Origin: Halostagnicola kamekurae | GTDB lineage: Archaea; Halobacteriota; Halobacteria; Halobacteriales; Natrialbaceae | Direction of reading: 5' to 3' | Length of the DNA stretch: 64,000 nt | NCBI RefSeq assembly: GCF_900116205.1 | Contig: NZ_FOZS01000003.1 | Coordinates: forward strand, 310,001-374,000 | Part shown: piece after piece, positions 1-64,000 of the stretch | Numbering within the stretch: position 1 is the stretch's first letter | How the letters are laid out: every line of letters begins with the position of its first letter | Position numbers and translations under genes: made by a program | The notes under the pieces: generated by a model | What the model saw: the letters and a program-made list of their open reading frames with translations, nothing else | Database searches by the model: none | What the model was told of the DNA's origin: nothing

Positions 1-813
1 CTCATCCAGCCAATCACGCCGTTCCAGTGGGGGATGCCGCAGTTCACGGCGGCGTTCGCGGTCGGTATCTTCGCCGGCGTCATGGCATCGATGGTCGAAA
101 GTCTCGGTGACTACTACGCCGTCGCCCGAATCGCCGGCGTCGGCGCGCCGAGCGAGAAACGCATCAACCACGGAATCGCCATGGAGGGGGTCGGAAACAT
201 CATCGCGGGTATCATGGGAACGGGCAACGGCTCGACCTCCTACGGTGAGAACATCGGCGCGATCGGGATCACCGGCGTCGCCTCGCGGTACGTCGTTCAG
301 ATCGGCGCGCTTGTCATGTTGGTCGTCGGATTCATCGGCTACTTCGGCCAGCTGGTCACGACGATTCCGGGTCCGATCGTCGGGGCGCTGTACATCGCCA
401 TGTTCGGACAGATCGCCGCGATCGGCCTCTCGAACCTGAAATACGTCGATCTGGACGCTTCACGAAACATCTTCATCATCGGTATCGCGCTGTTTCTCGG
501 ACTCGCGATCCCGACGTACATGGGTAACTTCGAAAGCGCAGCCCAGTTTCAGGAGATCGGCGCGAGCGCGGCCATCGTCGGTCCGCTGTTCAGCAACGAC
601 ATTTTCGCCAACACGATTTTCGTCACCGGATCGACCACCATGGTCGTCGGCGGAACCATCGCGTTCATCCTCGACAACACGATCCGCGGGACGGCAGAAG
701 AACGAGGCCTGAGCCAGTGGCAGGAACTCGCAGAAGACGACAGCGAGTTCGTCACCTTCTTCGAGCGGATCCGATCCGACGGCGAACCGAAACCCGTCGA
801 TCGAGCGGACTGA
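1..813 (+). CDS. NCS2 (xanthine/uracil) family permease, C-terminal part
   Basis: The reading frame is open from the first base, so the gene begins outside the window; about 270 residues remain. It is a polytopic membrane protein with at least five hydrophobic segments. The stretch AGVMASMVESLGDYYAVARI, then a glycine-rich NGSTSYGENIGAIGITGVASR, matches the conserved core of NCS2 nucleobase:cation symporters (helix 8 Glu and the half-helix 10 region). It should import a purine or pyrimidine base across the cytoplasmic membrane; substrate cannot be told. The tail after the last helix is acidic and short. The next gene is 83 bp downstream on the same strand with no sign of co-function. Confidence 0.9.
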   Translation, partial: LIQPITPFQWGMPQFTAAFAVGIFAGVMASMVESLGDYYAVARIAGVGAPSEKRINHGIAMEGVGNIIAGIMGTGNGSTSYGENIGAIGITGVASRYVVQIGALVMLVVGFIGYFGQLVTTIPGPIVGALYIAMFGQIAAIGLSNLKYVDLDASRNIFIIGIALFLGLAIPTYMGNFESAAQFQEIGASAAIVGPLFSNDIFANTIFVTGSTTMVVGGTIAFILDNTIRGTAEERGLSQWQELAEDDSEFVTFFERIRSDGEPKPVDRAD

Positions 814-895
814 CCGGCGGTAGGGAGCTGCGCTCGAGCGCGAATTTTTCCGTTCGAGGAAACCTTGATTAGGGTCGGTACCCCACTCTGGGTAG

Positions 896-1369
896 ATGCC
901 GAGTAGACAGGGCCTCGATCTCGAGCGCGGGGAACGACTCCACTATAGGGGCGGGCTTCGAAGCGCCGACGAGGTGGCCGTGACCGAAACGCGGCTGCTG
1001 GTCAAATCGGACGACGAACTGACGAGCGTTCCGTACACCAACGTCGAGTCGATCAACAACGAGTCCTTCGACTGGTTTCTCGCGATCATGAGCGCTGCAC
1101 TGGTCGTTTTCGGGGCGTACTCGATGACGATGAACCCGCTCGTCGGAGCCGGATTCGTGGTCGCGGGCCTCTGGAGTATCCGCCGGAGTTACCGCCACCG
1201 GAATCGCGTTCGGATCCACACGCACAGCCAGCCCAAACCCGTCGAGATATTCCCGGAAGACGTCGAGGCGCTGTACGACGAACTCGAGCCAGCCATCGAG
1301 GCGGTTCGAGCGGAAGAAAGCGAGGACGGGGAAGACGAGACCGACTCCGAGGCGGCTCCCCAGTCGTAG
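896..1369 (+). CDS. Small membrane protein with PH-like N-terminal region, unknown function
   Basis: 157 residues. Residues 1-60 resemble the bacterial PH-domain style (a 'how is it displayed' beta-rich segment: LHYRGGLRSADEVAVTETRL), followed by two adjacent hydrophobic segments around residues 62-100 and a basic, then strongly acidic, tail (EESEDGEDETDSEAAPQS). The acidic tail is typical haloarchaeal. The start ATG lies at the end of the promoter-like gap after the permease. It sits 44 bp before moeA in the same direction, so co-transcription is possible, but nothing in the sequence ties it to molybdopterin synthesis. Function not recognised. Confidence 0.75.
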   Translation: MPSRQGLDLERGERLHYRGGLRSADEVAVTETRLLVKSDDELTSVPYTNVESINNESFDWFLAIMSAALVVFGAYSMTMNPLVGAGFVVAGLWSIRRSYRHRNRVRIHTHSQPKPVEIFPEDVEALYDELEPAIEAVRAEESEDGEDETDSEAAPQS

Positions 1370-1413
1370 CGGGGTCTCCAAACGCTTTTTCCGACGCCGG
1401 ACGAGGGTGTACT

Positions 1414-2625
1414 ATGAGCGACCCCGACGACCTTCTCTGGCGCTCCGAGGCCGCGAAACGCACGCTCGAGATCCGAGCCGAATTCCTCGAGTCCAGATCG
1501 AGCACGTCTCGTTCGATCGACGCTATCGCCGGCTCCCGTCTCGCCGAGCGGATCGACGCACCTGCTGACAAACCCGCAACCGACCGCGCGACGATGGACG
1601 GCTACGCGTTCGCGACGGCCGACGAGGGGCCGCTCGACGTGGTCTCGAACTCGAGCTATCCCGAGTCGGATCGGCCAGAGATTGTGCGAGGGGAGGCGAT
1701 CGAAATCGCGACGGGCGCACCGCTTCCCGAGCGGGCGGATACGGTCGTCAAACGGGAAGACGTGGTCGTCGAGAACGGACGGATCGAGGCCCCGTCGCTC
1801 TCGGCGGGCACGTACGTCTACGAGCGCGGGTCGAACCTCGCGGCGGGCGACCGACTCTACGAGCGCGGGGACCGGCTCTCGGCGCTGGACGCCGTGTTGC
1901 TCCGCGATATCGGCTTCGAGACCGTCGAGGTACTCGAGCCGTTCTCCGTCGGGGTCCTCGCGACCGGCACCGAGATCCACGAGGGAAGCCACACCGATCT
2001 CGACTCGCCGATGCTGCAGAACCTCGTCCGCTCATGGGGTCACGATCCGGTCTACGAGGGATCGGTGCCCGACGAGGGAGACCGCGTCGCACGGCGGATC
2101 TCCGAACTCGCGCGCGAACACGACGTCGTCGTAACCACCGGCGGCACCAGCGTCGGCCCGAAGGACTACGTCGTCGACGCGCTCTCGAGTCTCGGGACGG
2201 TCGAATTTCATCGCGTCCGAATTCGCCCCGGCAAGCCCATCGCCGTCGCTCGGTTGCCCGACCATGACGCGCTGGCCGTCGCGATTCCGGGGAAACCGAT
2301 CGGCGCGTACGTCAGCGCGACGCTCGTCGCCCGAGTGCTGTTCACCGGCGAGGAGGCCCTGCCGACGATAGAGCGGGAGTTCACTCACGACCTCGGACTC
2401 GGTCCCGAGGGATTCGAGTACGCGATTCCGGTCACCCTCGAGGGCGGGGCGGCAACACCGCTCGGGCACGTCGACTCCCCGCTCGAGGTCTACGAGGACA
2501 CGTTCGACCCGAGCGTGCTCTCCTCGAGCACGCGGGCGGCGGCGGCCGACGGGTTCGTCTTGACGACGAGCGATATCGTGGCCGGCGAACGGGTATCGGT
2601 GGTTCGAACGCCCACGCTCGAGTAG
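1414..2625 (+). CDS. moeA: Molybdopterin molybdenumtransferase MoeA
   Basis: 403 residues, normal length. The enzyme inserts molybdate into adenylated molybdopterin in the cytoplasm. Diagnostic parts: MoeA N-terminal domain with ATDRATMDGYAF (about residues 55-66); MoCF domain with GVLATGTEI, TTGGTSVGPKDYVVDAL (the GGxSVGxxD molybdopterin/nucleotide site) and RIRPGKPIAVARL; AIPGKPIGAYVSATL before the C-terminal beta domain. The ATG at 1414 gives a natural N-terminus preceding the domain. No other moa/mob gene is adjacent, and the following gene is 133 bp away. High confidence from the motif set. Confidence 0.95.
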   Translation: MSDPDDLLWRSEAAKRTLEIRAEFLESRSSTSRSIDAIAGSRLAERIDAPADKPATDRATMDGYAFATADEGPLDVVSNSSYPESDRPEIVRGEAIEIATGAPLPERADTVVKREDVVVENGRIEAPSLSAGTYVYERGSNLAAGDRLYERGDRLSALDAVLLRDIGFETVEVLEPFSVGVLATGTEIHEGSHTDLDSPMLQNLVRSWGHDPVYEGSVPDEGDRVARRISELAREHDVVVTTGGTSVGPKDYVVDALSSLGTVEFHRVRIRPGKPIAVARLPDHDALAVAIPGKPIGAYVSATLVARVLFTGEEALPTIEREFTHDLGLGPEGFEYAIPVTLEGGAATPLGHVDSPLEVYEDTFDPSVLSSSTRAAAADGFVLTTSDIVAGERVSVVRTPTLE

Positions 2626-2758
2626 CCGCGAGCGATCGTCGGCGACAGTCGAGTCGGTCGGGTCCCAAACGGTCACACGGGTAACCGAGATGGTGCCCTC
2701 GAGAGAGCACCTGATAGGAAGCTTTTTGCCCGGGCCGATCAGATTGTCATGATATCAC

Positions 2759-3964
2759 ATGACTGGCAGCGATCGCATTTTAGACGGCGTGAGAGTCCTC
2801 GATCTAACGACGTTCGTCACCGGCGGCTTCTGTTCGCTGATGCTGGCGAACCAGGGCGCGGAGGTCATCAAAGTCGAACGGCCGGAAGTGGGCGACGACA
2901 ACCGCCACTCCGGTCCCCCGTTCGTCGACGGCGAGTCGCCGTACTTCTGGTCGGTCAACTACGGCAAGAAGAGCGTCGAACTCGACCTGAAAAGCGACGC
3001 GGGCCGGGAAGCGCTCTACGAACTCGCGAGCGAAGCGGACGTTTTCATCCAGAACTATCGACCGGGAACCGCCGAACGACTCGATGTCGACGAGGACGCG
3101 ATCCGCGCGCACAACGACGACGTCATCTACTGTGCGATTTCGGCGTTCGGCCAGACCGGCCCCTGGCGCGAGCGTCCCGGCTACGACCTGCTGATTCAGG
3201 GGATGAGCGGCATCATGAGCGTCACCGGAGAAGCCGATGGCAAACCCGTGAAAGTCGGTCTCCCGATGACTGACCTCATCACCGCGATGTGGGCCGCGTT
3301 CGGGATTTCGAACGCGCTCTACCGCCGCCAGCGAACCGGCGAGGGTGAGTACATCGATCTCGGCATGCTCGACGCGGCGCTGCCGTGGCTGACGAAACAG
3401 GCCGGCAAGGTCTTCGCCGGCGAATCGCCCTCGCGGATGGGAACCAAAGATCCCGTCCTCGCGCCGTACCAGACCTTCGAGACGGCCGACGGCCACATCA
3501 ACGTCGCCTGTCTCAACCAGAAGCTCTGGAAGGGGCTGTGTACGGCCCTCGAGCGCCCGGACCTCGTCGAGGACGAACGGTTCGAGACGAACGCCGACCG
3601 CGTCGAGCACATGGGCGAACTCGAGGCGGAACTCGAGGCGACGTTCCGCGAACTGACCACCGACGAGTGGATGGTCCTCCTCGTGGAGGAGGCCGGCATT
3701 CCCGCGGGGCCGGTTTTCGAGCCCGAGGACGCGCTCTACAACGAGCAGACCGACGCGCGCGATACCGTCACGTCCATCGAGGATCCTGACCGCGGCGAGA
3801 TTCCCGTCGTCGAACACCCGCTCAAGTACGACCGCTCGAGCAGCGGGTTCGAGTCGCCGCCGCCGCAGTTGGGCGAACACAACCGCAGCGTCTTCGCGAC
3901 GCTCGGCTACGACGAGGACGAACTGGACGAACTCGAAGCTCGCGGCGCGTTCGGCGGGGAGTGA
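2759..3964 (+). CDS. CoA transferase family III (CaiB/BaiF)
   Basis: 401 residues. Class III CoA transferases move CoA between carboxylic acids via aspartyl-CoA thioester. Family marks: start RVLDLTTFVTGGFCSLMLANQGAEVIKVE, GDDNRHSGPPF, ELDLKSDAGREAL, QNYRPGTAERL (as fragments), GYDLLIQGMSGIMSVTG and KVGLPMTDLITAMWA, in which the Asp of 'MTDL' is at the position of the catalytic aspartate (about residue 168). Start ATG at 2759 directly follows a stretch resembling a leader; an alternative ATG in another frame at 2749 is a shadow. It ends 4 bp before the thiolase-like gene and the DUF35 gene, so the three form an operon for an unidentified acyl-CoA. Confidence 0.92.
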   Translation: MTGSDRILDGVRVLDLTTFVTGGFCSLMLANQGAEVIKVERPEVGDDNRHSGPPFVDGESPYFWSVNYGKKSVELDLKSDAGREALYELASEADVFIQNYRPGTAERLDVDEDAIRAHNDDVIYCAISAFGQTGPWRERPGYDLLIQGMSGIMSVTGEADGKPVKVGLPMTDLITAMWAAFGISNALYRRQRTGEGEYIDLGMLDAALPWLTKQAGKVFAGESPSRMGTKDPVLAPYQTFETADGHINVACLNQKLWKGLCTALERPDLVEDERFETNADRVEHMGELEAELEATFRELTTDEWMVLLVEEAGIPAGPVFEPEDALYNEQTDARDTVTSIEDPDRGEIPVVEHPLKYDRSSSGFESPPPQLGEHNRSVFATLGYDEDELDELEARGAFGGE

Positions 3965-3968
3965 GCCG

Positions 3969-5108
3969 ATGGACGTCTTCATCAGCGGCGTCGGCATGGT
4001 TCCGTTCGAGAGCGAGAGCGGCTCAAGCACGCTCGACCTCGCCGAGCGGGTCGCCTGGAGCGCACTCGAGGACGCCGCCCTCGAACCCGCCGGCGTCGAG
4101 TCGGTCCACGTCGGAAACATGGCCGCCGAGGCGTTCGATCGGCGGACGGGGATCGAGAACGCCCTCTGCGGCGCGCTCGGAATCGACGGCGCGACGGCCG
4201 ACCGGATCGAGAACACCAGCGCGAGCGGCGCGAGCGCACTCCTGCGCGGCGTCGATGCGATCCGGTCGGGGCGGTCGCGGACCGCGCTCGTCGTGGGCGT
4301 CGAGACGATGTCTGCGGTCGACCGGGAGGTCTCGACAGACGTCATCAGCAGCCTCGTCCACGACCGCGAGTACCAGCAGGGGATCACCCTGCCCTCGTTC
4401 GCCGGACTGGCGGCCGACGCCTACCTCGAGCGCTACGACGCCGATCGCGCAGGGCTCGCGGCGGTCGCAGTCAAGAACCACCGAAACGCTGCCGCGAACC
4501 CCTACGCGCAGTTCCGAAAGGAGATCACGATCGAGGAAGCCCTTGAGTCGCCGCCCGTCGCGGAGCCCCTTCGACTGTACGATTGCTGTCCGACGAGCGA
4601 CGGGGCCGCCGCCGTCGTGCTCTCGGCCGAGGACGGCGACGTTCGGGTGTCCGGAATCGAGAGCGCGACCGGCACGCACGCCGTCGCGGAGCGGCCGGAC
4701 CCCCTCGAGATCGAGAGCGTCTCTCGCGCCGGTTCCCGCGCTATGACGAGGGCCGGCGTCGCCCACGAGGACGTCGACGTCGCGTGTATCCACGACGCGT
4801 TCACGATCCTCGAGTTGCTCGAACTCGAGGAGCTCGGCTTCTACGACGCCGGTGAAGCCTGGAAGGCGACGATGGCCGGCGAAACGGATCGCGACGGCGT
4901 ATTACCGGTCAATCCCGGCGGCGGGCTCAAGGCCCGCGGCCACCCCCTCGGCGCGACCGGTATTTCACAGGTGATCGAACTGGTCTGGCAACTCCGTGGC
5001 GACGCGCCCGGAGCGGATCGCCAGCTCGAGGGTCCCGAAACCGGGCTCGCGATCAACGTCGCTGGCTTCGGCAACAATTCGATCTGTACGATCGTGGAGC
5101 GCGCATGA
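3969..5108 (+). CDS. Thiolase-superfamily protein with Ser in place of the catalytic Cys
   Basis: 379 residues, SCP2/archaeal thiolase length. Conserved elements: VGMVPFE near the N-terminus, VVGVETMS, CCPTSDGAAAVVL, ACIHDAF, and the C-terminal NPGGGLKARGHPLGATG containing the catalytic His. The N-terminal nucleophile motif normally reads xCASG; here it is ENTSASGASALLRG (about residues 79-92), so AGC (Ser) stands where the acyl-accepting Cys is expected. The rest of the fold appears intact, so this is unlikely to be simple decay. Overlaps the DUF35 gene by 4 bp (ATGA), the usual archaeal thiolase/DUF35 pairing. It could be a non-thiolytic paralogue or a scaffold for the DUF35 partner; function is inference. 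Confidence 0.88.
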   Translation: MDVFISGVGMVPFESESGSSTLDLAERVAWSALEDAALEPAGVESVHVGNMAAEAFDRRTGIENALCGALGIDGATADRIENTSASGASALLRGVDAIRSGRSRTALVVGVETMSAVDREVSTDVISSLVHDREYQQGITLPSFAGLAADAYLERYDADRAGLAAVAVKNHRNAAANPYAQFRKEITIEEALESPPVAEPLRLYDCCPTSDGAAAVVLSAEDGDVRVSGIESATGTHAVAERPDPLEIESVSRAGSRAMTRAGVAHEDVDVACIHDAFTILELLELEELGFYDAGEAWKATMAGETDRDGVLPVNPGGGLKARGHPLGATGISQVIELVWQLRGDAPGADRQLEGPETGLAINVAGFGNNSICTIVERA

Positions 5109-5467
5109 CCGAAACGAAATCCCCCCTCGCGGATGGCGAAAACATCGACCGAGCGTTCAAATGTACCGCGTGCTCGAACCACTGGTATTACACGCGGGCT
5201 CGCTGTGCCGAGTGCGGATCGACGTCGTTCGAGACGTATTCGCTCGGTACCGGGCGGGTGGTGGCGACGACGACCGTCCACGCCACGCCGCCGGGCGTCA
5301 GAGCGCCGAACCGGCTCGGACTGATCCAGTTCGACGACGATATCCGACTCGTCGCGCAGGTAGACGGCCCCGAGATTTCGGCCGGCGATTCGGTCGAGTT
5401 CGGCGACATCACCACGCTTCGATCCGGTGATTCACCCAGTGCCGGCCCGAGGGTCCGTCTCGAGTAG
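5105..5467 (+). CDS. DUF35 zinc-ribbon/OB-fold acyl-CoA-associated protein
   Basis: 120 residues. N-terminal rubredoxin-like zinc ribbon with two Cys pairs (CTAC at about residue 17 and CAEC about 14 residues later), then an OB-fold segment (SLGTGRVVATTTVHATPPG ... VEFGD). DUF35 proteins in archaea sit next to thiolases and, in methanogens, bridge thiolase and HMG-CoA synthase to channel acetoacetyl-CoA. Start overlaps the thiolase stop (ATGA), implying translational coupling. It is shorter than the second DUF35 protein in this window (167 residues), lacking the N-terminal helical extension seen there. Confidence 0.88.
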   Translation: MTETKSPLADGENIDRAFKCTACSNHWYYTRARCAECGSTSFETYSLGTGRVVATTTVHATPPGVRAPNRLGLIQFDDDIRLVAQVDGPEISAGDSVEFGDITTLRSGDSPSAGPRVRLE

Positions 5468-5845
5468 CAGGCGATCGTCGCGTCTCTCGCTCGTCGTTTG
5501 TTCCAATAGTGTCCGTACTGTCCAAGTGTCGTTCTGACGCTGATCTGACCTTCACTCATGAGGTGTGGGTGTGGTCAATCTACACCTCGAGCGATGAAAC
5601 TGCTTTTGTTAGGTTTTCACCGAAAAAATAAATCCAGAACGTAATCAAACCAAGAGAATAAACTCGGATAACCGTGCCTGTCGGCGAAAAACGTAGATTG
5701 GGGTAATAAAGCTTTTCAGTTGGTTGTACGGGAACGTAGCGATCGGATCGGTGTCTCGTCGTTCGAAGACTGCGACAAAGAGAATTAGCTATGACTCGAG
5801 GTTAATTGTATCGAACACCCAAGACGGCTGTCGTTACTTTCGATA
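5468..5845. other. Intergenic region without a recognised gene
   Basis: About 380 bases between convergent genes. The second half is AT-richer than the surrounding coding DNA. No open reading frame with haloarchaeal coding character and no convincing RNA fold was seen. Confidence 0.6.
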
Positions 5846-6082
5846 TCACTGGCAGGCGTAGCCGTCCTCCGTGCGCTGTGCGAGATCTTGGTGTACGAGT
5901 GAGGTCAGAATCGGCAGTAGCGTCAGTTTCGGCAGGTCTAGCATCCGCTGGAGTTCAGTTGTCGTCGCCTCCTCTGTCACGAGGAGTGCCAGATAAACGA
6001 GTTTGGCCTTGGAGGATTCGAGCTCAGATACTCCTGTGAACGCCTGTTTGGGAACCGCTCTGTCGTGTGAAGCCGTAGACAT
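5846..6082 (-). CDS. Small winged-helix transcription regulator
   Basis: 78 residues counting from the ATG at 6082; an upstream in-frame ATG at 6142 adds an uncharged, Cys-containing 20-residue stretch that does not look like haloarchaeal coding, so I prefer 6082 (MSTASHDRAVPKQAFTG). Residues 22-75 read as a TrmB/MarR-like winged helix: KAKLVYLALLVTEEATTTEL then RMLDLPKLTLLPILTSLVHQ, with a C-terminal wing ending YACQ. DNA binding is inferred from the fold; target unknown. It stands alone. Confidence 0.75.
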   Translation of the reverse strand: MSTASHDRAVPKQAFTGVSELESSKAKLVYLALLVTEEATTTELQRMLDLPKLTLLPILTSLVHQDLAQRTEDGYACQ

Positions 6083-6917
6083 CGTATCCAGCAAAATTGG
6101 CAACGGGTTGGTACATAAATCCACATTGACGTCCGTGTACACAATTCACGGTAGGTAGTACCAGGGAATATTCCTCGGTGCTATCCACGACAGTACCAAC
6201 GGAGCGATGGATCGCAGAACCGCGCCGGTGTGAATAGGGCGACAACGGAAACGCCGCTCTGGTCTGGAACCGACACAGCAGTCATCGAGGATGCTGTCCC
6301 GCAGTGGCACGCTCCGTGATATCCTCGCTGTCTCTCAGTATCCCAGTGCTCGAATATCATTAGAACTATTTTTCCTAATACTTTCTACCTCGAGCTCTTT
6401 TTCTATCAATACTCGAGAAACAACCTCGTTCCGCGCTATCTTTCGAATAATAGTATAAAATAAAACTATTAGTCTTACTATCAGTGCAGGTTCTGGCTAT
6501 AACTAAACAAAATAAAAACTGGGATGATTTGCGTTCGATGTCGCTGCATTCCCATATTTCTACTGACTCGCTGTTAGTCGATGCGTACTGCATACGACGG
6601 AATGTCCATCTGAACGGAGCGCACCGATTCGAATTAGAGCCCTGTCGAATCTCCTTCTTGGCCGATACTCCCAGAACGAGCCATCGGGAATGTACTTTTA
6701 ATTTCAATCCGTTCACTCTTCTCGCTCCGAACGCTTCTACAGACCGAACCGCTTGAACCGTACTCGAGACCGTTCGCTTCCGCAGGGTTCGAGGTGACTC
6801 GAGTTCACTTTGACCGTGCTCGAACTCGAGTCCCGGTAACCGAATTCTACCCGCGAAAAAATCCGCGGCCGCCGTCTCTTCGCCTCAGTACGACGTGAAC
6901 CGGTTTCGACTGGCGCC
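6083..6917. other. Long intergenic region
   Basis: About 830 bases with several short, compositionally poor open frames on both strands that I reject as genes. A markedly AT-rich patch lies near 6360-6530. It could hold the promoter of the small regulator (divergent start at 6082). Nothing else identifiable. Confidence 0.5.
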
Positions 6918-7500
6918 TCACTCCGAAACGACGCGGTTTCTGAGCGTCCCGATCCCCTCGATTTCGGCCTCACAGACCTGGCCCGGCTCGAGCAGATCCG
7001 CGGGTTCCCGGAAGATACCGACGCCGCCGGGCGTGCCCGTCGAGACGACGTCACCGGGCTCGAGCGTCATGTTCGCGCTGATAGACGCGATCAGTTCCGG
7101 CACGTCGAAGATGAATTGCTCGGTGTTCGAGGACTGTTTGGTCTCCCCGTCAACCCGCAGCGCGACGTCGACGGCGTTCGGATCGAACTCGGATCCAGTA
7201 ACGAGCGTCGGTCCCATCGGCGAGAAGGTGTCGTAACTCTTGCCTCTGAAGAACTGGCCGTCAGAGAACTGCGCCGTTCGACCGCTCACGTCGTTGAGGA
7301 CCGTGTAGCCGGCGACGTAGTCGTCGACCTCCGACTCCTCGAGGTGTTTGGCCCGTCGGCCCATCACGACGGCGAGTTCGACCTCGTAGTCGACCTCTCA
7401 GTCGGACCCACCCGCGTGGCTTTTGGGCAACCAGATACGGCTTTGGGCGGTTGAAGGATCCGACAGCTGTGTACGGGTGTTGACCGTTACTCGCGATCAC
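6918..7500 (-). pseudogene. Fumarylacetoacetate hydrolase (FAH) family protein, broken
   Basis: The C-terminal two thirds (149 residues in the frame ending at 6918) are clear FAH fold: EVELAVVMGRRAKHLEE, GYTVLNDVSGR, FFRGKSYDTFSPMGP, IASISANMTLEPGDVVSTGT, PGGVGIF. A TGA sits just upstream (about 7396, before EVDYEVELAVV), and the segment that should precede it appears in another frame (KPYLVAQKPRG, about 7420-7460), which fits the KP.L/KxP part of the family with a small deletion and frameshift. The N-terminal regulatory part is lost. Intact members cleave or decarboxylate/isomerise beta-diketo acids such as 2-hydroxyhepta-2,4-diene-1,7-dioate. Non-functional as written. Confidence 0.8.
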
Positions 7501-7655
7501 GAGGACTCAACCGTTCCGAAATAGTACCAGAATTTTTCATTAACTGCAAACTACCGGGAGCAGTATTCCCGGATAGAAATGTAACGAAGTGTATGATAAT
7601 TCGGTATTACCGCGGGGAAGAACACAACCGTTCCGTCTCGATCACAGGCATCCAC

Positions 7656-8526
7656 TCAGGAGACAATCTCCGAGAGCTTCCGAACGGTCAGGACGGGAAC
7701 CGGTGCCGTACGCAAGACTCGATCCGTCACGCTGCCGAGAAACGTCGGGTCGATGCCGCTTCGGCCATGCGTTCCCATGACGATCAGATCTATCGGCTCG
7801 GTTTCCGCGTACGTCGTGATTTCACGGTAAATCGTTCCCGTTGCGATCGCAGTCCGTACGTCGAGGTCGCCGTCCGCGACCCGCTCGGCCGCTTTCGCGA
7901 GCCCCGCTCGAGTGCGTTTCTCGAGCCGGTCTACGAGATCGTCCTCGTCCGACTCCATACCGTAGTTTTCGTCGGGGACGACCGACAGCAGATGGACTGT
8001 CGCGCCCGTTTCGGCAGCAATTTCGACACCTCGGTCGAGCGCCGCGGCTGCGTGCTCGCTGCCGTCGGTCGGGACGAGTACGTGCTCGTAGGGGTACCGC
8101 TTTCGAATGTCGTCGCTGGCGCGAACCACTAGTACGGGAACGGTCGCCGCGTGCACGACGGCCTCGGTCACGCGCCCCAGATCGACGCGTTTGACCGATT
8201 GGTGTCCGTGCGCTCCCATGACAATCAGCTCGATATCGTGGTCCGCTGCGTACTCGAGGATTCGATCTCGCGGAGTGCCGGACCGGACAACCGTACGCGC
8301 GGACCGTCCCCACTCGGCGACCTCTTCCCGTACGGCGTCCAGAATCCGGTCGGTCTCTCGAGACCGCGTGTCGCTCGAACGCTCGGCGCTCGAGTTCGAG
8401 TCGGTCTCTGGCTCGACGACCAGCACGTGAAGCGTCGTGTTAGTCGACGTGAGTCGAATCGCGAGTCTGAGAGCCGCGTTGGCGGGCCCGCCCCCCATCG
8501 GTCGGAACGAGTATCTGATCGGCCAT
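7656..8526 (-). pseudogene. Tandem universal stress protein (two UspA domains), one-base frameshift
   Basis: Two UspA domains: the first ends with the nucleotide-binding pattern GAHGHQSVKRVDLGRVT, the second with GTHGRSGIDPTFLGSVT, both the GxxGx9GS/T ATP site. The natural start is ATG at 8526 (MADQILVPTDGG); at about 8497-8502 there is a run of six G after GAT, where five would continue into the frame PANAALRLAIRL. The extra G moves translation out of frame after 12 residues. An ATG inside the G run could restart in the correct frame (280 residues), but this would lose the first beta strand. A sequencing error in the homopolymer is possible. Otherwise about 290 residues, a common haloarchaeal double-Usp layout. 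Confidence 0.85.
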
Positions 8527-9294
8527 ACCGCGTAATTCGTGGTGCACGGATTTACAATTGTGCGCCCGCGGCGTTTGTTGGTGTCCCGCTCGAGTTGTCG
8601 GAGGCGTGGTCTGGAGCGATACGATACTTCGATGTTTCATATCTTACGCCCAGACTATTGTAAGGAAATCGTAACTGTCGCGGTCCGTTATCAGACGTTC
8701 GTCGGTGGGTAGAACACACGACTGTACAGACCGTTTTCCGACTGGTGTCTGTCATACTCTTTGCTCTGCTAGAAACTGCAGAACCTGTATACGAGCAAAT
8801 TATATTGTATAAAAACTACAATATAGAAAAATACTATAAAACAAAATTTATGGAATTATAGGGGATTGAAGTAGTCGTAGGTAATCTAATTAACAAAAAA
8901 CGCCCCAGATAAATGGTAAATAGCCGATATATGTCCTTCTATCTGTATTTTTAACCCTCCTTATCTTGAGTCACATTCTATCGTCCGATATTCGACGATA
9001 TACCGGTCTAAAGTTCCTCTTATCTATGATGGCCTGAGAACTCCCCAAACAATATTGTATAGATAGTACACAATAGATGTAGGTGTTATATGATAGAATT
9101 CCTGCCATTGCTATCCTATAGGGGTACTTAGATTAGTATATGTTGTTCGTTACTCTTCGAGCACCCCTGTTGCTAACCCCCATCGAAAACCGGTACTCGT
9201 CGCTCTCGCTTCTCAAGCCGCCGCAGTGGTCGAGAATCGAGTTCCGGGAGGGTAGGCACGTATCTTTTTCGGCACGCACTCCGGATAGTCCAGT
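8527..9294. other. AT-rich intergenic region
   Basis: About 770 bases; 8760-9130 is strikingly AT-rich for this genome, with runs such as tttttaa and ataaaa and no plausible coding frame. A perfect 9-bp inverted repeat lies inside (annotated separately). Such patches in haloarchaea are often old insertion scars or dense promoter regions; the sequence does not decide. Confidence 0.55.
8801..8825. repeat. Inverted repeat TATATTGTA-N7-TACAATATA
   Basis: Two 9-base arms at 8801-8809 and 8817-8825 match perfectly around a 7-base loop. The centre of symmetry lies in the AT-rich gap with no near gene start. It could be a regulator site or chance in AT-rich DNA. Confidence 0.5.
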
Positions 9295-9579
9295 ATGAAC
9301 GATTTGTCCGATGAGGAGGTCCTCGTCTGGCTCGTCGAACGAACGTATTCCGACGACGAACAGAACCTGATCATCCTCGCGTACGCGACGCCGGACGGTA
9401 AACGGTATTACCGAAAGGAACGCGCGCTGACGTCGTTCACCGACGTCCGCGATACGACCGCAGCGGTGCGCGCCGACCCTGCGAACCTCGGTTCGGTCGA
9501 CGACTCGAGCGTCCGAGAGCAGTACGCTGCTGAGGCCAGTCGAATGCGAGAGAGCCACGATCCAGACGATCTAATTTGA
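9295..9579 (+). CDS. Conserved haloarchaeal hypothetical protein
   Basis: 94 residues, acidic, with a compact pattern: MNDLSDEEVLVWLVERTYSD, ILAYATPDGKRYYRKERALT, VRADPANLGSVDD, YAAEASRMRESHDPDDLI. No transmembrane segment or Cys. The codon bias (GC at third positions) is that of real genes here. I recognise the pattern as common in haloarchaeal genomes but know no function. Stands alone, convergent with the membrane protein that follows. Confidence 0.8.
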   Translation: MNDLSDEEVLVWLVERTYSDDEQNLIILAYATPDGKRYYRKERALTSFTDVRDTTAAVRADPANLGSVDDSSVREQYAAEASRMRESHDPDDLI

Positions 9580-9676
9580 CCGGCCGCCACGGGAAACGAC
9601 TCGAGGGCTGCCCTCGTTCGTCTTTCGACGCCAACGGGGGCGAGTACCGGCGGCTGGAGGACGGGCCGACGAGCGT

Positions 9677-10693
9677 TCAACCGGCGCTCTCTCGGAGCCG
9701 CCAGCCCCGCAGATACGAGACGCAGATCCCCCCTGCGATCGCACTGAACGGGAGGGTGAGCGTCCGGACGAGAAGGACCGCCGCCGTCGCGACCGCACCC
9801 GGGACGCCGGTGACGACCACAAGCGCCCCGCCGAGCAACAGATCGTACGCGCCGAGGCTCCCCGGAATCGGCACGACGCTCGCGATCTGTGGCAGCGGGA
9901 TGATGACGAGTATCGGGAGGAACACGCTGTCTGCACCCAACCCGACGAACGCGACCCAGAGCGCGGACGCGGTCAATAACTGTTCTACAACCGCGCCGAC
10001 CCCGATGAGTGCGAGCAATCCGGGTCGCTCTCGAAACCCGACGATCCGGTGCCAGTATCGTTCGACTCCGGTCGCGACGAACTCGCGACCGTAGGGCTGG
10101 TCCCGATAGAGTCCGGACACTCGAGCGACGAGCGGCGTGAGGACGACGACGAGCCCCTTCGAGAGCGACGCTCGAGACCAGAGGATGACGCCCCCGAAGA
10201 CCACCAGCCCGACGATCGAACCGCCGAGCGTGAGCAGGATCGGCGTCGCGTTCGGCACGTCGACGAGCAAGAACAGTCCGAGCACCGCGGAGAGGAGCAC
10301 CTGCGTTGCGGATTTGATGTATTTGGCCGTCGATCGAACGCCGAGCGCCTCGGCGTAGCCCGTCTCCGTTTCGACGCTGAAAAACCGCGCCATGATCGGC
10401 TCCGAACTCACCGGCCCCGCCGGACTGAGCGTATCGAAGAAGTCGCCGGCGAGCGCGAACTGGACGCTCTTGGGCCAGGAAATCCCGTCGCCGAGTGGTT
10501 CGATCGACGCCCAGACGCCGATGCCGTCGGCGACCCCCTCGAGCATGACGAGCAGAGCGACGAGGCCGAGCGTCAACGGCCCGATAGTGGTCATCCGGGC
10601 GAGAACCGTCTCCGCCCCCACGGAGTAGAGATAGCCCGCCAGGATAGCACCGCCGGCGCAGACTCCCAGGAGAAATCGAACCGAGCGCCGCAC
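9677..10693 (-). CDS. Flippase-like / lysylphosphatidylglycerol synthase TM-region (UPF0104) membrane protein
   Basis: 338 residues with about eight transmembrane helices spread over the whole length. Family marks: SVQFALAGDFFDTLSPAGPV (the (F)..F..LxPAGxxGEP signature), EPIMARFF, ALGVRSTAKYIKS, and late helix IPGSLGAYDLLLGGAL (PGGLG-E-like). These proteins are predicted lipid flippases or part of aminoacyl-lipid synthases; in archaea they often accompany glycosyltransferases, but none is present here. A basic start MRRSVRFLLG fits inside-positive topology. Function at lipid level is inference. Confidence 0.88.
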   Translation of the reverse strand: MRRSVRFLLGVCAGGAILAGYLYSVGAETVLARMTTIGPLTLGLVALLVMLEGVADGIGVWASIEPLGDGISWPKSVQFALAGDFFDTLSPAGPVSSEPIMARFFSVETETGYAEALGVRSTAKYIKSATQVLLSAVLGLFLLVDVPNATPILLTLGGSIVGLVVFGGVILWSRASLSKGLVVVLTPLVARVSGLYRDQPYGREFVATGVERYWHRIVGFRERPGLLALIGVGAVVEQLLTASALWVAFVGLGADSVFLPILVIIPLPQIASVVPIPGSLGAYDLLLGGALVVVTGVPGAVATAAVLLVRTLTLPFSAIAGGICVSYLRGWRLRESAG

Positions 10694-10903
10694 GGGGTTA
10701 GTCCTCCTCGAGCGGCCGATCCGATGATCCGGATTCGGCGCGGTGGATACCGCTCGCCACTGCGCGTATTCGCTGTCCAGCGGCCCGTCGCTCGATCGTC
10801 CCCTGCATTACAACCACGAACGAACGGGCGTTAGCAGGGAGTGGAGGTTAACTTTTTGTTCTCAGCGAACCGCGTCCCGATTTCGTCGGTCCCGCCGCGC
10901 TCG

Positions 10904-11461
10904 TCACTCGAGTCTCGCGATCAGGAGGAACGTCTCCGGACGAACGGCTTCGTGCTCGACGTCGAAGCCGGCCGTCCGAAGGGCAGCGGCCGCTTCGTCG
11001 GCGCTGTATCGCTCCTCGAGAGGCGGGCCGTCCGCCCCGGTTCCCGTCGCCGTCCAGTCGACGACGAGTCGGCCGCCGGACCGGAGGACCCGTCGAATCT
11101 CGGCGAGCGCCTCGTCGCTCGCGAACTCGTGGTACGTCATCGTCGAGAACGCGGCATCGACCGCGCCGTCCTCGAGGGGCAGGTCGCTCACGTTGCTGGT
11201 CACGAGGTCGACGGTTTCGGGGACGCCTTTCTCCCGGTAGTACTCGTGCATCTCCGCTTGCACGTCGACCGCGTAGACGTGATCGGCGTGCGGCGCCACG
11301 TCGTCCGTGAAGAACCCGGTTCCGCTGCCGAGGTCGGCAACGGTGTCGTCCGGCGAGAGCGAGAGCGCCCACAGCAGTTCTTCGGCCGAGAGGAATCGGT
11401 ATCGTCGGCCGGCCGTTTCGAGCGTCTCCGCGCGTTCGACGTCGAACGTGTGATAGCCCAC
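10904..11461 (-). CDS. SAM-dependent methyltransferase (class I)
   Basis: I choose the GTG at 11461 (VGYHTFDVERAETLE), because haloarchaeal homologues begin with MGYHTFD; the longer frame from 11635 adds a poorly conserved leader. This gives 185 residues. The Rossmann SAM motif I is VADLGSGTGFFTDDVA, motif II VYAVDVQAEM, motif IV LEDGAVDAAFSTMTYHEF, and post-motif LRSGGRLVVDW. The N-terminal RRYRFLSAEELLWAL segment is common to UbiE-like archaeal methyltransferases. Substrate unknown. No linked pathway genes. Confidence 0.88.
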   Translation of the reverse strand: MGYHTFDVERAETLETAGRRYRFLSAEELLWALSLSPDDTVADLGSGTGFFTDDVAPHADHVYAVDVQAEMHEYYREKGVPETVDLVTSNVSDLPLEDGAVDAAFSTMTYHEFASDEALAEIRRVLRSGGRLVVDWTATGTGADGPPLEERYSADEAAAALRTAGFDVEHEAVRPETFLLIARLE

Positions 11462-11793
11462 GGTCAGCACCCCTCGAGACGTCCACTGTCGCCGTCGCTG
11501 TTTGTCGTGATCGTTCGCCTCACCGTTGTAGACGAAGATGTCTCGAGGCGAAATAGCGGCTGGCCGTTCGAACCGGACTGGCGACAATAGTGTGAAAGCG
11601 GCATATGTGCGGTACCATGTCCGCTCGAAAATCACTTCCGGCTACCGCCGCCCACTCGAGACCGTCGTTTCTCTCACGGGCAATCCGCTGATTCGTGTAT
11701 CAGGAATCGAACGCAAGTACGCTCCCTTTCATCGGTATTTCGTCCTCCGGCTAGATGCGCTTTCTCGAATAGAGGAGCATGAAGATAGAACGA

Positions 11794-12096
11794 TTACTGT
11801 CCTATGACAAATTCTGGGGATACGGCGAGGAAAATTAGCAAACTAGACAAGACAAAAATGCCTGTTATACGGAGTATACCGGCTGTTCGACGCTGATCCG
11901 TTGGAAGAGATTCGGCGATACCGGACAGAGCAGTCCCTGCTATCATGAAAAACAGCCACCGTCCCGAGGAAGATCCACCGACGATCTTCGAGTATACCAG
12001 GAGGCCCGAAAAAACGAGTGTACTACCAAACATTAGTGCTGCATGGTGGCGGCCAGATGGCTCAGTGAATAAGGATTCTTTGACATTGGAGAGCAT
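11794..12096 (-). CDS. Small three-helix membrane protein, unknown function
   Basis: About 100 residues from the ATG at 12096 (MLSNVKESLFTEPSGRHHAA); an upstream ATG at 12123 adds nine residues. Three hydrophobic segments: ALMFGSTLVFSGLLVYSKIV, WLFFMIAGTALSGIAES and GIFVLSSLLIFLAVSPEFVI. Resembles haloarchaeal small membrane proteins of unknown role. The DNA is less GC-biased than neighbours. Confidence that it is coding is moderate to good because the helices keep the frame and are well spaced. Confidence 0.65.
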   Translation of the reverse strand: MLSNVKESLFTEPSGRHHAALMFGSTLVFSGLLVYSKIVGGSSSGRWLFFMIAGTALSGIAESLPTDQRRTAGILRITGIFVLSSLLIFLAVSPEFVIGQ

Positions 12097-12123
12097 GAAA
12101 TGACATCTTATCTCGAGGTACAA

Positions 12124-13339
12124 ATAGCGTTGGTAGAATCGCTGTCATAGCGTCGACGATCACCGGAAAACGGTGTCGACGTGAATTCGCCGCCACGAAC
12201 GACCTGTTGGCAGATTCTGGTCGCAGCCCGAGGACGTCTCTCCCACCGGACCGGTGCAATCTGGTGGTGGGCGAGAGCTGGATATCAGTACGCGAGCCGC
12301 TGTCCACTGCCTCGAGGCTGGGAGCCGAAAATCCGTGAATCACCGCTTTCTGCGGGCATTCCCACTTAGTGGGGATCGGCGGTACCGTCTATACGAATTC
12401 GGCGTCTCGGTGTAAGTACCCGTGGGCGACGATGCCCTCCATCACCCCAACCCATCCCCAGTCAGCCTTCATCTCCACCCCCTCGTCCAACAGGCATCCC
12501 CCGGAATCCCACGGGCTTTTTACACTTCGAACGCTGCAGGCATTGAGTGCCCACTCCGAACGCCTTCTCGCGAGACGCGTCTGCAGTCACAGCTTGAGTA
12601 TCAGTGAAACATCGTACACGACGAGTGTGAGCGGAATCGCGTACAAGAGGACGATGGCGAGAAAGCCACTCGCCATGATTACCGGATTGCTGCCTCCTAT
12701 GCCCGTCTGGAGGAAGACGAGTACGACGAACCAGAGCACGACCAGTCCCGTGATCGATGGTTTTCCATTACTCGAGCAGAAATACGTGTCAGATTATACG
12801 AAAACGTTTCGATCGACTGGGGGGTCAGCGTTGGGTTCTAGCGTCTCAATGCAAAACGGGCGACCTCGAGTTGACTGAGGTCGGCGGCATGCCGGTTCCG
12901 ACGCACGAAGCGTACAGAGTCCTGCTCAGAACCGACGCTCGCGTTCCCGGTTTCGTCCAGTCTCTCAAGCAACGAGAGATTTGCGGATTCGCGCCGCGGT
13001 CGACCAGTCTCGTTTACCCGATGACAAATATTTGAACTTCAGTCGGTTCGCCATTGGTTCTACCCTCGGATTCAGGAGTATCGGTTCTATTGCCAGCTGC
13101 AAGCGATGTTACTGTGACCCCTCCGACCACCAGAGGCAGTTGAGTCTATCTCCCGGCGTGTCCCAGTATTCGATCTGCGACTCGAGCAAATCGGTATTGA
13201 CTCCGGTAAATCAGTGTTACTATTTCCCACGACAGCGGCCGAGAGACATTCATGATCGGCAACAGCCGATTGAGACCGGGAATTGGAGGGAACAGCCGTC
13301 GTCGTTATGCGACCGGTCGACGACGCATCTCGCGGAGAC
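12124..13339. other. Long region with only small or doubtful open frames
   Basis: About 1.2 kb. Open frames on the plus strand at 12369-12878 and on the minus strand at 12062-12343 have no protein-like composition. A possible small membrane protein is listed separately at 12587-12739. At about 12391-12520 on the minus strand a short stretch (LLDEGVEMKADWGWVGVMEG, then IVAHGYLHRDAEFV and a stop) looks like the end of a degraded gene I cannot name. Confidence 0.45.
12587..12739 (-). CDS. Possible 50-residue two-helix membrane protein
   Basis: Not an ATG frame: GTG at 12739, reading VLWFVVLVFLQTGIGG ... VIMASGFLAIVLLYAIPLTL and ending VVYDVSLILKL. Two hydrophobic helices with a short glycine-rich turn, a frame that stays open from a TAA about 50 bp upstream. 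In-frame codons before the GTG (SSNGKPSITGL) look like a natural cytoplasmic start without a usable start codon, so it may be a truncated gene. Low confidence. Confidence 0.35.
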   Translation of the reverse strand: MLWFVVLVFLQTGIGGSNPVIMASGFLAIVLLYAIPLTLVVYDVSLILKL

Positions 13340-15520
13340 ATGAGCAAACACAGTGACGATCGAGCTGCGTCCGATCCCGAACCGGTGGTACCGAACGATC
13401 GATGGCCGATCACGCGACGGCGGATCCTACAGGCGAGCGCGGTCGCGGGTGGTCTCGTCGCCCTCGGCGATACCGGTCTCGCACAGGAGACCCAGACGAT
13501 CGAACTCGGCGGCGAGGTCAGCGGCTGGCAGGGGGTCGCTCCGTCCGAAATCGAGGGCGAAACCAATCCGACGCTCGAGCTCGAGGCGGGCACGACCTAC
13601 GAGGTAATCTGGGAAAACCTCGACGGATTACCACACAACTTCGTCATCGTCGACGACGAGGGCACCGAACTCGAGCGAACTGACCTCCTGAGCGAGCAGG
13701 GGGCCACCCAGACCCTCGAGTTCGAAGCCTCGAGCGAGATGGCCGAATACTACTGTGAGCCCCACTCGGCGACGATGCGCGGGGAGATTTCGGTCGGCGA
13801 TGAAGCCGAGGACACCGAAGAAGAGACGGCGGGTGGCGAGGCGACGCCGTTCTTCGAACCCGGCGTCGAAATCGGCCTGCAGACCGTCGCCGACGGGATG
13901 ACCGCACCGACCGACTTCGACGCCCCCTCGGACGGCGACGAGCGCTATTACATCGCGGATCAACCCGGCCAGATCTGGCTCGTCGAGGGCGGTGAGCGCC
14001 AGAGCGAGCCGTTTCTCGATATCAGCGACCGACTCGTCGAACTCGGAACGTTCGCGGGCGAGTACGCCGATCCGAATCAGGCCTACGACGAACGCGGACT
14101 GCTCGGCATCGAGTTCCACCCCTCGTTCGCCGAGAACGGGCGCTTTTTCGTCCACTACAGCGCGCCGCCGAACGACGAGACGCCGGAGGGCTGGAGCCAC
14201 GTCGAAGTCGTCTCCGAGTTCCGGGCCGATCCACCAGACTCGAGTCAGGCAGACCCCGACTCCGAGCGCGTTCTGATGGAGTTCCAGAAGCCACAGTACA
14301 ACCACGACGCCGGGCCGATGGCGTTTGGTCCGGACGGGTACCTCTACGTCCCGATGGGTGACGGCGGCGGCGCGAACGACGACATGGAAGGGCACGTCGA
14401 GGACTGGTACGACGAGAACGCCGGCGGAAACGGCCAGGATGTCAGCGAAAACTTACTCGGCGGGGTTCACCGGATCGACGTCGACTGGGTGTGCGAGGAC
14501 AGACCGTACGCCATCCCGGAGGACAACCCGCTGGTCGACGTCGAAGATGCCCTCCCCGAGTACTACGCCTGGGGACTCCGAAACCCCTTCGGCATCTCCT
14601 TCGACAGCGAGGGCCGACTGTTCGTCTCCGACGCGGGCCAGAACCTCTACGAGGAAGCGAACATCGTGGAAGCGGGGGGCAACTACGGCTGGAACGTCAA
14701 GGAGGGAACCCACTGCTTTAGCACCGAGAGCCCGAGCGACCCACCCGAGGACTGTCCGGATACGGCCCCCGACGAACCGCCGTACAACGGTCAGGAGCTA
14801 CAGGACCCGATCGTCGAATATCCGCACGTCTATCAGGGACAGTCGGTCGGCATCACCATTATCGGCGGCCACGTCTACGAGAGCGATCTGATTCCGGATC
14901 TGGACGGCCAGTACGTCTTCGGCGACTGGACCTCGGACCCCGCCCGAGAGGAGCCCGCAGGGCGTATTCTTGCTGCCGCCGAACCCGGATCGGAAACCGC
15001 AGCAGGCGACGAGGCGACGACTGACACGGCTAACGGAGCGTCGGACAATGCGACCAACGAGGAACCAAATAACACGACTAGCGACGAGACGGCTGACGGG
15101 ACTGAAGACGGCGGCGAGCAGACGAACGAGGTCGTCCCTCGAGACGAACTCTGGGAGATGACGGAGTTGCAGATCGCCGGTACCGAGGGCGGCTCGTTCC
15201 CCTATTTCGTCCGGCAGTTCGGCCAGGACGACGAGGGCAACGTGTTCGTCCTCGCCAATCGGGAGGGCGTCCCGGAGGGCGATACGGGCGTCGTGATGGA
15301 GTTCGTCCCGCCGGAAGAGGGCGAGGAACTCTCGATCCCGGACGCGAGCGAGGACGACCAAACCGGTACCGACGAGCAAGAACCGACGAACGAGTCAACG
15401 ACGAACGAATCGGAGACGAACGAGACGCTCGACGACGCCCAGGATGACATCATCGAGGGCAACGAAAGCGACGGGAACGCTTCGACGAACGATTCGGCGC
15501 TCGAGAACTCGAGCGAATAA
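13340..15520 (+). CDS. Tat-exported PQQ-type sugar dehydrogenase with N-terminal cupredoxin domain
   Basis: I prefer ATG 13340 (MSKHSDDRAA, 726 residues) over 13283. Order: Tat signal (PITRRRILQASAVAGGLVAL), cupredoxin domain (about 55-165) with the type-1 copper ligands His in LPHNFVIVDD, then Cys, His and Met in YYCEPHSATM, an acidic linker, then a six-bladed sGDH/Hedgehog-interacting-like beta propeller with the catalytic His in YNHDAGPMAFGPDGYLYVPM, and WGLRNPFGISFDSEGRLFVS, DAGQNLYEEANIVEAGGNYG. Asn/Thr/Glu-rich linkers interrupt and end the protein. Likely oxidises a sugar or aldose outside the membrane and passes electrons to the copper domain in the same chain. PQQ use is a family inference; no pqq genes are present. 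Confidence 0.9.
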   Translation: MSKHSDDRAASDPEPVVPNDRWPITRRRILQASAVAGGLVALGDTGLAQETQTIELGGEVSGWQGVAPSEIEGETNPTLELEAGTTYEVIWENLDGLPHNFVIVDDEGTELERTDLLSEQGATQTLEFEASSEMAEYYCEPHSATMRGEISVGDEAEDTEEETAGGEATPFFEPGVEIGLQTVADGMTAPTDFDAPSDGDERYYIADQPGQIWLVEGGERQSEPFLDISDRLVELGTFAGEYADPNQAYDERGLLGIEFHPSFAENGRFFVHYSAPPNDETPEGWSHVEVVSEFRADPPDSSQADPDSERVLMEFQKPQYNHDAGPMAFGPDGYLYVPMGDGGGANDDMEGHVEDWYDENAGGNGQDVSENLLGGVHRIDVDWVCEDRPYAIPEDNPLVDVEDALPEYYAWGLRNPFGISFDSEGRLFVSDAGQNLYEEANIVEAGGNYGWNVKEGTHCFSTESPSDPPEDCPDTAPDEPPYNGQELQDPIVEYPHVYQGQSVGITIIGGHVYESDLIPDLDGQYVFGDWTSDPAREEPAGRILAAAEPGSETAAGDEATTDTANGASDNATNEEPNNTTSDETADGTEDGGEQTNEVVPRDELWEMTELQIAGTEGGSFPYFVRQFGQDDEGNVFVLANREGVPEGDTGVVMEFVPPEEGEELSIPDASEDDQTGTDEQEPTNESTTNESETNETLDDAQDDIIEGNESDGNASTNDSALENSSE

Positions 15521-15902
15521 CGATCCAGCGAACGGTTTCAGCGGTCCGACCCTCTTTTCTGGTGCTGTCTGTTCCACTCCGTACGCGACGTACCTACCCG
15601 GGAAACGGGACCGAAACGAACACCTGGAGATCGATCGAGAGCCGAACTCGCTTGACCGATGTCGAGAGACTGATTCGAACGACCTGCCGTCCGCATCGGG
15701 TGTATGGCCCACTTCTGCAAGAGTCGCGCTCGGATATTGTGTACACGAACTGACGACGAAACAGCAAAACACAAGATTCCTATGAGTGACCGGTGTTTGT
15801 TCGGACGTCGAACGACGCCACCCGAGCCAGCGATCAGGAAGGCACAACTTCAGGCCCCCGTGGGCCGTCGGGACACGACGAGATCCACACGCACGAAACC
15901 AC
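15521..15902. other. Intergenic region
   Basis: About 380 bases, no gene. Several short frames without protein character. May contain the promoter of the VTT-domain gene. Confidence 0.5.
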
Positions 15903-16463
15903 ATGCTAACGACAGTATCAGTACTCGCGTTCGAGGCCCCGATCGCCGCCGTGTTCGGCGGATTCGAATCGCTCGTTAAATCGGCGACAGGATGGTTCGG
16001 GATGGTGATTATCTTCGTCTACTCGTTTTTGATCGCGTTCGCGCTTCCGGGTCCGAGCGAGGTCGTTCTGGCCGCGCCGCTGGATCTCGGACTCCCCACG
16101 TGGGCTCACTTCTCGAGTATCATGCTCGTGAGTGCGACGGGCAAGGCCGTCGGCAGCGTCCTCGCCTTTCACATCGGACAGGAAGTCGTCAGTTCGGGGC
16201 CGATCACTCGATGGTTGCGAAACTCCCGGTGGGATGTCCTCGAGTGGTCGGAGAATCGCTCCGTGCAACTCGCACAGAAATACGGATACGCCGGCCTCGC
16301 GATGGCTCTCTCGGTCCCGTTTTTCCCCGATACGATTTCGATATACGCGTTTGCCGTCTTAGAGCGCAATTACACGAGATTCGCCATCGCAACTTTCCTC
16401 GGAAGCTTGGGCCGGCTGGTAGTGACGATCGGGTTTTTTGGCGTAGTGGCAGCGTTACTGTAG
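15903..16463 (+). CDS. VTT/DedA-like (SNARE-associated, YqaA-type) membrane protein
   Basis: 186 residues from ATG 15903 (MLTTVSVLAFEAPIAAVFGG); a longer frame from 15786 adds a basic non-protein-like leader. Four to five hydrophobic segments. The DedA/VTT pattern is visible in FLIAFALPGPSEVVLAAPLD, ATGKAVGSVLAFHIGQ, KYGYAGLAMALSVPFFPDT and ATFLGSLGRLVVTIGFFG. These proteins are lipid scramblases/flippases or transport-related in the cytoplasmic membrane. No operon partner; the hairpin array begins about 105 bp after its stop. Confidence 0.8.
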   Translation: MLTTVSVLAFEAPIAAVFGGFESLVKSATGWFGMVIIFVYSFLIAFALPGPSEVVLAAPLDLGLPTWAHFSSIMLVSATGKAVGSVLAFHIGQEVVSSGPITRWLRNSRWDVLEWSENRSVQLAQKYGYAGLAMALSVPFFPDTISIYAFAVLERNYTRFAIATFLGSLGRLVVTIGFFGVVAALL

Positions 16464-16568
16464 TTTCCCTTCCCCGCTTGTGACCGCCTCGATCTCTTGA
16501 GACGGGTGTTACAATTTCGACTGGAACTACTTCTACAGTCGGAGCAGGTTGAGTTCCCTCGGGATCGT

Positions 16569-16668
16569 CCGAAAGACGAAGTCTTTCGGGATCAAGCGAA
16601 CCCTTTGGGTTCGCGGACCTCGCGGGATCTCCGATCCCGCTTAGTGACGAGACGCCTTTGGCGTCTCG
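16569..16668. repeat. Array of four perfect hairpins with about 26-base periodicity
   Basis: Four stem-loops with 3-base loops: 16569-16589 (9-bp stem CCGAAAGAC, loop GAA), 16596-16614 (8-bp stem GCGAACCC, loop TTT), 16622-16640 (8-bp GCGGGATC, loop TCC), 16648-16668 (9-bp CGAGACGCC, loop TTT). The starts are 27, 26 and 26 bases apart, while the stem sequences are unrelated to each other. Between them are unpaired linkers (GATCAA-like, GGACCT, TTAGTGA). The remaining 16464-16883 has no gene; 16740-16870 is AT-rich. Could be the 3' structured end of a decayed IS200/IS605-type element (TnpB/omega-RNA side) or a non-coding RNA. No tnpB homology was detected next to it. Confidence 0.75.
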
Positions 16669-16883
16669 AACCACTTGGCCCTGAGGTTTACAGATAAGCA
16701 AGGCGAGTGACTCGGAGCTTGCATCCGGAGACGATCAAAATAACATATAAAAATACACTAGTACTGTAGTCTTCGAATCGTACTCTGTTGGCTATTACCT
16801 ACAAATATGGCTAAAAGAGGCCTAGAATGACCCAAACACATATATTCAATAAATACAGGTGATATATTTGGGGGCGACATTGA

Positions 16884-17429
16884 ATGGAAAACACACCACT
16901 TTTCGAGGAAAGCACCATCATAGAGATGCTTGCAAATTCACGCCGACGGATATTTTTAGAAGCACTCGCATCCTATGACGATCCGGTTCCACTGAATCAG
17001 CTAGTAACTGATATAATGCGCCTCGAGGATGAGGAGTGGGACGATTCGAGTAAATACCGCAACAGCGTTCGTGTCTCACTTCGACAGAACCACCTCGAAG
17101 TCCTCGAAGCGAACGGACTTATTACGTACGATACGGCGGCAGATCGGATAATCCACGGCGAGGAGTTTCACCGGGTGGAAACCGTTTTACGTTCCCTCGA
17201 GGGAGCGACATCGATGGATCGATCTTCGACGGATCGATCTGATTCCTCACATGAGTTCGTTTATTCCGAAAGGACCGATTCAGAGAGCCAGAGTACCACG
17301 GACGAGCCTGCGCTTTCGGAGGGGTCCCCTCAGAGTGACGGCCTTCGTTTTTCGAACCGATTGCTGCTGATTCTTTGTTGTGCTCTTACAGCGACAATTG
17401 TTGTATTACTGTTATATATACTAATATAA
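16884..17429 (+). CDS. Winged-helix (DUF7344-type) protein with C-terminal membrane anchor
   Basis: 181 residues. Residues 1-100: EESTIIEMLANSRRRIFLEA, LASYDDPVPLNQLVTDI, then VRVSLRQNHLEVLEANGLIT, a winged-helix pattern common in haloarchaeal DUF7344 proteins. A Ser/Asp/Glu-rich linker follows and one transmembrane helix ends the protein (LLLILCCALTATIVVLLLYI). A membrane-tethered DNA-binding protein is suggested. Preceded by AT-rich DNA with several TATA-like stretches; stands alone. Confidence 0.85.
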   Translation: MENTPLFEESTIIEMLANSRRRIFLEALASYDDPVPLNQLVTDIMRLEDEEWDDSSKYRNSVRVSLRQNHLEVLEANGLITYDTAADRIIHGEEFHRVETVLRSLEGATSMDRSSTDRSDSSHEFVYSERTDSESQSTTDEPALSEGSPQSDGLRFSNRLLLILCCALTATIVVLLLYILI

Positions 17430-17845
17430 CTGGTGTTTTTAATATTCGACCCCTGCCACTATCTATAGCAGGCCACACGCCCATCAGCGGCGGGTTCGCC
17501 CGCGTGCTTTCCTAAAGCTGGTTTGACGAAGTCACGGAGATTGACTTTAATTTCCTCGGATTCACCCTTCTAACACGATGATCTCAACTGATTCGCCGCT
17601 ATTCACGAGGGTAGTTTCTACACGCTGAAGCAGAGACCGACGACTAGATCAGACCGTTCAGCTTCGCATGAAACCAGCTCAGACGAAATACAGGAGAAAA
17701 CCCACGGCTTTACAGTAGTTCCTTCGAATCAGCATCTACTGTTTGGCGGTGGGTCGCTCAATGGACGACGAGTCGTCTGAAGGGTTTTGATACCCATGCA
17801 CTAGACGGGTTCCTACGTATCCGCATAGGATGCCAACCGCCACCA
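17430..17845. other. Intergenic region with a possible gene remnant
   Basis: About 415 bases. On the minus strand near 17480-17570 a short open stretch without start codon reads EIKVNLRDFVKPALGKHAGE; I cannot assign it. The inverted run GCGGGTTCGCCCGC lies at about 17489-17502. No complete gene. Confidence 0.4.
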
Positions 17846-18307
17846 ATGGTACACAACAACCGCGTATCCCGACGGCGACTGCTTACGGTAACAGGTGCTG
17901 CGATGTCCACCGCGTTGGTCGCGGGCTGCGGTGGTGGCGGCGGCAACGGTGGTAACGGCGGTAACGGGGGCGGTGGCGTCGAAATAGAACCCGGCACGCA
18001 GATCGAGTTCGATGGACAGACCGCCGCGTGGCTCGGTATCGCACCTGACTCGATAGCGGACATGGAGAATCCAACACTCATCCTTCAGGAGGGAGAGTCA
18101 TACGAAATCGGCTGGACGACCGGTGACGGCGCCGAGCACAACATCGAAATCCGGAACGAAAACGACGAAGTAGTCGGCGATCTTGCGACGGAAGTCGTCA
18201 CCGAACCCGAAGATCAGTGGCTCGAGTTCGACGCCAGTAGCGAGATGGCCACGTACATCTGTGAGGTCCATCCGACATCGATGGTTGGCGACATACAGGT
18301 CGAGTGA
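17846..18307 (+). CDS. Tat lipoprotein cupredoxin (halocyanin-like)
   Basis: 153 residues. Twin-arginine signal VSRRRLLTVTGAAMSTALVA with lipobox LVAGC (Cys about residue 32), then a Gly/Asn-rich flexible linker and a cupredoxin domain. Copper ligands: His in AEHNIEIRNE, and Cys, His, Met in YICEVHPTSM. The domain resembles that fused to the sugar dehydrogenase 2.3 kb upstream (shared ITIELGG/FDGQTAAWLGIAP-type and SSEMATYICEVH vs SSEMAEYYCEPH). It is likely a membrane-anchored one-electron carrier on the outer face. Confidence 0.92.
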   Translation: MVHNNRVSRRRLLTVTGAAMSTALVAGCGGGGGNGGNGGNGGGGVEIEPGTQIEFDGQTAAWLGIAPDSIADMENPTLILQEGESYEIGWTTGDGAEHNIEIRNENDEVVGDLATEVVTEPEDQWLEFDASSEMATYICEVHPTSMVGDIQVE

Positions 18308-18474
18308 TGGCGAGATCGCCACACGGCTTCGCGACGCTTCGGGAGAGAGTTCGGCGAGGCGTAGTTTCGCGAGCGCGGCCGACCGGATCAGTCGGTCGTG
18401 TGTATTCATAGCCGGGGACCGGCAGTCGTTCGTTGCGGCGGGGAGACGATCGTCGTCCCCGGCCGATCGAGCGG

Positions 18475-18663
18475 CTATCCCCAGATTGACGCGTTCCCCA
18501 CGCAGTAGAACAACCCCACCCAGCCGAGAAAGAGTCCCGCAATTACGAGCAGAAAATTGTCGAAACAGGTTCCGACGATAGCACAATATCCGATACCGAA
18601 CGTTAGCAGGATCAACGGATTCCCCATCAGAACGTGACACTGTCTCGTGACTTTCGGTTCCAT
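18475..18663 (-). CDS. Small two-helix membrane protein
   Basis: 62 residues from ATG 18663 (MEPKVTRQCHVLMGNP); ATG 18687 would add a basic leader. Hydrophobic segments LILLTFGIGYCAIVGTC and NFLLVIAGLFLGWVGLFYCV, ending GNASIWG. Three Cys are notable for a haloarchaeal protein. Two-helix proteins of this shape are frequent in haloarchaea; no function is known to me. Confidence 0.6.
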   Translation of the reverse strand: MEPKVTRQCHVLMGNPLILLTFGIGYCAIVGTCFDNFLLVIAGLFLGWVGLFYCVGNASIWG

Positions 18664-18841
18664 GCGCCGTCGTATCACGAACGGCATAAATACCTATGTC
18701 AAATGAACGTGGTTTTCACCGGCGGGAGAACCTATCGTCGCAGTACGTCCAACAGACCGTGATAGCAGCGATTGGCTCTGTTGGTCCCTCTCCGGAGAAA
18801 TTCCACGCGACCATTTCGGCCTCGGTTGCCGTGTTCGGTTT

Positions 18842-19372
18842 ATGCCAGTCGGGACCGTACCTCGAGTCGAGATGATCGTCGACGAACTCGATACGTACGG
18901 GGTCGAACGGATGGACGACGAAGCGATCGAGCGGTTTCTCGCGATTCAGCACGTGGGGATTCTCGGCCTCGCTACGTCGGGCGCACCGTATCTCTTGCCG
19001 ATGTCGTTCGGATACGACGGGGGAACGTCCCTCTACTTCTCATTTTTCGCAGGGAGCGAGAGTCGAAAATCGGATCTTGCCGACCGTTCAGATACGTGTA
19101 GCTTTCTCGTCTACAACGCCGAAACGATGTTTCACTGGCGAAGTGTCTTTCTCGAGGGAACGATTCGACGGCTTTCTGAGGCGGAATCGACAGCACTCAC
19201 AGAGACACAGATCCCCGCGTGGCAGCCGGAACTGTTCCAGACGGCGGACGATCGGGATGAGACGAAGCTGTACGAACTCGAGGTCGCGGAGTGGACCGGG
19301 ATCAGACACGCCGTTCGACCGCCGATGTATTACGAGCGGGTGGATCGAAATAGCACTGATGGAACCAATTGA
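18842..19372 (+). CDS. Pyridoxamine 5'-phosphate oxidase-like flavin-binding protein
   Basis: 176 residues from ATG 18842; ATG 18872 (MIVDELDTYGVERMDDEA) is an equally likely start. Split-barrel pattern: RFLAIQHVGILGLATSGAPY, LLPMSFGYDGG, SLYFSFFAGSESRKSDLA, CSFLVYNAETMFHWRSVFLE, GTIRRLSE. This is the nitroimidazole-resistance (NimA)/PNPOx-like branch that binds FMN or F420. Enzyme activity uncertain. Stands alone, about 120 bases before the broken ZIP gene. Confidence 0.85.
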   Translation: MPVGTVPRVEMIVDELDTYGVERMDDEAIERFLAIQHVGILGLATSGAPYLLPMSFGYDGGTSLYFSFFAGSESRKSDLADRSDTCSFLVYNAETMFHWRSVFLEGTIRRLSEAESTALTETQIPAWQPELFQTADDRDETKLYELEVAEWTGIRHAVRPPMYYERVDRNSTDGTN

Positions 19373-19494
19373 TCCCTCCCTCGCGGGCGCTGAAGTGCGC
19401 TCAGGGCACGAGCGATATTCGTTGATCGTCCTGCTCAGCCCAGTCTAGCCTTTCAGACGGAAAACGCCATCTGGACGTCCCACGCGATAATCGG

Positions 19495-19795
19495 GTTTCG
19501 GCGTTCTCGTCTACGGACGGTTCGACCCCGTGGGGCTCTCATCTCAACTATCTCAAAGGGACGACCGCCGTCGTGGACGGGACCATCGGCTACGTTCTCG
19601 GGGACGTCCTCGGTGCGTTGCCTGACTTGCTCTTCCCGTCGCGGCGGGGAATTTCATCTACATCACCAACTCCGATTTGATTCCCGAAAGCAAAAGTGGA
19701 CGTAACGTGGTTCGATCCAGTCTCTACTTCTCGTGTTCTTTGTTGGTATCGCCTTCATGCTCGGAGTGCGGTTGGTACATCGTATGCTCGGCTAA
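19495..19795 (+). pseudogene. ZIP-family metal transporter, decayed 3' part
   Basis: Fragments in successive frames: NYLKGTTAVVDGTIGYVLGD then VLGALPDLLFP in one frame; VAAGNFIYITNSDLIPESK in the next (ZIP helix V, AAGNFIYIxxSDLIPE metal-site pattern); and SLLLVFFVGIAFMLGVRLVH, a last helix, ending at TAA 19793. At least two frameshifts. Upstream helices are not recognisable. Intact ZIP proteins import divalent metals such as zinc. The region 19373-19494 and 19796-20121 holds no gene. Confidence 0.75.
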
Positions 19796-20121
19796 TTGCA
19801 GCAGTTTTTCTCGCTGGCCCGTACCAAACCGAACTCGTACTGTCAATAACGGAGATAATCTATGATCCAGAGCGCCAACTCGTGGAACCGACCGAGCAAT
19901 TCGGTCAGGCGCAGCCGACCCTGTCTACGACCCTTGATGCCGATCCCTCGGTTGATTCGGATGACTACGTCCGCTGGGAGCGTAGATCTGCTTTCGAAGG
20001 GGATCGCCCTCGCGAGTGACCGCGATTGGGGTCGTCGTGCCGTTCGGAAATATCTGCGCTCTGGACAGCCGCATGTGCACGGCATACAGTCAACACCCTC
20101 GCCGTTGTAAGTCGAGGTCGA

Positions 20122-21207
20122 ATGTCACCTAACACTTGTCCACAGTACGAGGTCGTCGTCGTTGGCGGCGGACCCGCCGGCCTGACCACCGCACTGTACA
20201 CCACGCGTCTGGGCCACCAAACCGCCGTATTCGAGGGCGAGGGCGGCCGTCACGCGGCGGTCAACCACGTACACAATGTGTTGGGAATCTCACCGGACAT
20301 CTCCGGTCGAGAACTTGCTTCCCATGCGCTCGAGCAGGTCGAAACGTATGGCGGAGATATCTACCTGGATATCGTCGAGAACATTGACACTGTCGAGGGC
20401 GACTACCCCTTCCGTCTCGAGGCCGCCCACGCGACGGTCGAATCGAAACGAGTCGTGCTAGCGACCGGGTTTCGCGATCACAGCCCCGATGTACCGGGGC
20501 TTCGAGAGTTCACCGGCCGCGGGTTGTACTACTGTCTACACTGTGATGCGTACGCACTCGGCGATGGCTCGGTGTACGTCCTCGGCCACGACGACGATGC
20601 GGCACACGCCGCGATGACGATGCTCAACTTCACCGAGGATGTCGACCTCCTGCTCGACGGACGTGACCCTCAGTGGGACGACGATACAGACGAACAGCTA
20701 CGCGCTCACCCGATCGAGCGCGTCGAACCGAAGGTCGTCGAAACGTACACCGCCGACACGGACGATGACCGATTCGGCGGACTCACCTTCACTGACGGGA
20801 CGGCTCGCGACTACCTCGGCGGGTTCGCGATGTACGGAATGACGTACAACACTCCGCTCGCCGAATCACTCGAGTGTGACCTGACGGACGACGGGGCAAT
20901 CGACGTCGACGAGCGTCGCGAGACGAGCGTCGAGGGGGTGTACGCAGTGGGAGACGTTACTCACGGCCAAAATCAGACCCCGATCGCGATCGGCGACGGT
21001 GCGTATGCCGGGATCTCGATCCATAAGGATATACGACGGTTTCCGCTGTCTCTCGAGACGATCGACTCACTGAATGCCCCCGAATCAGGCACCTCGGACT
21101 CCCCGGTTACTGCCCCCGGAACCGGTCCCGAGCTTCGGGCGCGGATGCGACGAATGCAGGATCGAACGACCAACCCGGGCCTTCGCGGGCCGCCGCCGGA
21201 TCGATGA
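20122..21207 (+). CDS. FAD/NAD(P)-dependent oxidoreductase, thioredoxin-reductase-like
   Basis: 361 residues from ATG 20122 (MSPNTCPQYEVVVV); the frame is open upstream to 20026 but that leader is Cys-rich and unlike coding. FAD-binding EVVVVGGGPAGLTTALYTTR, NAD(P) region VYVLGHDDDAAHAAMTML (degenerate GxGxxA), redox pair YYCLHCDAY (CxxC, about residue 136), and C-terminal GVYAVGDVTHGQNQTPIAI. The CxxC is present as in TrxB, while the typical NAD motif is altered, so electron donor is uncertain. The tail after KDIRRFPLSLE is Pro/Arg-rich. Ends 4 bases into the truncated hydrolase. Confidence 0.85.
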   Translation: MSPNTCPQYEVVVVGGGPAGLTTALYTTRLGHQTAVFEGEGGRHAAVNHVHNVLGISPDISGRELASHALEQVETYGGDIYLDIVENIDTVEGDYPFRLEAAHATVESKRVVLATGFRDHSPDVPGLREFTGRGLYYCLHCDAYALGDGSVYVLGHDDDAAHAAMTMLNFTEDVDLLLDGRDPQWDDDTDEQLRAHPIERVEPKVVETYTADTDDDRFGGLTFTDGTARDYLGGFAMYGMTYNTPLAESLECDLTDDGAIDVDERRETSVEGVYAVGDVTHGQNQTPIAIGDGAYAGISIHKDIRRFPLSLETIDSLNAPESGTSDSPVTAPGTGPELRARMRRMQDRTTNPGLRGPPPDR

Positions 21208-21660
21208 TCGAATCGCGTCGTCGAAAACCTGCTGTCGTCTCGCCCCATCGCTACACCATGTTCACTCCACCGATTCGGCCGTCGATACCACGAACAGAGA
21301 CGGGTACACTCGCTGACGGAATTTCGTCTGTTGCGGTCGGAAACGGCTCGCGGGCGTTCATCGTCTTCCCCGGGTTCGGTGACGAGATGTTTTCAGGAAC
21401 GTATCCGCCGTTTTCTGGGTGGGCGCTCTTACCCTACGTTTCGCGATACGTTTCTGAGTACACGATCTACGTTCTCAGCCGTCCCCGCGGGCTTCCGCCT
21501 GGATACGATGCAGAAAACGCAGCCAAAACGCATGCTCGAGCGCTCGAGTCGCTCCCCGAGTCGCACCTCCCCGCCGGCATGATCGGTATCTCGATGGGCG
21601 GTTTGATTGGACAGGAACTCGCCCGTCGACGCCGAACTTGCCGGGATCGCTGTCTGCAAT
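21204..21660 (+). pseudogene. Alpha/beta hydrolase, truncated after the nucleophile elbow
   Basis: Starts ATG 21204 (or 21258, MFTPPIRPSIPR). Keeps FIVFPGFGDEMFSGTYPPFS, an oxyanion-loop-like segment, and the elbow GMIGISMGGLIGQELA (GxSxG), about 150 residues. The rest of the fold (acid, His) is missing: the frame runs into the antisense of the nuoCD 3' end at 21665 and loses similarity. Probably cut by the rearrangement that placed nuoCD here. Confidence 0.75.
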
Positions 21661-21664
21661 CGTC

Positions 21665-23350
21665 TCACCGGTCGACGCTCCCGAGCACGATATCGAGACT
21701 TCCCAGGGAGGCTATCAGGTCGGCGACGTACTCCCCTTCAGCCATCTCCGGGAGCGCCGAGAGGTTGTGGAAACAGGGGCTTCGAATCTTGAACCGCGCC
21801 GGCGAGTTCGTTCCGTCCGAGCGGACGTACACCCCGAGTTCCCCCTTCGCGATTTCGACCGCACGGTAGGTTTCCGCATCAGCCGGCGGCTTGAGCGTTC
21901 GGGGAACGTTACTTTGGATGTCTCGTTCGCTCTCGGGCCACTCCTCGAGCAGATCGACGCACTGTTCGACGATCTTCGCCGATTCCTCGACTTCGTCCAT
22001 GCGTACGAGGACGCGACTGTAGTTGTCACAGCCGTCCTCGGTGACGACGTTCCACTCGAGTTCGGGATAGTAACCGTACGGATCGTCCCGGCGAAGGTCG
22101 TAATCGATGCCCGATCCGCGCGCGACCGGCCCCGTACAGCCGTATTCTTTTGCGACAGCCGGTTCGAGGATTCCGGTGTCAACACAGCGGATCTGGAAGA
22201 TTTCGTTCGTCGTGAGTAGATCCCTGTACTCCTGTAACTTTGCGGGTAATTCGTCGATGAAGTCGCGGATCTGATCGAAAAACTCATCGCGGGGCTCTGG
22301 GAGATCCCACGCAACACCGCCGAGTCGGAAGTAGTAGAACATCATTCGCTGGCCCGTGAGATCCTCCATGATGTCTTGAACTATTTCGCGGTCGCGAAAC
22401 GCATATTGGAAGATGGCCGTGAAATCGCCGTAGACGTCGAGCGCGAACGTTCCGAGCGCCAGAAAGTGTCCGAGCATCCGCCCGAACTCGGTCGTCATCG
22501 TCCGCAACACTTGTGCGTACTCGGGAACCTCGATGTCCGCGAGATCCTCGATCGCCCGAGCGACGGCCCACTCGTTGGGAAGGTTGGCGGTGTAATCCCA
22601 CCGATCGGCGTACGGGATGATCTGGTGACGGTAGGTCCCTTGTTGGCACATCTGCTCTTCGCAGCGGTGAAGATACCCAACGTCGGGGTCGACGTCCACG
22701 ACCGTCTCGCCGTCGAGGGTCGTTTTCAGGTGCAAGACCCCGTGCGTCGCCGGATGGTGGGGGCCGATGTTGATGAACATCGTATCCGACTCGTCGTCGG
22801 TCAACTCGTGACGGGGCGAGCTCGTGTGCTGGGGAAGGGTGACTACCTGGGGCTTGTCCTGATCGTACCGCAGCGACAGCGGATGGCCCTGCCACGTCTC
22901 GGGTAAAAGGATCCGGCGCGGGTCCGGGTGCCCTTCGTAATCGATGCCGACGAGGTCGAACGCCTCGCGTTCGTGCCAGTCGGCGGTCCGAAACACGGGT
23001 TCGGCGGTCTGACAGACGGGAGCATCCTTCGGAAGACGGACCACGAGAGTGACCTCGTGGGTCCGCTCGTGATACTTTGTCAAGTGTATCAGGGATTCGT
23101 AACGGTCCTCATATTCCTGTGGAGTAATCAGCGACAGGTGGTCGAATCCCGCTTCATCCCTGAGTCTTTCGAGGACCTCCTGTACCGTGTCGGGTCTGAT
23201 GATGAACGCAGGCGCGTTCTCGTGCTCATCCCGACCGATTGCGTCGTCCCCGAGGATATCCTCGAGGGCTCGCTCGTCGATCCGGTCGTCTCGCTGGTGA
23301 TCGAATTCAGGCGGAATGCGCCCTGATTCGTGCTGTGGTTGTTCGCTCAT
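21665..23350 (-). CDS. nuoCD: Fused NADH-quinone oxidoreductase subunit C/D
   Basis: 561 residues. NuoC part (about 25-175): VFRTADWHEREAFDLVGIDY, EGHPDPRRILLPETWQGHPL. NuoD part (about 190-561): MFINIGPHHPATHGVLH, VGYLHRCEEQMCQQ, TYRHQIIPYADRWDYTANLP, LTGQRMMFYYFRLGGVAWDL, GPVARGSGIDYDLRRDDPYG, IRSPCFHNLSALPEM, DLIASLGSLDIVLGSVDR. Complete and with normal ending. In haloarchaea nuoCD lies in a nuoABCDHIJKLMN operon; here no other nuo gene is adjacent. Upstream at 23290-23460 only a short start-less frame ends at the ATGA overlap (VEREEQRPIDAIKEDLP), perhaps the tail of a lost preceding gene. Either a second, diverged copy or a moved one. Confidence 0.93.
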   Translation of the reverse strand: MSEQPQHESGRIPPEFDHQRDDRIDERALEDILGDDAIGRDEHENAPAFIIRPDTVQEVLERLRDEAGFDHLSLITPQEYEDRYESLIHLTKYHERTHEVTLVVRLPKDAPVCQTAEPVFRTADWHEREAFDLVGIDYEGHPDPRRILLPETWQGHPLSLRYDQDKPQVVTLPQHTSSPRHELTDDESDTMFINIGPHHPATHGVLHLKTTLDGETVVDVDPDVGYLHRCEEQMCQQGTYRHQIIPYADRWDYTANLPNEWAVARAIEDLADIEVPEYAQVLRTMTTEFGRMLGHFLALGTFALDVYGDFTAIFQYAFRDREIVQDIMEDLTGQRMMFYYFRLGGVAWDLPEPRDEFFDQIRDFIDELPAKLQEYRDLLTTNEIFQIRCVDTGILEPAVAKEYGCTGPVARGSGIDYDLRRDDPYGYYPELEWNVVTEDGCDNYSRVLVRMDEVEESAKIVEQCVDLLEEWPESERDIQSNVPRTLKPPADAETYRAVEIAKGELGVYVRSDGTNSPARFKIRSPCFHNLSALPEMAEGEYVADLIASLGSLDIVLGSVDR

Positions 23351-23636
23351 GGAAGATCCTCCTTGATAGCGTCGATCGGCCGCTGTTCCTCACGTTCTAC
23401 AGTTATGGGGCTGATGAGTGTTTTCGGGGGCAGAACGGACAGTCTCGGGCCTCGAACGGTTGCGGAAATATCAATATTCCGAATGTATTTCCCTCGAGAG
23501 ACGTTCTAGAGGAGAAATCGCAAGAAAAGTAACACCGTCTGAGTACATTATTGAGAATTAAAATAAGGTACAGTGGCGGTACAAATTTAGAGCGGGTTTA
23601 CAAGGGTTTATGACCTGTAAAAGCTACTACGGGCTA

Positions 23637-25865
23637 ATGACAGACAGCCCAGATAGCACGGAATCAAACTTTTGGGCAGACACAAAGAGTGACGCGGTGC
23701 TCCGGCGATTTCAAGCTCTCGTCAACGTTATCGACGATGGAATATACCAGCTTGATTCTACAGGGAATTTTGTTGCGGTCAATGATTCGATCGTAGAGAT
23801 AACAGGCTATAGCCGAGATAGATTGTTTGGCGCACACGTATCACTACTGTTGAATGAAACCGATGTTGGTCACATGAATAGTGTAATCCAGACCCGCCTC
23901 CAAACCGACGATTGGGACCCTCCTACGCTCGAGTTTGCAATTGAGACTGCAGACAGAGAGAAAAGATTGTGCGAATTGCGGTTTGATCTGTTACTAGAAG
24001 ACGAGATCTATCGAGGAACTGTTGGTGTTCTTCGCGATATCAGTACTACCGCTAATCGTATTAAATGTGAGCAGAAACTAACTCAGTACGAAACCATCGT
24101 TGAGACCATAGAGGACGGTATCTACGTCCTTAACGAGGATTCTCGTTTTGTGGTTGTGAACCAAGCGTACGTCGAGATGACTGGATACTCGCGTGAAGAA
24201 CTTTTGGGATCACACTGTTCGCTCGTGGTCGGGACTGACGTATCGACTAAAGCAGCAGAACAGTCGATGAATCTACTCGGGGCTGATGAGGATGCTGCGA
24301 CTATCGAGGCCGATATCGTGCGAAGCGATGGAGCGGAAATACCCGCTGAGAGCAAGTTCACACCCATCATCTCCGACAACGGAGAATTCCGCGGCACTGT
24401 TGGAGTGGTACGTGACGTTTCCGAACGGAACGGGCGGGAGCAAGAATTGCAAAAATACGAGACGATTGTTGAAACCGTCGAGGATGGGATCTATGTTCTT
24501 GACGAAAATGGATATCTAACCATGGTGAACCAGTCTTTTGCAGATATGCTGGGGTACTCACCGAAAGAACTGGAGGGAGCACATGCAGCCGATATCGTGG
24601 ACGAAGGGGTTCACCAGAGTGCAAAGGAGATAGAAGAAGAGATCGTCCAAGGGGATTCAGATAATCCGTCGCTGGAAGCAACAGTGAAAACTGCTGCCGG
24701 CGATCGAATCCCTACTGAAGCGACTTTTGCGGTTTTCCCATCCGAATCGAAAGAGCGTGAGCGTGTGGGCGTCGTTCGAGATATCACTGAACGGAAAGAA
24801 AGAGAACGGGCCTTAGAGGAAAGCGAACAACGGTATCGAACACTTATTGATCACTTCCCGGGAGCAGTTGGGCTCTACAACGAGGAGTTCGAATATACGG
24901 TGGCGGGCGGTGAATTGTTTGAAAGCCTCGAGATTTCGTATGATGAAGTAGTCGGTTCGACGATCTATGAACGATATCCAGACGATCTTGTAGAGCGAAT
25001 TGAGCCATACTTCAAAGCCGTCTTTGATGGCGAATCAAACACGTTCGAGGAGCAGTACCATAATCGTGATTTTTGGGCGCATACCCTCCCCGTGAGAAAC
25101 AGCGACTGCGACATATTCGCAGGAATGTTGATGGTGCAGGACATCACCGAGCGAAAAGAATACCAGCGCAAGATTGAAGAGTCAAACGAGCGACTAGAGC
25201 AATTTGCGTACGCTGCATCTCACGACTTACGAGAACCGCTTCGAATGATCACGAGTTACCTCCAGTTAGTCGACCGACGATATAGAGACAAACTTGACGA
25301 GGACGGGCGGGAATTCATCGAATTTGCTGTCGACGGGGCAGATCGGATGCAGGACATGATCGAAGGATTACTCAACTACTCTCGAGTTGAAAGACAGGGT
25401 AATTCTTTCGAATCGGTCGATCTTGATACGGTGTTTGAGAATGTAGTTGATGATCTGCAGGTGAAAATCGCTGAGAGCAATGCAGAGATATCCGCAGAGT
25501 CGTTACCGCGGGTACAGGGGGATGCTGGGCAGCTCCGACAGGTCTTCCAAAACCTTCTGAGCAATGCTATTACGTACAGTGGAACTGAGAAGCCACAAGT
25601 GTATGTTACCTCCGTGATAGATGATGAGGAAGTGATCGTGTCTGTCCGCGATGAAGGTGTTGGTATCAACGTCGATGATCAAAACCGAATCTTCGAAGTG
25701 TTTCAGCGTCTCCACACCCATGAGGAGTATTCAGGGACAGGGATCGGTCTCGCTCTCTGTGACCGAATAATTGAACGGCACGGGGGCGACATCTGGGTTG
25801 AATCAGAACCTGGGGAAGGCTCCACGTTTTCCTTTATGCTACCAACGACTTCTTCTGGACGGTAG
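23637..25865 (+). CDS. Multi-PAS sensor histidine kinase
   Basis: 742 residues from ATG 23637 (MTDSPDSTESNFWAD); ATG 23610 is an alternative. No transmembrane helix, so cytoplasmic. Four PAS domains with PAC ends (GVLRDIST, GVVRDVSE, GVVRDITE, MLMVQDITE); PAS2 and PAS3 begin almost identically (KYETIVETVEDGIYVLDE), showing tandem duplication. HisKA has the phospho-acceptor in YAASHDLREPLRMITSYLQL; HATPase shows N-box RQVFQNLLSNAITYSG, G1 VRDEGVGI, F/G2 FQRLHTHEEYSGTGIGLAL. A typical haloarchaeal orphan kinase; the signal and response regulator are not encoded nearby. Confidence 0.95.
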   Translation: MTDSPDSTESNFWADTKSDAVLRRFQALVNVIDDGIYQLDSTGNFVAVNDSIVEITGYSRDRLFGAHVSLLLNETDVGHMNSVIQTRLQTDDWDPPTLEFAIETADREKRLCELRFDLLLEDEIYRGTVGVLRDISTTANRIKCEQKLTQYETIVETIEDGIYVLNEDSRFVVVNQAYVEMTGYSREELLGSHCSLVVGTDVSTKAAEQSMNLLGADEDAATIEADIVRSDGAEIPAESKFTPIISDNGEFRGTVGVVRDVSERNGREQELQKYETIVETVEDGIYVLDENGYLTMVNQSFADMLGYSPKELEGAHAADIVDEGVHQSAKEIEEEIVQGDSDNPSLEATVKTAAGDRIPTEATFAVFPSESKERERVGVVRDITERKERERALEESEQRYRTLIDHFPGAVGLYNEEFEYTVAGGELFESLEISYDEVVGSTIYERYPDDLVERIEPYFKAVFDGESNTFEEQYHNRDFWAHTLPVRNSDCDIFAGMLMVQDITERKEYQRKIEESNERLEQFAYAASHDLREPLRMITSYLQLVDRRYRDKLDEDGREFIEFAVDGADRMQDMIEGLLNYSRVERQGNSFESVDLDTVFENVVDDLQVKIAESNAEISAESLPRVQGDAGQLRQVFQNLLSNAITYSGTEKPQVYVTSVIDDEEVIVSVRDEGVGINVDDQNRIFEVFQRLHTHEEYSGTGIGLALCDRIIERHGGDIWVESEPGEGSTFSFMLPTTSSGR

Positions 25866-25879
25866 CTGGCGAATTCATT

Positions 25880-25990
25880 TGACACCCTCCCCGCGCTGAA
25901 GCGCGAGGTTTTGCGCCTGCTCATCCCATAATGTCACGGTGTTCAGAACGGCACTCCTGCAGTCGAGCCCCTCCAGAATCTGCTTGAGAA
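25880..25990 (-). mobile_element. Possible right-end remnant of an IS200/IS605 (IS1341-type) element
   Basis: The palindrome CCGCGCTGAAGCGCGAGG at 25889-25906 and flanking pattern resemble the structured ends that follow tnpB in haloarchaeal IS1341-type elements. No tnpB coding part survives. Recognition is from memory of such ends and therefore weak. Confidence 0.35.
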
Positions 25991-26733
25991 CAGCTTTAGC
26001 CAGTGACTAGCTATTCACTTTGATAGTGATTCTGGGTGACTCTCTGTTGGAATTCTACACTTATGGTAATAAATATCATTGGGGCCATAGGCTGAGTTCC
26101 AGTAAGCAACTATCACTGCCTTGCTTTGCTCTGGTGAATCGCCGTAGGGCGTTCGACAATACCTACTACATAGTGACACTGCGAATGAGTCCAACCGTTT
26201 CGCCAGCAGAGAGCCGGTGGAAACTGAAGCCAGAATTATCCAAGAGTAATGCATCGAGCAACCTGATATAGAGTTGAAAGTCGCCGCCGTTCCAGGCGAC
26301 GGTCGAGATGGAGATCTAGGCGAAGGTGGATGCGAATCATCCATATGGGATCGCAAATACGGGCGATGGGCGGATGCACGGCGGCACCCTCGAGCGCGAA
26401 ACGCGGATCAGGGCTCGAGAGGCAGAACTCGATACGGAGGAGAGTGTCAGTCACGGTTCAAGGTCCAACGGTTAGAAATCATACCATTAGTGATGCTTTA
26501 GGTCCATCAGTGTTATCTGCCTACTCTATACTGGGCGACCACTACCGTTTCAACCGGAACTGAATCGTATGCTACATTTGCGTGTTGCATTCAACAGCTA
26601 CTTTATATAATATATCTAGTGTTTCACCAAGAGAATTGTGTCCAGTACTAGTACATATCATCCTATATTGGCATAGTCATCCACGTACCTAACATAGCAA
26701 TTAATTAATGTTTTCCTTGCTGTGTGCCTGATG
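25991..26733. other. Intergenic region before the ABC importer
   Basis: About 740 bases without a convincing gene. Between 26270 and 26470 one plus-strand frame has protein-like charge pattern but nothing recognisable. From 26570 to 26720 the DNA is AT-rich and includes ATTAATTAAT (26700-26709), suitable for the promoter of the importer operon. Confidence 0.45.
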
Positions 26734-27876
26734 ATGTCCGATGCAAACGGGATGACGCGGCGATCAGTACTCACAACCGGAGTTACTGCTGGCTCACTCG
26801 CATTAGCAGGGTGTATAGCTGGATTGACAGGAGGCGATGGCGAGACCTACACAGTCGGCTATGGCGAGTACGAAGAAGAGATCAACTCCTCTTCGTTTCC
26901 GGATGAATTGCAGGTTTACTGTGTCCAGACCGGGTGGATGAACTGGGGGGCTGTTATGGAGGCGTTTGAAGAGAAATATGATGTCGCGCTGTACGACGCA
27001 CAGGGGTCTTCGGGCGAGGCGCTCGATGATATGCGCGCCAACGCCCAGAACCCGACGCACTCGGCGTACAACGGCGGCTACTCGTTCGGTCTGCAGGCGA
27101 TGAACGACGATTTGACAACTGACTACAAGCCGGTTAACTGGGATATCGTCCCCGACGATCTGAAGACCCAAAACGGACACGTCACTGCGACGCGGCAGGT
27201 GACAACGTCAGTGACCTACCGGACGGATATCTACGAGAAACGGGGACTTGACGCTCCCGAAACCTGGGAGGATCTCAAACATCCGGACATCGCGAAGGAT
27301 CTGGCCTTCACGCCGCCACACACGGCAAACGGTCAGGCCTCCGCGCTATCTGTCAACCGGGCCTACGGTGGCGACCTGAACAACCTCGACCCCGTCATCA
27401 AGTACCACGAAGATATCGCTGAACATGGCGCGGATTTCCGGCGCAACGTCGAGGGACCGATGACCGCCGGCGAGATATCCACGGTCGTCGAATACGACTA
27501 CACCGGTCTCAACCTCAAGTACAACAACGACGAGTTCGACGAGGACCAGATCGACGTGGCGATCCTCGAGGGACCCGACGGTGAGCCGGGTGCGATGAAC
27601 GTTCCCTACGGCTACGCCCTGTTGCGAAACGCGCCCAATCCCGAGGCGGCGAAGCTATTCATGGACTACGTCATGACCGATGAATGCCAAGAGCTGTTCT
27701 TCGACGCCTATGTCCGTCCGATTCGGGCGAGCGAACTCGATCAGCCAGACGAGTTCCCGGATCAATCGTCCTACGAGGCCGCGCAGTTCACGGTCGATCA
27801 GGAGACGCTCGTTGAGAACCAGACGGACATTCAGGAAGAGCTCGTCGACCGAACGCCGCTGCAGGGGGCCCAGTGA
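26734..27876 (+). CDS. ABC importer solute-binding lipoprotein (spermidine/putrescine, iron or aminoethylphosphonate type)
   Basis: About 380 residues. I choose ATG 26734 (MSDANGMTRRSV); GTG 26722 and ATG 26731 are close alternatives. Tat signal MTRRSVLTTGVTAGSLALAG with lipobox LALAGC, so it is a lipid-anchored extracellular protein. Mature part has the type II periplasmic-binding pattern: VMEAFEEKYDVALYDAQGSS, TATRQVTTSVTYRTDIYEKR, APETWEDLKHPDIAKDLAFT, VPYGYALLRNAPNPEAAKLF. The family covers thiamine, Fe3+, polyamine and 2-aminoethylphosphonate binders; the substrate cannot be fixed. First gene of a four-gene operon. Confidence 0.9.
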   Translation: MSDANGMTRRSVLTTGVTAGSLALAGCIAGLTGGDGETYTVGYGEYEEEINSSSFPDELQVYCVQTGWMNWGAVMEAFEEKYDVALYDAQGSSGEALDDMRANAQNPTHSAYNGGYSFGLQAMNDDLTTDYKPVNWDIVPDDLKTQNGHVTATRQVTTSVTYRTDIYEKRGLDAPETWEDLKHPDIAKDLAFTPPHTANGQASALSVNRAYGGDLNNLDPVIKYHEDIAEHGADFRRNVEGPMTAGEISTVVEYDYTGLNLKYNNDEFDEDQIDVAILEGPDGEPGAMNVPYGYALLRNAPNPEAAKLFMDYVMTDECQELFFDAYVRPIRASELDQPDEFPDQSSYEAAQFTVDQETLVENQTDIQEELVDRTPLQGAQ

Positions 27877-27882
27877 CCGCGG

Positions 27883-28806
27883 ATGTCCGTCCGGAAATCG
27901 GCAGCGGGGTCAATTCGGCGTGTCGCGACGCTTACCTCGACGACCGTTCGGCCGACGACCGAGCGCGAACGCGAACGGCGACGGATCGCACTGCTCTGTC
28001 TGCCCTTTTTCGTGCTCGCGCTCGTCGCGGGCTTTGCCCCGTTGGTAATGCTCGCCCGGATCAGTCTCGCCGAGGATACGATCTGGATGGAGGGGTGGTC
28101 GCTCGGGGCCTGGGAGACGCTCGCGACCACCGCCGAGTACCGAGTAGTCGCCTGGAACACGCTGTGGTTCGTCGCGCTCGCGACGGCGGTCAGCGTCGCG
28201 CTCGGCGTCGCCGTCGCACACGCTCTCGAGAAGTACGACCTCCCAGCCGAGAAAGCCATGGTCGCCGCGGTGTCGTTCCCAATCGCACTGCCGGGCATTA
28301 TCGTCGCATACCTGATACTCGTCCTCCTGGGTCGACAGGGGCTGGTGACGAACGCGATCAGCGTCGCGACGGGCGGGGCGTCACTCGAACTCGCGACCGC
28401 GACCACAATCATCGGTCTCTTCCTCGGATTCGTCTACTCGCTGCTCCCGCGGGCGACCATGGTGTTGCGCGGAACCTACGCAGAGATCAACACGCAGGCC
28501 GAGGAGGCAGCGCGCACGCTCGGCGCGAGCCGATGGCAGACGTTCTATCACGTTACGCTCCCCGAAATCCGTCCGGGGATCGTGGCGGCCGCGATTCTGA
28601 CGTTTCGCTCCGGGCTCGCAATCTTTGGAACCGTGTTGATCTTGCAGAGCCATCAGGTTATCACGCTTCAGATACACAACGAGATGAGCGTCGGCGCGTA
28701 CAACCCGGACGTCGCGGCCGCCATCGGGATCGTCTACGTGGTCTTCATCGTCGCGTTCACGTTCATCGGGCTACGTTTCGTCGAAAACGATGCGGTGGAG
28801 ATCTGA
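27883..28806 (+). CDS. ABC importer permease (first)
   Basis: 307 residues, six transmembrane helices, 6 bases after the binding-protein stop. The EAA loop is EEAARTLGASRWQTFYHVTL (about residues 207-226), which docks to the ATPase. The N-terminal 35 residues are hydrophilic and basic (RPTTERERERRRIALL). Pairs with the next gene as a heterodimer. Helix SFPIALPGIIVAYLILVLLG is typical of PotB/PotC and PhnU-like permeases. Confidence 0.92.
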   Translation: MSVRKSAAGSIRRVATLTSTTVRPTTERERERRRIALLCLPFFVLALVAGFAPLVMLARISLAEDTIWMEGWSLGAWETLATTAEYRVVAWNTLWFVALATAVSVALGVAVAHALEKYDLPAEKAMVAAVSFPIALPGIIVAYLILVLLGRQGLVTNAISVATGGASLELATATTIIGLFLGFVYSLLPRATMVLRGTYAEINTQAEEAARTLGASRWQTFYHVTLPEIRPGIVAAAILTFRSGLAIFGTVLILQSHQVITLQIHNEMSVGAYNPDVAAAIGIVYVVFIVAFTFIGLRFVENDAVEI

Positions 28807-28807
28807 A

Positions 28808-29773
28808 ATGACTGGGACCTCGAAACCGGACGAAAACGGCGACGGCCCGGCGGCGACGGACGGATCTGGATCCGTCGATCCGCGCGCAGACGGCGGCATC
28901 AGTGAGACGACAAGCACCACCGAGACGACTACCGCCGAAGTGGGGGCGCGATCCGGAACGGCGCTGTCGACGGTGGTCGGCCGGCCGATTCTGGTCGCCC
29001 TCGTCACGATCATCGTCGCGTTCCTGACCGGTCCCGTCCTCGTGACATTCGTCTCGTCGTTCGCACAGTCAGCGACCGGCGTCGTCCCTCGAGGGTTCGT
29101 TACGTTCGAGCACTGGCGACAGGTACTCGGCTTCGGCGATTTCGGCGTGCGAACGAACGCACTCCCGGGGCTTGCGTTCAGTCTTGCGGTCGCCACCGGC
29201 GGGATGGTCCTGAACGTGATCATCGGCGTTCCCGTCGCGTATGCGCTCGCACGATACGATTTCTTCGCGCGGAACTGGGTCAACACGTTCGCCATCCTGC
29301 CGCTTGTCCCGGGGTTGATACTCGGGATCGCGTTCGTTCAGACCTACCCGAACCACGGCCGATCGGCGCTGGGACTGATCGTGGGCTACTGTCTCCTCAA
29401 ATCGCCGTACATGGTCCTGACGGTCCAGAGTTCGTTCCAGTCGATGGATCTGGTCCGCCTCGAGGAGAGCGCGCGATCGCTGGGCGCCTCGTGGCCGCGG
29501 ACGTTTCTGACGATCATCGTTCCCCACGCCAAACGGGGGATCGTCGCCGGCTGTATCATCACCTGGACGCTCGCGGCCGCGGAGTTCAACTTCACGTACA
29601 TGGTAGCGAGCGGTAGTCCAGACCCGTTCGCGATCTTCCTCTACCGGAACATCTCGAACGCGACGCACTTGCAATCGGCGGCCGCCGTCTCCGTTTACTT
29701 CGTGATCGTGGTGGCCGCGATACTCGTCCTCCAACTGCTTGGCAATAGAGGGTTCTCGACTGCACAACGATGA
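28808..29773 (+). CDS. ABC importer permease (second)
   Basis: 321 residues from ATG 28808, one base after the previous stop; ATG 28790 lies inside the preceding gene. A 60-residue acidic, Thr/Ser-rich cytoplasmic lead (DGSGSVDPRADGGISETTST) precedes six helices. EAA loop EESARSLGASWPRTFLTIIV at about residues 220-240. Partner of the first permease. Followed by 141 bases without a gene, then the ATPase. Confidence 0.92.
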   Translation: MTGTSKPDENGDGPAATDGSGSVDPRADGGISETTSTTETTTAEVGARSGTALSTVVGRPILVALVTIIVAFLTGPVLVTFVSSFAQSATGVVPRGFVTFEHWRQVLGFGDFGVRTNALPGLAFSLAVATGGMVLNVIIGVPVAYALARYDFFARNWVNTFAILPLVPGLILGIAFVQTYPNHGRSALGLIVGYCLLKSPYMVLTVQSSFQSMDLVRLEESARSLGASWPRTFLTIIVPHAKRGIVAGCIITWTLAAAEFNFTYMVASGSPDPFAIFLYRNISNATHLQSAAAVSVYFVIVVAAILVLQLLGNRGFSTAQR

Positions 29774-29914
29774 CACAGAGATTCACTATCGAACGGAAAT
29801 CGTACCGAATCGCTCGCTCGCTTTGGCCTGCCACCGGATCGAGTCAGCGCCTTTGGTCCGTTACTGGACCAAGTCTTTCACTCTGCCCGCCACGGCACTG
29901 GGAGGTATCCGACC

Positions 29915-30937
29915 GTGAGTGACGTCACCCTCGAGGCGCTGACGAAAACCTACGGCGACGAGGTGGCCGTCGACGGGATCGATCTGACGATCCGGGACGG
30001 CGAGATTCTCGGCATCGTCGGCCCCTCGGGCTGCGGGAAGACGACGACGCTGCGGACGATCGCCGGCTTCGAAACACCGACTCACGGCCGGGTGCTGTTC
30101 GATGGGGTCGACATCACCAACGTTCCGCCGGAGGAGCGAAACGCCGGGCTGGTCTTCCAGTCGTACGCCCTGTTCGATACCATGACCGTGCGCGAGAACG
30201 TCGCGTTCGGCCCGAAGATGCAGGGCGTCTCGAAAGAGAAACGACGCGATCGTGCCGACGAACTACTCGCCATGCTCGATATTGGGGAACTGGCCGATCG
30301 CCGTCCGGCGACGCTATCGGGCGGCCAACAGCAACGCGTTGGACTCGCACGGGCGCTCGCGATCGAACCCCACGTACTCCTCCTCGATGAGCCAATGACC
30401 GGCCTAGACGCGGAGCTCAAGGCGCGTCTTCGCGAGGAAATCGGCGATCTCCTCGCCGATCTCGAGGTGACTGCGCTCTACGTCACCCACGATCAGGAGG
30501 AGGCGATGGCAATGTGTGACCGGATCGCCGTCCTCAACGACGGCACTGTCGAACAGGTCGGGACGCCGGCGGAGATCTATCGCCACCCGACCAACGCCTT
30601 CGTCGCGAACTTCATCGGAAGTTCGACGCTGCTCGAGGGGAGCGCCGAAAACGGCCACATCGATCTTGGATACGCGCAACTCGGGATCGAGGCGCCCACG
30701 AGTGGGACCGTCACGCTCGCAGCACGCCCCAGAGCGTTCGATCTCGAGGGCACAGGCCCGATCAGTGCGAAGGTGACGAACGTCACTTACCTCGGCGACC
30801 GAACGCAACTGACAGCCACAGTACCAGACGGGACTCCTGTCACGCTATACGCCGACGGTGCGGAGCAGTACCAGTTGGGCGAGACGATCTCCCTCTCTAT
30901 CGACGATTCCCGAGTCCAGATTCTCGGGAGCCAGTGA
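29915..30937 (+). CDS. ABC importer ATPase
   Basis: 340 residues from GTG 29915. Walker A GPSGCGKTTT (about 36-45), Q-loop, signature LSGGQQQRVGLARALA, Walker B VLLLDEPMTGLD, H-loop YVTHDQEEAMAMCDRIAVL. A C-terminal TOBE-like domain (about 240-340: VTLAARPRAFDLEG, VTNVTYLGDRTQLTA) is usual in the PotA/FbpC/PhnT group. Powers the two permeases above. No ATG is available in frame near the start, and GTG is preceded by GGAGGTATCC, a Shine-Dalgarno-like sequence. Confidence 0.94.
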   Translation: MSDVTLEALTKTYGDEVAVDGIDLTIRDGEILGIVGPSGCGKTTTLRTIAGFETPTHGRVLFDGVDITNVPPEERNAGLVFQSYALFDTMTVRENVAFGPKMQGVSKEKRRDRADELLAMLDIGELADRRPATLSGGQQQRVGLARALAIEPHVLLLDEPMTGLDAELKARLREEIGDLLADLEVTALYVTHDQEEAMAMCDRIAVLNDGTVEQVGTPAEIYRHPTNAFVANFIGSSTLLEGSAENGHIDLGYAQLGIEAPTSGTVTLAARPRAFDLEGTGPISAKVTNVTYLGDRTQLTATVPDGTPVTLYADGAEQYQLGETISLSIDDSRVQILGSQ

Positions 30938-30955
30938 CCCGGAGGACGCGGTACC

Positions 30956-31244
30956 ATCGACGTAATCATCTACCACCGATATCTGCGAGCAAAGCGAGCG
31001 GTTCCCCGGCTCGCCTCGGAACTCGAGATGCCGGGTCAGATCCGGTATCGAGCCAGAGAGGTAGCTGAGCGGGCGGGCTCAGCAGGGAGGTGTTCGTCCG
31101 TCTGGATTCGCTGCTGCCTCTCTGTACAAAGCGGCCCCTGAAGACGGGTGGTATCTCACACAGTCGGCCATCGCGGAGGTTGCGAACGTTTCAGCAACAA
31201 CAGTGTGGACCCATCAGGATGCACTAGATGAATTAGGTACGTAG
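30956..31244 (+). pseudogene. Transcription initiation factor TFB, C-terminal cyclin-repeat remnant
   Basis: Two adjoining frames: VIIYHRYLRAKRAVPRLASE, LEMPGQIRYRAREVAERAGS in the first, then after a one-base shift near 31080-31090 QGGVRPSGFAAASLYKAAPE, DGWYLTQSAIAEVANVSATT, VWTHQDALDELGT and TAG at 31242. This is the second TFIIB cyclin fold (helix pattern RxPxGFAAAxLYxA ... LTQxxIAEVAxVxxxT). N-terminal zinc ribbon, B-finger and first repeat are absent. The host should have intact tfb genes elsewhere. 31245-31427 holds nothing recognisable. Confidence 0.75.
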
Positions 31245-31427
31245 TGGTCACGCTGTGGAATTTTCGGCTCTGTTGTTACATACCAGTTCGGGTCGAAATC
31301 TGGCCGGCTCCTGTCAAGAACCGCCTGCAAGATATAGAGCATGGATGCAGAAAATGGCCTCATTCGTTTCGAACAAAATGATGTAATCCGACCATTTATG
31401 CCTCTAAAAATAGATGTGATGTGACGA

Positions 31428-32054
31428 TCAGTCTGCCGATTGTAGCTGGACGTTCGGCCTGTTTGGATGCTCGAGCGTCACGAGATTGTAGACCGGCGAC
31501 CGCTTTGGGAACTCACGGATCATCGATTGCTCTGCGGTGGTTAGATCACCAGTCACGTTCACATCAATCTCGAGTTCGCCGTACATGTCGTGTGCTCTGT
31601 CGATATCGTGGATTCCGAACAGCATCCGAAGATCGACGGGAGCGCGGACGGTTGTCGTCACCTCTTCGACGTTCATTCCTTCGCGGATCGCGTTGTAGAC
31701 AACCGTTCCGTTGATGCACGCGGTCAGTCCCGCAAGCGCCCCTTCGATGGCCTCGTAGCGATCGGTCGGCTCGACGTATGCCATCGCCTCCTCGAGTTCC
31801 GGCGGGAGACCGAACTCGAGAACGTGTTCACGGTCATCTCCCATCTCCTCGCCGCCGAGCGCCCAGTCCCCGATCGTTGCGGTCGTCCGGTTGGCGACCT
31901 CCTCGGTGACACCTGTGGCCCGGAATTCGAGCATTCCGTCTTCTGGATTTGCCTCGAGCCAATCGACGAATTCGAGGTGGCGGCCAGCATCGACACCGTG
32001 TTCGATCTCTCCTTTCCGCTGTGTTGCAGCGTCCTGTATTTCATCTGTAGTCAT
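31428..32054 (-). CDS. OsmC-family protein
   Basis: 208 residues. The alpha/beta OsmC fold is seen in RATGVTEEVANRTTATIGDW, EPTDRYEAIEGALAGLTACI (N-terminal Cys of the peroxidatic position), NGTVVYNAIREGMNVEEVTT, and a following strand EIDVNVTGDLT. The second Cys typical of OsmC/Ohr is not visible in the C-terminal part, so peroxidase activity is uncertain. Starts ATG 32054 (MTTDEIQDAATQRKGEIEHG). About 140 bases before the next minus-strand gene, not clearly an operon. Confidence 0.88.
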   Translation of the reverse strand: MTTDEIQDAATQRKGEIEHGVDAGRHLEFVDWLEANPEDGMLEFRATGVTEEVANRTTATIGDWALGGEEMGDDREHVLEFGLPPELEEAMAYVEPTDRYEAIEGALAGLTACINGTVVYNAIREGMNVEEVTTTVRAPVDLRMLFGIHDIDRAHDMYGELEIDVNVTGDLTTAEQSMIREFPKRSPVYNLVTLEHPNRPNVQLQSAD

Positions 32055-32196
32055 AGTCTCTCCCTCGTCTGTACGTAGGTCGCATTCGGTATTAAGATCG
32101 TATTATGGATCTCGGGAACAGTCCAGAGATCGGGACGCAACTTGGAGTGTCGCGGACTGTAGACCGGGATAAGATCAAATGAACGACCCTCCGACC

Positions 32197-32376
32197 TCAG
32201 AGCGCTTCGATATACGGTGCCACTTCTTCGTCGGATACGTCTCGTCCGTGTACGTCTTTCAGGTGGGATCGCGCAGCCTCATATATCGACTCTTCGAACT
32301 CGCTGTAGATGATCACATCGCAGTCTGCGACGTCGTGACACTCAAACCGATATCGTTCTGTGACCATGCGTACCAT
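32197..32376 (-). CDS. DUF1059-like small protein
   Basis: 59 residues from ATG 32376 (or ATG 32367, MVTERYRFECHDVADCDVII). Short pattern with Cys-x8-Cys-like spacing (FECHDVADCD) followed by EESIYEAARSHLKDVHGRDV, matching DUF1059, a small zinc-ribbon-like family common in haloarchaea. The longer frame to 32535 is Cys-poor leader and overlaps the divergent gene promoter; I reject it. Function unknown. Confidence 0.65.
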   Translation of the reverse strand: MVRMVTERYRFECHDVADCDVIIYSEFEESIYEAARSHLKDVHGRDVSDEEVAPYIEAL

Positions 32377-32464
32377 AGCAGCGTAAGAACCATGTACCTG
32401 CTGCCGACGAGTGGCATCCTCACTGGACTCCAAACATTTGTACGCTGGTCCCGTTAACTGGCAC

Positions 32465-33238
32465 ATGGTGGAAACAGCCGCCGTTATTTCTATCCTCGCC
32501 GGCGTCTTCACTGCCTTGTTCGCCGTCTTTCTCACGTTTTACCTGCGGAACCAGTGGCAGGAAATCCAGTCCCTTCGGGCAATGCAGACGGAACTCGAGC
32601 AGAACACCGAGCGGATACGAGACCTCTCCGAACTTCTCAGCGACGACTTACAGCGCCAGCAGATCGACCTCCCCGTCGAGGTTCCGCCCGGAACGAAAAT
32701 CGAGATTCGATACGTCGTCTCCTTCCCCAGTTCCCTCTCGACGACCGCGTTCGAGCAGTTGAAACACTCCGGAATGTTCCTACGACTGTCGCCCGAAGTA
32801 CGGGGGTCGCTGTTCGAGTTATACGATACTGTCGACCGAATCAATCGGCTGCGAGAGCACAGAGAGCGGATCCACTTCAACGACATCGGAAATGTCAACG
32901 TCGTCATCGACCCCTCCGAACTCAACGTCGAGCCGGGAATATCCATATCCGAGGATGATCTTCCGCCGGAGACCAGACAGCGACTGGCGGATCTCCGAGA
33001 GATGCGGAGAGCCATGAAAGGAGTGAACAGATCGATCCTACGACTCATTGCGTCGATCGCTTCCCCAGAGATGACCGCGGATCTCGGGCTGGAACCGTTC
33101 CTCGAGACTGGGCACGGCCCAGATCCACAGCGACAATCGCGACTCGAGTCGGTACACTCAAACGAGGTCGATCTCGAGGAGATGCGATCGGTCTTAACCG
33201 ACATCGAGAAGAAATCGATCTGGTCCCGGTTTATGTAG
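32465..33238 (+). CDS. Membrane-anchored coiled-coil protein, unknown
   Basis: 257 residues from ATG 32465 (MVETAAVISILAGVF). One N-terminal transmembrane helix (AAVISILAGVFTALFAVFLT), then a charged region with heptad-like runs (EIQSLRAMQTELEQNTERIR, DLSELLSDDLQRQ) and a C-terminal helical part. The Glu/Arg/Leu-rich middle suggests a cytoplasmic coiled coil. I do not recognise the family. Starts divergently 88 bases from the DUF1059-like gene. Confidence 0.8.
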   Translation: MVETAAVISILAGVFTALFAVFLTFYLRNQWQEIQSLRAMQTELEQNTERIRDLSELLSDDLQRQQIDLPVEVPPGTKIEIRYVVSFPSSLSTTAFEQLKHSGMFLRLSPEVRGSLFELYDTVDRINRLREHRERIHFNDIGNVNVVIDPSELNVEPGISISEDDLPPETRQRLADLREMRRAMKGVNRSILRLIASIASPEMTADLGLEPFLETGHGPDPQRQSRLESVHSNEVDLEEMRSVLTDIEKKSIWSRFM

Positions 33239-33297
33239 GACTGTAGCGCATATTTTCGTCGGGTATGCAACCAGAGAGGAGCGGACAGATTCAACAC

Positions 33298-33740
33298 TCA
33301 TCGCATTCGCAACTGTACGTGGAACGGTAGTCTCGCAAATCGCGGGTGAATTTCGTTGAGCCAGTTTGTGACTATTTTGTCACGGCCCATCGCGACATTG
33401 ATGCGAACCGACGCCAGGATAGAGGCGTTCGCGGACGACGCTGTTGCCAGCAGTGCGCCAACGGTCATCACTGCCGCTGCCCCGGCGGCGACTCCCCCGA
33501 TTGGTCCCAGTGAGACGGAAATGCGACTTCGGCCGCCTGAGCGACTGGGCATCCTGACTGAGGTCGGGCCACGGAATTACGCCACGCAGGTCGTCACGAG
33601 TACCCCAGAGATGTCGTGACGATTGCGACACTGCCGATGATAGCGATTAGAAGATTTCGACCAGGATTCTGTACCTCTTTGGCCACGGCCGCGATTTTCG
33701 CATAGCCAAGCGCAGTAAAACACAGAGGCGAATGCAAGTC
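33298..33740 (-). pseudogene. APC-superfamily amino-acid permease, internal remnant
   Basis: On the minus strand: CFTALGYAKIAAVAKEVQNP, GRNLLIAIIGSVAIVTT (helix 5/6 area with GFxGxxKxAxVAEExxNPGR), then, after a shift, [58 protein letters not shown]. The pattern 'SSxNASxxxxSRxxFAMGRD' is typical of the APC family. At least two frameshifts; both ends missing. 33740-33969 holds no gene. Confidence 0.8.
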
Positions 33741-33969
33741 TCATCCAGTCACCCATGCCAGCTATTGACCCAACAAAATCAACCGGCGCATTATTCTCGA
33801 ATTACTGAGCGATGCCTGAAATACATCTGCGATAACGATTGCTGCAGAGCTAACGTTTCGCCAAGAATGGTCTGACACTCAAGGAGGAAAGCAAATGAAC
33901 CACGTGAGTCAGTGGATATGCATTCGAATCAAGGGATCCACCTCTGACGGTTACCTCGGTTAGGGTACT

Positions 33970-34326
33970 TCATTCATCTACAGATTTATCGCGGCCCAGT
34001 AGCACCCAATGTAACTCTTCTTTCCCATCGGGATGCTGTTCACGCGTGACGTGATAGGCGTACGGACCATGTGGACAGTCCTCGCAATCGTTCCCACAAG
34101 GTTGTCGTTTCACTACTTCTGTATACCCGGGATGCTCAGTTATTTCCACGATCTCCTCTCCCGGAAACGGTTCGATCTGTAGCAGAGGTGCATTGTGAGT
34201 GTGGAGTAACTCTTGGGCGTAAATGATCGTTTCTCGAAGATCGTGGATGTCCATCTCCTGTAAGGTTGCAGCGACATCGCCGGGGAGGTCGGTGGGTGGA
34301 CTTGGCGTATCCGATGGATCACTCAT
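33970..34326 (-). CDS. Hypothetical protein with Cys-rich C-terminus
   Basis: 118 residues from ATG 34326 (MSDPSDTPSPPTDLPGDVAA). Helical N-terminal half (TLQEMDIHDLRETIIYAQEL), then PCGNDCEDCPHGPYAYHVTR with Cys-x3-Cys-x2-Cys and EELHWVLLG. The CPHGPYxY pattern resembles DUF6788-like, short zinc-site proteins often near mobile DNA. The Cys cluster may bind zinc. Stands alone. Confidence 0.7.
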   Translation of the reverse strand: MSDPSDTPSPPTDLPGDVAATLQEMDIHDLRETIIYAQELLHTHNAPLLQIEPFPGEEIVEITEHPGYTEVVKRQPCGNDCEDCPHGPYAYHVTREQHPDGKEELHWVLLGRDKSVDE

Positions 34327-34563
34327 GGTAGAAAGTTGGTGGTGATACCACATATATCTCAGGATGCTTGAAACAGGATATACCATGTGATTGAATGGTA
34401 AGAATGAAAGAGGGTTTTCGGACTCGTCTTCCTTAGAGGATGGGTTTTCCGTGACTGCCGTAAGACCGCGGGGTCAATCAAACCCCCAATCGAGACTTGA
34501 GGCCCGAATCCACTTCTTCCCAAAGCGGTATATTTTCATCGGAGACACGACAAAACCGAGACG

Positions 34564-35241
34564 ATGTACATCATCGTCGTGGGTGCGGGTGATATCGGCA
34601 TTCCGCTGATCGATATTGCGACCCGATCGGGGAACGAGGTCGTCGTTATCGAGAACGATCCCAAACGCGCGGATCACGCCGCTGGTGAGTATGATTGTTT
34701 GATCCTCAACGACGACGCCACGGCCCATGAGGCGCTCATCGATGCTGGGATTGGGAAAGCTGACGCCCTTATCAGCACGACTGACCGAGATGCGACCAAT
34801 ATCATGGTGTGTCTGCTTGCCCAGGAACACGATGTTCCCGCAATCGTCTCGGTCGTTCACGACCCCGAACATATGAACGTGTTCCGTCAGATCGGGGTCA
34901 ACACAATGGAGAACCCGCAGGAACTCATTGCCGAATACCTGTATCGGTCAGTGGCACGCCCGGCAATCGTCGATTACATGCGAATCGGCGAGCAGGCGGA
35001 AGTGTTCGAAATCACGGTGAGCGAGAACGCACCAATCGCTGGAAAGACGATTCTCGAGGCAGCAGATGAGGAAATCCTCCCTGACGATGTTCTGATCGTT
35101 GCGATCGAACGCGAAGGGCAAGATCCACCACTGACCCCGCAGGGAGATACGAAGATCCACACTGACGATCTACTGACGGTCTATTCAGGGTTCGGTGCCA
35201 CGGCCGAACTCACGGACGTATTCGGCCACCAGAAAGATTAG
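34564..35241 (+). CDS. trkA: Trk potassium uptake regulatory subunit TrkA
   Basis: 225 residues: RCK_N (1-125) with the nucleotide-binding VVGAGDIGIPLIDIATRSGN and VIENDPKRA, acidic Asp at the end of the second strand, and RCK_C (about 140-218). TrkA proteins bind NAD(H) or ATP and gate the TrkH channel on the cytoplasmic side. Ends 127 bases before trkH on the same strand, so probably co-transcribed. Normal length for single-RCK KtrA/TrkA. Confidence 0.93.
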   Translation: MYIIVVGAGDIGIPLIDIATRSGNEVVVIENDPKRADHAAGEYDCLILNDDATAHEALIDAGIGKADALISTTDRDATNIMVCLLAQEHDVPAIVSVVHDPEHMNVFRQIGVNTMENPQELIAEYLYRSVARPAIVDYMRIGEQAEVFEITVSENAPIAGKTILEAADEEILPDDVLIVAIEREGQDPPLTPQGDTKIHTDDLLTVYSGFGATAELTDVFGHQKD

Positions 35242-35368
35242 TCGAAATAACGCTCGAGTCGCCTCCCTTTCCACACGTCCCTGCCCGCTGTGGAAGTCAC
35301 TGAGTCGCCGTAACCGAGGATGATTATTTCGACGTGTATATGCATCCCGAGGAGGCAGTTAGCGGTAG

Positions 35369-36919
35369 ATGAACGGAGCGGTAGAAACAATCGGCCGGGA
35401 CCTCGGGCGAATATTTGAGGCCCTCGCCGGGTTATTGTTCGTCTCAGTACTCGTGCCGCTCGTTTGGGGTGAGTACTGGACGATACCCGCGCTGTTGGTC
35501 TCCGGAACGCTTCCCTTTGTTATCGGCTACAGTTTGACATCGCGGTTCCAGGGTGCGGCTCAACCCGGGAAACTACACGGGATGATCATCGCCGCGATGG
35601 GGTGGTTCTGCGTTGCACTCTTTGGCTCGCTGCCGTTCCTCCTCATCTCGTGGACGGCTGAACTCGCGCCTGCAGTACTCGGAACGCCAGCACAATCGCC
35701 GACGCTCGCAGCGTTTACCAAGCCGCTCAATGCTGTGTTCGAGAGCATGAGCGGTTTTACTGGCACTGGATTGACGATGACGGACAACGAGGAAGTCTTG
35801 CCACGAACGCTGCAATGGTGGCGATCGTTCATCGAGTGGATCGGTGGTGTCGGTGTGATCGTCCTCACGACGGCGGTTCTCTCGCGGCCCGGCAGTGGTT
35901 CGCTGACCCTCTATGAAAGCGAGGCCCGTTCCGAACGAATCCATCCAAGTATCGTCTCGACCGTACAGACGATTTGGTGGATCTTCCTTCTATTTACGTT
36001 CGTCTCTATCTTACTGCTGTGGGCCGTTGGCATGCCGATCTGGGGGGCGATCAATCACGGGATGACGGGACTTTCGACCGGCGGATTTTCTATCATGGAC
36101 AACTCGATCGCCACCTACGATAGCGCCGCCATCGACTTCGCACTCCTGCCGGTCATGCTGCTCGGCAGCATTGCGTTTCCGGTCCACTATCTCATCTTGC
36201 AAGGCGACCTTCGAAATCTCTATACAGACCTGCAGACGCGGTGGGTGTTCATCTACATGAGCGTTGGAACGATCGCACTCACCGGAATGATTTATGCGAC
36301 TGGCACGTACGACACGCTGTTTTCGGCGTTTCGTTACGGCTCATTTCAGTTCGTTTCGGCGGCGACCTGCGCCGGCTTCCAGACCGCCGTCGACACGACT
36401 AACGTGGCCCTTGGCCGGTGGCCAGTTCAAGCGCAACTCACCGTCGTCTTCGGAATGATCGTTGGTGGCGCAGCTGGATCGACAGCCGGCGGAATCAAGC
36501 TAATTCGGTCGCTCACGTTGCTGAAGGGCATCCGTTTTCGCATCTCCGAGGTATTCTATCCCAACTCAGCCGTTCGGCGGTTGAAAATCAATGGGCGTCG
36601 TCTCGACGAGCAGGAAGTCCGTCAGGAGTTCGAAGAAGCAGCGATCATCGGCTTCCTCTGGTTTGTGTTCCTCGCCATCGGTACCTTTGTCCTCCTTCTC
36701 TCCCTTCCACAGGGTGAGTACGCCCTCGAGAACGTCATCTTTGAGGTTGCAAGCGCTCAGGGCAATGTCGGTCTCTCTGCTGGCATCACTGGCCCAGAAT
36801 CGCTCCCGACACCCGGCAAGATCATGTTCCTGTTCAATATGTGGATTGGCCGTCTCGAAATCATCCCCGTGCTCGTTACGTTACGAACGGTTTTCGATCG
36901 CGGAGGGCTATACCAATGA
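35369..36919 (+). CDS. trkH: TrkH potassium uptake channel subunit
   Basis: 516 residues with about ten to twelve helices. The four pore loops are visible: MSGFTGTGLTM, MTGLSTGGFSI, TCAGFQTAV, and SAQGNVGLSAG, each with the selectivity Gly. Takes up K+ with TrkA. The stop overlaps the next small gene by 4 bp (ATGA), an arrangement that suggests a translationally coupled third subunit. Confidence 0.94.
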   Translation: MNGAVETIGRDLGRIFEALAGLLFVSVLVPLVWGEYWTIPALLVSGTLPFVIGYSLTSRFQGAAQPGKLHGMIIAAMGWFCVALFGSLPFLLISWTAELAPAVLGTPAQSPTLAAFTKPLNAVFESMSGFTGTGLTMTDNEEVLPRTLQWWRSFIEWIGGVGVIVLTTAVLSRPGSGSLTLYESEARSERIHPSIVSTVQTIWWIFLLFTFVSILLLWAVGMPIWGAINHGMTGLSTGGFSIMDNSIATYDSAAIDFALLPVMLLGSIAFPVHYLILQGDLRNLYTDLQTRWVFIYMSVGTIALTGMIYATGTYDTLFSAFRYGSFQFVSAATCAGFQTAVDTTNVALGRWPVQAQLTVVFGMIVGGAAGSTAGGIKLIRSLTLLKGIRFRISEVFYPNSAVRRLKINGRRLDEQEVRQEFEEAAIIGFLWFVFLAIGTFVLLLSLPQGEYALENVIFEVASAQGNVGLSAGITGPESLPTPGKIMFLFNMWIGRLEIIPVLVTLRTVFDRGGLYQ

Positions 36920-37125
36920 AGATCGGTGACCTCCCGTATGTCGGCGATCCATTTGAGGGCGGGGCTGAAGATCAGGTGTTCGACTCACTATTACTTCTTG
37001 GCCCGGTTATTATCGTCCTGATCGCAGTCGACGGACGATCGCCGCTTACGACAACCGTTGCAGTCGCGTATCTCTTGAGTTTCGTTAGCTATGTCCTGTA
37101 TCGGGGTTTTCACGGGTATTTGTAG
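36916..37125 (+). CDS. Small membrane protein coupled to TrkH
   Basis: 69 residues from ATG 36916, overlapping the trkH stop by 4 bp. A hydrophilic start (MKIGDLPYVGDPFEGGAEDQ) is followed by two hydrophobic helices (SLLLLGPVIIVLIAVDGRSP, TTVAVAYLLSFVSYVLYRGF). No homology known to me. The overlap and position make a Trk accessory role plausible, but it is an inference from context alone. Confidence 0.8.
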   Translation: MKIGDLPYVGDPFEGGAEDQVFDSLLLLGPVIIVLIAVDGRSPLTTTVAVAYLLSFVSYVLYRGFHGYL

Positions 37126-37492
37126 ATAACCTCACACCATATTGAGCGGAAAGCATACTATTTCTAGAGATGTTAGCAAAAACGCTTGAGTGGTCAGTGG
37201 AACGTTTGAATATACTGCTCTGTTGAATAGTGCCGAGTCATGGTTACAACGGCTCATACAGTGACTCTATGTTGATGAGAGCAAACAGTAGGATGTCAAG
37301 TGCTGTCCACAACGAAGAACGAGTGAACTGCTTCGGGGGTCAAGCCCCGAACTTCCATAGAACCTGATGACGAACTCGGAGGAACGTCCACCGAAGTATG
37401 TAACTCGAGTCCTGAGCAACCGTGCCTCTGGAACGAGGCGAACGAAGTTGTGGTGGGATCGCCTGAATGAATCAACACCGTTAGCGATGATT
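37126..37492. other. Intergenic region, possible old mobile-element scar
   Basis: About 370 bases. Contains a perfect 6-bp-stem hairpin GGGGTC-AA-GCCCCG-like (about 37337-37350). The rest is non-coding; a plus-strand frame (YVTRVLSNRASGTRRTKLWW) has protein-like bits but no start. No identification. Confidence 0.4.
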
Positions 37493-37750
37493 CTACTCCG
37501 ACGCAGTCGCAGATTCACCGAGTAGGACGGTGACGGTATCCGGTGTCACAGCGATCCGAATGCCTTCAACAGTGAATCGGATTTCAATATCCCCGTTCGA
37601 GGAAGCACACACTTGCTCGAGTGCCTCGACATCAACGTAATCGTACAGCTGGTAGGAATCAGGATCGAGACCACATGCTTCCAGAGTGTCGACGATTTCG
37701 ACGACGAGTTCTGTTGATCGTTCGTCCCCACTTGCCGGTGAGCGTTCCAT
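37493..37750 (-). CDS. HalOD1 output-domain protein
   Basis: 85 residues. The pattern ELVVEIVDTLEACGLDPDSY, QLYDYVDVEALEQVCASSNG, DIEIRFTVEGIRIAVTPDTV matches the small haloarchaeal HalOD1 family, often a C-terminal output domain of signalling proteins but also found alone, as here. It is likely soluble and cytoplasmic. Divergent with the winged-helix gene at 37871. Confidence 0.85.
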   Translation of the reverse strand: MERSPASGDERSTELVVEIVDTLEACGLDPDSYQLYDYVDVEALEQVCASSNGDIEIRFTVEGIRIAVTPDTVTVLLGESATASE

Positions 37751-37870
37751 TGAGTCAGTTTAAACGTAGAATTTGCGACCTTTAAACGTTTGTAGTCAAT
37801 AATAGTAGCTATTAGATTCTATAGTTGACGGATCGCATCGCGGATAGTGTCGGCGCAAGCAGCAGTGAGT

Positions 37871-38131
37871 ATGCGCTTTGATGCCGACTGGATGTCACGC
37901 GCCGATGATCGAATTCTCGAACATCTCGCTGATGACGGGCCTGATACGCCCAAAGAGATGGCTGACAGCGACCGTGTGCGCTTCTCTCGACAACACATCA
38001 ATGCCCGGTGCAAGAAACTCGTCGGATATGGGCTTCTTCTCCACCTCGGAAACGGCGTCTATGAGATTACTCGTGACGGAGAACACTATCTCGCTGGCGA
38101 CCTCGATGCTCGAGACCTCGAACTCGAGTAA
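37871..38131 (+). CDS. Winged-helix DNA-binding protein, PhiH1-repressor-like
   Basis: 86 residues from ATG 37871 (MRFDADWMSRADDRILEHLA); the frame from 37847 adds eight poor residues. HTH: DTPKEMADSDRVRFSRQHIN then wing ARCKKLVGYGLLLHLGNGVY, EITRDGEHYLAGDLDA. The layout 'WMxxxDDRILExL ... GxYxITxxGxxYLxGxLDA' is that of haloarchaeal PhiH1-like repressors. It is upstream of, and same strand as, the decayed TumE-like gene. Confidence 0.88.
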   Translation: MRFDADWMSRADDRILEHLADDGPDTPKEMADSDRVRFSRQHINARCKKLVGYGLLLHLGNGVYEITRDGEHYLAGDLDARDLELE

Positions 38132-38233
38132 TACGATAGCTACCAGCATACTCCACGTACCCTATATAACAATACTAAAACGGGCTGTTCAACGGGCCGA
38201 GTCATCAAACGGTGGTCGAACCCAGTCAAAGAC

Positions 38234-38664
38234 GTGACGGGGCGAGACGAAACGCCGAGCGGTTCCCTTGATGTTCCGGCGCTCGAAGTACTTGCACAGC
38301 GTGCAGCGACCCATCCACTTGTTTCTACCTGAGAGTTTCGGCCTGATGCAATTTCTCCGCGCGTCCTCGAGATCCAGTTAGACAGCACACAGTATCCTTC
38401 CGCAGTATGCGAAGCTCGAGTGAATATTCGATGGTTTGTCGGAGGCGGTTACATAGTCCACTATATCGAGATTCGTGAGGAGAAGGCCTGGCAATGCCGA
38501 TGGGATCGACACCCGAAACCAGAGGCGCCTCGGAACCGCTCTCATTCACCACCAGATGCGTCCGCAGATATAGAGCAGTCGCACTCGAGTCTGACCATTG
38601 TTCGGATGTCCTCTTTGCCGTGTTGGAATGGATCGAAGACCGAGTCCAAGCGTTGCATTGCTAA
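38234..38664 (+). pseudogene. TumE/DUF6516-like toxin-family protein, nonsense and frameshift
   Basis: From GTG 38234: GSLDVPALEVLAQRAATHPL, then a TGA at 38330-38332 where a Trp codon (TGG) would fit before EFRPDAISPRVLEIQLDSTQ, YPSAVCEARVNIRWFVGGGY, IVHYIEIREEKAWQCRWDRH, PKPEAPRN. After PPDASADIEQ the frame shifts (near 38575-38580) into LESDHCSDVLFAVLEWIEDR, VQALHC, stop TAA 38662. The WQCRWDRHPxP ... PPDA pattern is what I know from haloarchaeal TumE-like (DUF6516) proteins, usually paired with an HTH antitoxin. Family assignment is moderately sure, and the two lesions are direct. Confidence 0.7.
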
Positions 38665-39171
38665 TTCGGTTACCATCTTTAAGCAGCGAGAGAATGTCGC
38701 CCCTTCCAGTAGTTTCCGATTCAGATTTCAGGGAGATCGTTGGAGCGAGGAGATCAATACCCAATGTGCGTTATCCAGCTGTAGATCTACATAGCTGTGA
38801 AGAACCCAAACGAGATCGACGCCTAATACGCGTAATGCTCTAGAAGGGCGGGGCGTGGGAGGGAAGGCAAATATATCATTAATTTTATAAGATTTGTAGG
38901 TTGTAGCTCTCACCCTGAGGGGTAATTGTATCGTGATCAGTACGACGCGTTCAGGGGCACAATCCCTGGCTGAGTTTCGATAGCGTCTATAGTGGCCCAG
39001 TCGTCGCGCTCGAGACATTGGTTAGATTCGCTCTCTACCTGATTCATGAGAGAAAACTGACTTCCACTTCAATATTCAGTGAATCGCGGAGTCGAAGTCT
39101 AAATTCGGTAACTGGTGGTCTATGGGTCGCTTCTTCACGACAGATTAATTTAATTCGAATATTTTTGTAGA
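38665..39171. other. Intergenic region
   Basis: About 500 bases. No complete gene. AT-rich at 38870-38900 and 39140-39170. A minus-strand frame at 38546-38764 overlaps the pseudogene and is a shadow. Confidence 0.5.
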
Positions 39172-40344
39172 TTATATTTCTTCTGGGAGCGACGTCTGAG
39201 CTGCTCGGCGACGACGCGATCGACGGAAGACAGTGTCCGGAAGCAGCTTGACAACGAGATTGCGTGCCCGAGTGCCGACACGTGACTGCATCGTCCCGAA
39301 CGTTCCGAGCCGGTGGGATTCAGACCGAATCCGGTCAGCTCTCGGTTTTCGTTCGGCTTCGAATGCATCGAACGCTATCGCGGGATCGTCGTGCGTGTCG
39401 AGCGCGTGGACCAACGCAAGCGCGTCCTCGATGGCCTGTGCTGCGCCCTGTCCTGCGAACGGTAGCATCCCGTGGGCTGCGTCTCCGGCGATGACGACCG
39501 ATCCACGAGACCACGTCTCCAGGGCTGGGACGTCCTCGAGACCGGTGACGAAGACGTCGTCGGGATCGAGTGAGTCGACTACGGTAGGGATCGGCTCCGG
39601 ATAGTCGGTGTATCGATCACGGAGTGTCGCTATCGTTTCCGCGGGAGTAGTCGAATCGGATGGTGTTGGGCCGGGTGCTGTGGCGAACCAGTAGAATCGA
39701 TCCGTGTCGATCGGTGCTCCGCCAGTGTAGGTCCCGTTCCCCCAGACTTCGACTCCCTGTGTACGGTAGTCGTCGGGGAGGTCGACGGTGCTAACAGCTC
39801 GATAGACGATACTCTCCAGCGCCTGCAGTTCGATGTCCGCAGCGATTGCGTCACGAACTGCGGAGTTGATGCCGTCAGCCCCGATGAGGATATCCGGCTG
39901 AATTTGCGTGCCGTCGGTGAATCGAGCCGCTGGTGGGTCAGCCGTGGCAACAGCCTCACACGTCATTCCGGTGTGAACCTCGGTATCGAGCTCTTCGAGG
40001 AGTATTCGTTGGAGTTCAGCACGGTGGATTGCGACGAACCCATATCCAAACTGACTTCGCTCAACTTGATCAAGATCGAACCGAGTGAGAACGCGCCCGC
40101 TGGAGGAACGAATCAGACTGTCGCTGAGGGGGACCCCTGCAGTGCGGATACGTTCGGCGATTCCGAGCCGATTGAAAACGAGGAGTGCGTTGGTCTGTAG
40201 CAACAGTCCAGCGCCGATAGGCCGATATCCGGATGCGGCTTCATAGACCGTTGGTGTCCAGCCACGCTGTTCGAACGCGAGGGCTGTGGTGAGTCCACAG
40301 ATACCGCCGCCGATAATCGCCACTTCGGGTGTCTCTTGTGCCAT
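39172..40344 (-). CDS. FAD-dependent monooxygenase (PHBH/UbiH-type)
   Basis: 390 residues. Rossmann FAD site AIIGGGICGLTTALAFEQRG, DG motif ILIGADGINSAVRDAIAADI, GD motif VVIAGDAAHGMLPFAGQGAA followed by QAIEDALALVHALD. The C-terminal 30 residues are unusually basic (RRSRRRRAAQTSLPEEI). The class hydroxylates aromatic or lipid substrates with NAD(P)H and O2; here the substrate is unknown. Divergent to the Bat-like regulator 176 bases away, which could control it. Confidence 0.9.
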   Translation of the reverse strand: MAQETPEVAIIGGGICGLTTALAFEQRGWTPTVYEAASGYRPIGAGLLLQTNALLVFNRLGIAERIRTAGVPLSDSLIRSSSGRVLTRFDLDQVERSQFGYGFVAIHRAELQRILLEELDTEVHTGMTCEAVATADPPAARFTDGTQIQPDILIGADGINSAVRDAIAADIELQALESIVYRAVSTVDLPDDYRTQGVEVWGNGTYTGGAPIDTDRFYWFATAPGPTPSDSTTPAETIATLRDRYTDYPEPIPTVVDSLDPDDVFVTGLEDVPALETWSRGSVVIAGDAAHGMLPFAGQGAAQAIEDALALVHALDTHDDPAIAFDAFEAERKPRADRIRSESHRLGTFGTMQSRVGTRARNLVVKLLPDTVFRRSRRRRAAQTSLPEEI

Positions 40345-40520
40345 TAGTATCCCCGTCCTGAATCAGCTAGGGTGAGTTGGAAACCTCTTATCACGTGTAG
40401 GCTATCGAATCGGACAGTCATTTGCAGAGACGTCATATCTCTCGATTCGAGGAGAGCCACGAAATGCCGACTGGCGATTATTCACACGTTTTTATTAGGC
40501 GCTACGATTCATCGTACGCA

Positions 40521-41177
40521 ATGCGGTATCTCACGGTCCATGTTCGTCCGACCGACGAGGGTACGTTCCATCCGCTTGCGAAGCAGCTCGTGGACGAGCC
40601 GTCGATCACTCGAGAAGCGATTCGTAGCGTCGAACTGCTAGCCGATGGGACCGTGCTATTATTCGCTGAAGGGAGCGGCGATCGGAATCGATACGAAGAG
40701 ATCATGGAGAGTTCTGAATTCGTCATCGATTATCTCGTCTCGGGGGGAGACCAATGGCTAGCGGTCAGCCAGTTCGAACCGACCGACACAACGCGTCGGA
40801 TGCTGGAACGCCAACGCGAGTCGGATCTCATCATCGAGACCCCGATTCATTTCAATGCTGACGGGTCGCTTCGAGTAACGTATCTGGGGAGCGATAAAGC
40901 GTTCCAGAAACTCGTCCAGAAAGACACGGAAGAACTCCCGATCACGTACGAGGTCACCGAAACAGGCGAATATGTTCCGGACGAAGCGGCATTCACACGG
41001 ATCTTAACAATGCGCCAACGGGAAGTGCTTAAGACGGCCGTCGAGATGGGATACTATAGTGTACCTCGCGAATCGACGCTCGATGATGTGGCAGCAGTTG
41101 TAGGGATTGCGCCGACGACCGCTGGAGATCACCTCCGAAAAGTCGAAGAACGTGTTTTCGAGTCTCTCGTACGGTGA
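40521..41177 (+). CDS. Bat-like HTH-10 transcription regulator
   Basis: 218 residues from ATG 40521 (MRYLTVHVRPTDEGTFHPLA); in-frame ATGs upstream at 40422 and 40464 add basic residues that do not look like the protein. N-terminal bacterio-opsin-activator (BAT) sensor-like region, and the C-terminal HTH-10: RILTMRQREVLKTAVEMGYY, SVPRESTLDDVAAVVGIAPT, TAGDHLRKVEERVFESL. Likely regulates the divergent monooxygenase; inference from position. Its end is 14 bases from the IS element. Confidence 0.9.
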   Translation: MRYLTVHVRPTDEGTFHPLAKQLVDEPSITREAIRSVELLADGTVLLFAEGSGDRNRYEEIMESSEFVIDYLVSGGDQWLAVSQFEPTDTTRRMLERQRESDLIIETPIHFNADGSLRVTYLGSDKAFQKLVQKDTEELPITYEVTETGEYVPDEAAFTRILTMRQREVLKTAVEMGYYSVPRESTLDDVAAVVGIAPTTAGDHLRKVEERVFESLVR

Positions 41178-41190
41178 TACCAATATACTA

Positions 41191-41931
41191 GGCACTGTCT
41201 AGTTCAGCACCTTCTCGGCTGGTGTACGGCCGTTCAGTGCTTGATTCGGTCGATCGTGGTTATAGCGGTGTCTGAACCGTCTGAGCCAGCGGCGTGGGCT
41301 GGCTGGACTGCCCCGCCAGAAGGACTGAAAGCAGTCGATCCGCATTGAGGCCGTCTGAAGCTACTTTTCGACGTGATTTCGGTCGCTGTAGTCGAGATGA
41401 CCGCTCACTTCGTGGCGAGCAAGGGCAGTCAGATAGCTGCCAGCATCGACGAGAAATTCCGTTTCGTCGAGATCGTGTTTCTCGGTGAGCGGATGCGAGA
41501 ATGCCGCCGCGGGGTTAATCTCGCGGCGGCTAAACACGTCGATTTCGAGCAGCAGCTTCGATTCTGTATCGATCGCAGCGTACAACCACTTTTTCTCGCC
41601 GTCGACCTCGATCTGTTTCTCGTCGACCGCGGACCCGCGACGACTGCGCCGTCGCAAGTCGCTCTGAGCCTCTGTGAGTTTGTGCGCCCAGTTCCAAATT
41701 GCGCCGTGAGAACGGTCAATACCGAGCAAATCAAGGACTGTGACAACCTCCCGAAGCGACAATCCCATCGAATGCGAGCGCACCCCGACACCCTAATGGG
41801 TGTCGGGGTGTGCTCGTTCTCCCAACCTCATCACAATCCACGTCTACGGACTCTCTGAGCAGGTTGGCGAGTTGCATGGTCACTTCTGGCCACCGCCTGC
41901 TCATTCCTCAAACCCTCATCTAGACAGTGCC
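41191..41931. mobile_element. IS6-like insertion sequence, copy 1
   Basis: 741 bp between inverted ends GGCACTGTCTAG (41191) and CTAGACAGTGCC (41920-41931), with a transposase on the minus strand. No direct target repeat flanks it (left ...AATATACTA, right CTCGATGG...). An inverted fragment of the same element type follows immediately, which explains the missing repeat. Within the transposase a 14-base stem hairpin lies at about 41778-41812 (CACCCCGACACCC ... GGGTGTCGGGGTG). Confidence 0.85.
41199..41904 (-). pseudogene. IS6-like transposase, copy 1, broken
   Basis: Start ATG 41904 (MSRRWPEVTMQLANLLRESV), end TAG 41199 (GRTPAEKVLN). The 140-residue middle (LREVVTVLDLLGIDRSHGAI, IEVDGEKKWLYAAIDTESKL, EFLVDAGSYLTALARHEVSG) keeps DDE positions D and D. 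Frame shift between DVDCDEV and HSMGLSLREVV, and a TAG after RNHVEK where TGG is present in copy 2. The remaining tail (MRIDCFQSFWRGSPASPRRW) follows in frame. Confidence 0.85.
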
Positions 41932-41977
41932 CTCGATGGAAAGACGCCAGTTGAGGAGGTGCTGAACTAGACAGTGC
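41932..41977. mobile_element. Inverted 46-bp end fragment of an IS6-like element
   Basis: CTCGATGG...GGTGCTGAACTAGACAGTGCC is the reverse complement of the left end of copies 1 and 2 (GGCACTGTCTAGTTCAGCACC and the following approx. 25 bases of copy 2). It abuts copy 1 directly. This points to a recombination between two inverted copies, or to adjacent insertion and deletion. Confidence 0.8.
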
Positions 41978-41980
41978 CGT

Positions 41981-41988
41981 TTTATATA
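41981..41988 (+). promoter_or_regulatory. TATA-box-like element of dhaK
   Basis: TTTATATA, starting four bases after the IS remnant end and about 27 bases from the dhaK start at 42014. The spacing fits a leaderless or very short-leader transcript. The upstream promoter parts, including any BRE, would fall within the IS end. Confidence 0.6.
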
Positions 41989-42013
41989 CGTTCGAGGGAT
42001 AAGCACGTATGGT

Positions 42014-43003
42014 ATGAAGAAGCTTATCAATGATCCGGAAAACGTAGTAGACGAGATGCTCGACGGGATGGTCGCGGCGTACCCGGACCGACTGCGTCGA
42101 CTGGACGGGACGAACGTACTCGTTCGAAATGACGCCCCCGTCGACGACAAGGTCGGGATCGTCAGCGGCGGTGGGAGCGGCCACGAGCCGACCCACGCCG
42201 GCTATCTCGGCAACGGGATGCTTGACGGCGCGGCGGCGGGGGAGGTGTTCACGTCGCCGACCGCCGACGAGATCAACGAGATGATTCAGGCCTGTGACGC
42301 CGGCGAGGGCGTTCTCTGCGTCGTCAAGAACTACGAAGGCGACGTGATGAACTTCGATACTGCCGCCGAGATGGCCGCAATGGAAGACGTCGACGTCGAG
42401 CAAGTCGTTGTCAACGACGACGTCGCCGTGGAGGACTCCACATACACGTCCGGTCGACGTGGCGTCTGTGGCACGATCTTCGTCCACAAGGTGGCGGGGG
42501 CGGCAGCGGAGCGCGGCGAGGACCTCGCCGAAGTACAGCGCGTCGCGGAAAAAGCCGTCGACAACGTTGGGACCATGGGGATGGCGCTCACCTCGTGTGT
42601 CACCCCGGAGAAGGGCGAGCCGACGTTCGATCTCGGTGACGACGAGATCGAACTCGGCATCGGTATCCACGGCGAACCCGGCGTCGAGCGCACCGACATG
42701 ATGGACGCCGACGAGATCGCCACAGAGCTAACGACGGCGGTCCTCGAGGACGTCGAACCCGATGGGGAAGTCGCCACGATCGTCAACGGGATGGGCGGCA
42801 CGCCGCTGTCGGAACTGTTCATCGTCAACAGGGCGGTACAGGACCACCTGGAAGACGAAAGCATAGAGACGTGGGGCACCTGGGTAGGGGAGTACATGAC
42901 GTCGCTCGAGATGGCCGGCTGCTCGGTGACGGTCCTCGACCTCGACGATGAGCTCAAGGGTCTACTGAGCGACCCGGCGAATACGCCGGCGTTCACGGTG
43001 TGA
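42014..43003 (+). CDS. dhaK: PTS-dependent dihydroxyacetone kinase, DhaK subunit
   Basis: 329 residues. Binds dihydroxyacetone: GSGHEPTHAGYLGNGMLDGA, GIHGEPGVERTDMMD (His covalently binding the substrate), NDDVAVEDSTYTSGRRGVCG. Takes the phosphate from DhaL-bound ADP/ATP to give dihydroxyacetone phosphate. First gene of dhaKLM-ptsH-ptsI, start directly behind the TATA element. Complete. Confidence 0.96.
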   Translation: MKKLINDPENVVDEMLDGMVAAYPDRLRRLDGTNVLVRNDAPVDDKVGIVSGGGSGHEPTHAGYLGNGMLDGAAAGEVFTSPTADEINEMIQACDAGEGVLCVVKNYEGDVMNFDTAAEMAAMEDVDVEQVVVNDDVAVEDSTYTSGRRGVCGTIFVHKVAGAAAERGEDLAEVQRVAEKAVDNVGTMGMALTSCVTPEKGEPTFDLGDDEIELGIGIHGEPGVERTDMMDADEIATELTTAVLEDVEPDGEVATIVNGMGGTPLSELFIVNRAVQDHLEDESIETWGTWVGEYMTSLEMAGCSVTVLDLDDELKGLLSDPANTPAFTV

Positions 43004-43060
43004 TCCCTCGGGCGATCTGGAGCCCAAAGGTCTTATTACTGAGTGAGTGTACCACGGATC

Positions 43061-43774
43061 ATGGCTTCTCGAGAGACGGAGTGTGAAGCGATTCTGGAAG
43101 CGGTCGATCGGATCGCCGCCCGGATAGCGTCGGAGAAAAAGCACCTGACCGATCTCGACTCGGCAATCGGCGACGCCGACCACGGGGCGAACCTCGACCG
43201 AGGGTTCAAAGCCGTCGTCGAAACGCTCGAGCAGAAGGAGGACGCCGACGCGCAGGACCTAGTGAAGACGGTGGGGACGACGCTTATTTCCGAGGTTGGA
43301 GGGGCGTCAGGACCGCTGTACGGCGGCTCCTGTATGCACGCGAGTCAGGAACTCGAAGCGGGGATCACCGCCGAAACGACCGTCGCGTTCGCCGAGGCCT
43401 ACCTCGAGAAGCTACAGGACAGGGGCGGCGCCGAGGTCGGCGACAAGACGATGGTCGACGCGCTGACGCCGGCGGTTCACACCTACAAGAAGTCGATCGA
43501 AGTGGACGATCTCCCCCCACTGGAGGCGTTGGCGAAAGCCGTCGACGCGGCCGAACGGGGCGTCGAGTACACTGTCCCGCTCAAAGCGTCCAAGGGCCGC
43601 GCCTCCTATCTCGGCTGGCGATCCGTCGGTCACCAGGATCCCGGCGCGACGAGCACGCTGCTGGTTCTGGAGGAACTGCTCGCCACCGCCGAAGAGTACC
43701 TCGACGGCGACGTCGACGTCGACGCCACGTCGCCGACAATCCCCGACGAGGAGCCGGAGGAGGTGGAGGAGTAA
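43061..43774 (+). CDS. dhaL: Dihydroxyacetone kinase, DhaL subunit
   Basis: 237 residues from ATG 43061 (MASRETECEAILEAV); GTG/ATG 43043 is possible. ADP-Mg site AIGDADHGANLDRGF with the Asp cluster, later DPGATSTLLVLEELLATAEE, and GGASGPLYGGSCMHASQE. Acidic tail (TIPDEEPEEVEE). The nucleotide bound here is rephosphorylated by DhaM. One base separates it from dhaM. Confidence 0.95.
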   Translation: MASRETECEAILEAVDRIAARIASEKKHLTDLDSAIGDADHGANLDRGFKAVVETLEQKEDADAQDLVKTVGTTLISEVGGASGPLYGGSCMHASQELEAGITAETTVAFAEAYLEKLQDRGGAEVGDKTMVDALTPAVHTYKKSIEVDDLPPLEALAKAVDAAERGVEYTVPLKASKGRASYLGWRSVGHQDPGATSTLLVLEELLATAEEYLDGDVDVDATSPTIPDEEPEEVEE

Positions 43775-43775
43775 C

Positions 43776-44162
43776 ATGATCGGATTACTCGTCGTCTCTC
43801 ACAGCGGGAACGCTGCGGAAGGGATCAGGGACATCGCCCTCGAGATGGGCGGCGACGACGCCCGGATCGAGGCCGTCGGCGGCGATCCCGACGGCGGTAT
43901 CGGAACCTCGGTCGACGACATTAGCGCGGCGCTGGAGCGACTCGCCGACGAGACCGACGGCGTGGTCGTCCTCGTCGACCTCGGCAGCGCCGTCATGAAC
44001 GCGGAGGTGGCTATCGAATCCATCGACGACGTCGAGTGCGTCGTGGTCGACGCGCCGGTTCTCGAGGGGACGCTCAACGCGGCCGTCGAGGCGTCGAGCC
44101 CGAACGCGACTCTCGACTCCGTCGAACGCGCCGCGGCCGAAGCGGTTGATCTCTTTGAGTAG
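43776..44162 (+). CDS. dhaM: Dihydroxyacetone kinase phosphotransfer subunit DhaM (EIIA-Man-like)
   Basis: 128 residues: single EIIA domain, active His in LLVVSHSGNAAEGIRD (about residue 8), then VVVLVDLGSAVMNAEVAIES and VVDAPVLEGTLNAAVEASSP. Unlike E. coli DhaM, it has no fused HPr and EI domains; these are the following separate genes. Confidence 0.94.
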   Translation: MIGLLVVSHSGNAAEGIRDIALEMGGDDARIEAVGGDPDGGIGTSVDDISAALERLADETDGVVVLVDLGSAVMNAEVAIESIDDVECVVVDAPVLEGTLNAAVEASSPNATLDSVERAAAEAVDLFE

Positions 44163-44256
44163 GGAGAACCGCCGGAATGTGGTGCTGGTCGTCGGGAGTG
44201 AGGGACCGAAATCACCGGGAAAGTAAAGTCACACACCGGCCAAGATTCGCACTGGT

Positions 44257-44541
44257 ATGGAGCGTATCGTAACAGTGGTCCCCGAGGCTGGCCTGCATGC
44301 CCGTCCAGCGTCCCGGTTCGTGCAGATGGCCAACCAGTACGACAGCGAGATCACGCTAGAACCGGTCGACGACGGGAAGTCCGTCAACGCACGGAGTATG
44401 CTCGCGGTCACGGGCCTGAACGTCGAGTCCGGGGAGGACGTCCGACTCGTCGCCGAGGGGGAAGACGCCGGGGCTGCGCTTGACGCGCTGGCCGAGGTCC
44501 TCTCGTCGCCCGAAGCCGGTGACGAGGAGACCGGTGAATGA
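44257..44541 (+). CDS. ptsH: PTS phosphocarrier HPr
   Basis: 94 residues. Active His15 region EAGLHARPASRFVQMANQYD, and the Ser46-region GKSVNARSMLAVTGL. Carries phosphate from Enzyme I to DhaM. Overlaps the Enzyme I start by 4 bp. Intact, with an acidic extra tail (PEAGDEETGE). Confidence 0.95.
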   Translation: MERIVTVVPEAGLHARPASRFVQMANQYDSEITLEPVDDGKSVNARSMLAVTGLNVESGEDVRLVAEGEDAGAALDALAEVLSSPEAGDEETGE

Positions 44542-46186
44542 CCGAATTCGATGGCGTCGGCGTCACGCCGCGCACCGGACACGGGATCGCCCGCTGGCAC
44601 GACAGGACGATCGACTTGGGTGAGCCCCCGGCGCCCGAGACCGTCGATCCGGGCGACGAACTGGCGATGTTCGAGCGAGCGCGCGACGTGGCGCGGGCGG
44701 CCCTCGAACGCGACCGGGACCGCGCCAGCGAGCGCGTCGGCGAGGCCGAAGCCGAAATCTTCGACGCACACATCCAGTTCCTCGACGACCCCTAGATCAC
44801 CGACGGCGTCGAGTCGGCGATCGAAGACGGCCTGCCGGCGGCCCACGTCGTGCGGGAGACCTTCGACGGGTTCGTCGACCAGTTCGAAGGGATGGACGGG
44901 CGGATGGCCGAGCGCGCCGACGACCTGCAAGACGTCCGCGACAGGCTACTTCGCCTGCTGGTCGACGAGAGCGCCACGGAGCCGTCCCAGACCGATGGGC
45001 CGGACGCCGACGAGCGGATCGTCCTGCTGGCCGATCGACTGGCGCCCAGCGACACTGCCGATCTCGACCCGGACCGGATAGCGGGCCTCGTCACGAATGC
45101 CGGCGGGCGGACCTCTCACGCGGCCATCCTCGCGCGCTCGCTCGCTATCCCGGCGACCACGTGCTCGTCGACGGCGAGGACGGTCGAATCGTGGTCGATC
45201 CCGACGGCGAGGCGCTCGCGGCGACAGCGGAGTCAGGCCCCGAGATTCGCGAGGGGCCGGTCGAGACGACCGACGGGAAACATGTCGAGGTGGCCACGAA
45301 CCTCGGCGGAACGGGCGGACTGACGCCGGCGGTCGAGAGCGGCGCCGACGGCGTCGGCCTGTTCCGCACGGAGTTCCTGTTTCTCGAATCGGGAGGCGCC
45401 CCCTACCGAGGACGAGCAGTACGACGCCGTGACCGACGTCCTCGACGCGTTTGCCGGCGACCGGGTCGTCTCCGAACGCTCGACATCGGCGGGGACAAGC
45501 CGGTCCCGTACTTGGAGCTGCCGGAGGCGTCCAACCCGGTCCTCGGCGAACGGGGAATCCGACTCTCGCTCGACCGGCATCGCCATCTCTTCGAGACCCA
45601 GCTCCGCGCACTCTTGCGCGCCGCGGCGTCCGAGCACGGCGACGGCCTGGCGGTGATGTTTCCACTGGTTTCGACGATCCCCGAACTCGAGGGGGCGCTA
45701 AAGGCGGTTGACAACGTCGCCGCAGACCTGGCCGACGAGGGGGTCGAGCACGCCAGGCCGGAACTGGGCGTCATGATCGAGACGCCTGCGGCCGTCCTGT
45801 GTGCGGATCAGGTCGCGGAGCGCGTCGAATTCCTCAGCATCGGTACGAACGACCTGACGCAGTACGTCATGGCCGTGGACCGTGAGAGCGAGGCGCTCGC
45901 CGACCTCAACGACCCGCTGCACCCGCCAGTTCTCCGGGCGATCCGCCGGACGGTAGAGGCGGGGCGCGCCGAGGATGCCTGGGTCGGGATGTGCGGCGAA
46001 ATGGCCGGCGACCCGGACCTGACGGAGTTGCTCGTCGGCCTCGACCTCGACGAACTGAGCATGAGCGCGGTGACCGTCCCCGCTGTGAAGCGTCGGATCG
46101 AGGAAACCATCACCGACGACGCCGAGGATCTGGCCGAGCGAGCCCTCGAAGCCGAGACCCGCGACGAGGTTCGGTCGCTGCTTTGA
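44538..46186 (+). pseudogene. ptsI: PTS Enzyme I, nonsense codon and frameshifts
   Basis: The start MTEFDGVGVTPRTGHGIARW is intact, but a TAG at 44793-44795 follows HIQFLDDP, where the family reads on (ITDGVESAIEDGLPAAHVVR). GGRTSHAAILARSLAIPAT, the His-phosphorylation motif, is in frame after it; a shift or deletion near 45150-45160 follows (HVLVDGEDGRIVVDPDG in another frame). Two compensating shifts occur between about 45405 and 45475, and VRTLDIGGDKPVPYLE resumes. The PEP-binding C-domain (GLFRTEFLFLES, SIGTNDLTQYVMAVDR, GMCGEMAGDP) is intact. So the phosphate entry to DhaKLM is lost, unless another EI is present. Confidence 0.9.
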
Positions 46187-46194
46187 GAAGCGGG

Positions 46195-46440
46195 AGGATC
46201 TCGACGTGCTCTGCTATGCGGTTGGAAAACATCCACGATAGGTCAAGAATCAGTACAACCTCGGAAAGTTCCTCTTCTTCTACCCGCTCACAGTTGGCGA
46301 CGAACAGTGGTGTGCCGCGCTCGGAGTCGACGCACTCTACCTCCCCTGTGCGGTCCAAGAGTCGCAGAACGCCGTCGACTTGTCGTAGGGCGGTAAAAAC
46401 CCAGAGCGGAGACTTCGTCCCGCGCGTGGATTTTGGAGAA
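46195..46440 (-). other. Possible gene fragment (winged-helix-like) facing the IS element
   Basis: Minus-strand frame without a start, opened on the IS side: KSPLWVFTALRQVDGVLRLL, DRTGEVECVDSERGTPLFVA, NCERVEEEELSEVVLILDLS. Protein-like and acidic. The 5' end is cut at about 46443 by the IS5-type element. Identity unknown. Confidence 0.4.
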
Positions 46441-46443
46441 GAG

Positions 46444-47336
46444 GGCCGTGGTGAATCGCCAGACGTAGCGTTATTTCACTGTTTCAGAGTTCGCTTGATG
46501 TTGTGAACCGCACACATCAAGACGAGTTCGCGAAATTCACCGTAGTCAGGTTCGCGCACGCACGGCGTCGCCGAGCGTGCGCTTGATCGTTGAGAAGACG
46601 GTCTCACACATCGGTCGTTGGCGGTATCGAGGCCCATCGATCCGCGCGTTATGCGCGTGATCGATGGGCCGGAACTCGCGATGTTTGATCAGCGGTCTCA
46701 CACCCTCTTCGCGGAGGTTTTCGGTAAATCCATCCAATCGTAGCCTTTGTCGCCAGCCGAGCTGTGTGTCGTGGCGTTTTTCGGTCGTACAGTGAACGTG
46801 CAGAATGGCTTTGGTTTTTGTATCAACGAGAGCTGTTGCTTTGAGCGTCTGAACCCGGTAATTCGTCCGCCGGCAGTAGTGTTTGCTCGCGGTTTCGCGC
46901 TCGAAAAACGTCGCGTCGATGGCGGCGTGTCCGCTCGGCTCGCGCAACTGCGCCGACAGGCGCAGCAGCACGCGCCAGAGTGCTGTCTTAATCTTATCAA
47001 ACCACTTGACTAGCGTGGAGTGGTCGGGGAGATCGGCCGGTCCAAGACCGATCTCCCCGAGAATATGTGGCATCTCGCTCAGCAAATCTAGTGCTTCTCG
47101 ATACGATTTCTCTAGGTAAACCCGAAGACAATGCAGCGACACAAAAGCGTAATCGTCGAAGCCGCCACCCCCTTCGGGGGCAGCAACTTCGCCTCGGCCA
47201 CCAACAGCATTTTGAGCTAACTGAACGACTTTGCTCGTGAAGCGGGAGATCTTCGACATAGAGCATCGGCGGTTTCCCGCTTCATCTTCCAGTTCTACCG
47301 GTCGAAGCCGACGCAGTATGACGATTCACCAGAGCC
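46444..47336. mobile_element. IS5-type insertion sequence, copy A
   Basis: About 893 bp. Ends are GGCCGTGGTGAATC (46444) and GATTCACCAGAGCC (to 47336), imperfect inverted repeats. Contains one transposase on the minus strand. Related to copy C and to the non-autonomous element at 49912. Confidence 0.75.
46500..47259 (-). pseudogene. IS5-type transposase, copy A, broken
   Basis: Frame from ATG 47259 (MSKISRFTSKVVQLAQNAVG), with YAFVSLHCLRVYLEKSYREA, HAAIDATFFERETASKHYCR and TNYRVQTLKATALVDTKTKA. A segment of about 45 bases, present in copy C (QLARRNAGELHSLAA), is missing near 46745-46750, causing a frame change, and an indel at about 46548 disturbs the end (GDAVRART). Confidence 0.85.
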
Positions 47337-47775
47337 CTCGACTTCGAAGAAGTCCCTGATGATGAGTGGAATGGGCAGCCGATGTGGGAATGCCAGCGCT
47401 GTGAAGTGCCCCGATATAGACCGAAACTGGAAGGATTTCGGTAAGCAGGATGGCAACCTAAACCTACGATAGGTCTCTATGAATCGCTAGACAACAGTGG
47501 CTTCCGCCACTATATCCAGGTGGCTTGATCCGCTACTCGTGGACAATTCCGGCTACAACTTCCAGCGAATCCATCCTGGCGAAACGATTGAACTTATTTA
47601 CAGGGGACGCTAAGACGGTATACCCTAATACCCTATGGCGATTGACCGGAGTCTTCGCTCATAATCATGCCTGAAACTGACTCAGACAGTTCAATCACTA
47701 TACGTGCTTAATGACTAGCCAGATAGAACTCGATTCTACGAAAACCCTATATTAATATTGTTGGAGTGCTCGGCA
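47337..47775. other. Spacer holding a second copy of the coding remnant found in the non-autonomous element
   Basis: Between 47479 and 47651 the DNA resembles 50163-50339: TGAATCGCTAGAC, GACAATTCCGGCTACAACTT, CCAGCGAATCCATCCTGGCG, AAACGATTG, then a degenerate right end ATGGCGATTGACCGGAGTC. In frame pieces: ESLDNSGFRHYIQ and WLDPLL-like, VDNSGYNFQRIHPGETIELI. 47337-47478 and 47652-47775 are unassigned. Confidence 0.6.
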
Positions 47776-48469
47776 TCGTGTTTAGTTACGCGAATTCCAC
47801 CAGACGGCAAAGGCTTGTAGCCACGTTTCGGCGGTCGCTGGATCGACGTGACCAAATATATTGCTAAATGAAGGAGTCCGGAGTTTTATTTCTTTAAAGA
47901 CACGTTTGACAGTGTTCCGATTTCCATGTCGTTCGGGTCGAAATCGGATCCCGGCTCGTTGCAATGCAGCCGCTAGATGGTGTGCGTGATCGACGAGAAA
48001 CACCGCGTCCTCGACGTCGTGTTTCTCACGAAGCTCTCGCAGAAACCGTTGCGTCAATGCCGCCGTAGTCGTCGTAAACAGCTGTAAATGCAGAAACTCG
48101 TTCGTCTCGGGATCGACAGCGGCGTACAGCCAGAACTGCTGGCCATTGATTCGGATCACCGTCTCGTCGAGCTCGACGTGATCCGGACTTGCGTTGCGAG
48201 CGGGCTGTAGATTTGCCTTCTGCACCCAGTCGTGAACAGCTTTCCGCGACCGTTTGACACCGAACTTCTCAAGCTCTGAGATGGTATTCGAAAACGATAA
48301 TCCGCCAAGATGGAGTCGAATACCGAGCTTCATCAGCCGACGCGGTATCCGCTCTCGCTCTACAAAGTCTAGTTCGATCCAGTCGCTACAACTACTGAGG
48401 CGAGCAATTTTCGCCATAGACCAGCTGAAAATCACCTCGCCTCATTCTTCAGCCTTAACTAAACACGAC
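47776..48469. mobile_element. IS6-type insertion sequence, second type
   Basis: About 690 bp. Ends TCGTGTTTAGTTA (47776) and TTAACTAAACACGA (to 48469) are near-perfect inverted repeats. Carries one intact transposase. Its right end directly touches the left end of IS5 copy C (48471), suggesting insertion there. No clear target duplication seen. Confidence 0.85.
47782..48417 (-). CDS. IS6-family DDE transposase (intact)
   Basis: 211 residues from ATG 48417 (MAKIARLSSCSDWIELDFVE); ATG 48435 adds MIFSWS. N-terminal zinc/HTH region, then DHVELDETVIRINGQQFWLY, AAVDPETNEF, HDVEDAVFLVDHAHHLAAAL, RHGNRNTVKRVFKEIKLRTP. The DDE triad is Asp (ELDET), Asp (LVDHA), Glu (FKEIK). No internal stop or frameshift, the only intact transposase in the window. 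Confidence 0.9.
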   Translation of the reverse strand: MAKIARLSSCSDWIELDFVERERIPRRLMKLGIRLHLGGLSFSNTISELEKFGVKRSRKAVHDWVQKANLQPARNASPDHVELDETVIRINGQQFWLYAAVDPETNEFLHLQLFTTTTAALTQRFLRELREKHDVEDAVFLVDHAHHLAAALQRAGIRFRPERHGNRNTVKRVFKEIKLRTPSFSNIFGHVDPATAETWLQAFAVWWNSRN

Positions 48470-48470
48470 C

Positions 48471-49399
48471 TGGTGAATCGCCAGACGTAGCGTGATTTCA
48501 CTGTTTCAGAGACTGCTCGATGTTGTGAACCGCACACATCAGAACGAGTTCACGAAATTCACCGTACCAGGTTCGCGCACGCACGGCGTCGCCAAGCGTG
48601 CGCTTGATCGTCGAGAAGACAGTCTCACACATCTCTGGTTGCCGGTAGCGAGGTCCATCGATCCGCGCGTTGTGCGCGTGATCGATGGGCCGGAACTCAC
48701 GATGCTTAATCAGCGGCCTCACACCCTCTTCGTGGAGTTCCTCGCGTAATTCCATCCAGTCGTAGCCTTTGTCGGCAGCGAGGCTGTGCAACTCGCCCGC
48801 CGCAACGCGGGCGAGTTGCCAGCCGAGTTGGGTGTCGTGACGGTTCTCAGTCGCAGAATGAACGTCCAGAACAGCCTGTGTCCCTGTATCGACGAGAGCG
48901 GTTGTTTTGAGCGTCTGGACGGGGTAATTTTCCGACGACAGTAGTGTTTGCTGGCGTTTTCGCGGTCGAAAAACGTCGCGTCCATCGCAGCATGACCAGA
49001 TGGCTCGTGCAGCTGCGCCGATAGGCGCAGCAGCACTCGCCAGACAGCCATCTTGGTTCTGTCAAACCTCTTCACTACGTCGAATGATCAGGGAGATCGC
49101 CTTTCTGAAGCCAATCTCCGCCAGTATTTGTGGCGTTTCGCTCAAGAGGTTGAGCGCTTCGCGGTAGGATTTCTCTAGGTAAACCCGCAGACAATGCAGC
49201 GAAACGACGGCGTAGTCGGCGAATCCGCCGCCACCCTGCGGGGCGGCGGATTTGCCTCGGCCACCAACAGCACTTTTAGCTAACGTCACGACCTTTCCAG
49301 TGAACCGGGAAATTTTGGACATGAACCATCCGCCATTTCCCGCTTCAACTCCCTAGTTCTGACGGATCAAGTTAGCGCCGTCTTGTGATTTACCAGAGC
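48471..49399. mobile_element. IS5-type insertion sequence, copy C
   Basis: About 929 bp from CTGGTGAATCGCC (48471) to GTGATTTACCAGAGC (49399). Same type as copy A, with a fuller palindromic stretch CAACTCGCCCG ... CGGGCGAGTTG at about 48786-48822 that copy A lacks. Confidence 0.75.
48498..49322 (-). pseudogene. IS5-type transposase, copy C, three frames
   Basis: Pieces: MSKISRFTGKVVTLAKSAVG ... YREALNLLSETPQILAEIGF (ends near 49062), WRVLLRLSAQLHEPSGHAAM, DATFFDRENASKHYCRR (second frame), and HSLAADKGYDWMELREELHE, EGVRPLIKHREFRPIDHAHN, FSTIKRTLGDAVRARTWYGE (third frame). At least two frameshifts. The C-terminal end is complete (AVHNIEQSLKQ). Confidence 0.85.
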
Positions 49400-49911
49400 T
49401 ACTAGTTTAGTCTGAGTACCGTCGTTTTTGTATGCTAATGCCCTTAAAGTCATTGTCTCGGCTTCCTTCTTTCCACGTTATCGGGGCATCTTGTATTTCC
49501 TCGATGGAGATCGCGTCGAGATGATCCACTACACTCTGCAACAGGATTTGGGTAGATGATTTTAACGTTTACTATAGTTAGATGACTCTATACCTCACAG
49601 CATGTGGCGTACCAGTATGCGTTCCTATGGTCTCTCAGACCGAACAAAGGTGATATAGACGAAGGCCTGAGCGATAAGTACAGGATGCTAAGACAGCGTT
49701 AGCACACGACGCAATTGTCGGCGCGTTCAATGCGCCGACTTGCGTCAATGTTCGGCAGCTAAGGTCAAGCTTGGGAGGATGACCAAGCTGCAAGTGTTGG
49801 CTAAGGCCAACATATAACATAAGGGGATATTAGGACTTAAATATTTATGTTTATATACTATTATCTAAACATATATTTAAATAGATATTTGTCGAGTTAT
49901 AAACTATGTTC
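49400..49911. other. Non-coding spacer
   Basis: About 510 bases without a recognised gene. The end (49810-49905) is AT-rich. A short imperfect repeat GTCGGCGCG-TTCAAT-GCGCCGAC lies at about 49718-49740. Confidence 0.5.
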
Positions 49912-50339
49912 GGCTCTGGCGAATCATAAGACTGCGCCGACTTGGTCCGTCAGAACCAGGGAGTTGAATTGGAAAATGGCGGATGCTTCATGTCCGAAAT
50001 CTCCCGCTTCACTGGAAGGTTTGAATACATTGTCGCCGAGGCCGGGATCAACGAGACAAGGAGACGCAGTTTGTATACTTCGGACGTTCAAAGGTTCCGC
50101 AAATCACTCACGGGCACCTATCTCGATATGCTCAGCGACAAGTTCGATAATCAACTCAACAGCTCTGGTGAACCGCTAGACTACGGCAGCTTCTAGGACT
50201 ATTTCCAGTGGCTCAGCCCGCTACGCTTGGACCATTCTGGCTACAACTTCCAGCAAATCCATGCTGGCGAAGCGATTGGATAATTCAAAGGAGCCCTAAG
50301 ACAGTCTAACCTAACGCCCTTTGGTGATTCACAAGAGCC
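49912..50339. mobile_element. Non-autonomous element with IS5-type ends (428 bp)
   Basis: Ends GGCTCTGGCGAATCA (49912) and TGATTCACAAGAGCC (to 50339) form the terminal repeat of the IS5-type copies. The first about 120 bases match copy C's outer end (CCGTCAGAAC...GGGAGTTGAA, then ATG TCC GAA...). After that the interior is different from the transposase. It looks like a deletion derivative that has captured other DNA. The integrase begins 25 bases beyond its right end. Confidence 0.75.
49990..50196 (+). CDS. Hybrid ORF: transposase N-terminus joined to unknown coding DNA
   Basis: 68 residues. MSEISRFTGR equals the start of the IS5-type transposase (MSKISRFTGK); then FEYIVAEAGINETRRRSLYT, SDVQRFRKSLTGTYLDMLSD, KFDNQLNSSGEPLDYGSF and TAG. 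After the stop the similarity with 47479-47651 continues (DYFQWLSPLRLDHSGYNFQQ, IHAGEAIG), so the original frame was longer. No family recognised. It could be expressed from the transposase start. Confidence 0.5.
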   Translation: MSEISRFTGRFEYIVAEAGINETRRRSLYTSDVQRFRKSLTGTYLDMLSDKFDNQLNSSGEPLDYGSF

Positions 50340-50364
50340 GGTCGACACTGTACCCCACGAGTGA

Positions 50365-51455
50365 ATGTCTGAATCCACTGATCGACGGGCTGCTCGCGGG
50401 GGGACGACCGTCGAGGAGGCGGTTTCGCGCTATCTCGGTTCGCTCGACTCGGGTGTCTCCCGGTCAACAATGCGATCGCCGCTGACCGAATTCGCGGACT
50501 TCTGTGATCAAGAGGGCGTGCAGCAAGTCGATGCACTCGAAACGAATACGCTCCGGGAGTACGGGATGTACCTTCGCGAGCGTGCCATCGACCAAGAGCT
50601 GGCAGCGTCGACGGCGAACACATATTTCAACTACGTGCGCGCGTTTCTCTCTTGCGTCCGCGACGAACTGCTAGACACCAACCCAGCGAATACACAGCGT
50701 GCAGAAGAGTTTCTCCCCGAGGACAAAGGCGATCGCAACCGCCAGTTCTGGGATCCTGAAGACCGCCAGCAGCTCATTAACTACGTCACCGAACGTGTGG
50801 ATATGGCGCTCGAGGGTACGATCGAAGTTTCTCGTGAGACCGCCTATCGCGACCGGGCGATCGTGGTTTTGCTCGTCGATGCCGGCGTCCATGGCGCCGA
50901 ACTATTCCGGGATCCGCGTGATGACGATCGTGACGGTGTGACCTGGGGCGATGTCGATCCCGAGAATCACTCTCTCGAGGTGTTCGGGGAATCCGTCAGT
51001 ATGAGCGCGTTGGGCTTCCATCGGCTGCTCGAGACGCACTCGAGCGGTATTGTCGCGTCGCTGAGCCGCCAACTGATGTCTGGCCGATTTTTCCAACTGG
51101 GCACGCTCCCTCGAAATATGCTGCATACCGTGAGGTGACTGGGGAAGACCCGGATGAGAATGTAGACATTGACGATGCGCTTCGAAATGTTGAGATTCCG
51201 CCGCCAGCACTCACGAAGGCCGGTGGTTGATCAGTGATGAAACGGCTCACACAGGAAGCTGGCATCGATCTCGAGGATGGCGACTATCTGAAACCCCATG
51301 GCGCGAGGCGGGCGCTTGGGGCTGAACTGTACGAGAAGGGTCATTCCGAACTTGCGCAGGCACTTCGACACAAATCCATCGAGATAACCCACAAGTCGTA
51401 CTCCGACATTCAAGCTAAAGACGTTGCCGACGGGATTGATGAGGTGCGAGAATAA
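50365..51455 (+). pseudogene. Tyrosine recombinase (phage-integrase family), broken
   Basis: N-terminal SAM-like domain from ATG 50365 (MSESTDRRAARGGTTVEEAV, then LETNTLREYGMYLRERAIDQ); then catalytic-domain start YRDRAIVVLLVDAGVHGAEL. Frame shifts near 51030-51080 (the tail reads WPIFPTGHAPSKYAAYREVT in another frame), an in-frame TGA lies after PPALTKAGG (about 51229), and LKPHGARRALGAELYEKGHS, ELAQALRHKSIEITHKSYSD follows with HxxRR/H and the Tyr. The catalytic Arg I site (usually TGxRxxE) reads GVHGAEL, also lost. Confidence 0.85.
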
Positions 51456-51491
51456 ATAATACTTACAAACATGAATTTGTACACACACTGT

Positions 51492-52047
51492 CTATTTTAG
51501 CACTTCCTCGACCTTGACAGCTAAAATCCACTCTTTGCCGTAGGTTTCGAGGTGCGTCACGAACTCCTGGGAACAGTAGCTCATGTCGAAGAGATAGGTG
51601 TCTGTCGGGACACTTGTCTCGATAAGTTCATCGACAAGTTCGAGAGCTAACTCAACACGTCGCTATGCGTCTTTTTCGTAGAGTCTGAATCCGAGTGGAT
51701 AAGTCGTTTTCTCGTCAGCATAGAGTGCGTAAATCAGACTCTGAACCCAGATATAGCCGTGGGCAGTATGTTCGTAGAATTTTCCGACGTTCGGTAATTG
51801 CTCCCCGGTTTTGTGGGTGACGGTGTCGTCGATGATGACGACATCGTCACTGGCTCCACTTCGTGTTGTTGGCCTATTGGAGAAACTCTAGACGTTCTTT
51901 GTTGAGTTGGTCTTGTCCCAGTCGTACTCGGTGAGGAACTTGTTCAGGGAACGCTCGCTTTTCGCAGGAAGAACGTGAGTCGAGATACCTTGGACGGTCT
52001 TGTTGCTGGCCGCAACAAGACCTGTCACGTACGCCTTGACGTGATGT
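51492..52047 (-). pseudogene. IS4-type (ISH8-like) transposase remnant
   Basis: On the minus strand: AYVTGLVAASNKTVQGISTH, VLPAKSERSLNKFLTEYDWD, then a stop, DDVVIIDDTVTHKTGEQLPN, VGKFYEHTAHGYIWVQSLIY, ALYADEKTTYPLGFRLYEKD, A, stop, and VDELIETSVPTDTYLFDMSY, ending EWILAVKVEEVLK TAG. At least two internal stops. The pattern VIDDTV (first Asp) and TYLFD (second Asp) is a DDE transposase. Confidence 0.8.
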
Positions 52048-52224
52048 TTCTACCTCGTTGAGAAACACGCAAACTGGACAATTGGCTCAGTACATGACGG
52101 GAACGACGTGATCCGGAGCATCAATGGTTCACATGCTCCCTATGCGCTCTATCAGCATAGGGTACGAAGTCAAGTAACTACACAGTGTCGACAAACTCAA
52201 AAGATTAATTATAAAAAATATAGG

Positions 52225-53094
52225 TTAGCGTGAGTCTCCGCCGAGCCCCAGTTCGTCGCGAAACGCGGACGTCAGACGGTCCGCCGTCCAGCCGGTCTCG
52301 TTTATCGCGGTCCGCTCGATTTCGGGCTCCGAGAGAACGCTGACGGAGTCGCCGACGGCGCGGATCGTCCGGCCGGTGATGCCGGTTGCGTCGTTGCTCA
52401 TCAGTGCGGCGACAACCGGCGCGATTTTCTCCGGCGATTTCGACTCGTCCTCGAGGAGGTCTTCGGTCATTCGCGTGTACGCGATCGGCAACAGAGCATT
52501 CACCCTGACGTTCGAAGTTGCTAGTTCCTGTGCCGCCGTCCGCGTAAGTCCGAGGATTCCCGCCTTTGCCGCACCGTAGTTCGCCTGTCCAACATTCCCG
52601 AGCGCCGACGGACTCGTGACACTCACGAACGATCGCTCCGACGAGAGCCCGCCCTCGGTCTCCTCGTCGCGGTTGCGCCAGTGGCGAGCGAGGTTCCGAA
52701 GGAGCGAGAAGTGGCCGCGGAGGTGAACGTGGACCACGGTGTCCCACTCGTGATCGGTCATGTTCGTGAGATACGAGTCACGGAGAATACCGGCGTAATT
52801 GATCGCCCCATCGATTCGTCCGTACTCCGAGAGAGTATCCTCGATGAGCGTTTCCGTGTACTCGAGACTGGTTATGTCGCCGAAGTGAGCCATTGCCTCG
52901 CCGCCGTCAGCTTCGATTTCCTCGGCGGCCGTCGCGGCGGGCTCTTCCGCCGCTCCATCGCCCTCGAGGGACGTCCCGAGGTCGGTGATGATGACTGTCG
53001 CGCCGTTCGCAGCGAGTTCCGCCGCCGTGGCTCGACCGAGGTCACCGCCGCCGCCAGCGACGATGCACACTTTTCCGTCGAGAAATTCGTTCAT
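52225..53094 (-). CDS. Short-chain dehydrogenase (SDR), 3-hydroxyacyl-CoA type
   Basis: 289 residues. NAD site VCIVAGGGGDLGRATAAELA (GxxxGxG-like), INYAGILRDSYLTNM (NAG), catalytic Ser-Tyr-Lys in SVTSPSALGNVGQANYGAAK. C-terminal NETGWTADRLTSAFRD is extra. Resembles the dehydrogenase unit of peroxisomal-type multifunctional enzyme (MFE-2) and steroid/fatty acyl dehydrogenases. Same type as the broken SDR at 59858. Intact. Confidence 0.92.
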   Translation of the reverse strand: MNEFLDGKVCIVAGGGGDLGRATAAELAANGATVIITDLGTSLEGDGAAEEPAATAAEEIEADGGEAMAHFGDITSLEYTETLIEDTLSEYGRIDGAINYAGILRDSYLTNMTDHEWDTVVHVHLRGHFSLLRNLARHWRNRDEETEGGLSSERSFVSVTSPSALGNVGQANYGAAKAGILGLTRTAAQELATSNVRVNALLPIAYTRMTEDLLEDESKSPEKIAPVVAALMSNDATGITGRTIRAVGDSVSVLSEPEIERTAINETGWTADRLTSAFRDELGLGGDSR

Positions 53095-53224
53095 CCGTAC
53101 TATTCGGTATCTACCGGCGCTTATAAAAGGAATGGGTATCTCGAGACAGACTCGAAACGTTGTTGATTGTCACGTGTACTGGCGGCGAGGGATAAGTTTC
53201 GACGGGTCCAGCGGATTCCGAAGT

Positions 53225-53578
53225 TCAGTCGTCTTCAATCCGGACGAGATTGGTCTTGTATTCGGAGAGTTCGATTTCCTCGGTCGGGAGGATTGTTGGA
53301 TCAACCGAACGTTCAGTTGCGCTCTGACCATGGTTGCAATATCGTCGATGAGTTCGTCCTCGGGACGATCAGTGTCGGAATCACGAGCGACCTTATCGGA
53401 ATCGGCTCGTCGAATCGGACCTTTCCCTCGTGGGGCAACACAACTTTCATTTTTGGTGATGCTCCCTCGATTTCACTGACAACTTCGCGGACCCTCGCAG
53501 GGTAGATATTTTGAGCCTTGTAGATGAGCATGTCATTTGCACGGCCAATGATCTCGAACCGCGGGGATGTTCGCCCGC
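53225..53578 (-). pseudogene. Phenylacetate-CoA ligase-like C-terminal remnant
   Basis: SPRFEIIGRANDMLIYKAQN, IYPARVREVVSEIEGASPKM, KVVLPHEGKVRFDEPIPIRS in one frame, VARDSDTDRPEDELIDDIAT, MVRAQLNVR, then after a shift SVDPTILPTEEIELSEYKTN, LVRIEDD, stop 53225. The AMP-binding C-terminal domain pattern (GRxxDMLxxxxxNxxPxxVE) fits PaaK-type ligases. N-terminal part cut by the IS6-like copy 2 at 53581. Confidence 0.75.
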
Positions 53579-53580
53579 AC

Positions 53581-54289
53581 GGCACTGTCTAGTTCAGCAC
53601 CTCCTCAGCTGGTGTTCGTCCATTGAGTGCTTAATTCGGCCGATTGTGGTTATAATGGTGTCTGAAGCGTCTAAGCACCGGCGTGCACTAGCTGGACTGC
53701 CCCGCCAGAAGGAGTGAAAGCGATCGATCCGCATTGAGACAGTCTGAAACCACTTTTCGACGTGGTTTCGCTCGCTGTAGTTGACCGCTTAATTCGTGAC
53801 GTGCGAGGGCAGTCAGATAGCCGCCAGCATCGACAAGAAACTCTATATCGTCGGTTTCGTGTTTCTCGATGAGTCGGTGCAGAAATGCCGCCGCGGGGTC
53901 GGTCCCGCGGCGGCTGTACACGTCAATTTCCAGCAGAAGCTTCGATTCTGTGTCGATTGCGGCGTACAACCACTTTTTCTCGCCGTCGACCTCGATCTGT
54001 TTCTCGTCGGCGGGTCGCTTTGTGCTTCTGAGAGTGTGTGTGTCCAGTTCCAAATTGCGCCGTGAGAACGGTCAATACCGAGTAATTCGAGCACTGCGAC
54101 GACCTCTCGAATCGATAATCCCATCGAATGGAGACGCACCCCGAACACCCTGACGGGTGTCGGGGTGCGCTCGCTCTCCCAAACTTCATCACAGTCCACG
54201 TCTACGGCCTCTCTGAGCAGGTTGGCGAGTTGCATAAGCACTTCTCGCCACCACCTGCTCATTCTTCAAACCTTCATCTAGACAGTGCC
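53581..54289. mobile_element. IS6-like insertion sequence, copy 2
   Basis: 709 bp from GGCACTGTCTAGTTCAGCACC to CATCTAGACAGTGCC (to 54289), same ends as copy 1. No matching 8-bp target duplication (left ...GCCCGCAC, right CGTTTCAG). Cuts the ligase remnant. Confidence 0.85.
53589..54262 (-). pseudogene. IS6-like transposase, copy 2, broken
   Basis: Start ATG 54262 (MSRWWREVLMQLANLLREAV), DEVWESERTPTPVRVFGVRL, HSMGLSIREVVAVLELLGID in frame. After LSEAQSD the frame changes (ADEKQIEVDGEKKWLYAAID, FLVDAGGYLTALARHELSG), then again before RNHVEKWFQTV. At least two shifts. Its hairpin (CACCCCGAACACCC ... GGGTGTCGGGGTG at about 54136-54168) has one unmatched base in comparison with copy 1. Confidence 0.85.
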
Positions 54290-54447
54290 CGTTTCAGTAA
54301 TATGGCTCCTAAACAGTATTTGTCATATACAAATATAAACGTCTAATTCGTATTGAATGCTCCCCCAGATTTACGAACATATGGATGTAATAAGATTGTT
54401 CTATTAGTTGCCTATCTTTGGAATTACGATTCTCCTCATTTCAGTCG

Positions 54448-55242
54448 TTATTCGTTTCGGTCTTTTGAATGTATATTAATCTCTATCTCATTCGAAATTT
54501 CCTTTACCTTATTAGGGATCTTCTCATTAAATATTTGGCCAGTCCATGTAGCTGCTGACCCTGAAATACTGATTGCCCCAAGGACTTCCCCATTATTGTC
54601 CCGACAAATTGGTGCACCGACGGCTCGAATACCATGCATATGTTCCTGATCATTAACTGCATACCCCTGTTTTCGTACTAATTTAAGTTCATCTAGAAGT
54701 TGTTCACGATCTGTAATTGTTTGGGATGTCTGAGTTGGAAGACCGTGATCATCGAGGATTTGATGGACCTTTGGTTCAGGAAGTTGTGCAAGGATTGATT
54801 TTCCACCTGCAGTACAATGGATATGGTTCTGGAGATTTCCTCTTTTCTTGATGTGAAGGTCGAGACCAGCGGTATTTTCACCATATACTTCCTCTAATAT
54901 CAACAGTCTATTATTGTATTCCTTCTGCAGGTGTACGCATCCGCCGACCTCATGAGCTACTGCTTCAATAATATCTTTCGAAGCCGAGTACAACTCTGTG
55001 CTATTTCGAACTCGAACTCCATATGGAATAAACATCGACCCGATTCGGTACTTTGTTCCTTCTTGTTCAATAAACCCGTAATCCTTTAGCGTCGCAAGAT
55101 AGGTGTGAATACTCCCTGCGGAGAGAGGGACGACCGATTCGAGATCTGCTATCGTTGCTGGCCCCTCCATGCGGAGGTATTCGAGTATATCACCTGCTTG
55201 TTCGATCGATTTGACTTTTCTTCCTTCGCTTTTTGAAGTCAT
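54448..55242 (-). CDS. IclR-family transcription regulator
   Basis: 264 residues from ATG 55242 (MTSKSEGRKVKSIEQAGDIL); ATG 55257 adds five residues. N-terminal wHTH (EGPATIADLESVVPLSAGSI, HTYLATLKDYGFIEQEG), then the IclR effector domain (VHLQKEYNNRLLILEEVYGE, HCTAGGKSILAQLPEPKVHQ, GYAVNDQEHMHGIRAVGAPI, GAISISGSAATWTG). The DNA is visibly more AT-rich than neighbours, typical of a transferred or relaxed gene. Likely controls the adjacent acyl-CoA genes, by analogy with haloarchaeal IclR regulators. Confidence 0.92.
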   Translation of the reverse strand: MTSKSEGRKVKSIEQAGDILEYLRMEGPATIADLESVVPLSAGSIHTYLATLKDYGFIEQEGTKYRIGSMFIPYGVRVRNSTELYSASKDIIEAVAHEVGGCVHLQKEYNNRLLILEEVYGENTAGLDLHIKKRGNLQNHIHCTAGGKSILAQLPEPKVHQILDDHGLPTQTSQTITDREQLLDELKLVRKQGYAVNDQEHMHGIRAVGAPICRDNNGEVLGAISISGSAATWTGQIFNEKIPNKVKEISNEIEINIHSKDRNE

Positions 55243-55257
55243 GTTGGTTGGTAACAC

Positions 55258-55708
55258 TCACGCCCACATAGGTCTTTGGTATTGCCAAAAACTTTGTTTC
55301 GTTACTCGTGAAAAGTGAGGCGATGAAATATACGCGCCTATCTCGATTGTCAGAGATTGAATCAGACTCCCAACGAAAATTCAAAAGTACTCAACTGTGC
55401 ATTTCAGACAACCGCACACTGCCGAAATCAATTGTACCTATGAGGGCAGCACTCTCATTATTTCCTGCTGTCGCCAGAGCTTTCGTCTACGAAATGGCGA
55501 CACAGATCGCTGAATCTGAAGGACTGGAAGCGACTGAAAGCTCAGGAGGTTACAGAGGCGATGGTGAAGGGATTGACCGACTGGTGATTAAACCGCAGAA
55601 GTACAGCGAAGAGCGACTCTGCAAGAGACGGCCTCAACCGGTGATAGAAGCCGCCGGGAGAGATCGTCTCGTCAACTGTCAAGTTGTAGCTGCGTCTGAA
55701 GCCAGCGA
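55258..55708. other. Intergenic region
   Basis: About 450 bases. A plus-strand open frame from 55308 has no protein character. Contains the IclR promoter (divergent start 55242). Possible remains of other genes near 55490-55620 (LSPELSSTKWRHRSLNLKDW) not identified. Confidence 0.45.
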
Positions 55709-56014
55709 GTGGCGCGAGACGATGGAGCGATCCGGGACTCCGAGCACACGCTCATGTACTTCCTCTCGGACGGCGAGTACCAGTGGAACCCCATCATGCT
55801 GTTCCCCACCCGCGACATCGGCGAGCGCTGGCTTCACGAGTTCTACAAGAACCACGGCAAAACCGTGATGAACGGGCGCACGTCGGTGATGACGAACGTC
55901 CTCGAGTTCGGCGCCAGCACCGACCTCTTCGACAACATCGACGCCGAAAACGGGAAACTGAAAGCTACTCCTCGACCGGCAGTGAGCCGTACCGCTCCTC
56001 GAACGACTCGGTGA
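55709..56014 (+). CDS. Unknown protein fragment (C-terminal part)
   Basis: GTG 55709 opens 101 residues: DSEHTLMYFLSDGEYQWNPI, MLFPTRDIGERWLHEFYKNH, GKTVMNGRTSVMTNVLEFGA, STDLFDNIDAENGKLKA. Protein-like until about 55970, after which it overlaps the antisense of the synthetase. The upstream part of the gene seems missing. No family recognised; GC-rich like the synthetase block rather than like the region just upstream. Confidence 0.5.
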   Translation: MARDDGAIRDSEHTLMYFLSDGEYQWNPIMLFPTRDIGERWLHEFYKNHGKTVMNGRTSVMTNVLEFGASTDLFDNIDAENGKLKATPRPAVSRTAPRTTR

Positions 56015-57605
56015 GCGCGAGCTTGTCGAACTTCCCGGTCGACGTCTTCGGCACCTCGTCGACGAACTCGAAGCGGTCCGGCAGCCACCACTTCGGGAAC
56101 TCCTCAAGGAGGTGCTCGCGGAGGTCATTGGCGGTTACGTCGACCTCCGCTACCACGTACGCCACAGGTCGTTCCTGCCACTTCTGGTGGGGGACACCGA
56201 TAACGGTCGCTTCCGCCACGCGGCCGTGGCCGATGAGCGCGTTCTCCAGTTCGATCGAGGAGATCCACTCGCCACCGCTCTTGATGACGTCGTCGAGGCG
56301 GTCGACCACGTCGATGTAGCCGTACTCGTCGATGGTCGCGACGTCGCCGCTGCTGAAGTAGCCGTCCTCGGTCCACGACGTTTCGGTCGCCTCCGGACGG
56401 CTGTAGTACTCGCCAGCGAGCCACGGCGCGCGCGCCTGCACCTCGCCGGGCGTCTCACCGTCGTGGGGCACCGGGTCGCCGTTCTTGTCGCGCAGCCGAA
56501 CCTTCACGCCCGGCGCGGGGACCCCCGCCTTCATCCGCAGGCGGTCCTGTTCGTCCTCCGGGAGCTGTTTCACTTCGGTCGTCATCAGCGTGTTCGCGAG
56601 GTGCGGGGACGCCTCCGTCATCCCGTAGCCCTGCCCGATGGGGGCCTCGTACACCTCGTCGAACTTCCGGATGAGCGATTCCGGCGGGGAGCTCCCGCCG
56701 ATGAGCACGCTCTGGAGGGTGTCCAGCACCGCCGGCCCGAGCTCGTCGGACTCCTCGATGATGCGATCGACCTCCATCCACACCGTCGGGACGGCCGCCG
56801 CGATCGACACGTTCTCCTCCTCGATGATGGGTATCAGCTCGTCGGGGTCGGTGTGCTGGCCGGGCAGCACGATCTTCGCGCCCGTGAACGTCGTGGTGTA
56901 CGGGAACCCCCAGCCGTTGACGTGGAACATCGGCACGACGGGAATCACCACGTCGGACTCGCTGACGCCGAAGACGTCCACGTGGCTGTGCATCATCGTG
57001 TGCAGGAACTGCCCGCGGTGGGTGTACTGGACGCCCTTCGGGAGCCCCGTTGTGCCCGAGGTGTAGCAGAGCGCGCTCTCCGTCTCCTCGTCGATGTCCG
57101 GCCAGTCGTAGTCCGTCTCGTAGCCCGCGATGAACGACTCGTAGTCCGTCACGGGTTCGAGGCTGGTCTCCGGGATGGCGTCCTCGTCACCGAGAACCAC
57201 GTACTGCTCGATGGTGTCGAGTTCATCGGCGATGGGTTTGATGGTGTCGACGAACTGCGGGTCGAGGAAGAGGAGCCGGTCCCCGGCCTCGTTGATGATC
57301 TTCACGAGGTGGTGCTCGGGCAGCCGGTGGTTCACCATGTGGATGGAGCGCTCGCTGCACGACGGCCCGAAGTAGAGCTCGTAATGCCGGAAGTTGTTGA
57401 GCGCCATCACACCCGAGCGGTCCCCGGGTTCCATCCCGTAGTCGTCGAGGGCGTGCGCGAGCTGGCTGATGCGCTCGTAGGCGTCGCCGTACGTGTATCG
57501 GTGCGTGCTACCGTCGGGGAGCGCGGTGACGATCTCCTTGTGGTCGAAGAGGTCTCGCGCACGCTCCAGGAACGTCGTGATCGTCAGCTCGTAGTCCATC
57601 GTCAT
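55965..57605 (-). CDS. AMP-forming acyl-CoA synthetase
   Basis: 546 residues (ATG 57605; ATG 57599 is also possible). P-loop-like motif ALCYTSGTTGLPKGVQYTHR, then PMFHVNGWGFPY, GQGYGMTEASPHLA, SSGDVATIDEYGYIDVVDRL, DDVIKSGGEWISSIELENAL, and catalytic Lys in PKTSTGKFDKLAL near the C-terminus. Activates a medium- or long-chain or aromatic acid. Overlaps the DUF35 stop region by 4 bp. Confidence 0.95.
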   Translation of the reverse strand: MTMDYELTITTFLERARDLFDHKEIVTALPDGSTHRYTYGDAYERISQLAHALDDYGMEPGDRSGVMALNNFRHYELYFGPSCSERSIHMVNHRLPEHHLVKIINEAGDRLLFLDPQFVDTIKPIADELDTIEQYVVLGDEDAIPETSLEPVTDYESFIAGYETDYDWPDIDEETESALCYTSGTTGLPKGVQYTHRGQFLHTMMHSHVDVFGVSESDVVIPVVPMFHVNGWGFPYTTTFTGAKIVLPGQHTDPDELIPIIEEENVSIAAAVPTVWMEVDRIIEESDELGPAVLDTLQSVLIGGSSPPESLIRKFDEVYEAPIGQGYGMTEASPHLANTLMTTEVKQLPEDEQDRLRMKAGVPAPGVKVRLRDKNGDPVPHDGETPGEVQARAPWLAGEYYSRPEATETSWTEDGYFSSGDVATIDEYGYIDVVDRLDDVIKSGGEWISSIELENALIGHGRVAEATVIGVPHQKWQERPVAYVVAEVDVTANDLREHLLEEFPKWWLPDRFEFVDEVPKTSTGKFDKLALTESFEERYGSLPVEE

Positions 57606-58105
57606 GCTGTCTCACCCTGTGGTTCGAACTGGTAAAATACCCGTTGCTGGTCCAGCCCGTCCTCGATCTCCGTGATCACCAGCGACACCGGGTCGCCGAT
57701 GGAGAGGTCCTCGTACTTCGCACCGTCGATGCGCGCCGACAGCCGCACATCCGCGCCGTCGAGCTCCACGACGCCGGTGACGAACGGCGTCTCCATCCCG
57801 AGCGGGCCGCTCCCGCGGACCGTGGAGAATGCGAACAGCGTCCCCTCATGGGGCAGCGAGACGTACTCGAGGTCGTCGCTCGTGCACTCCGGGCAGATCA
57901 CCCGGGGCGGAAAGTGGAGTTCCCCGCAGTTCTCGCACCGCGTCGTCGAGAGGTCGCCCTCGCGGAGACGGTCGTAGAACTCGTGGATGCGCGTGTGTTC
58001 GGCGTCCTGCAGGTCGTAGAAGTCCAGCAGGCGCGGTAGGTCGATGCGTTCCGGAATCGTGACGGTTCGCCGCGGCGGCTCGCCGCCTGCGTCTGTGTCT
58101 GTCAT
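57602..58105 (-). CDS. DUF35 zinc-ribbon/OB-fold protein, long form
   Basis: 167 residues. N-terminal helical region (RLLDFYDLQDAEHTRIHEFY), zinc ribbon RCENCGELHFPPRVICPECT with two CxxC pairs, OB-fold VSLPHEGTLFAFSTVRGSGP. Between thiolase (4-bp overlap) and synthetase. Extra N-terminal helix distinguishes it from the short DUF35 at 5105. Confidence 0.92.
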   Translation of the reverse strand: MTDTDAGGEPPRRTVTIPERIDLPRLLDFYDLQDAEHTRIHEFYDRLREGDLSTTRCENCGELHFPPRVICPECTSDDLEYVSLPHEGTLFAFSTVRGSGPLGMETPFVTGVVELDGADVRLSARIDGAKYEDLSIGDPVSLVITEIEDGLDQQRVFYQFEPQGETA

Positions 58106-59298
58106 TGTGGGTCCCTCGCGAGCGTCATCACGCTGTGCACGGAGCCGCTCCCGCTGAGGTTGTGGATAAGTCCTGTCTCTGGACTGTCCGGCACCTGGCG
58201 GGCGGACTCCACCTCGCCCGTAAACTGCTTGTATACTTCCAGTGCCTGCGAGACGCCTGTCGCGCCGAGCGGGTGCCCGCAGCCGAGCAAGCCACCGCGG
58301 GGATTGACGGCGATGTCGCCGTCGAGTTCACTGCGGCCGTCCTCGACGAACTGGCCGCCCTCGCCCTTTTGTACCCAGCCGAGGTCCTCGTACTCGATGA
58401 TCTCGCTGATGGAGAAGCAGTCATGAATCTCCGCGACGTCCAACTCCTCGACGGGGTCATCGATGCCCGCCTGCTCGTAGGCCTCCTCGGCGGCCACCGT
58501 GGCCTGCGGCCACCCGGACAGCGACGGGAGGTTGTTGATGGAGTTGCCCGACATCGTCGACTGCCCACTGCCCGTAACGTACGCCGCGGTGTCTGTGAGC
58601 TCGCGGGCCTTCTGTTCGCTGACGAGCAGGAGGCCGGCGGCGCCGTCCGTGATGCCGCTGCAGTCCAGCAGGCAGAGCGGCGGCGCGACTGGGTAGGAGT
58701 TCAGCACGTCGTCGATGTCGACCTCCTGCTGGAACTGCGCGTACGGGTTGTTCGCGGCGTGGCGCTTGTTCTTCACGCTCACCTGCGCGAGCTGCTCGCG
58801 CGTGGTGCCGTACTCGTGCATGTGGCGCTGCGCGAACATCGAGAAGAACGAGGGCGCGTTCAGGCCGTTCACGCCGTCGAACTCGCGGTCGAGCACGTTC
58901 GTCATGCTCGACTGCGTCTCCTCCATGTACGCGTCTCCGAGGTCCATCTTCTCGACGCCGAGGACGAGCGCGACGTCCAGCTGGCCGGCGGCGATGGCGA
59001 GCCACGCGTACCGCAGCGCGGCCTGTCCGCTCGCGCACGCCAGCTCCGTCCGTGCGATCATCTTGTCGGCGTTCACGCCCAGCAGTTCCGCCGCTAGCGG
59101 CGCGACGTGGCTCTGGAACGCGAACCGCTCGGGTTGGACCGCGCCGAGGAACAACCCCTCGACATCGTCCGGCCCGAGGCCGTCCACGTCGTCGAAGGTG
59201 GCCTTTCCGGCCTCCTGCACGAGGTCCTTCCACGTCGCCTCGCGCTTGCCCCAGTCTGCGTGTCCGCCGCCGACGATTGCAGCGTTCCGAGGCATCAC
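58102..59298 (-). CDS. Thiolase (SCP2/acetyl-CoA acyltransferase type)
   Basis: 398 residues. The nucleophile motif is normal here: ELACASGQAALRYAW (Cys about residue 90), GVEKMDLGDAYMEE, CLLDCSGITDGAAGLLL, AEIHDCFSISEIIEYEDLGW, NPRGGLLGCGHPLGATGVSQ with the catalytic His, HNLSGSGSVHSVMTLAR at the end. Cleaves 3-ketoacyl-CoA. Compare with the Ser variant at 3969. Confidence 0.94.
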   Translation of the reverse strand: MMPRNAAIVGGGHADWGKREATWKDLVQEAGKATFDDVDGLGPDDVEGLFLGAVQPERFAFQSHVAPLAAELLGVNADKMIARTELACASGQAALRYAWLAIAAGQLDVALVLGVEKMDLGDAYMEETQSSMTNVLDREFDGVNGLNAPSFFSMFAQRHMHEYGTTREQLAQVSVKNKRHAANNPYAQFQQEVDIDDVLNSYPVAPPLCLLDCSGITDGAAGLLLVSEQKARELTDTAAYVTGSGQSTMSGNSINNLPSLSGWPQATVAAEEAYEQAGIDDPVEELDVAEIHDCFSISEIIEYEDLGWVQKGEGGQFVEDGRSELDGDIAVNPRGGLLGCGHPLGATGVSQALEVYKQFTGEVESARQVPDSPETGLIHNLSGSGSVHSVMTLARDPQ

Positions 59299-59651
59299 TC
59301 GAACTCCGGCTCGCGGTCGTCTCTGAACGCTGTTACGCCCTCGACCATGTCCTCCGTGGTCGTGAGCAGGCCGAACGCCTGGTTCTCGGCGTCGAGGCCG
59401 GCCTGCAGGCTGGCGTCCTGTTCGTCGTCGATGACGCGCTTGGCGACTTTGAGCGCCGTCTTCGGGCCGTCCGCGAGGTCGCCGACGAACTCCTCGGCGG
59501 AGATCTGTTCGCCACGGAAGATCAGTTCCTTCGCGCAGCCCTCGCCGATGATGCGCGTGAGTCGCTGTGTGCCGCTGCCGCCCGGGATGAGCCCGAGGGT
59601 GATCTCGGGGGCGCAGAGCACGGTCACGTTCTCTATGTCAGTTGCTCCCAT
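59295..59651 (-). pseudogene. Enoyl-CoA hydratase, deletion derivative
   Basis: 118 residues. Only APEITLGLIPGGSGTQRLTR, IIGEGCAKELIFRGEQISAE, then FVGDLADGPKTALKVAKRVI and QAGLDAENQAFGLLTTTEDM, VEGVTAFRDDREPEF. The first about 110 residues (including the oxyanion-hole AGAD motif and the first catalytic Glu) are missing, and so is the AxxxGLVxxVVP segment between ISAE and FVGDL. ATG 59651 (MGATDIENVTVL) begins on a short alien lead. Overlaps the thiolase start. Confidence 0.85.
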
Positions 59652-59857
59652 CGTAGAGATAGAAATTAAGACGGTTATTTAAACTAACGGTTACTCTGTT
59701 TCCTGATATGGGGTTTTAGTTAACTACTGATGCGTCCGGGGCTCGTCCCAAAGTTTTGCATGACCGGTCGTCGAAGCGGCGCGCATGCACGACGGAGTCG
59801 CTCGCAGCAGGTACGCACACGGCGCATCGACTGTCGAGGAACTGCGGGTGAAACGAC

Positions 59858-60486
59858 GATGAGCGTCCTCAACGACCACGTGTGCATCGTCGGCGACGGC
59901 GGGAACAGCCTCGGCGAAGCGACCGCACGAGCGCTCGCCGACCACGGCGCAACAGTCGTCGTCAACGACCTCGGTACGTCCGTCCACGGCGAGGGGGGCG
60001 ACCCCGAAGTGGCCGAACGGATCGTCGAATCCATCCGCGAGAACGGCGGCGACGCGACCGCCCACGCCGGCGACCTCACGGAGTTCGCGTACGCCGACAA
60101 TCTCGTCGCCGACACCGTCGACGAGCACGGCCGCGTCGACAGCGTGCTGAACTTCGCGGGTATCCTCCGGGACGACATCAGCTACAAGCTCGACCCCGAA
60201 GACTGGCGCGAGGTCGTCCAGACGAACCTCACGGGCCAGTTCACGCTGCAGGCCGCCTGCCAGAACTGGCGGGAGCAGCTGGTAACGAGGGCTTCGACCG
60301 CCACCGCTCCTACCTCGCAGCGAGCGCGCACTCCGTGCGCGGCAACGTCGGGCAGGTGAACTACGCCGCCTCGAAGGCCGGAATCCAGGTGACGGTGCGC
60401 ACCGTCTCCTCGGAGATGCACCGCCACGGCGTCCGCGTAAACGCGCTCGCGCCGAACGGCTACACGCAGATGACCGAGACCGTCCT
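59858..60486 (+). pseudogene. SDR dehydrogenase, frameshifted and 3'-truncated
   Basis: MSVLNDHVCIVGDGGNSLGE, NFAGILRDDISYKLDPEDWR in the first frame to about 60280, then after a shift at REQLVT/GNEGFDRHRSYLAA: SAHSVRGNVGQVNYAASKAG (Tyr-Lys), VTVRTVSSEMHRHGVRVNAL, APNGYTQMTETVL. Then it ends in foreign sequence at about 60487. Same class as the intact SDR at 52225. Confidence 0.85.
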
Positions 60487-60489
60487 TGG

Positions 60490-60763
60490 GGAACATCGCC
60501 CGTACACGCGCGAGCAGAATGCCGTCGTTGTCGTTGATGATGTCGACGTCGAGCTCGTAGCCGCACAGCATCTCCTCCCGATCGAGGAGAGTCGCCCAGT
60601 CTCGGGAACTGCGGCCGCGACGGTGATTTCCGCTGTCGTCACCGCCGCCGCCGAACGCCGTACAGCCGGCCAGCTCGCTCATTCCGAGCGCGCCCGCTGC
60701 GCTGACTGTCTTCAGGTACGACCGCCGCGTGAGGGATTTATCGAATCCGCCCCCGGAATCTAA
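60490..60763 (-). pseudogene. N-terminal remnant of a Tat lipoprotein binding protein
   Basis: Minus-strand frame TRRSYLKTVSAAGALGMSEL with lipobox ELAGC, then a Gly-rich linker, then DWATLLDREEMLCGYELDVD and IINDNDGILLARVRAMF. Twin-arginine, Cys anchor and Leu/Ile/Val-binding-like start are visible. No ATG before the signal (frame starts near TTA 60763). Fused head-on to the SDR remnant at 60487. Confidence 0.65.
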
Positions 60764-60966
60764 TGTGGGAACATTATGTTAAAATTCTCGGTTATATGGG
60801 GGGATATGTAAACTAGAACGCTAGTTAATGATAACAAGCACGAATCCACTCTCAGTATGGAGCAGAAGTATAACATACTTTTACTAACGGTAATAATACT
60901 ACACCTTGGAAATCCCGGATGTTGGGAAAACTATTTATCATAAAAAGATCCTTGTTGAGTTGTAGC

Positions 60967-61980
60967 ATGGTAGAATATACTCGGCGAGACGCATTAAAAC
61001 GAGGTACCGCTCTGGGTGCAACTGTCGGACTATCGGGACTAGCAGGTTGCAGTGGCATCCTCGGTGGCGGCGGCAGTCAGGGGCTCCGATTCAATTTTAC
61101 GGTTCCGATTGAGAATACTGGGTCACTGTTCGACATTCCGGAGATTCAAGATGAGCTCCCGAATGTCGGAGAAGAATACGAACTCAACGTCTCGCAAGAT
61201 GGTGCCACAACAGATTCGGTAAACGCGTTAGCAGCCGGAGAAACAGATGTGGTCCTAGTCGCAAATGTTAGTTACGCAAATACTATTCTCGGGGAAGCAA
61301 TTCCCGGGGGGTTAACGGCAATCGCGAGTGGGTTCGGTGATGCATATGAGGATAATTATGGGTTCACCGTGTATTCTCTCCCGGATTCGGATATCACCGA
61401 GCCAGAAGACCTAGAAGACGCTACACTCGCTGTCAACACTCTAGGTGGCGGGATCTACGCTGTTTGGATGCACCAACTACGGGAGGTTGGACTTAGTGAG
61501 AACGACGTCGAATTCGTCGAGCAGGGGTTTCCGACGTTTGCAGCGGGCCTGCGGGATGGGATATTCGATGCAGCGATTTTCCCCGCGTTGTTTGCACCAG
61601 AACCACGCTCCGAAGGCTTCACGGAAGTATTTCGTAGTCAGGACGTCCTCGACCCGTACCCGCACGCATTTCTCGCAACCGGGAATAATGTACTCGATAA
61701 TAAGGAAGATAACGTGCGTGCCTTCCTTGACGACTATCAATCGCTGATCGACTATGCGTTCGATAACCGGGATGAGGTAGTCTCACTAGCCAGCGAGCAC
61801 TTCGAGATCTCTGAAGAGACCGTTGATGCATTTTACCTCACGGAGAATGATTATTACCGAGGATCTGCCGAGATCAACATGGATGAACTCCAGTATGCAG
61901 TTGACCTGGTAAATGATGTTGATGTCATCGAGGAATCGTTCGACGTGACCGAATATGCCACAAATGAATACCTCCCGTAA
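60967..61980 (+). CDS. Solute-binding lipoprotein, NMT1/SsuA-like, no transporter partner
   Basis: 337 residues from ATG 60967 (MVEYTRRDALKRGTALGATV); ATG 60919 adds a basic lead. Tat signal with lipobox LAGC (Cys about residue 28). Then GGGSQGLRFNFTVPIENTGS, DSVNALAAGETDVVLVANVS, TLGGGIYAVWMHQLREVGLS, AAIFPALFAPEPRSEGFTEV. Binds an oxyanion or small organic substrate in families such as SsuA/TauA/NMT1. Normally next to permease and ATPase, but there is only mobile DNA downstream. Confidence 0.88.
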   Translation: MVEYTRRDALKRGTALGATVGLSGLAGCSGILGGGGSQGLRFNFTVPIENTGSLFDIPEIQDELPNVGEEYELNVSQDGATTDSVNALAAGETDVVLVANVSYANTILGEAIPGGLTAIASGFGDAYEDNYGFTVYSLPDSDITEPEDLEDATLAVNTLGGGIYAVWMHQLREVGLSENDVEFVEQGFPTFAAGLRDGIFDAAIFPALFAPEPRSEGFTEVFRSQDVLDPYPHAFLATGNNVLDNKEDNVRAFLDDYQSLIDYAFDNRDEVVSLASEHFEISEETVDAFYLTENDYYRGSAEINMDELQYAVDLVNDVDVIEESFDVTEYATNEYLP

Positions 61981-62398
61981 TTCATCGATTGTTACGGGGT
62001 AGCTGTACTGACTATACCGATTGGTATACGAACAACGCCGCCTAAACGCGGAGGTTGAACCGTTACGGAGAAGCCACCTTGCGGATACTCCTCCTAACAA
62101 TTACTTTGTATGATGATGGACGAGTACGGACTAGGATAGAGCATCTTCACTTGAATATATTATTTTATATTTAGTATATTTAATAAAATAATGAAATCCC
62201 CTTCTCTAACTATGAATGAATTCAGGCGGAAGCGACTACGTGGATCGGTTCTGTACGTTTAACTCGGGGCGTGCTGTAGACAGCGTCAACGGCTGATACT
62301 GCCGATAACAGATTTCCTGTCGTGTACCGACCCGTTGGAGGAGTTTCAGTACTTCACAAAGCCGGTTAGTTAGAACGTCTGCTTGCTAATGGTGGGTC
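61981..62398. other. Intergenic region
   Basis: About 420 bases without a recognised gene. 62150-62200 is AT-rich. The ISH3-like remnant begins near 62399. Confidence 0.5.
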
Positions 62399-62864
62399 TA
62401 GAACCAAGCAAGCAGACGGTGAGATCCACAAGGACCACCTTCTTAACTTTCTCGTCAACCGACTTGACGAGGAAGTTCTGCTCTCCTTAGACAATAACGC
62501 TGAAATCACTGCTGAAGACATCTATGAGGTCCTCTACCATCTCCGGACGAAGTTCGAGCCGGAGCGGCTCGAACGAGTCACTAACACGCTCCTGCGAGAG
62601 AATCTCGATGAACTGCTCCCGAGAAGGTGGAGGTCTGGGCAGACCCCCCACCTGCGGCCCTACTACGGTGATGAAGACGACACGAATGGACTCTTCCACT
62701 CGGTCGCAAGGCGTGAAACCACTGCGTTCCACGTCTACACTACACTCTACGCGCGTGTGAAGAACAAACGCTACACGCTGGCGGTACGCCGTCTCGAAGA
62801 CGGCGATACCGCCAGCAGTGTCCTCGCTGAGTTCCCCAGTATCCTCGACGGCCTTGACACCTAG
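62399..62864 (+). pseudogene. ISH3-family transposase N-terminal remnant
   Basis: TKQADGEIHKDHLLNFLVNR, LDEEVLLSLDNNAEITAEDI, YEVLYHLRTKFEPERLERVT, HLRPYYGDEDDTNGLFHSVA, ARVKNKRYTLAVRRLEDGDT, ILDGLDT and TAG at 62862. Compared with intact members, the segment after YEVL (about 30 residues) is missing and the C-terminal half is lost. No in-frame start. Confidence 0.8.
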
Positions 62865-62865
62865 T

Positions 62866-63410
62866 ACGTGAGAGAAGTTTTGGAGCTGGAGAGAGATAAT
62901 CGATACACAGTGAGCGGTAGTCCTCCTCAAGTGGTTCGTACGCCCGAAAGCCGTCAGTATAGACGGTTAACGACTCCTGCTGGCGGTTGGCCAACAGGAA
63001 TCGAATCCGTGATTCAGTCGCGGCTTTCGCCGGGATCACGTGTCGTTCATCGATGCCACGATCTGCGAGAACAAACACAGGAGGTTTGTCCTCAGCGTAA
63101 TGTTCCACGTCCGCGCGTGGACAGGCCACGCGAGCGCGACGGTTGGTCGCGCTCGCGGCCCTTGAGCCCCACTTTCACGTAGAATCCGTCGATCTCAATC
63201 GGATCTTTGAGGTGTAGCCGAGGCGCGTCCAGCGTTCGGAGAAAGCGCTGGACACGCCGGTAGATCTCTTGTAGGAAACGTCGATATCCACGCCTAACTG
63301 CCTGATACTCGTGTTGAAGCGGATGTAGGTGTAGACGGCGAGAAACGACTTTCTGAGCGCCATCGCTGAGTGTTCGAAGACGGTGCCGGTCGGTTCTATT
63401 GAATCCACCG
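62866..63410 (-). pseudogene. ISH4/IS1595-type transposase remnant
   Basis: Minus-strand: ALRKSFLAVYTYIRFNTSIR, QLGVDIDVSYKR, VGLKGRERDQPSRS in other frames, then GDKPPVFVLADRG-like, DERHVIPAKAATESRIRFLL, QQESLTVYTDGFRAYEPLEE. At least two frame changes. The IS1595 pattern 'DGFRAYEPL' and 'KGRERD' fits. It abuts the ISH3 remnant with no gap. Confidence 0.75.
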
Positions 63411-63465
63411 ACGGCGTCGAGGTAAGTCGTCAGAATGATTGAATTGAAGCGGAAGAGGAACCTTT

Positions 63466-64000
63466 GTGCGGAAGACTCTCTTCCGCTTCGTCAAACAGGC
63501 TATGTCGATCGCACGAAAACTTACTGATGCAGCGCTGATAGAGATCAGCCATCCTGCCGGCAACGAAGTTGCCGGCTGGAAGCACGCTGTCTTGCATTTT
63601 CCCCGGCTGCACATGGAAGCGACACTCGAAGAAGTCCTCGATTGGACCGAAGAGATGGAGCAGGTACGAGCCGCGCTCGCTCTCGAGCGCGGCGAGCTCC
63701 CCGGCCCATCCGCGCTCTGCAAGTCGTTTGATCGAGCACCGATGCAGATCTAGCGAGAGCTGCTCCGACTCTCGTCGGAGCTGCTCGACCACTCCAGTCA
63801 CGCTGCTATCGATGCCACGTACTTTGACCGTCGACCGGCATCAACCCACTACCTCAAGCGCTGTGGCCGAGACGTATGGACGATACAAGCGACATGCCTC
63901 GTCGATACCGCGCAGGGCGCGGTTATCGACGTCCACTGCAGCACGAAGTGGCCGAACGGAACCAACATCGGGCCGCAGGTCGCCCGGCGCAACGCCGGCG
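63466..64000 (+). pseudogene. IS5-type transposase, nonsense, runs off the window
   Basis: ATG 63466 (MRKTLFRFVKQAMSIARKLT) or 63502; VLHFPRLHMEATLEEVLDWT, then TAG 63751-63753 after APMQI where TGG is expected; the frame continues: RELLRLSSELLDHSSHAAID, ATYFDRRPASTHYLKRCGRD, VWTIQATCLVDTAQGAVIDV. The rest lies outside the window. Confidence 0.8.

Follow-up and report, generated by a model that had tools for sequence, protein, structure and literature searches.

The 64-kb stretch of Halostagnicola kamekurae DNA analysed here (the window; C3:310001-374000 of genome G000) carries on its plus strand a VTT-domain gene at 15903-16463 (PF09335, E 1.3e-12) and, downstream, a DUF7344 gene at 16884-17429 (PF24035, E 9e-17). 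Between these two genes, both of which serve here as context, the first-pass annotation had described four perfect hairpins with stems of 8-9 bp and 3-base loops, and an inverted-repeat search finds all four in place. Hairpins 1 and 4, with 9-bp stems, occupy 16569-16589 (arms 16569-16577/16581-16589) and 16648-16668 (arms 16648-16656/16660-16668); hairpins 2 and 3, with 8-bp stems, occupy 16596-16614 (arms 16596-16603/16607-16614) and 16622-16640 (arms 16622-16629/16633-16640). When a cluster is defined by perfect stems of at least 8 bp, loops of 3-4 bases and gaps of at most 12 nt, the block is the sole cluster of two or more stems in the window, and 20 first-order Markov shuffles of the window contain none. 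The four hairpins are real and not a product of chance.

The predicted RNA fold of 16537-16690 lies 4.8 s.d. below dinucleotide shuffles. The earlier annotation missed a fifth, long-range pairing, in which CCTCGGGATC pairs with GGCCCTGAGG and encloses all four hairpins (consensus GCCTCGGGGTC/GACCCCGAGGC). Across 20 copies, gathered by sequence similarity and not by structure, 92.7% of the cells in a model of the four hairpins plus the enclosing stem are paired, a level attained by none of 500 shuffles; versions of the model slid along the alignment reach 46% at most. Absence from relatives and uncompensated stem changes had been named as the pattern that would speak against a conserved structure. 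What is found is the reverse: a family-wide search returns similar stretches in 108 of 125 relatives' genomes, and 19 of the 45 pairs in the 20-copy model have changed on both sides.

The first-pass annotation also overlooked the repetitive nature of the block, which forms part of a dispersed repeat whose borders are sharp. With 16440-16800 as the query, essentially just 16532-16690 recurs; the organism's own genome yields 29 matches down to E 10, including about five long copies. Aligned copies start after TCTAC and stop at GAGGCGGTTCAC, and their flanks are unrelated.

Anatomy of a nested element

The block is part of a 155-bp dispersed element (16537-16691, plus strand, borders taken from the copy alignment) that consists of three nested repeats, and is not one RNA gene. 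Directly 5′ of it, at 16531-16536, lies the target site TTCTAC; its core, TCTAC, precedes nearly all sister copies, and the empty sites of relatives end in TCTAC or CCTAC. The outermost repeat, which we call the shell, begins with a left part at 16537-16564 that contains the 5′ arm of a terminal palindrome (16556-16564) and whose left end is the same as that of a tnpA-tnpB element from the same genus (L254). It resumes at 16674-16691 with a loop remnant (CTTGG), the 3′ palindrome arm and a decayed right end, TTTAC, where the copy alignment has the consensus TTCAC. In the window copy this terminal palindrome, GCCTCGGGG/CCCCGAGGC, has been opened at its loop by a hairpin-pair module of 56 bp, O, the left half of which (16565-16591) includes hairpin 1 and the right half (16645-16673) hairpin 4; both halves match R1, a covariance model of such modules. 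The two halves of O are separated by a second module, I, of 53 bp (16592-16644), which includes hairpins 2 and 3 and belongs to a family also found inserted at codon 23 of tnpA genes. Removal of 16592-16644 from the window leaves TCGTCCGAAAGACGAAGTCTTTCGGGATGACGAGACGCCTTTGGCGTCTCGAACCA, which is the same in 56 of 56 letters as the module in L045, a shell of Halostagnicola larsenii (G018) that has no I. Since an identical O thus exists without I, hairpins 1 and 4 belong together, as do hairpins 2 and 3, which lie as a second unit in the centre of the first. The nesting of I in O places two outer hairpins around two inner ones at near-equal spacing, and O and I together fill the palindrome loop with 109 bp.

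The shell is, to judge by its ends, a PATE: a gene-less IS200/IS605 derivative that moves as a stand-alone element and is not an eroded IS. Its left end reads TCTAC followed by AGGCGGAGCAGGCCGAGTGCCTCGGGG, and its right-end motif, AACCACTTGACCCCGAGGCGGTTCAC, occurs in 75 of 125 genomes, with none for the reversed control among the matches listed; the motif is biased to module-bearing ends because its AACCA belongs to the module. Complete tnpA-tnpB elements (L251-L263) are bounded by the same ends and carry subterminal palindromes, and Pfam confirms in them a Y1_Tnp and a TnpB C-terminal domain. L254 has AGTCGGAGCAGG in common with the window. In these complete elements both palindromes are plain GCCTCGGGGCTTGACCCCGAGG, and the right ends are without hairpin modules. 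The smallest stand-alone PATE is 48 bp long, and the length without inserts is 46-48 bp.

Insertion of the PATE can be followed in related genomes. A filled site in G070 (L122) reads GTCTAC, 104 bp and then GAACGAATCACG, and the clean empty site in G073 (L139) reads GTCTAC and then GAACGGATTACG. G054 and G052 provide a second filled and empty pair, and L139 and L135 are the empty sites. Two copies in G070 (L122 and L123) are 100% identical and have different flanks. These sites point to insertion of the IS200/IS605 type, 3′ of a short target and without target duplication. It is the sister copies that show this; for the window copy, a search of the flanks in G018, which do not align, and of DUF7344 relatives, which are too distant, gave no exact empty site. 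The element contains no transposase gene; the cognate tnpA is open in L254 of the same genus, and the single Y1 transposase of the organism's own genome is distant (38% identical) and sits in an element with a different right end. The window copy looks inactive, because its palindrome and right end have decayed.

A second PATE, decayed and free of modules, lies directly behind the four-hairpin element at 16697-16733 on the plus strand (its local score is 20, and 1000 shuffles give 11 at most), so that two PATEs stand in tandem. Elsewhere in the window, AAGTTCGGGGCTTGACCCCCGAAGCAGTTCAC, at about 37310-37360 on the minus strand, resembles another IS605/PATE right end without modules, and a hairpin, GGCGGGTTCGCCCGC, in the intergenic region 17460-17720 looks by eye like an IS1341 end. 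In another genome a 48-bp PATE (L078, G088:C1:2082628, minus strand) lies in frame within a gene that reads like a PQQ-type beta-propeller; in relatives an extra 93 bp separates two TCTAC sites, as though the intervening segment had been lost beside the insertion.

Hairpin-pair modules and their insertion into transposase genes

The arms of the PATE palindrome fall into spacing classes of about 5 nt (no hairpins), 59-63 nt (two hairpins), 107-116 nt (four hairpins) and 159-163 nt and more (six or more hairpins). In G049, similar tnpB tails lead into one of two ends, with two hairpins in L106 and L107 and with four in L108; relative to L107 the end of L108 has two extra hairpins between the first and the last. 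Modules of the O and I families, together with others, are also found outside IS605 ends. Precise filled and empty sites of 48, 51, 54 and 57 bp, aligned in tnpA and tnpB genes, indicate that the hairpin pairs are mobile on their own.

The O consensus is TCGTnCG-hairpin-TGATSA-hairpin-CGAACSA, 53-60 bp in length, with a limited vocabulary of stems and freely varying loops. O modules are 99.8% paired, a value that is partly a matter of construction, as only modules with stems of 6 bp or more were chosen. The covariance model R1, trained on modules chosen for pairing, matches 60 of 61 Natrialbaceae genomes, with 17 rows in the organism's own genome and 58 in G079, palindromic matches often being counted on both strands. 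In the window, the four-hairpin block alone is matched at E below 0.3. Among the loci compared, neither O nor I could be tied to a transposase. In three cases (L145, L153, L156) 60-bp O-type hairpin pairs are close neighbours of a tRNA-Ser(tga) gene, a few hundred bases away at most.

Seven tnpA genes (L231 of Natronomonas aquatica, L167, L171, L182, L197, L263 and L268) carry O and/or I inserts in frame. These inserts are double hairpins of 51-54 bp at codon 23, codon 53 or both, and the only stop codons of each frame lie inside them. An eighth gene, L293, carries two inserts and no stop, and the nearly identical gene L272 has no insert; among insert-free tnpA genes, 2 of 11 have a stop elsewhere. 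In tnpB, an O-type insert occupies the position VRKV/RRQ in L305, L272 and L213, and the L305 frame is 424 aa long without the insert and 101 aa with it. Three further tnpB genes (L061, L108, L287) contain three unlike double-hairpin inserts (51, 48 and 57 bp) at an equivalent position in the conserved N-A/A motif region.

The dN/dS of insert-bearing tnpA genes is 0.06-0.16 and is alike in insert-free genes of the same family. Selection after insertion was considered as a reading of these values and dropped, since the inserts are scattered on the tnpA tree (6 changes, against a shuffled mean of 5.9); with this scatter, the dN/dS is accounted for equally well by recent insertions that hit the same site repeatedly. 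Repeated gain, or exchange, at the same tnpA codons is likely from these comparisons. The inserts could also conceivably be removed or bypassed. One form of this idea, which we regard as improbable, is that the hairpin-pair modules resemble tiny mobile introns, which are cut out of the RNA, or translational bypass elements, over which the ribosome jumps. It draws on the recurrent use of the same codons (tnpA 23 and 53, and the tnpB positions), on insert lengths divisible by three and mostly with an in-frame stop, and on the rest of the insert-bearing transposase frames, which are open and constrained in appearance. A bulge-helix-bulge splice site at the tnpA site was considered and set aside, as the flanks seem by eye not to pair. 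The stop-bearing inserts of tnpA genes that are open everywhere else raise a question of their own, that of removal, bypass or repeated recent insertion.

Interpretation and comparison with known systems

The reading that we consider well ahead in probability is that three mobile repeats are packed into 16537-16691 like a Russian doll: a PATE, O in the loop of its palindrome, and I in O. The PATE, in which the left end of an IS200/IS605 transposon is joined to the right end, inserted 3′ of TCTAC with no duplication of the target and was presumably moved as single-stranded DNA by an IS200-type TnpA acting in trans. Comparison of copies then puts O, a REP-like perfect hairpin pair, in the apical loop of the PATE terminal palindrome, and the second hairpin pair, I, at the centre of symmetry of O. 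Complementarity and linkers are kept, and stems and above all loops vary, a pattern that would fit a unit whose folded single-stranded form is what is recognised or copied. A Y1 (TnpA/RAYT-like) transposase would be the natural candidate for the mover of O and I, and since filled and empty sites exist in related genomes, the question of the mover can be tested.

It is possible, though we think it rather doubtful, that the covariation arose with no selected fold, template switching, or conversion of one arm by the other, having kept the hairpins perfect in the course of replication or mobilisation; such a process would complement the nested-repeat reading. Departures from Watson-Crick pairing are balanced, with G-U and A-C counts of 26:20 in the 20 four-hairpin copies and 15:15 in two-hairpin copies, and the stems are nearly always perfect while the loops are variable. 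However, the unpaired linkers TCGT, TGATSA and CGAACSA are equally conserved, which arm conversion does not explain. Because A-C departures are as frequent as G-U departures, the data do not single out RNA over DNA. The suggestion of a structured non-coding RNA is unproved: an Rfam search of the window and related loci gave no relevant match, RF02656 and RF02657 included. Stem covariation, commonly taken to prove a functional RNA, can arise from mobile palindromic DNA.

A role as omega-RNA is unlikely. Under this explanation the block would be a sotRNA-like scaffold, a TnpB right-end stem-loop enlarged by functional hairpins that stands alone and serves TnpB in trans, the guide being the flank downstream of it. 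Homologous right ends with two hairpins do follow TnpB open frames of 431 and 436 aa, overlapping their 3′ ends, and the fold is strong and covaries. Four-hairpin ends also lie behind tnpB remnants (L016, L020, L108, L213), so an omega-RNA scaffold role is possible for some copies; among TnpB genes with such an end, just remnants or contig-end fragments were found. Against this explanation stand the module-free right ends of the tnpA-tnpB elements, the presence of the same modules within tnpA and tnpB frames and elsewhere, the lack of an Rfam match and of a G-U excess, and the TnpBs of the organism's own genome, which are without this end. The nearest of the three candidates in the first-pass annotation was the omega-RNA side of an eroded IS200/IS605 element, with no tnpA or tnpB seen next to it. 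There is indeed neither gene in the window, the nearest tnpB of the contig being at G000:C3:396053, and the block does lie within the palindrome at the right end of an element derived from IS200/IS605, ends homologous to which stand behind TnpB genes elsewhere; the guess fails in that the element is a stand-alone PATE and the hairpins, being loop inserts, are no part of the original omega-RNA side.

It is very hard to credit that the host VTT/DUF7344 region is served by the block as a structured RNA or a protein-binding array, as in the earlier proposal of protein-binding stem-loops after the VTT gene: the block is stably folded and lies between the two genes, but copies occur at unrelated loci, nothing like it follows the VTT orthologue of G018 (81% DNA identity), and bacterial promoter-like and terminator-like patterns, applied to this archaeal host, gave no match. 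Phage records and one viral-contig pattern also gave none.

PATEs, SMR-A repeats and REP dimers are already known; what is new is a PATE loaded with nested REP-like hairpin pairs, which connects these three separately described things. It also offers an anatomy for haloarchaeal small mobile repeats, as two-hairpin units of 51-60 bp that share linkers and not stems, enter the loops of other palindromes and nest. The PATEs of Haloquadratum walsbyi are IS605-related and shrink to 52 bp by deletion between palindromes (PMC3119063). The elements described here likewise have near-terminal IS605-related palindromes, no inverted terminal repeats and no target duplication, and are too short for a transposase; the 52-bp terminal-only versions of H. 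walsbyi match our 48-bp elements. They differ in family and host group (Natrialbaceae), in having cross-species empty sites and in the load of nested hairpin pairs. SMR-A of H. walsbyi, about 110 bp long, inserts within the near-terminal palindromes of PATEs and IS605 elements by a mechanism that is unknown (PMC3119063). O plus I is alike in length, in position and in the absence of target duplication, the comparison being one of descriptions and not of the HqIRS42, HqIRS43 and HqIRS55 sequences; here the unit is resolved into two hairpin pairs of 51-60 bp, which also occur singly and nest.

Bacterial REP dimers, or REPINs, and CGTC-tagged REPs (PMC3116915, PMC3733652) share with the modules 8-9-bp stems, opposed palindrome pairs and heterodimers with unlike stems, and REP dimers also occur inside palindromes and as in-frame insertions in genes. 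Opposed 8-9-bp palindrome pairs in many copies are found here as well, in 60 of 61 genomes, the largest number for a single genome being 58 rows over both strands. The GTAG or CGTC tag of REPs is absent, the ends being TCGT...ACSA, and the modules differ further in being archaeal, in their mostly 3-base loops and 6-nt centre, and in the placement of one pair in the centre of another. CGTC-type REPs have no dedicated transposase known (PMC3733652). Haloarchaeal sotRNA/omega-RNA (RF02656, RF02657; PMC12558985) shares the position at the 3′ end of tnpB with the tnpB-linked relatives, and differs in that our copies have no covariance-model match, can stand alone (with no tnpB in the window) and owe their hairpins to separable inserts. 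Rickettsia palindromic elements (PMC3733652, PMC10969869) are likewise palindromic repeats in frame within coding genes; here, the genes are those of transposases, and the insert often brings an in-frame stop.
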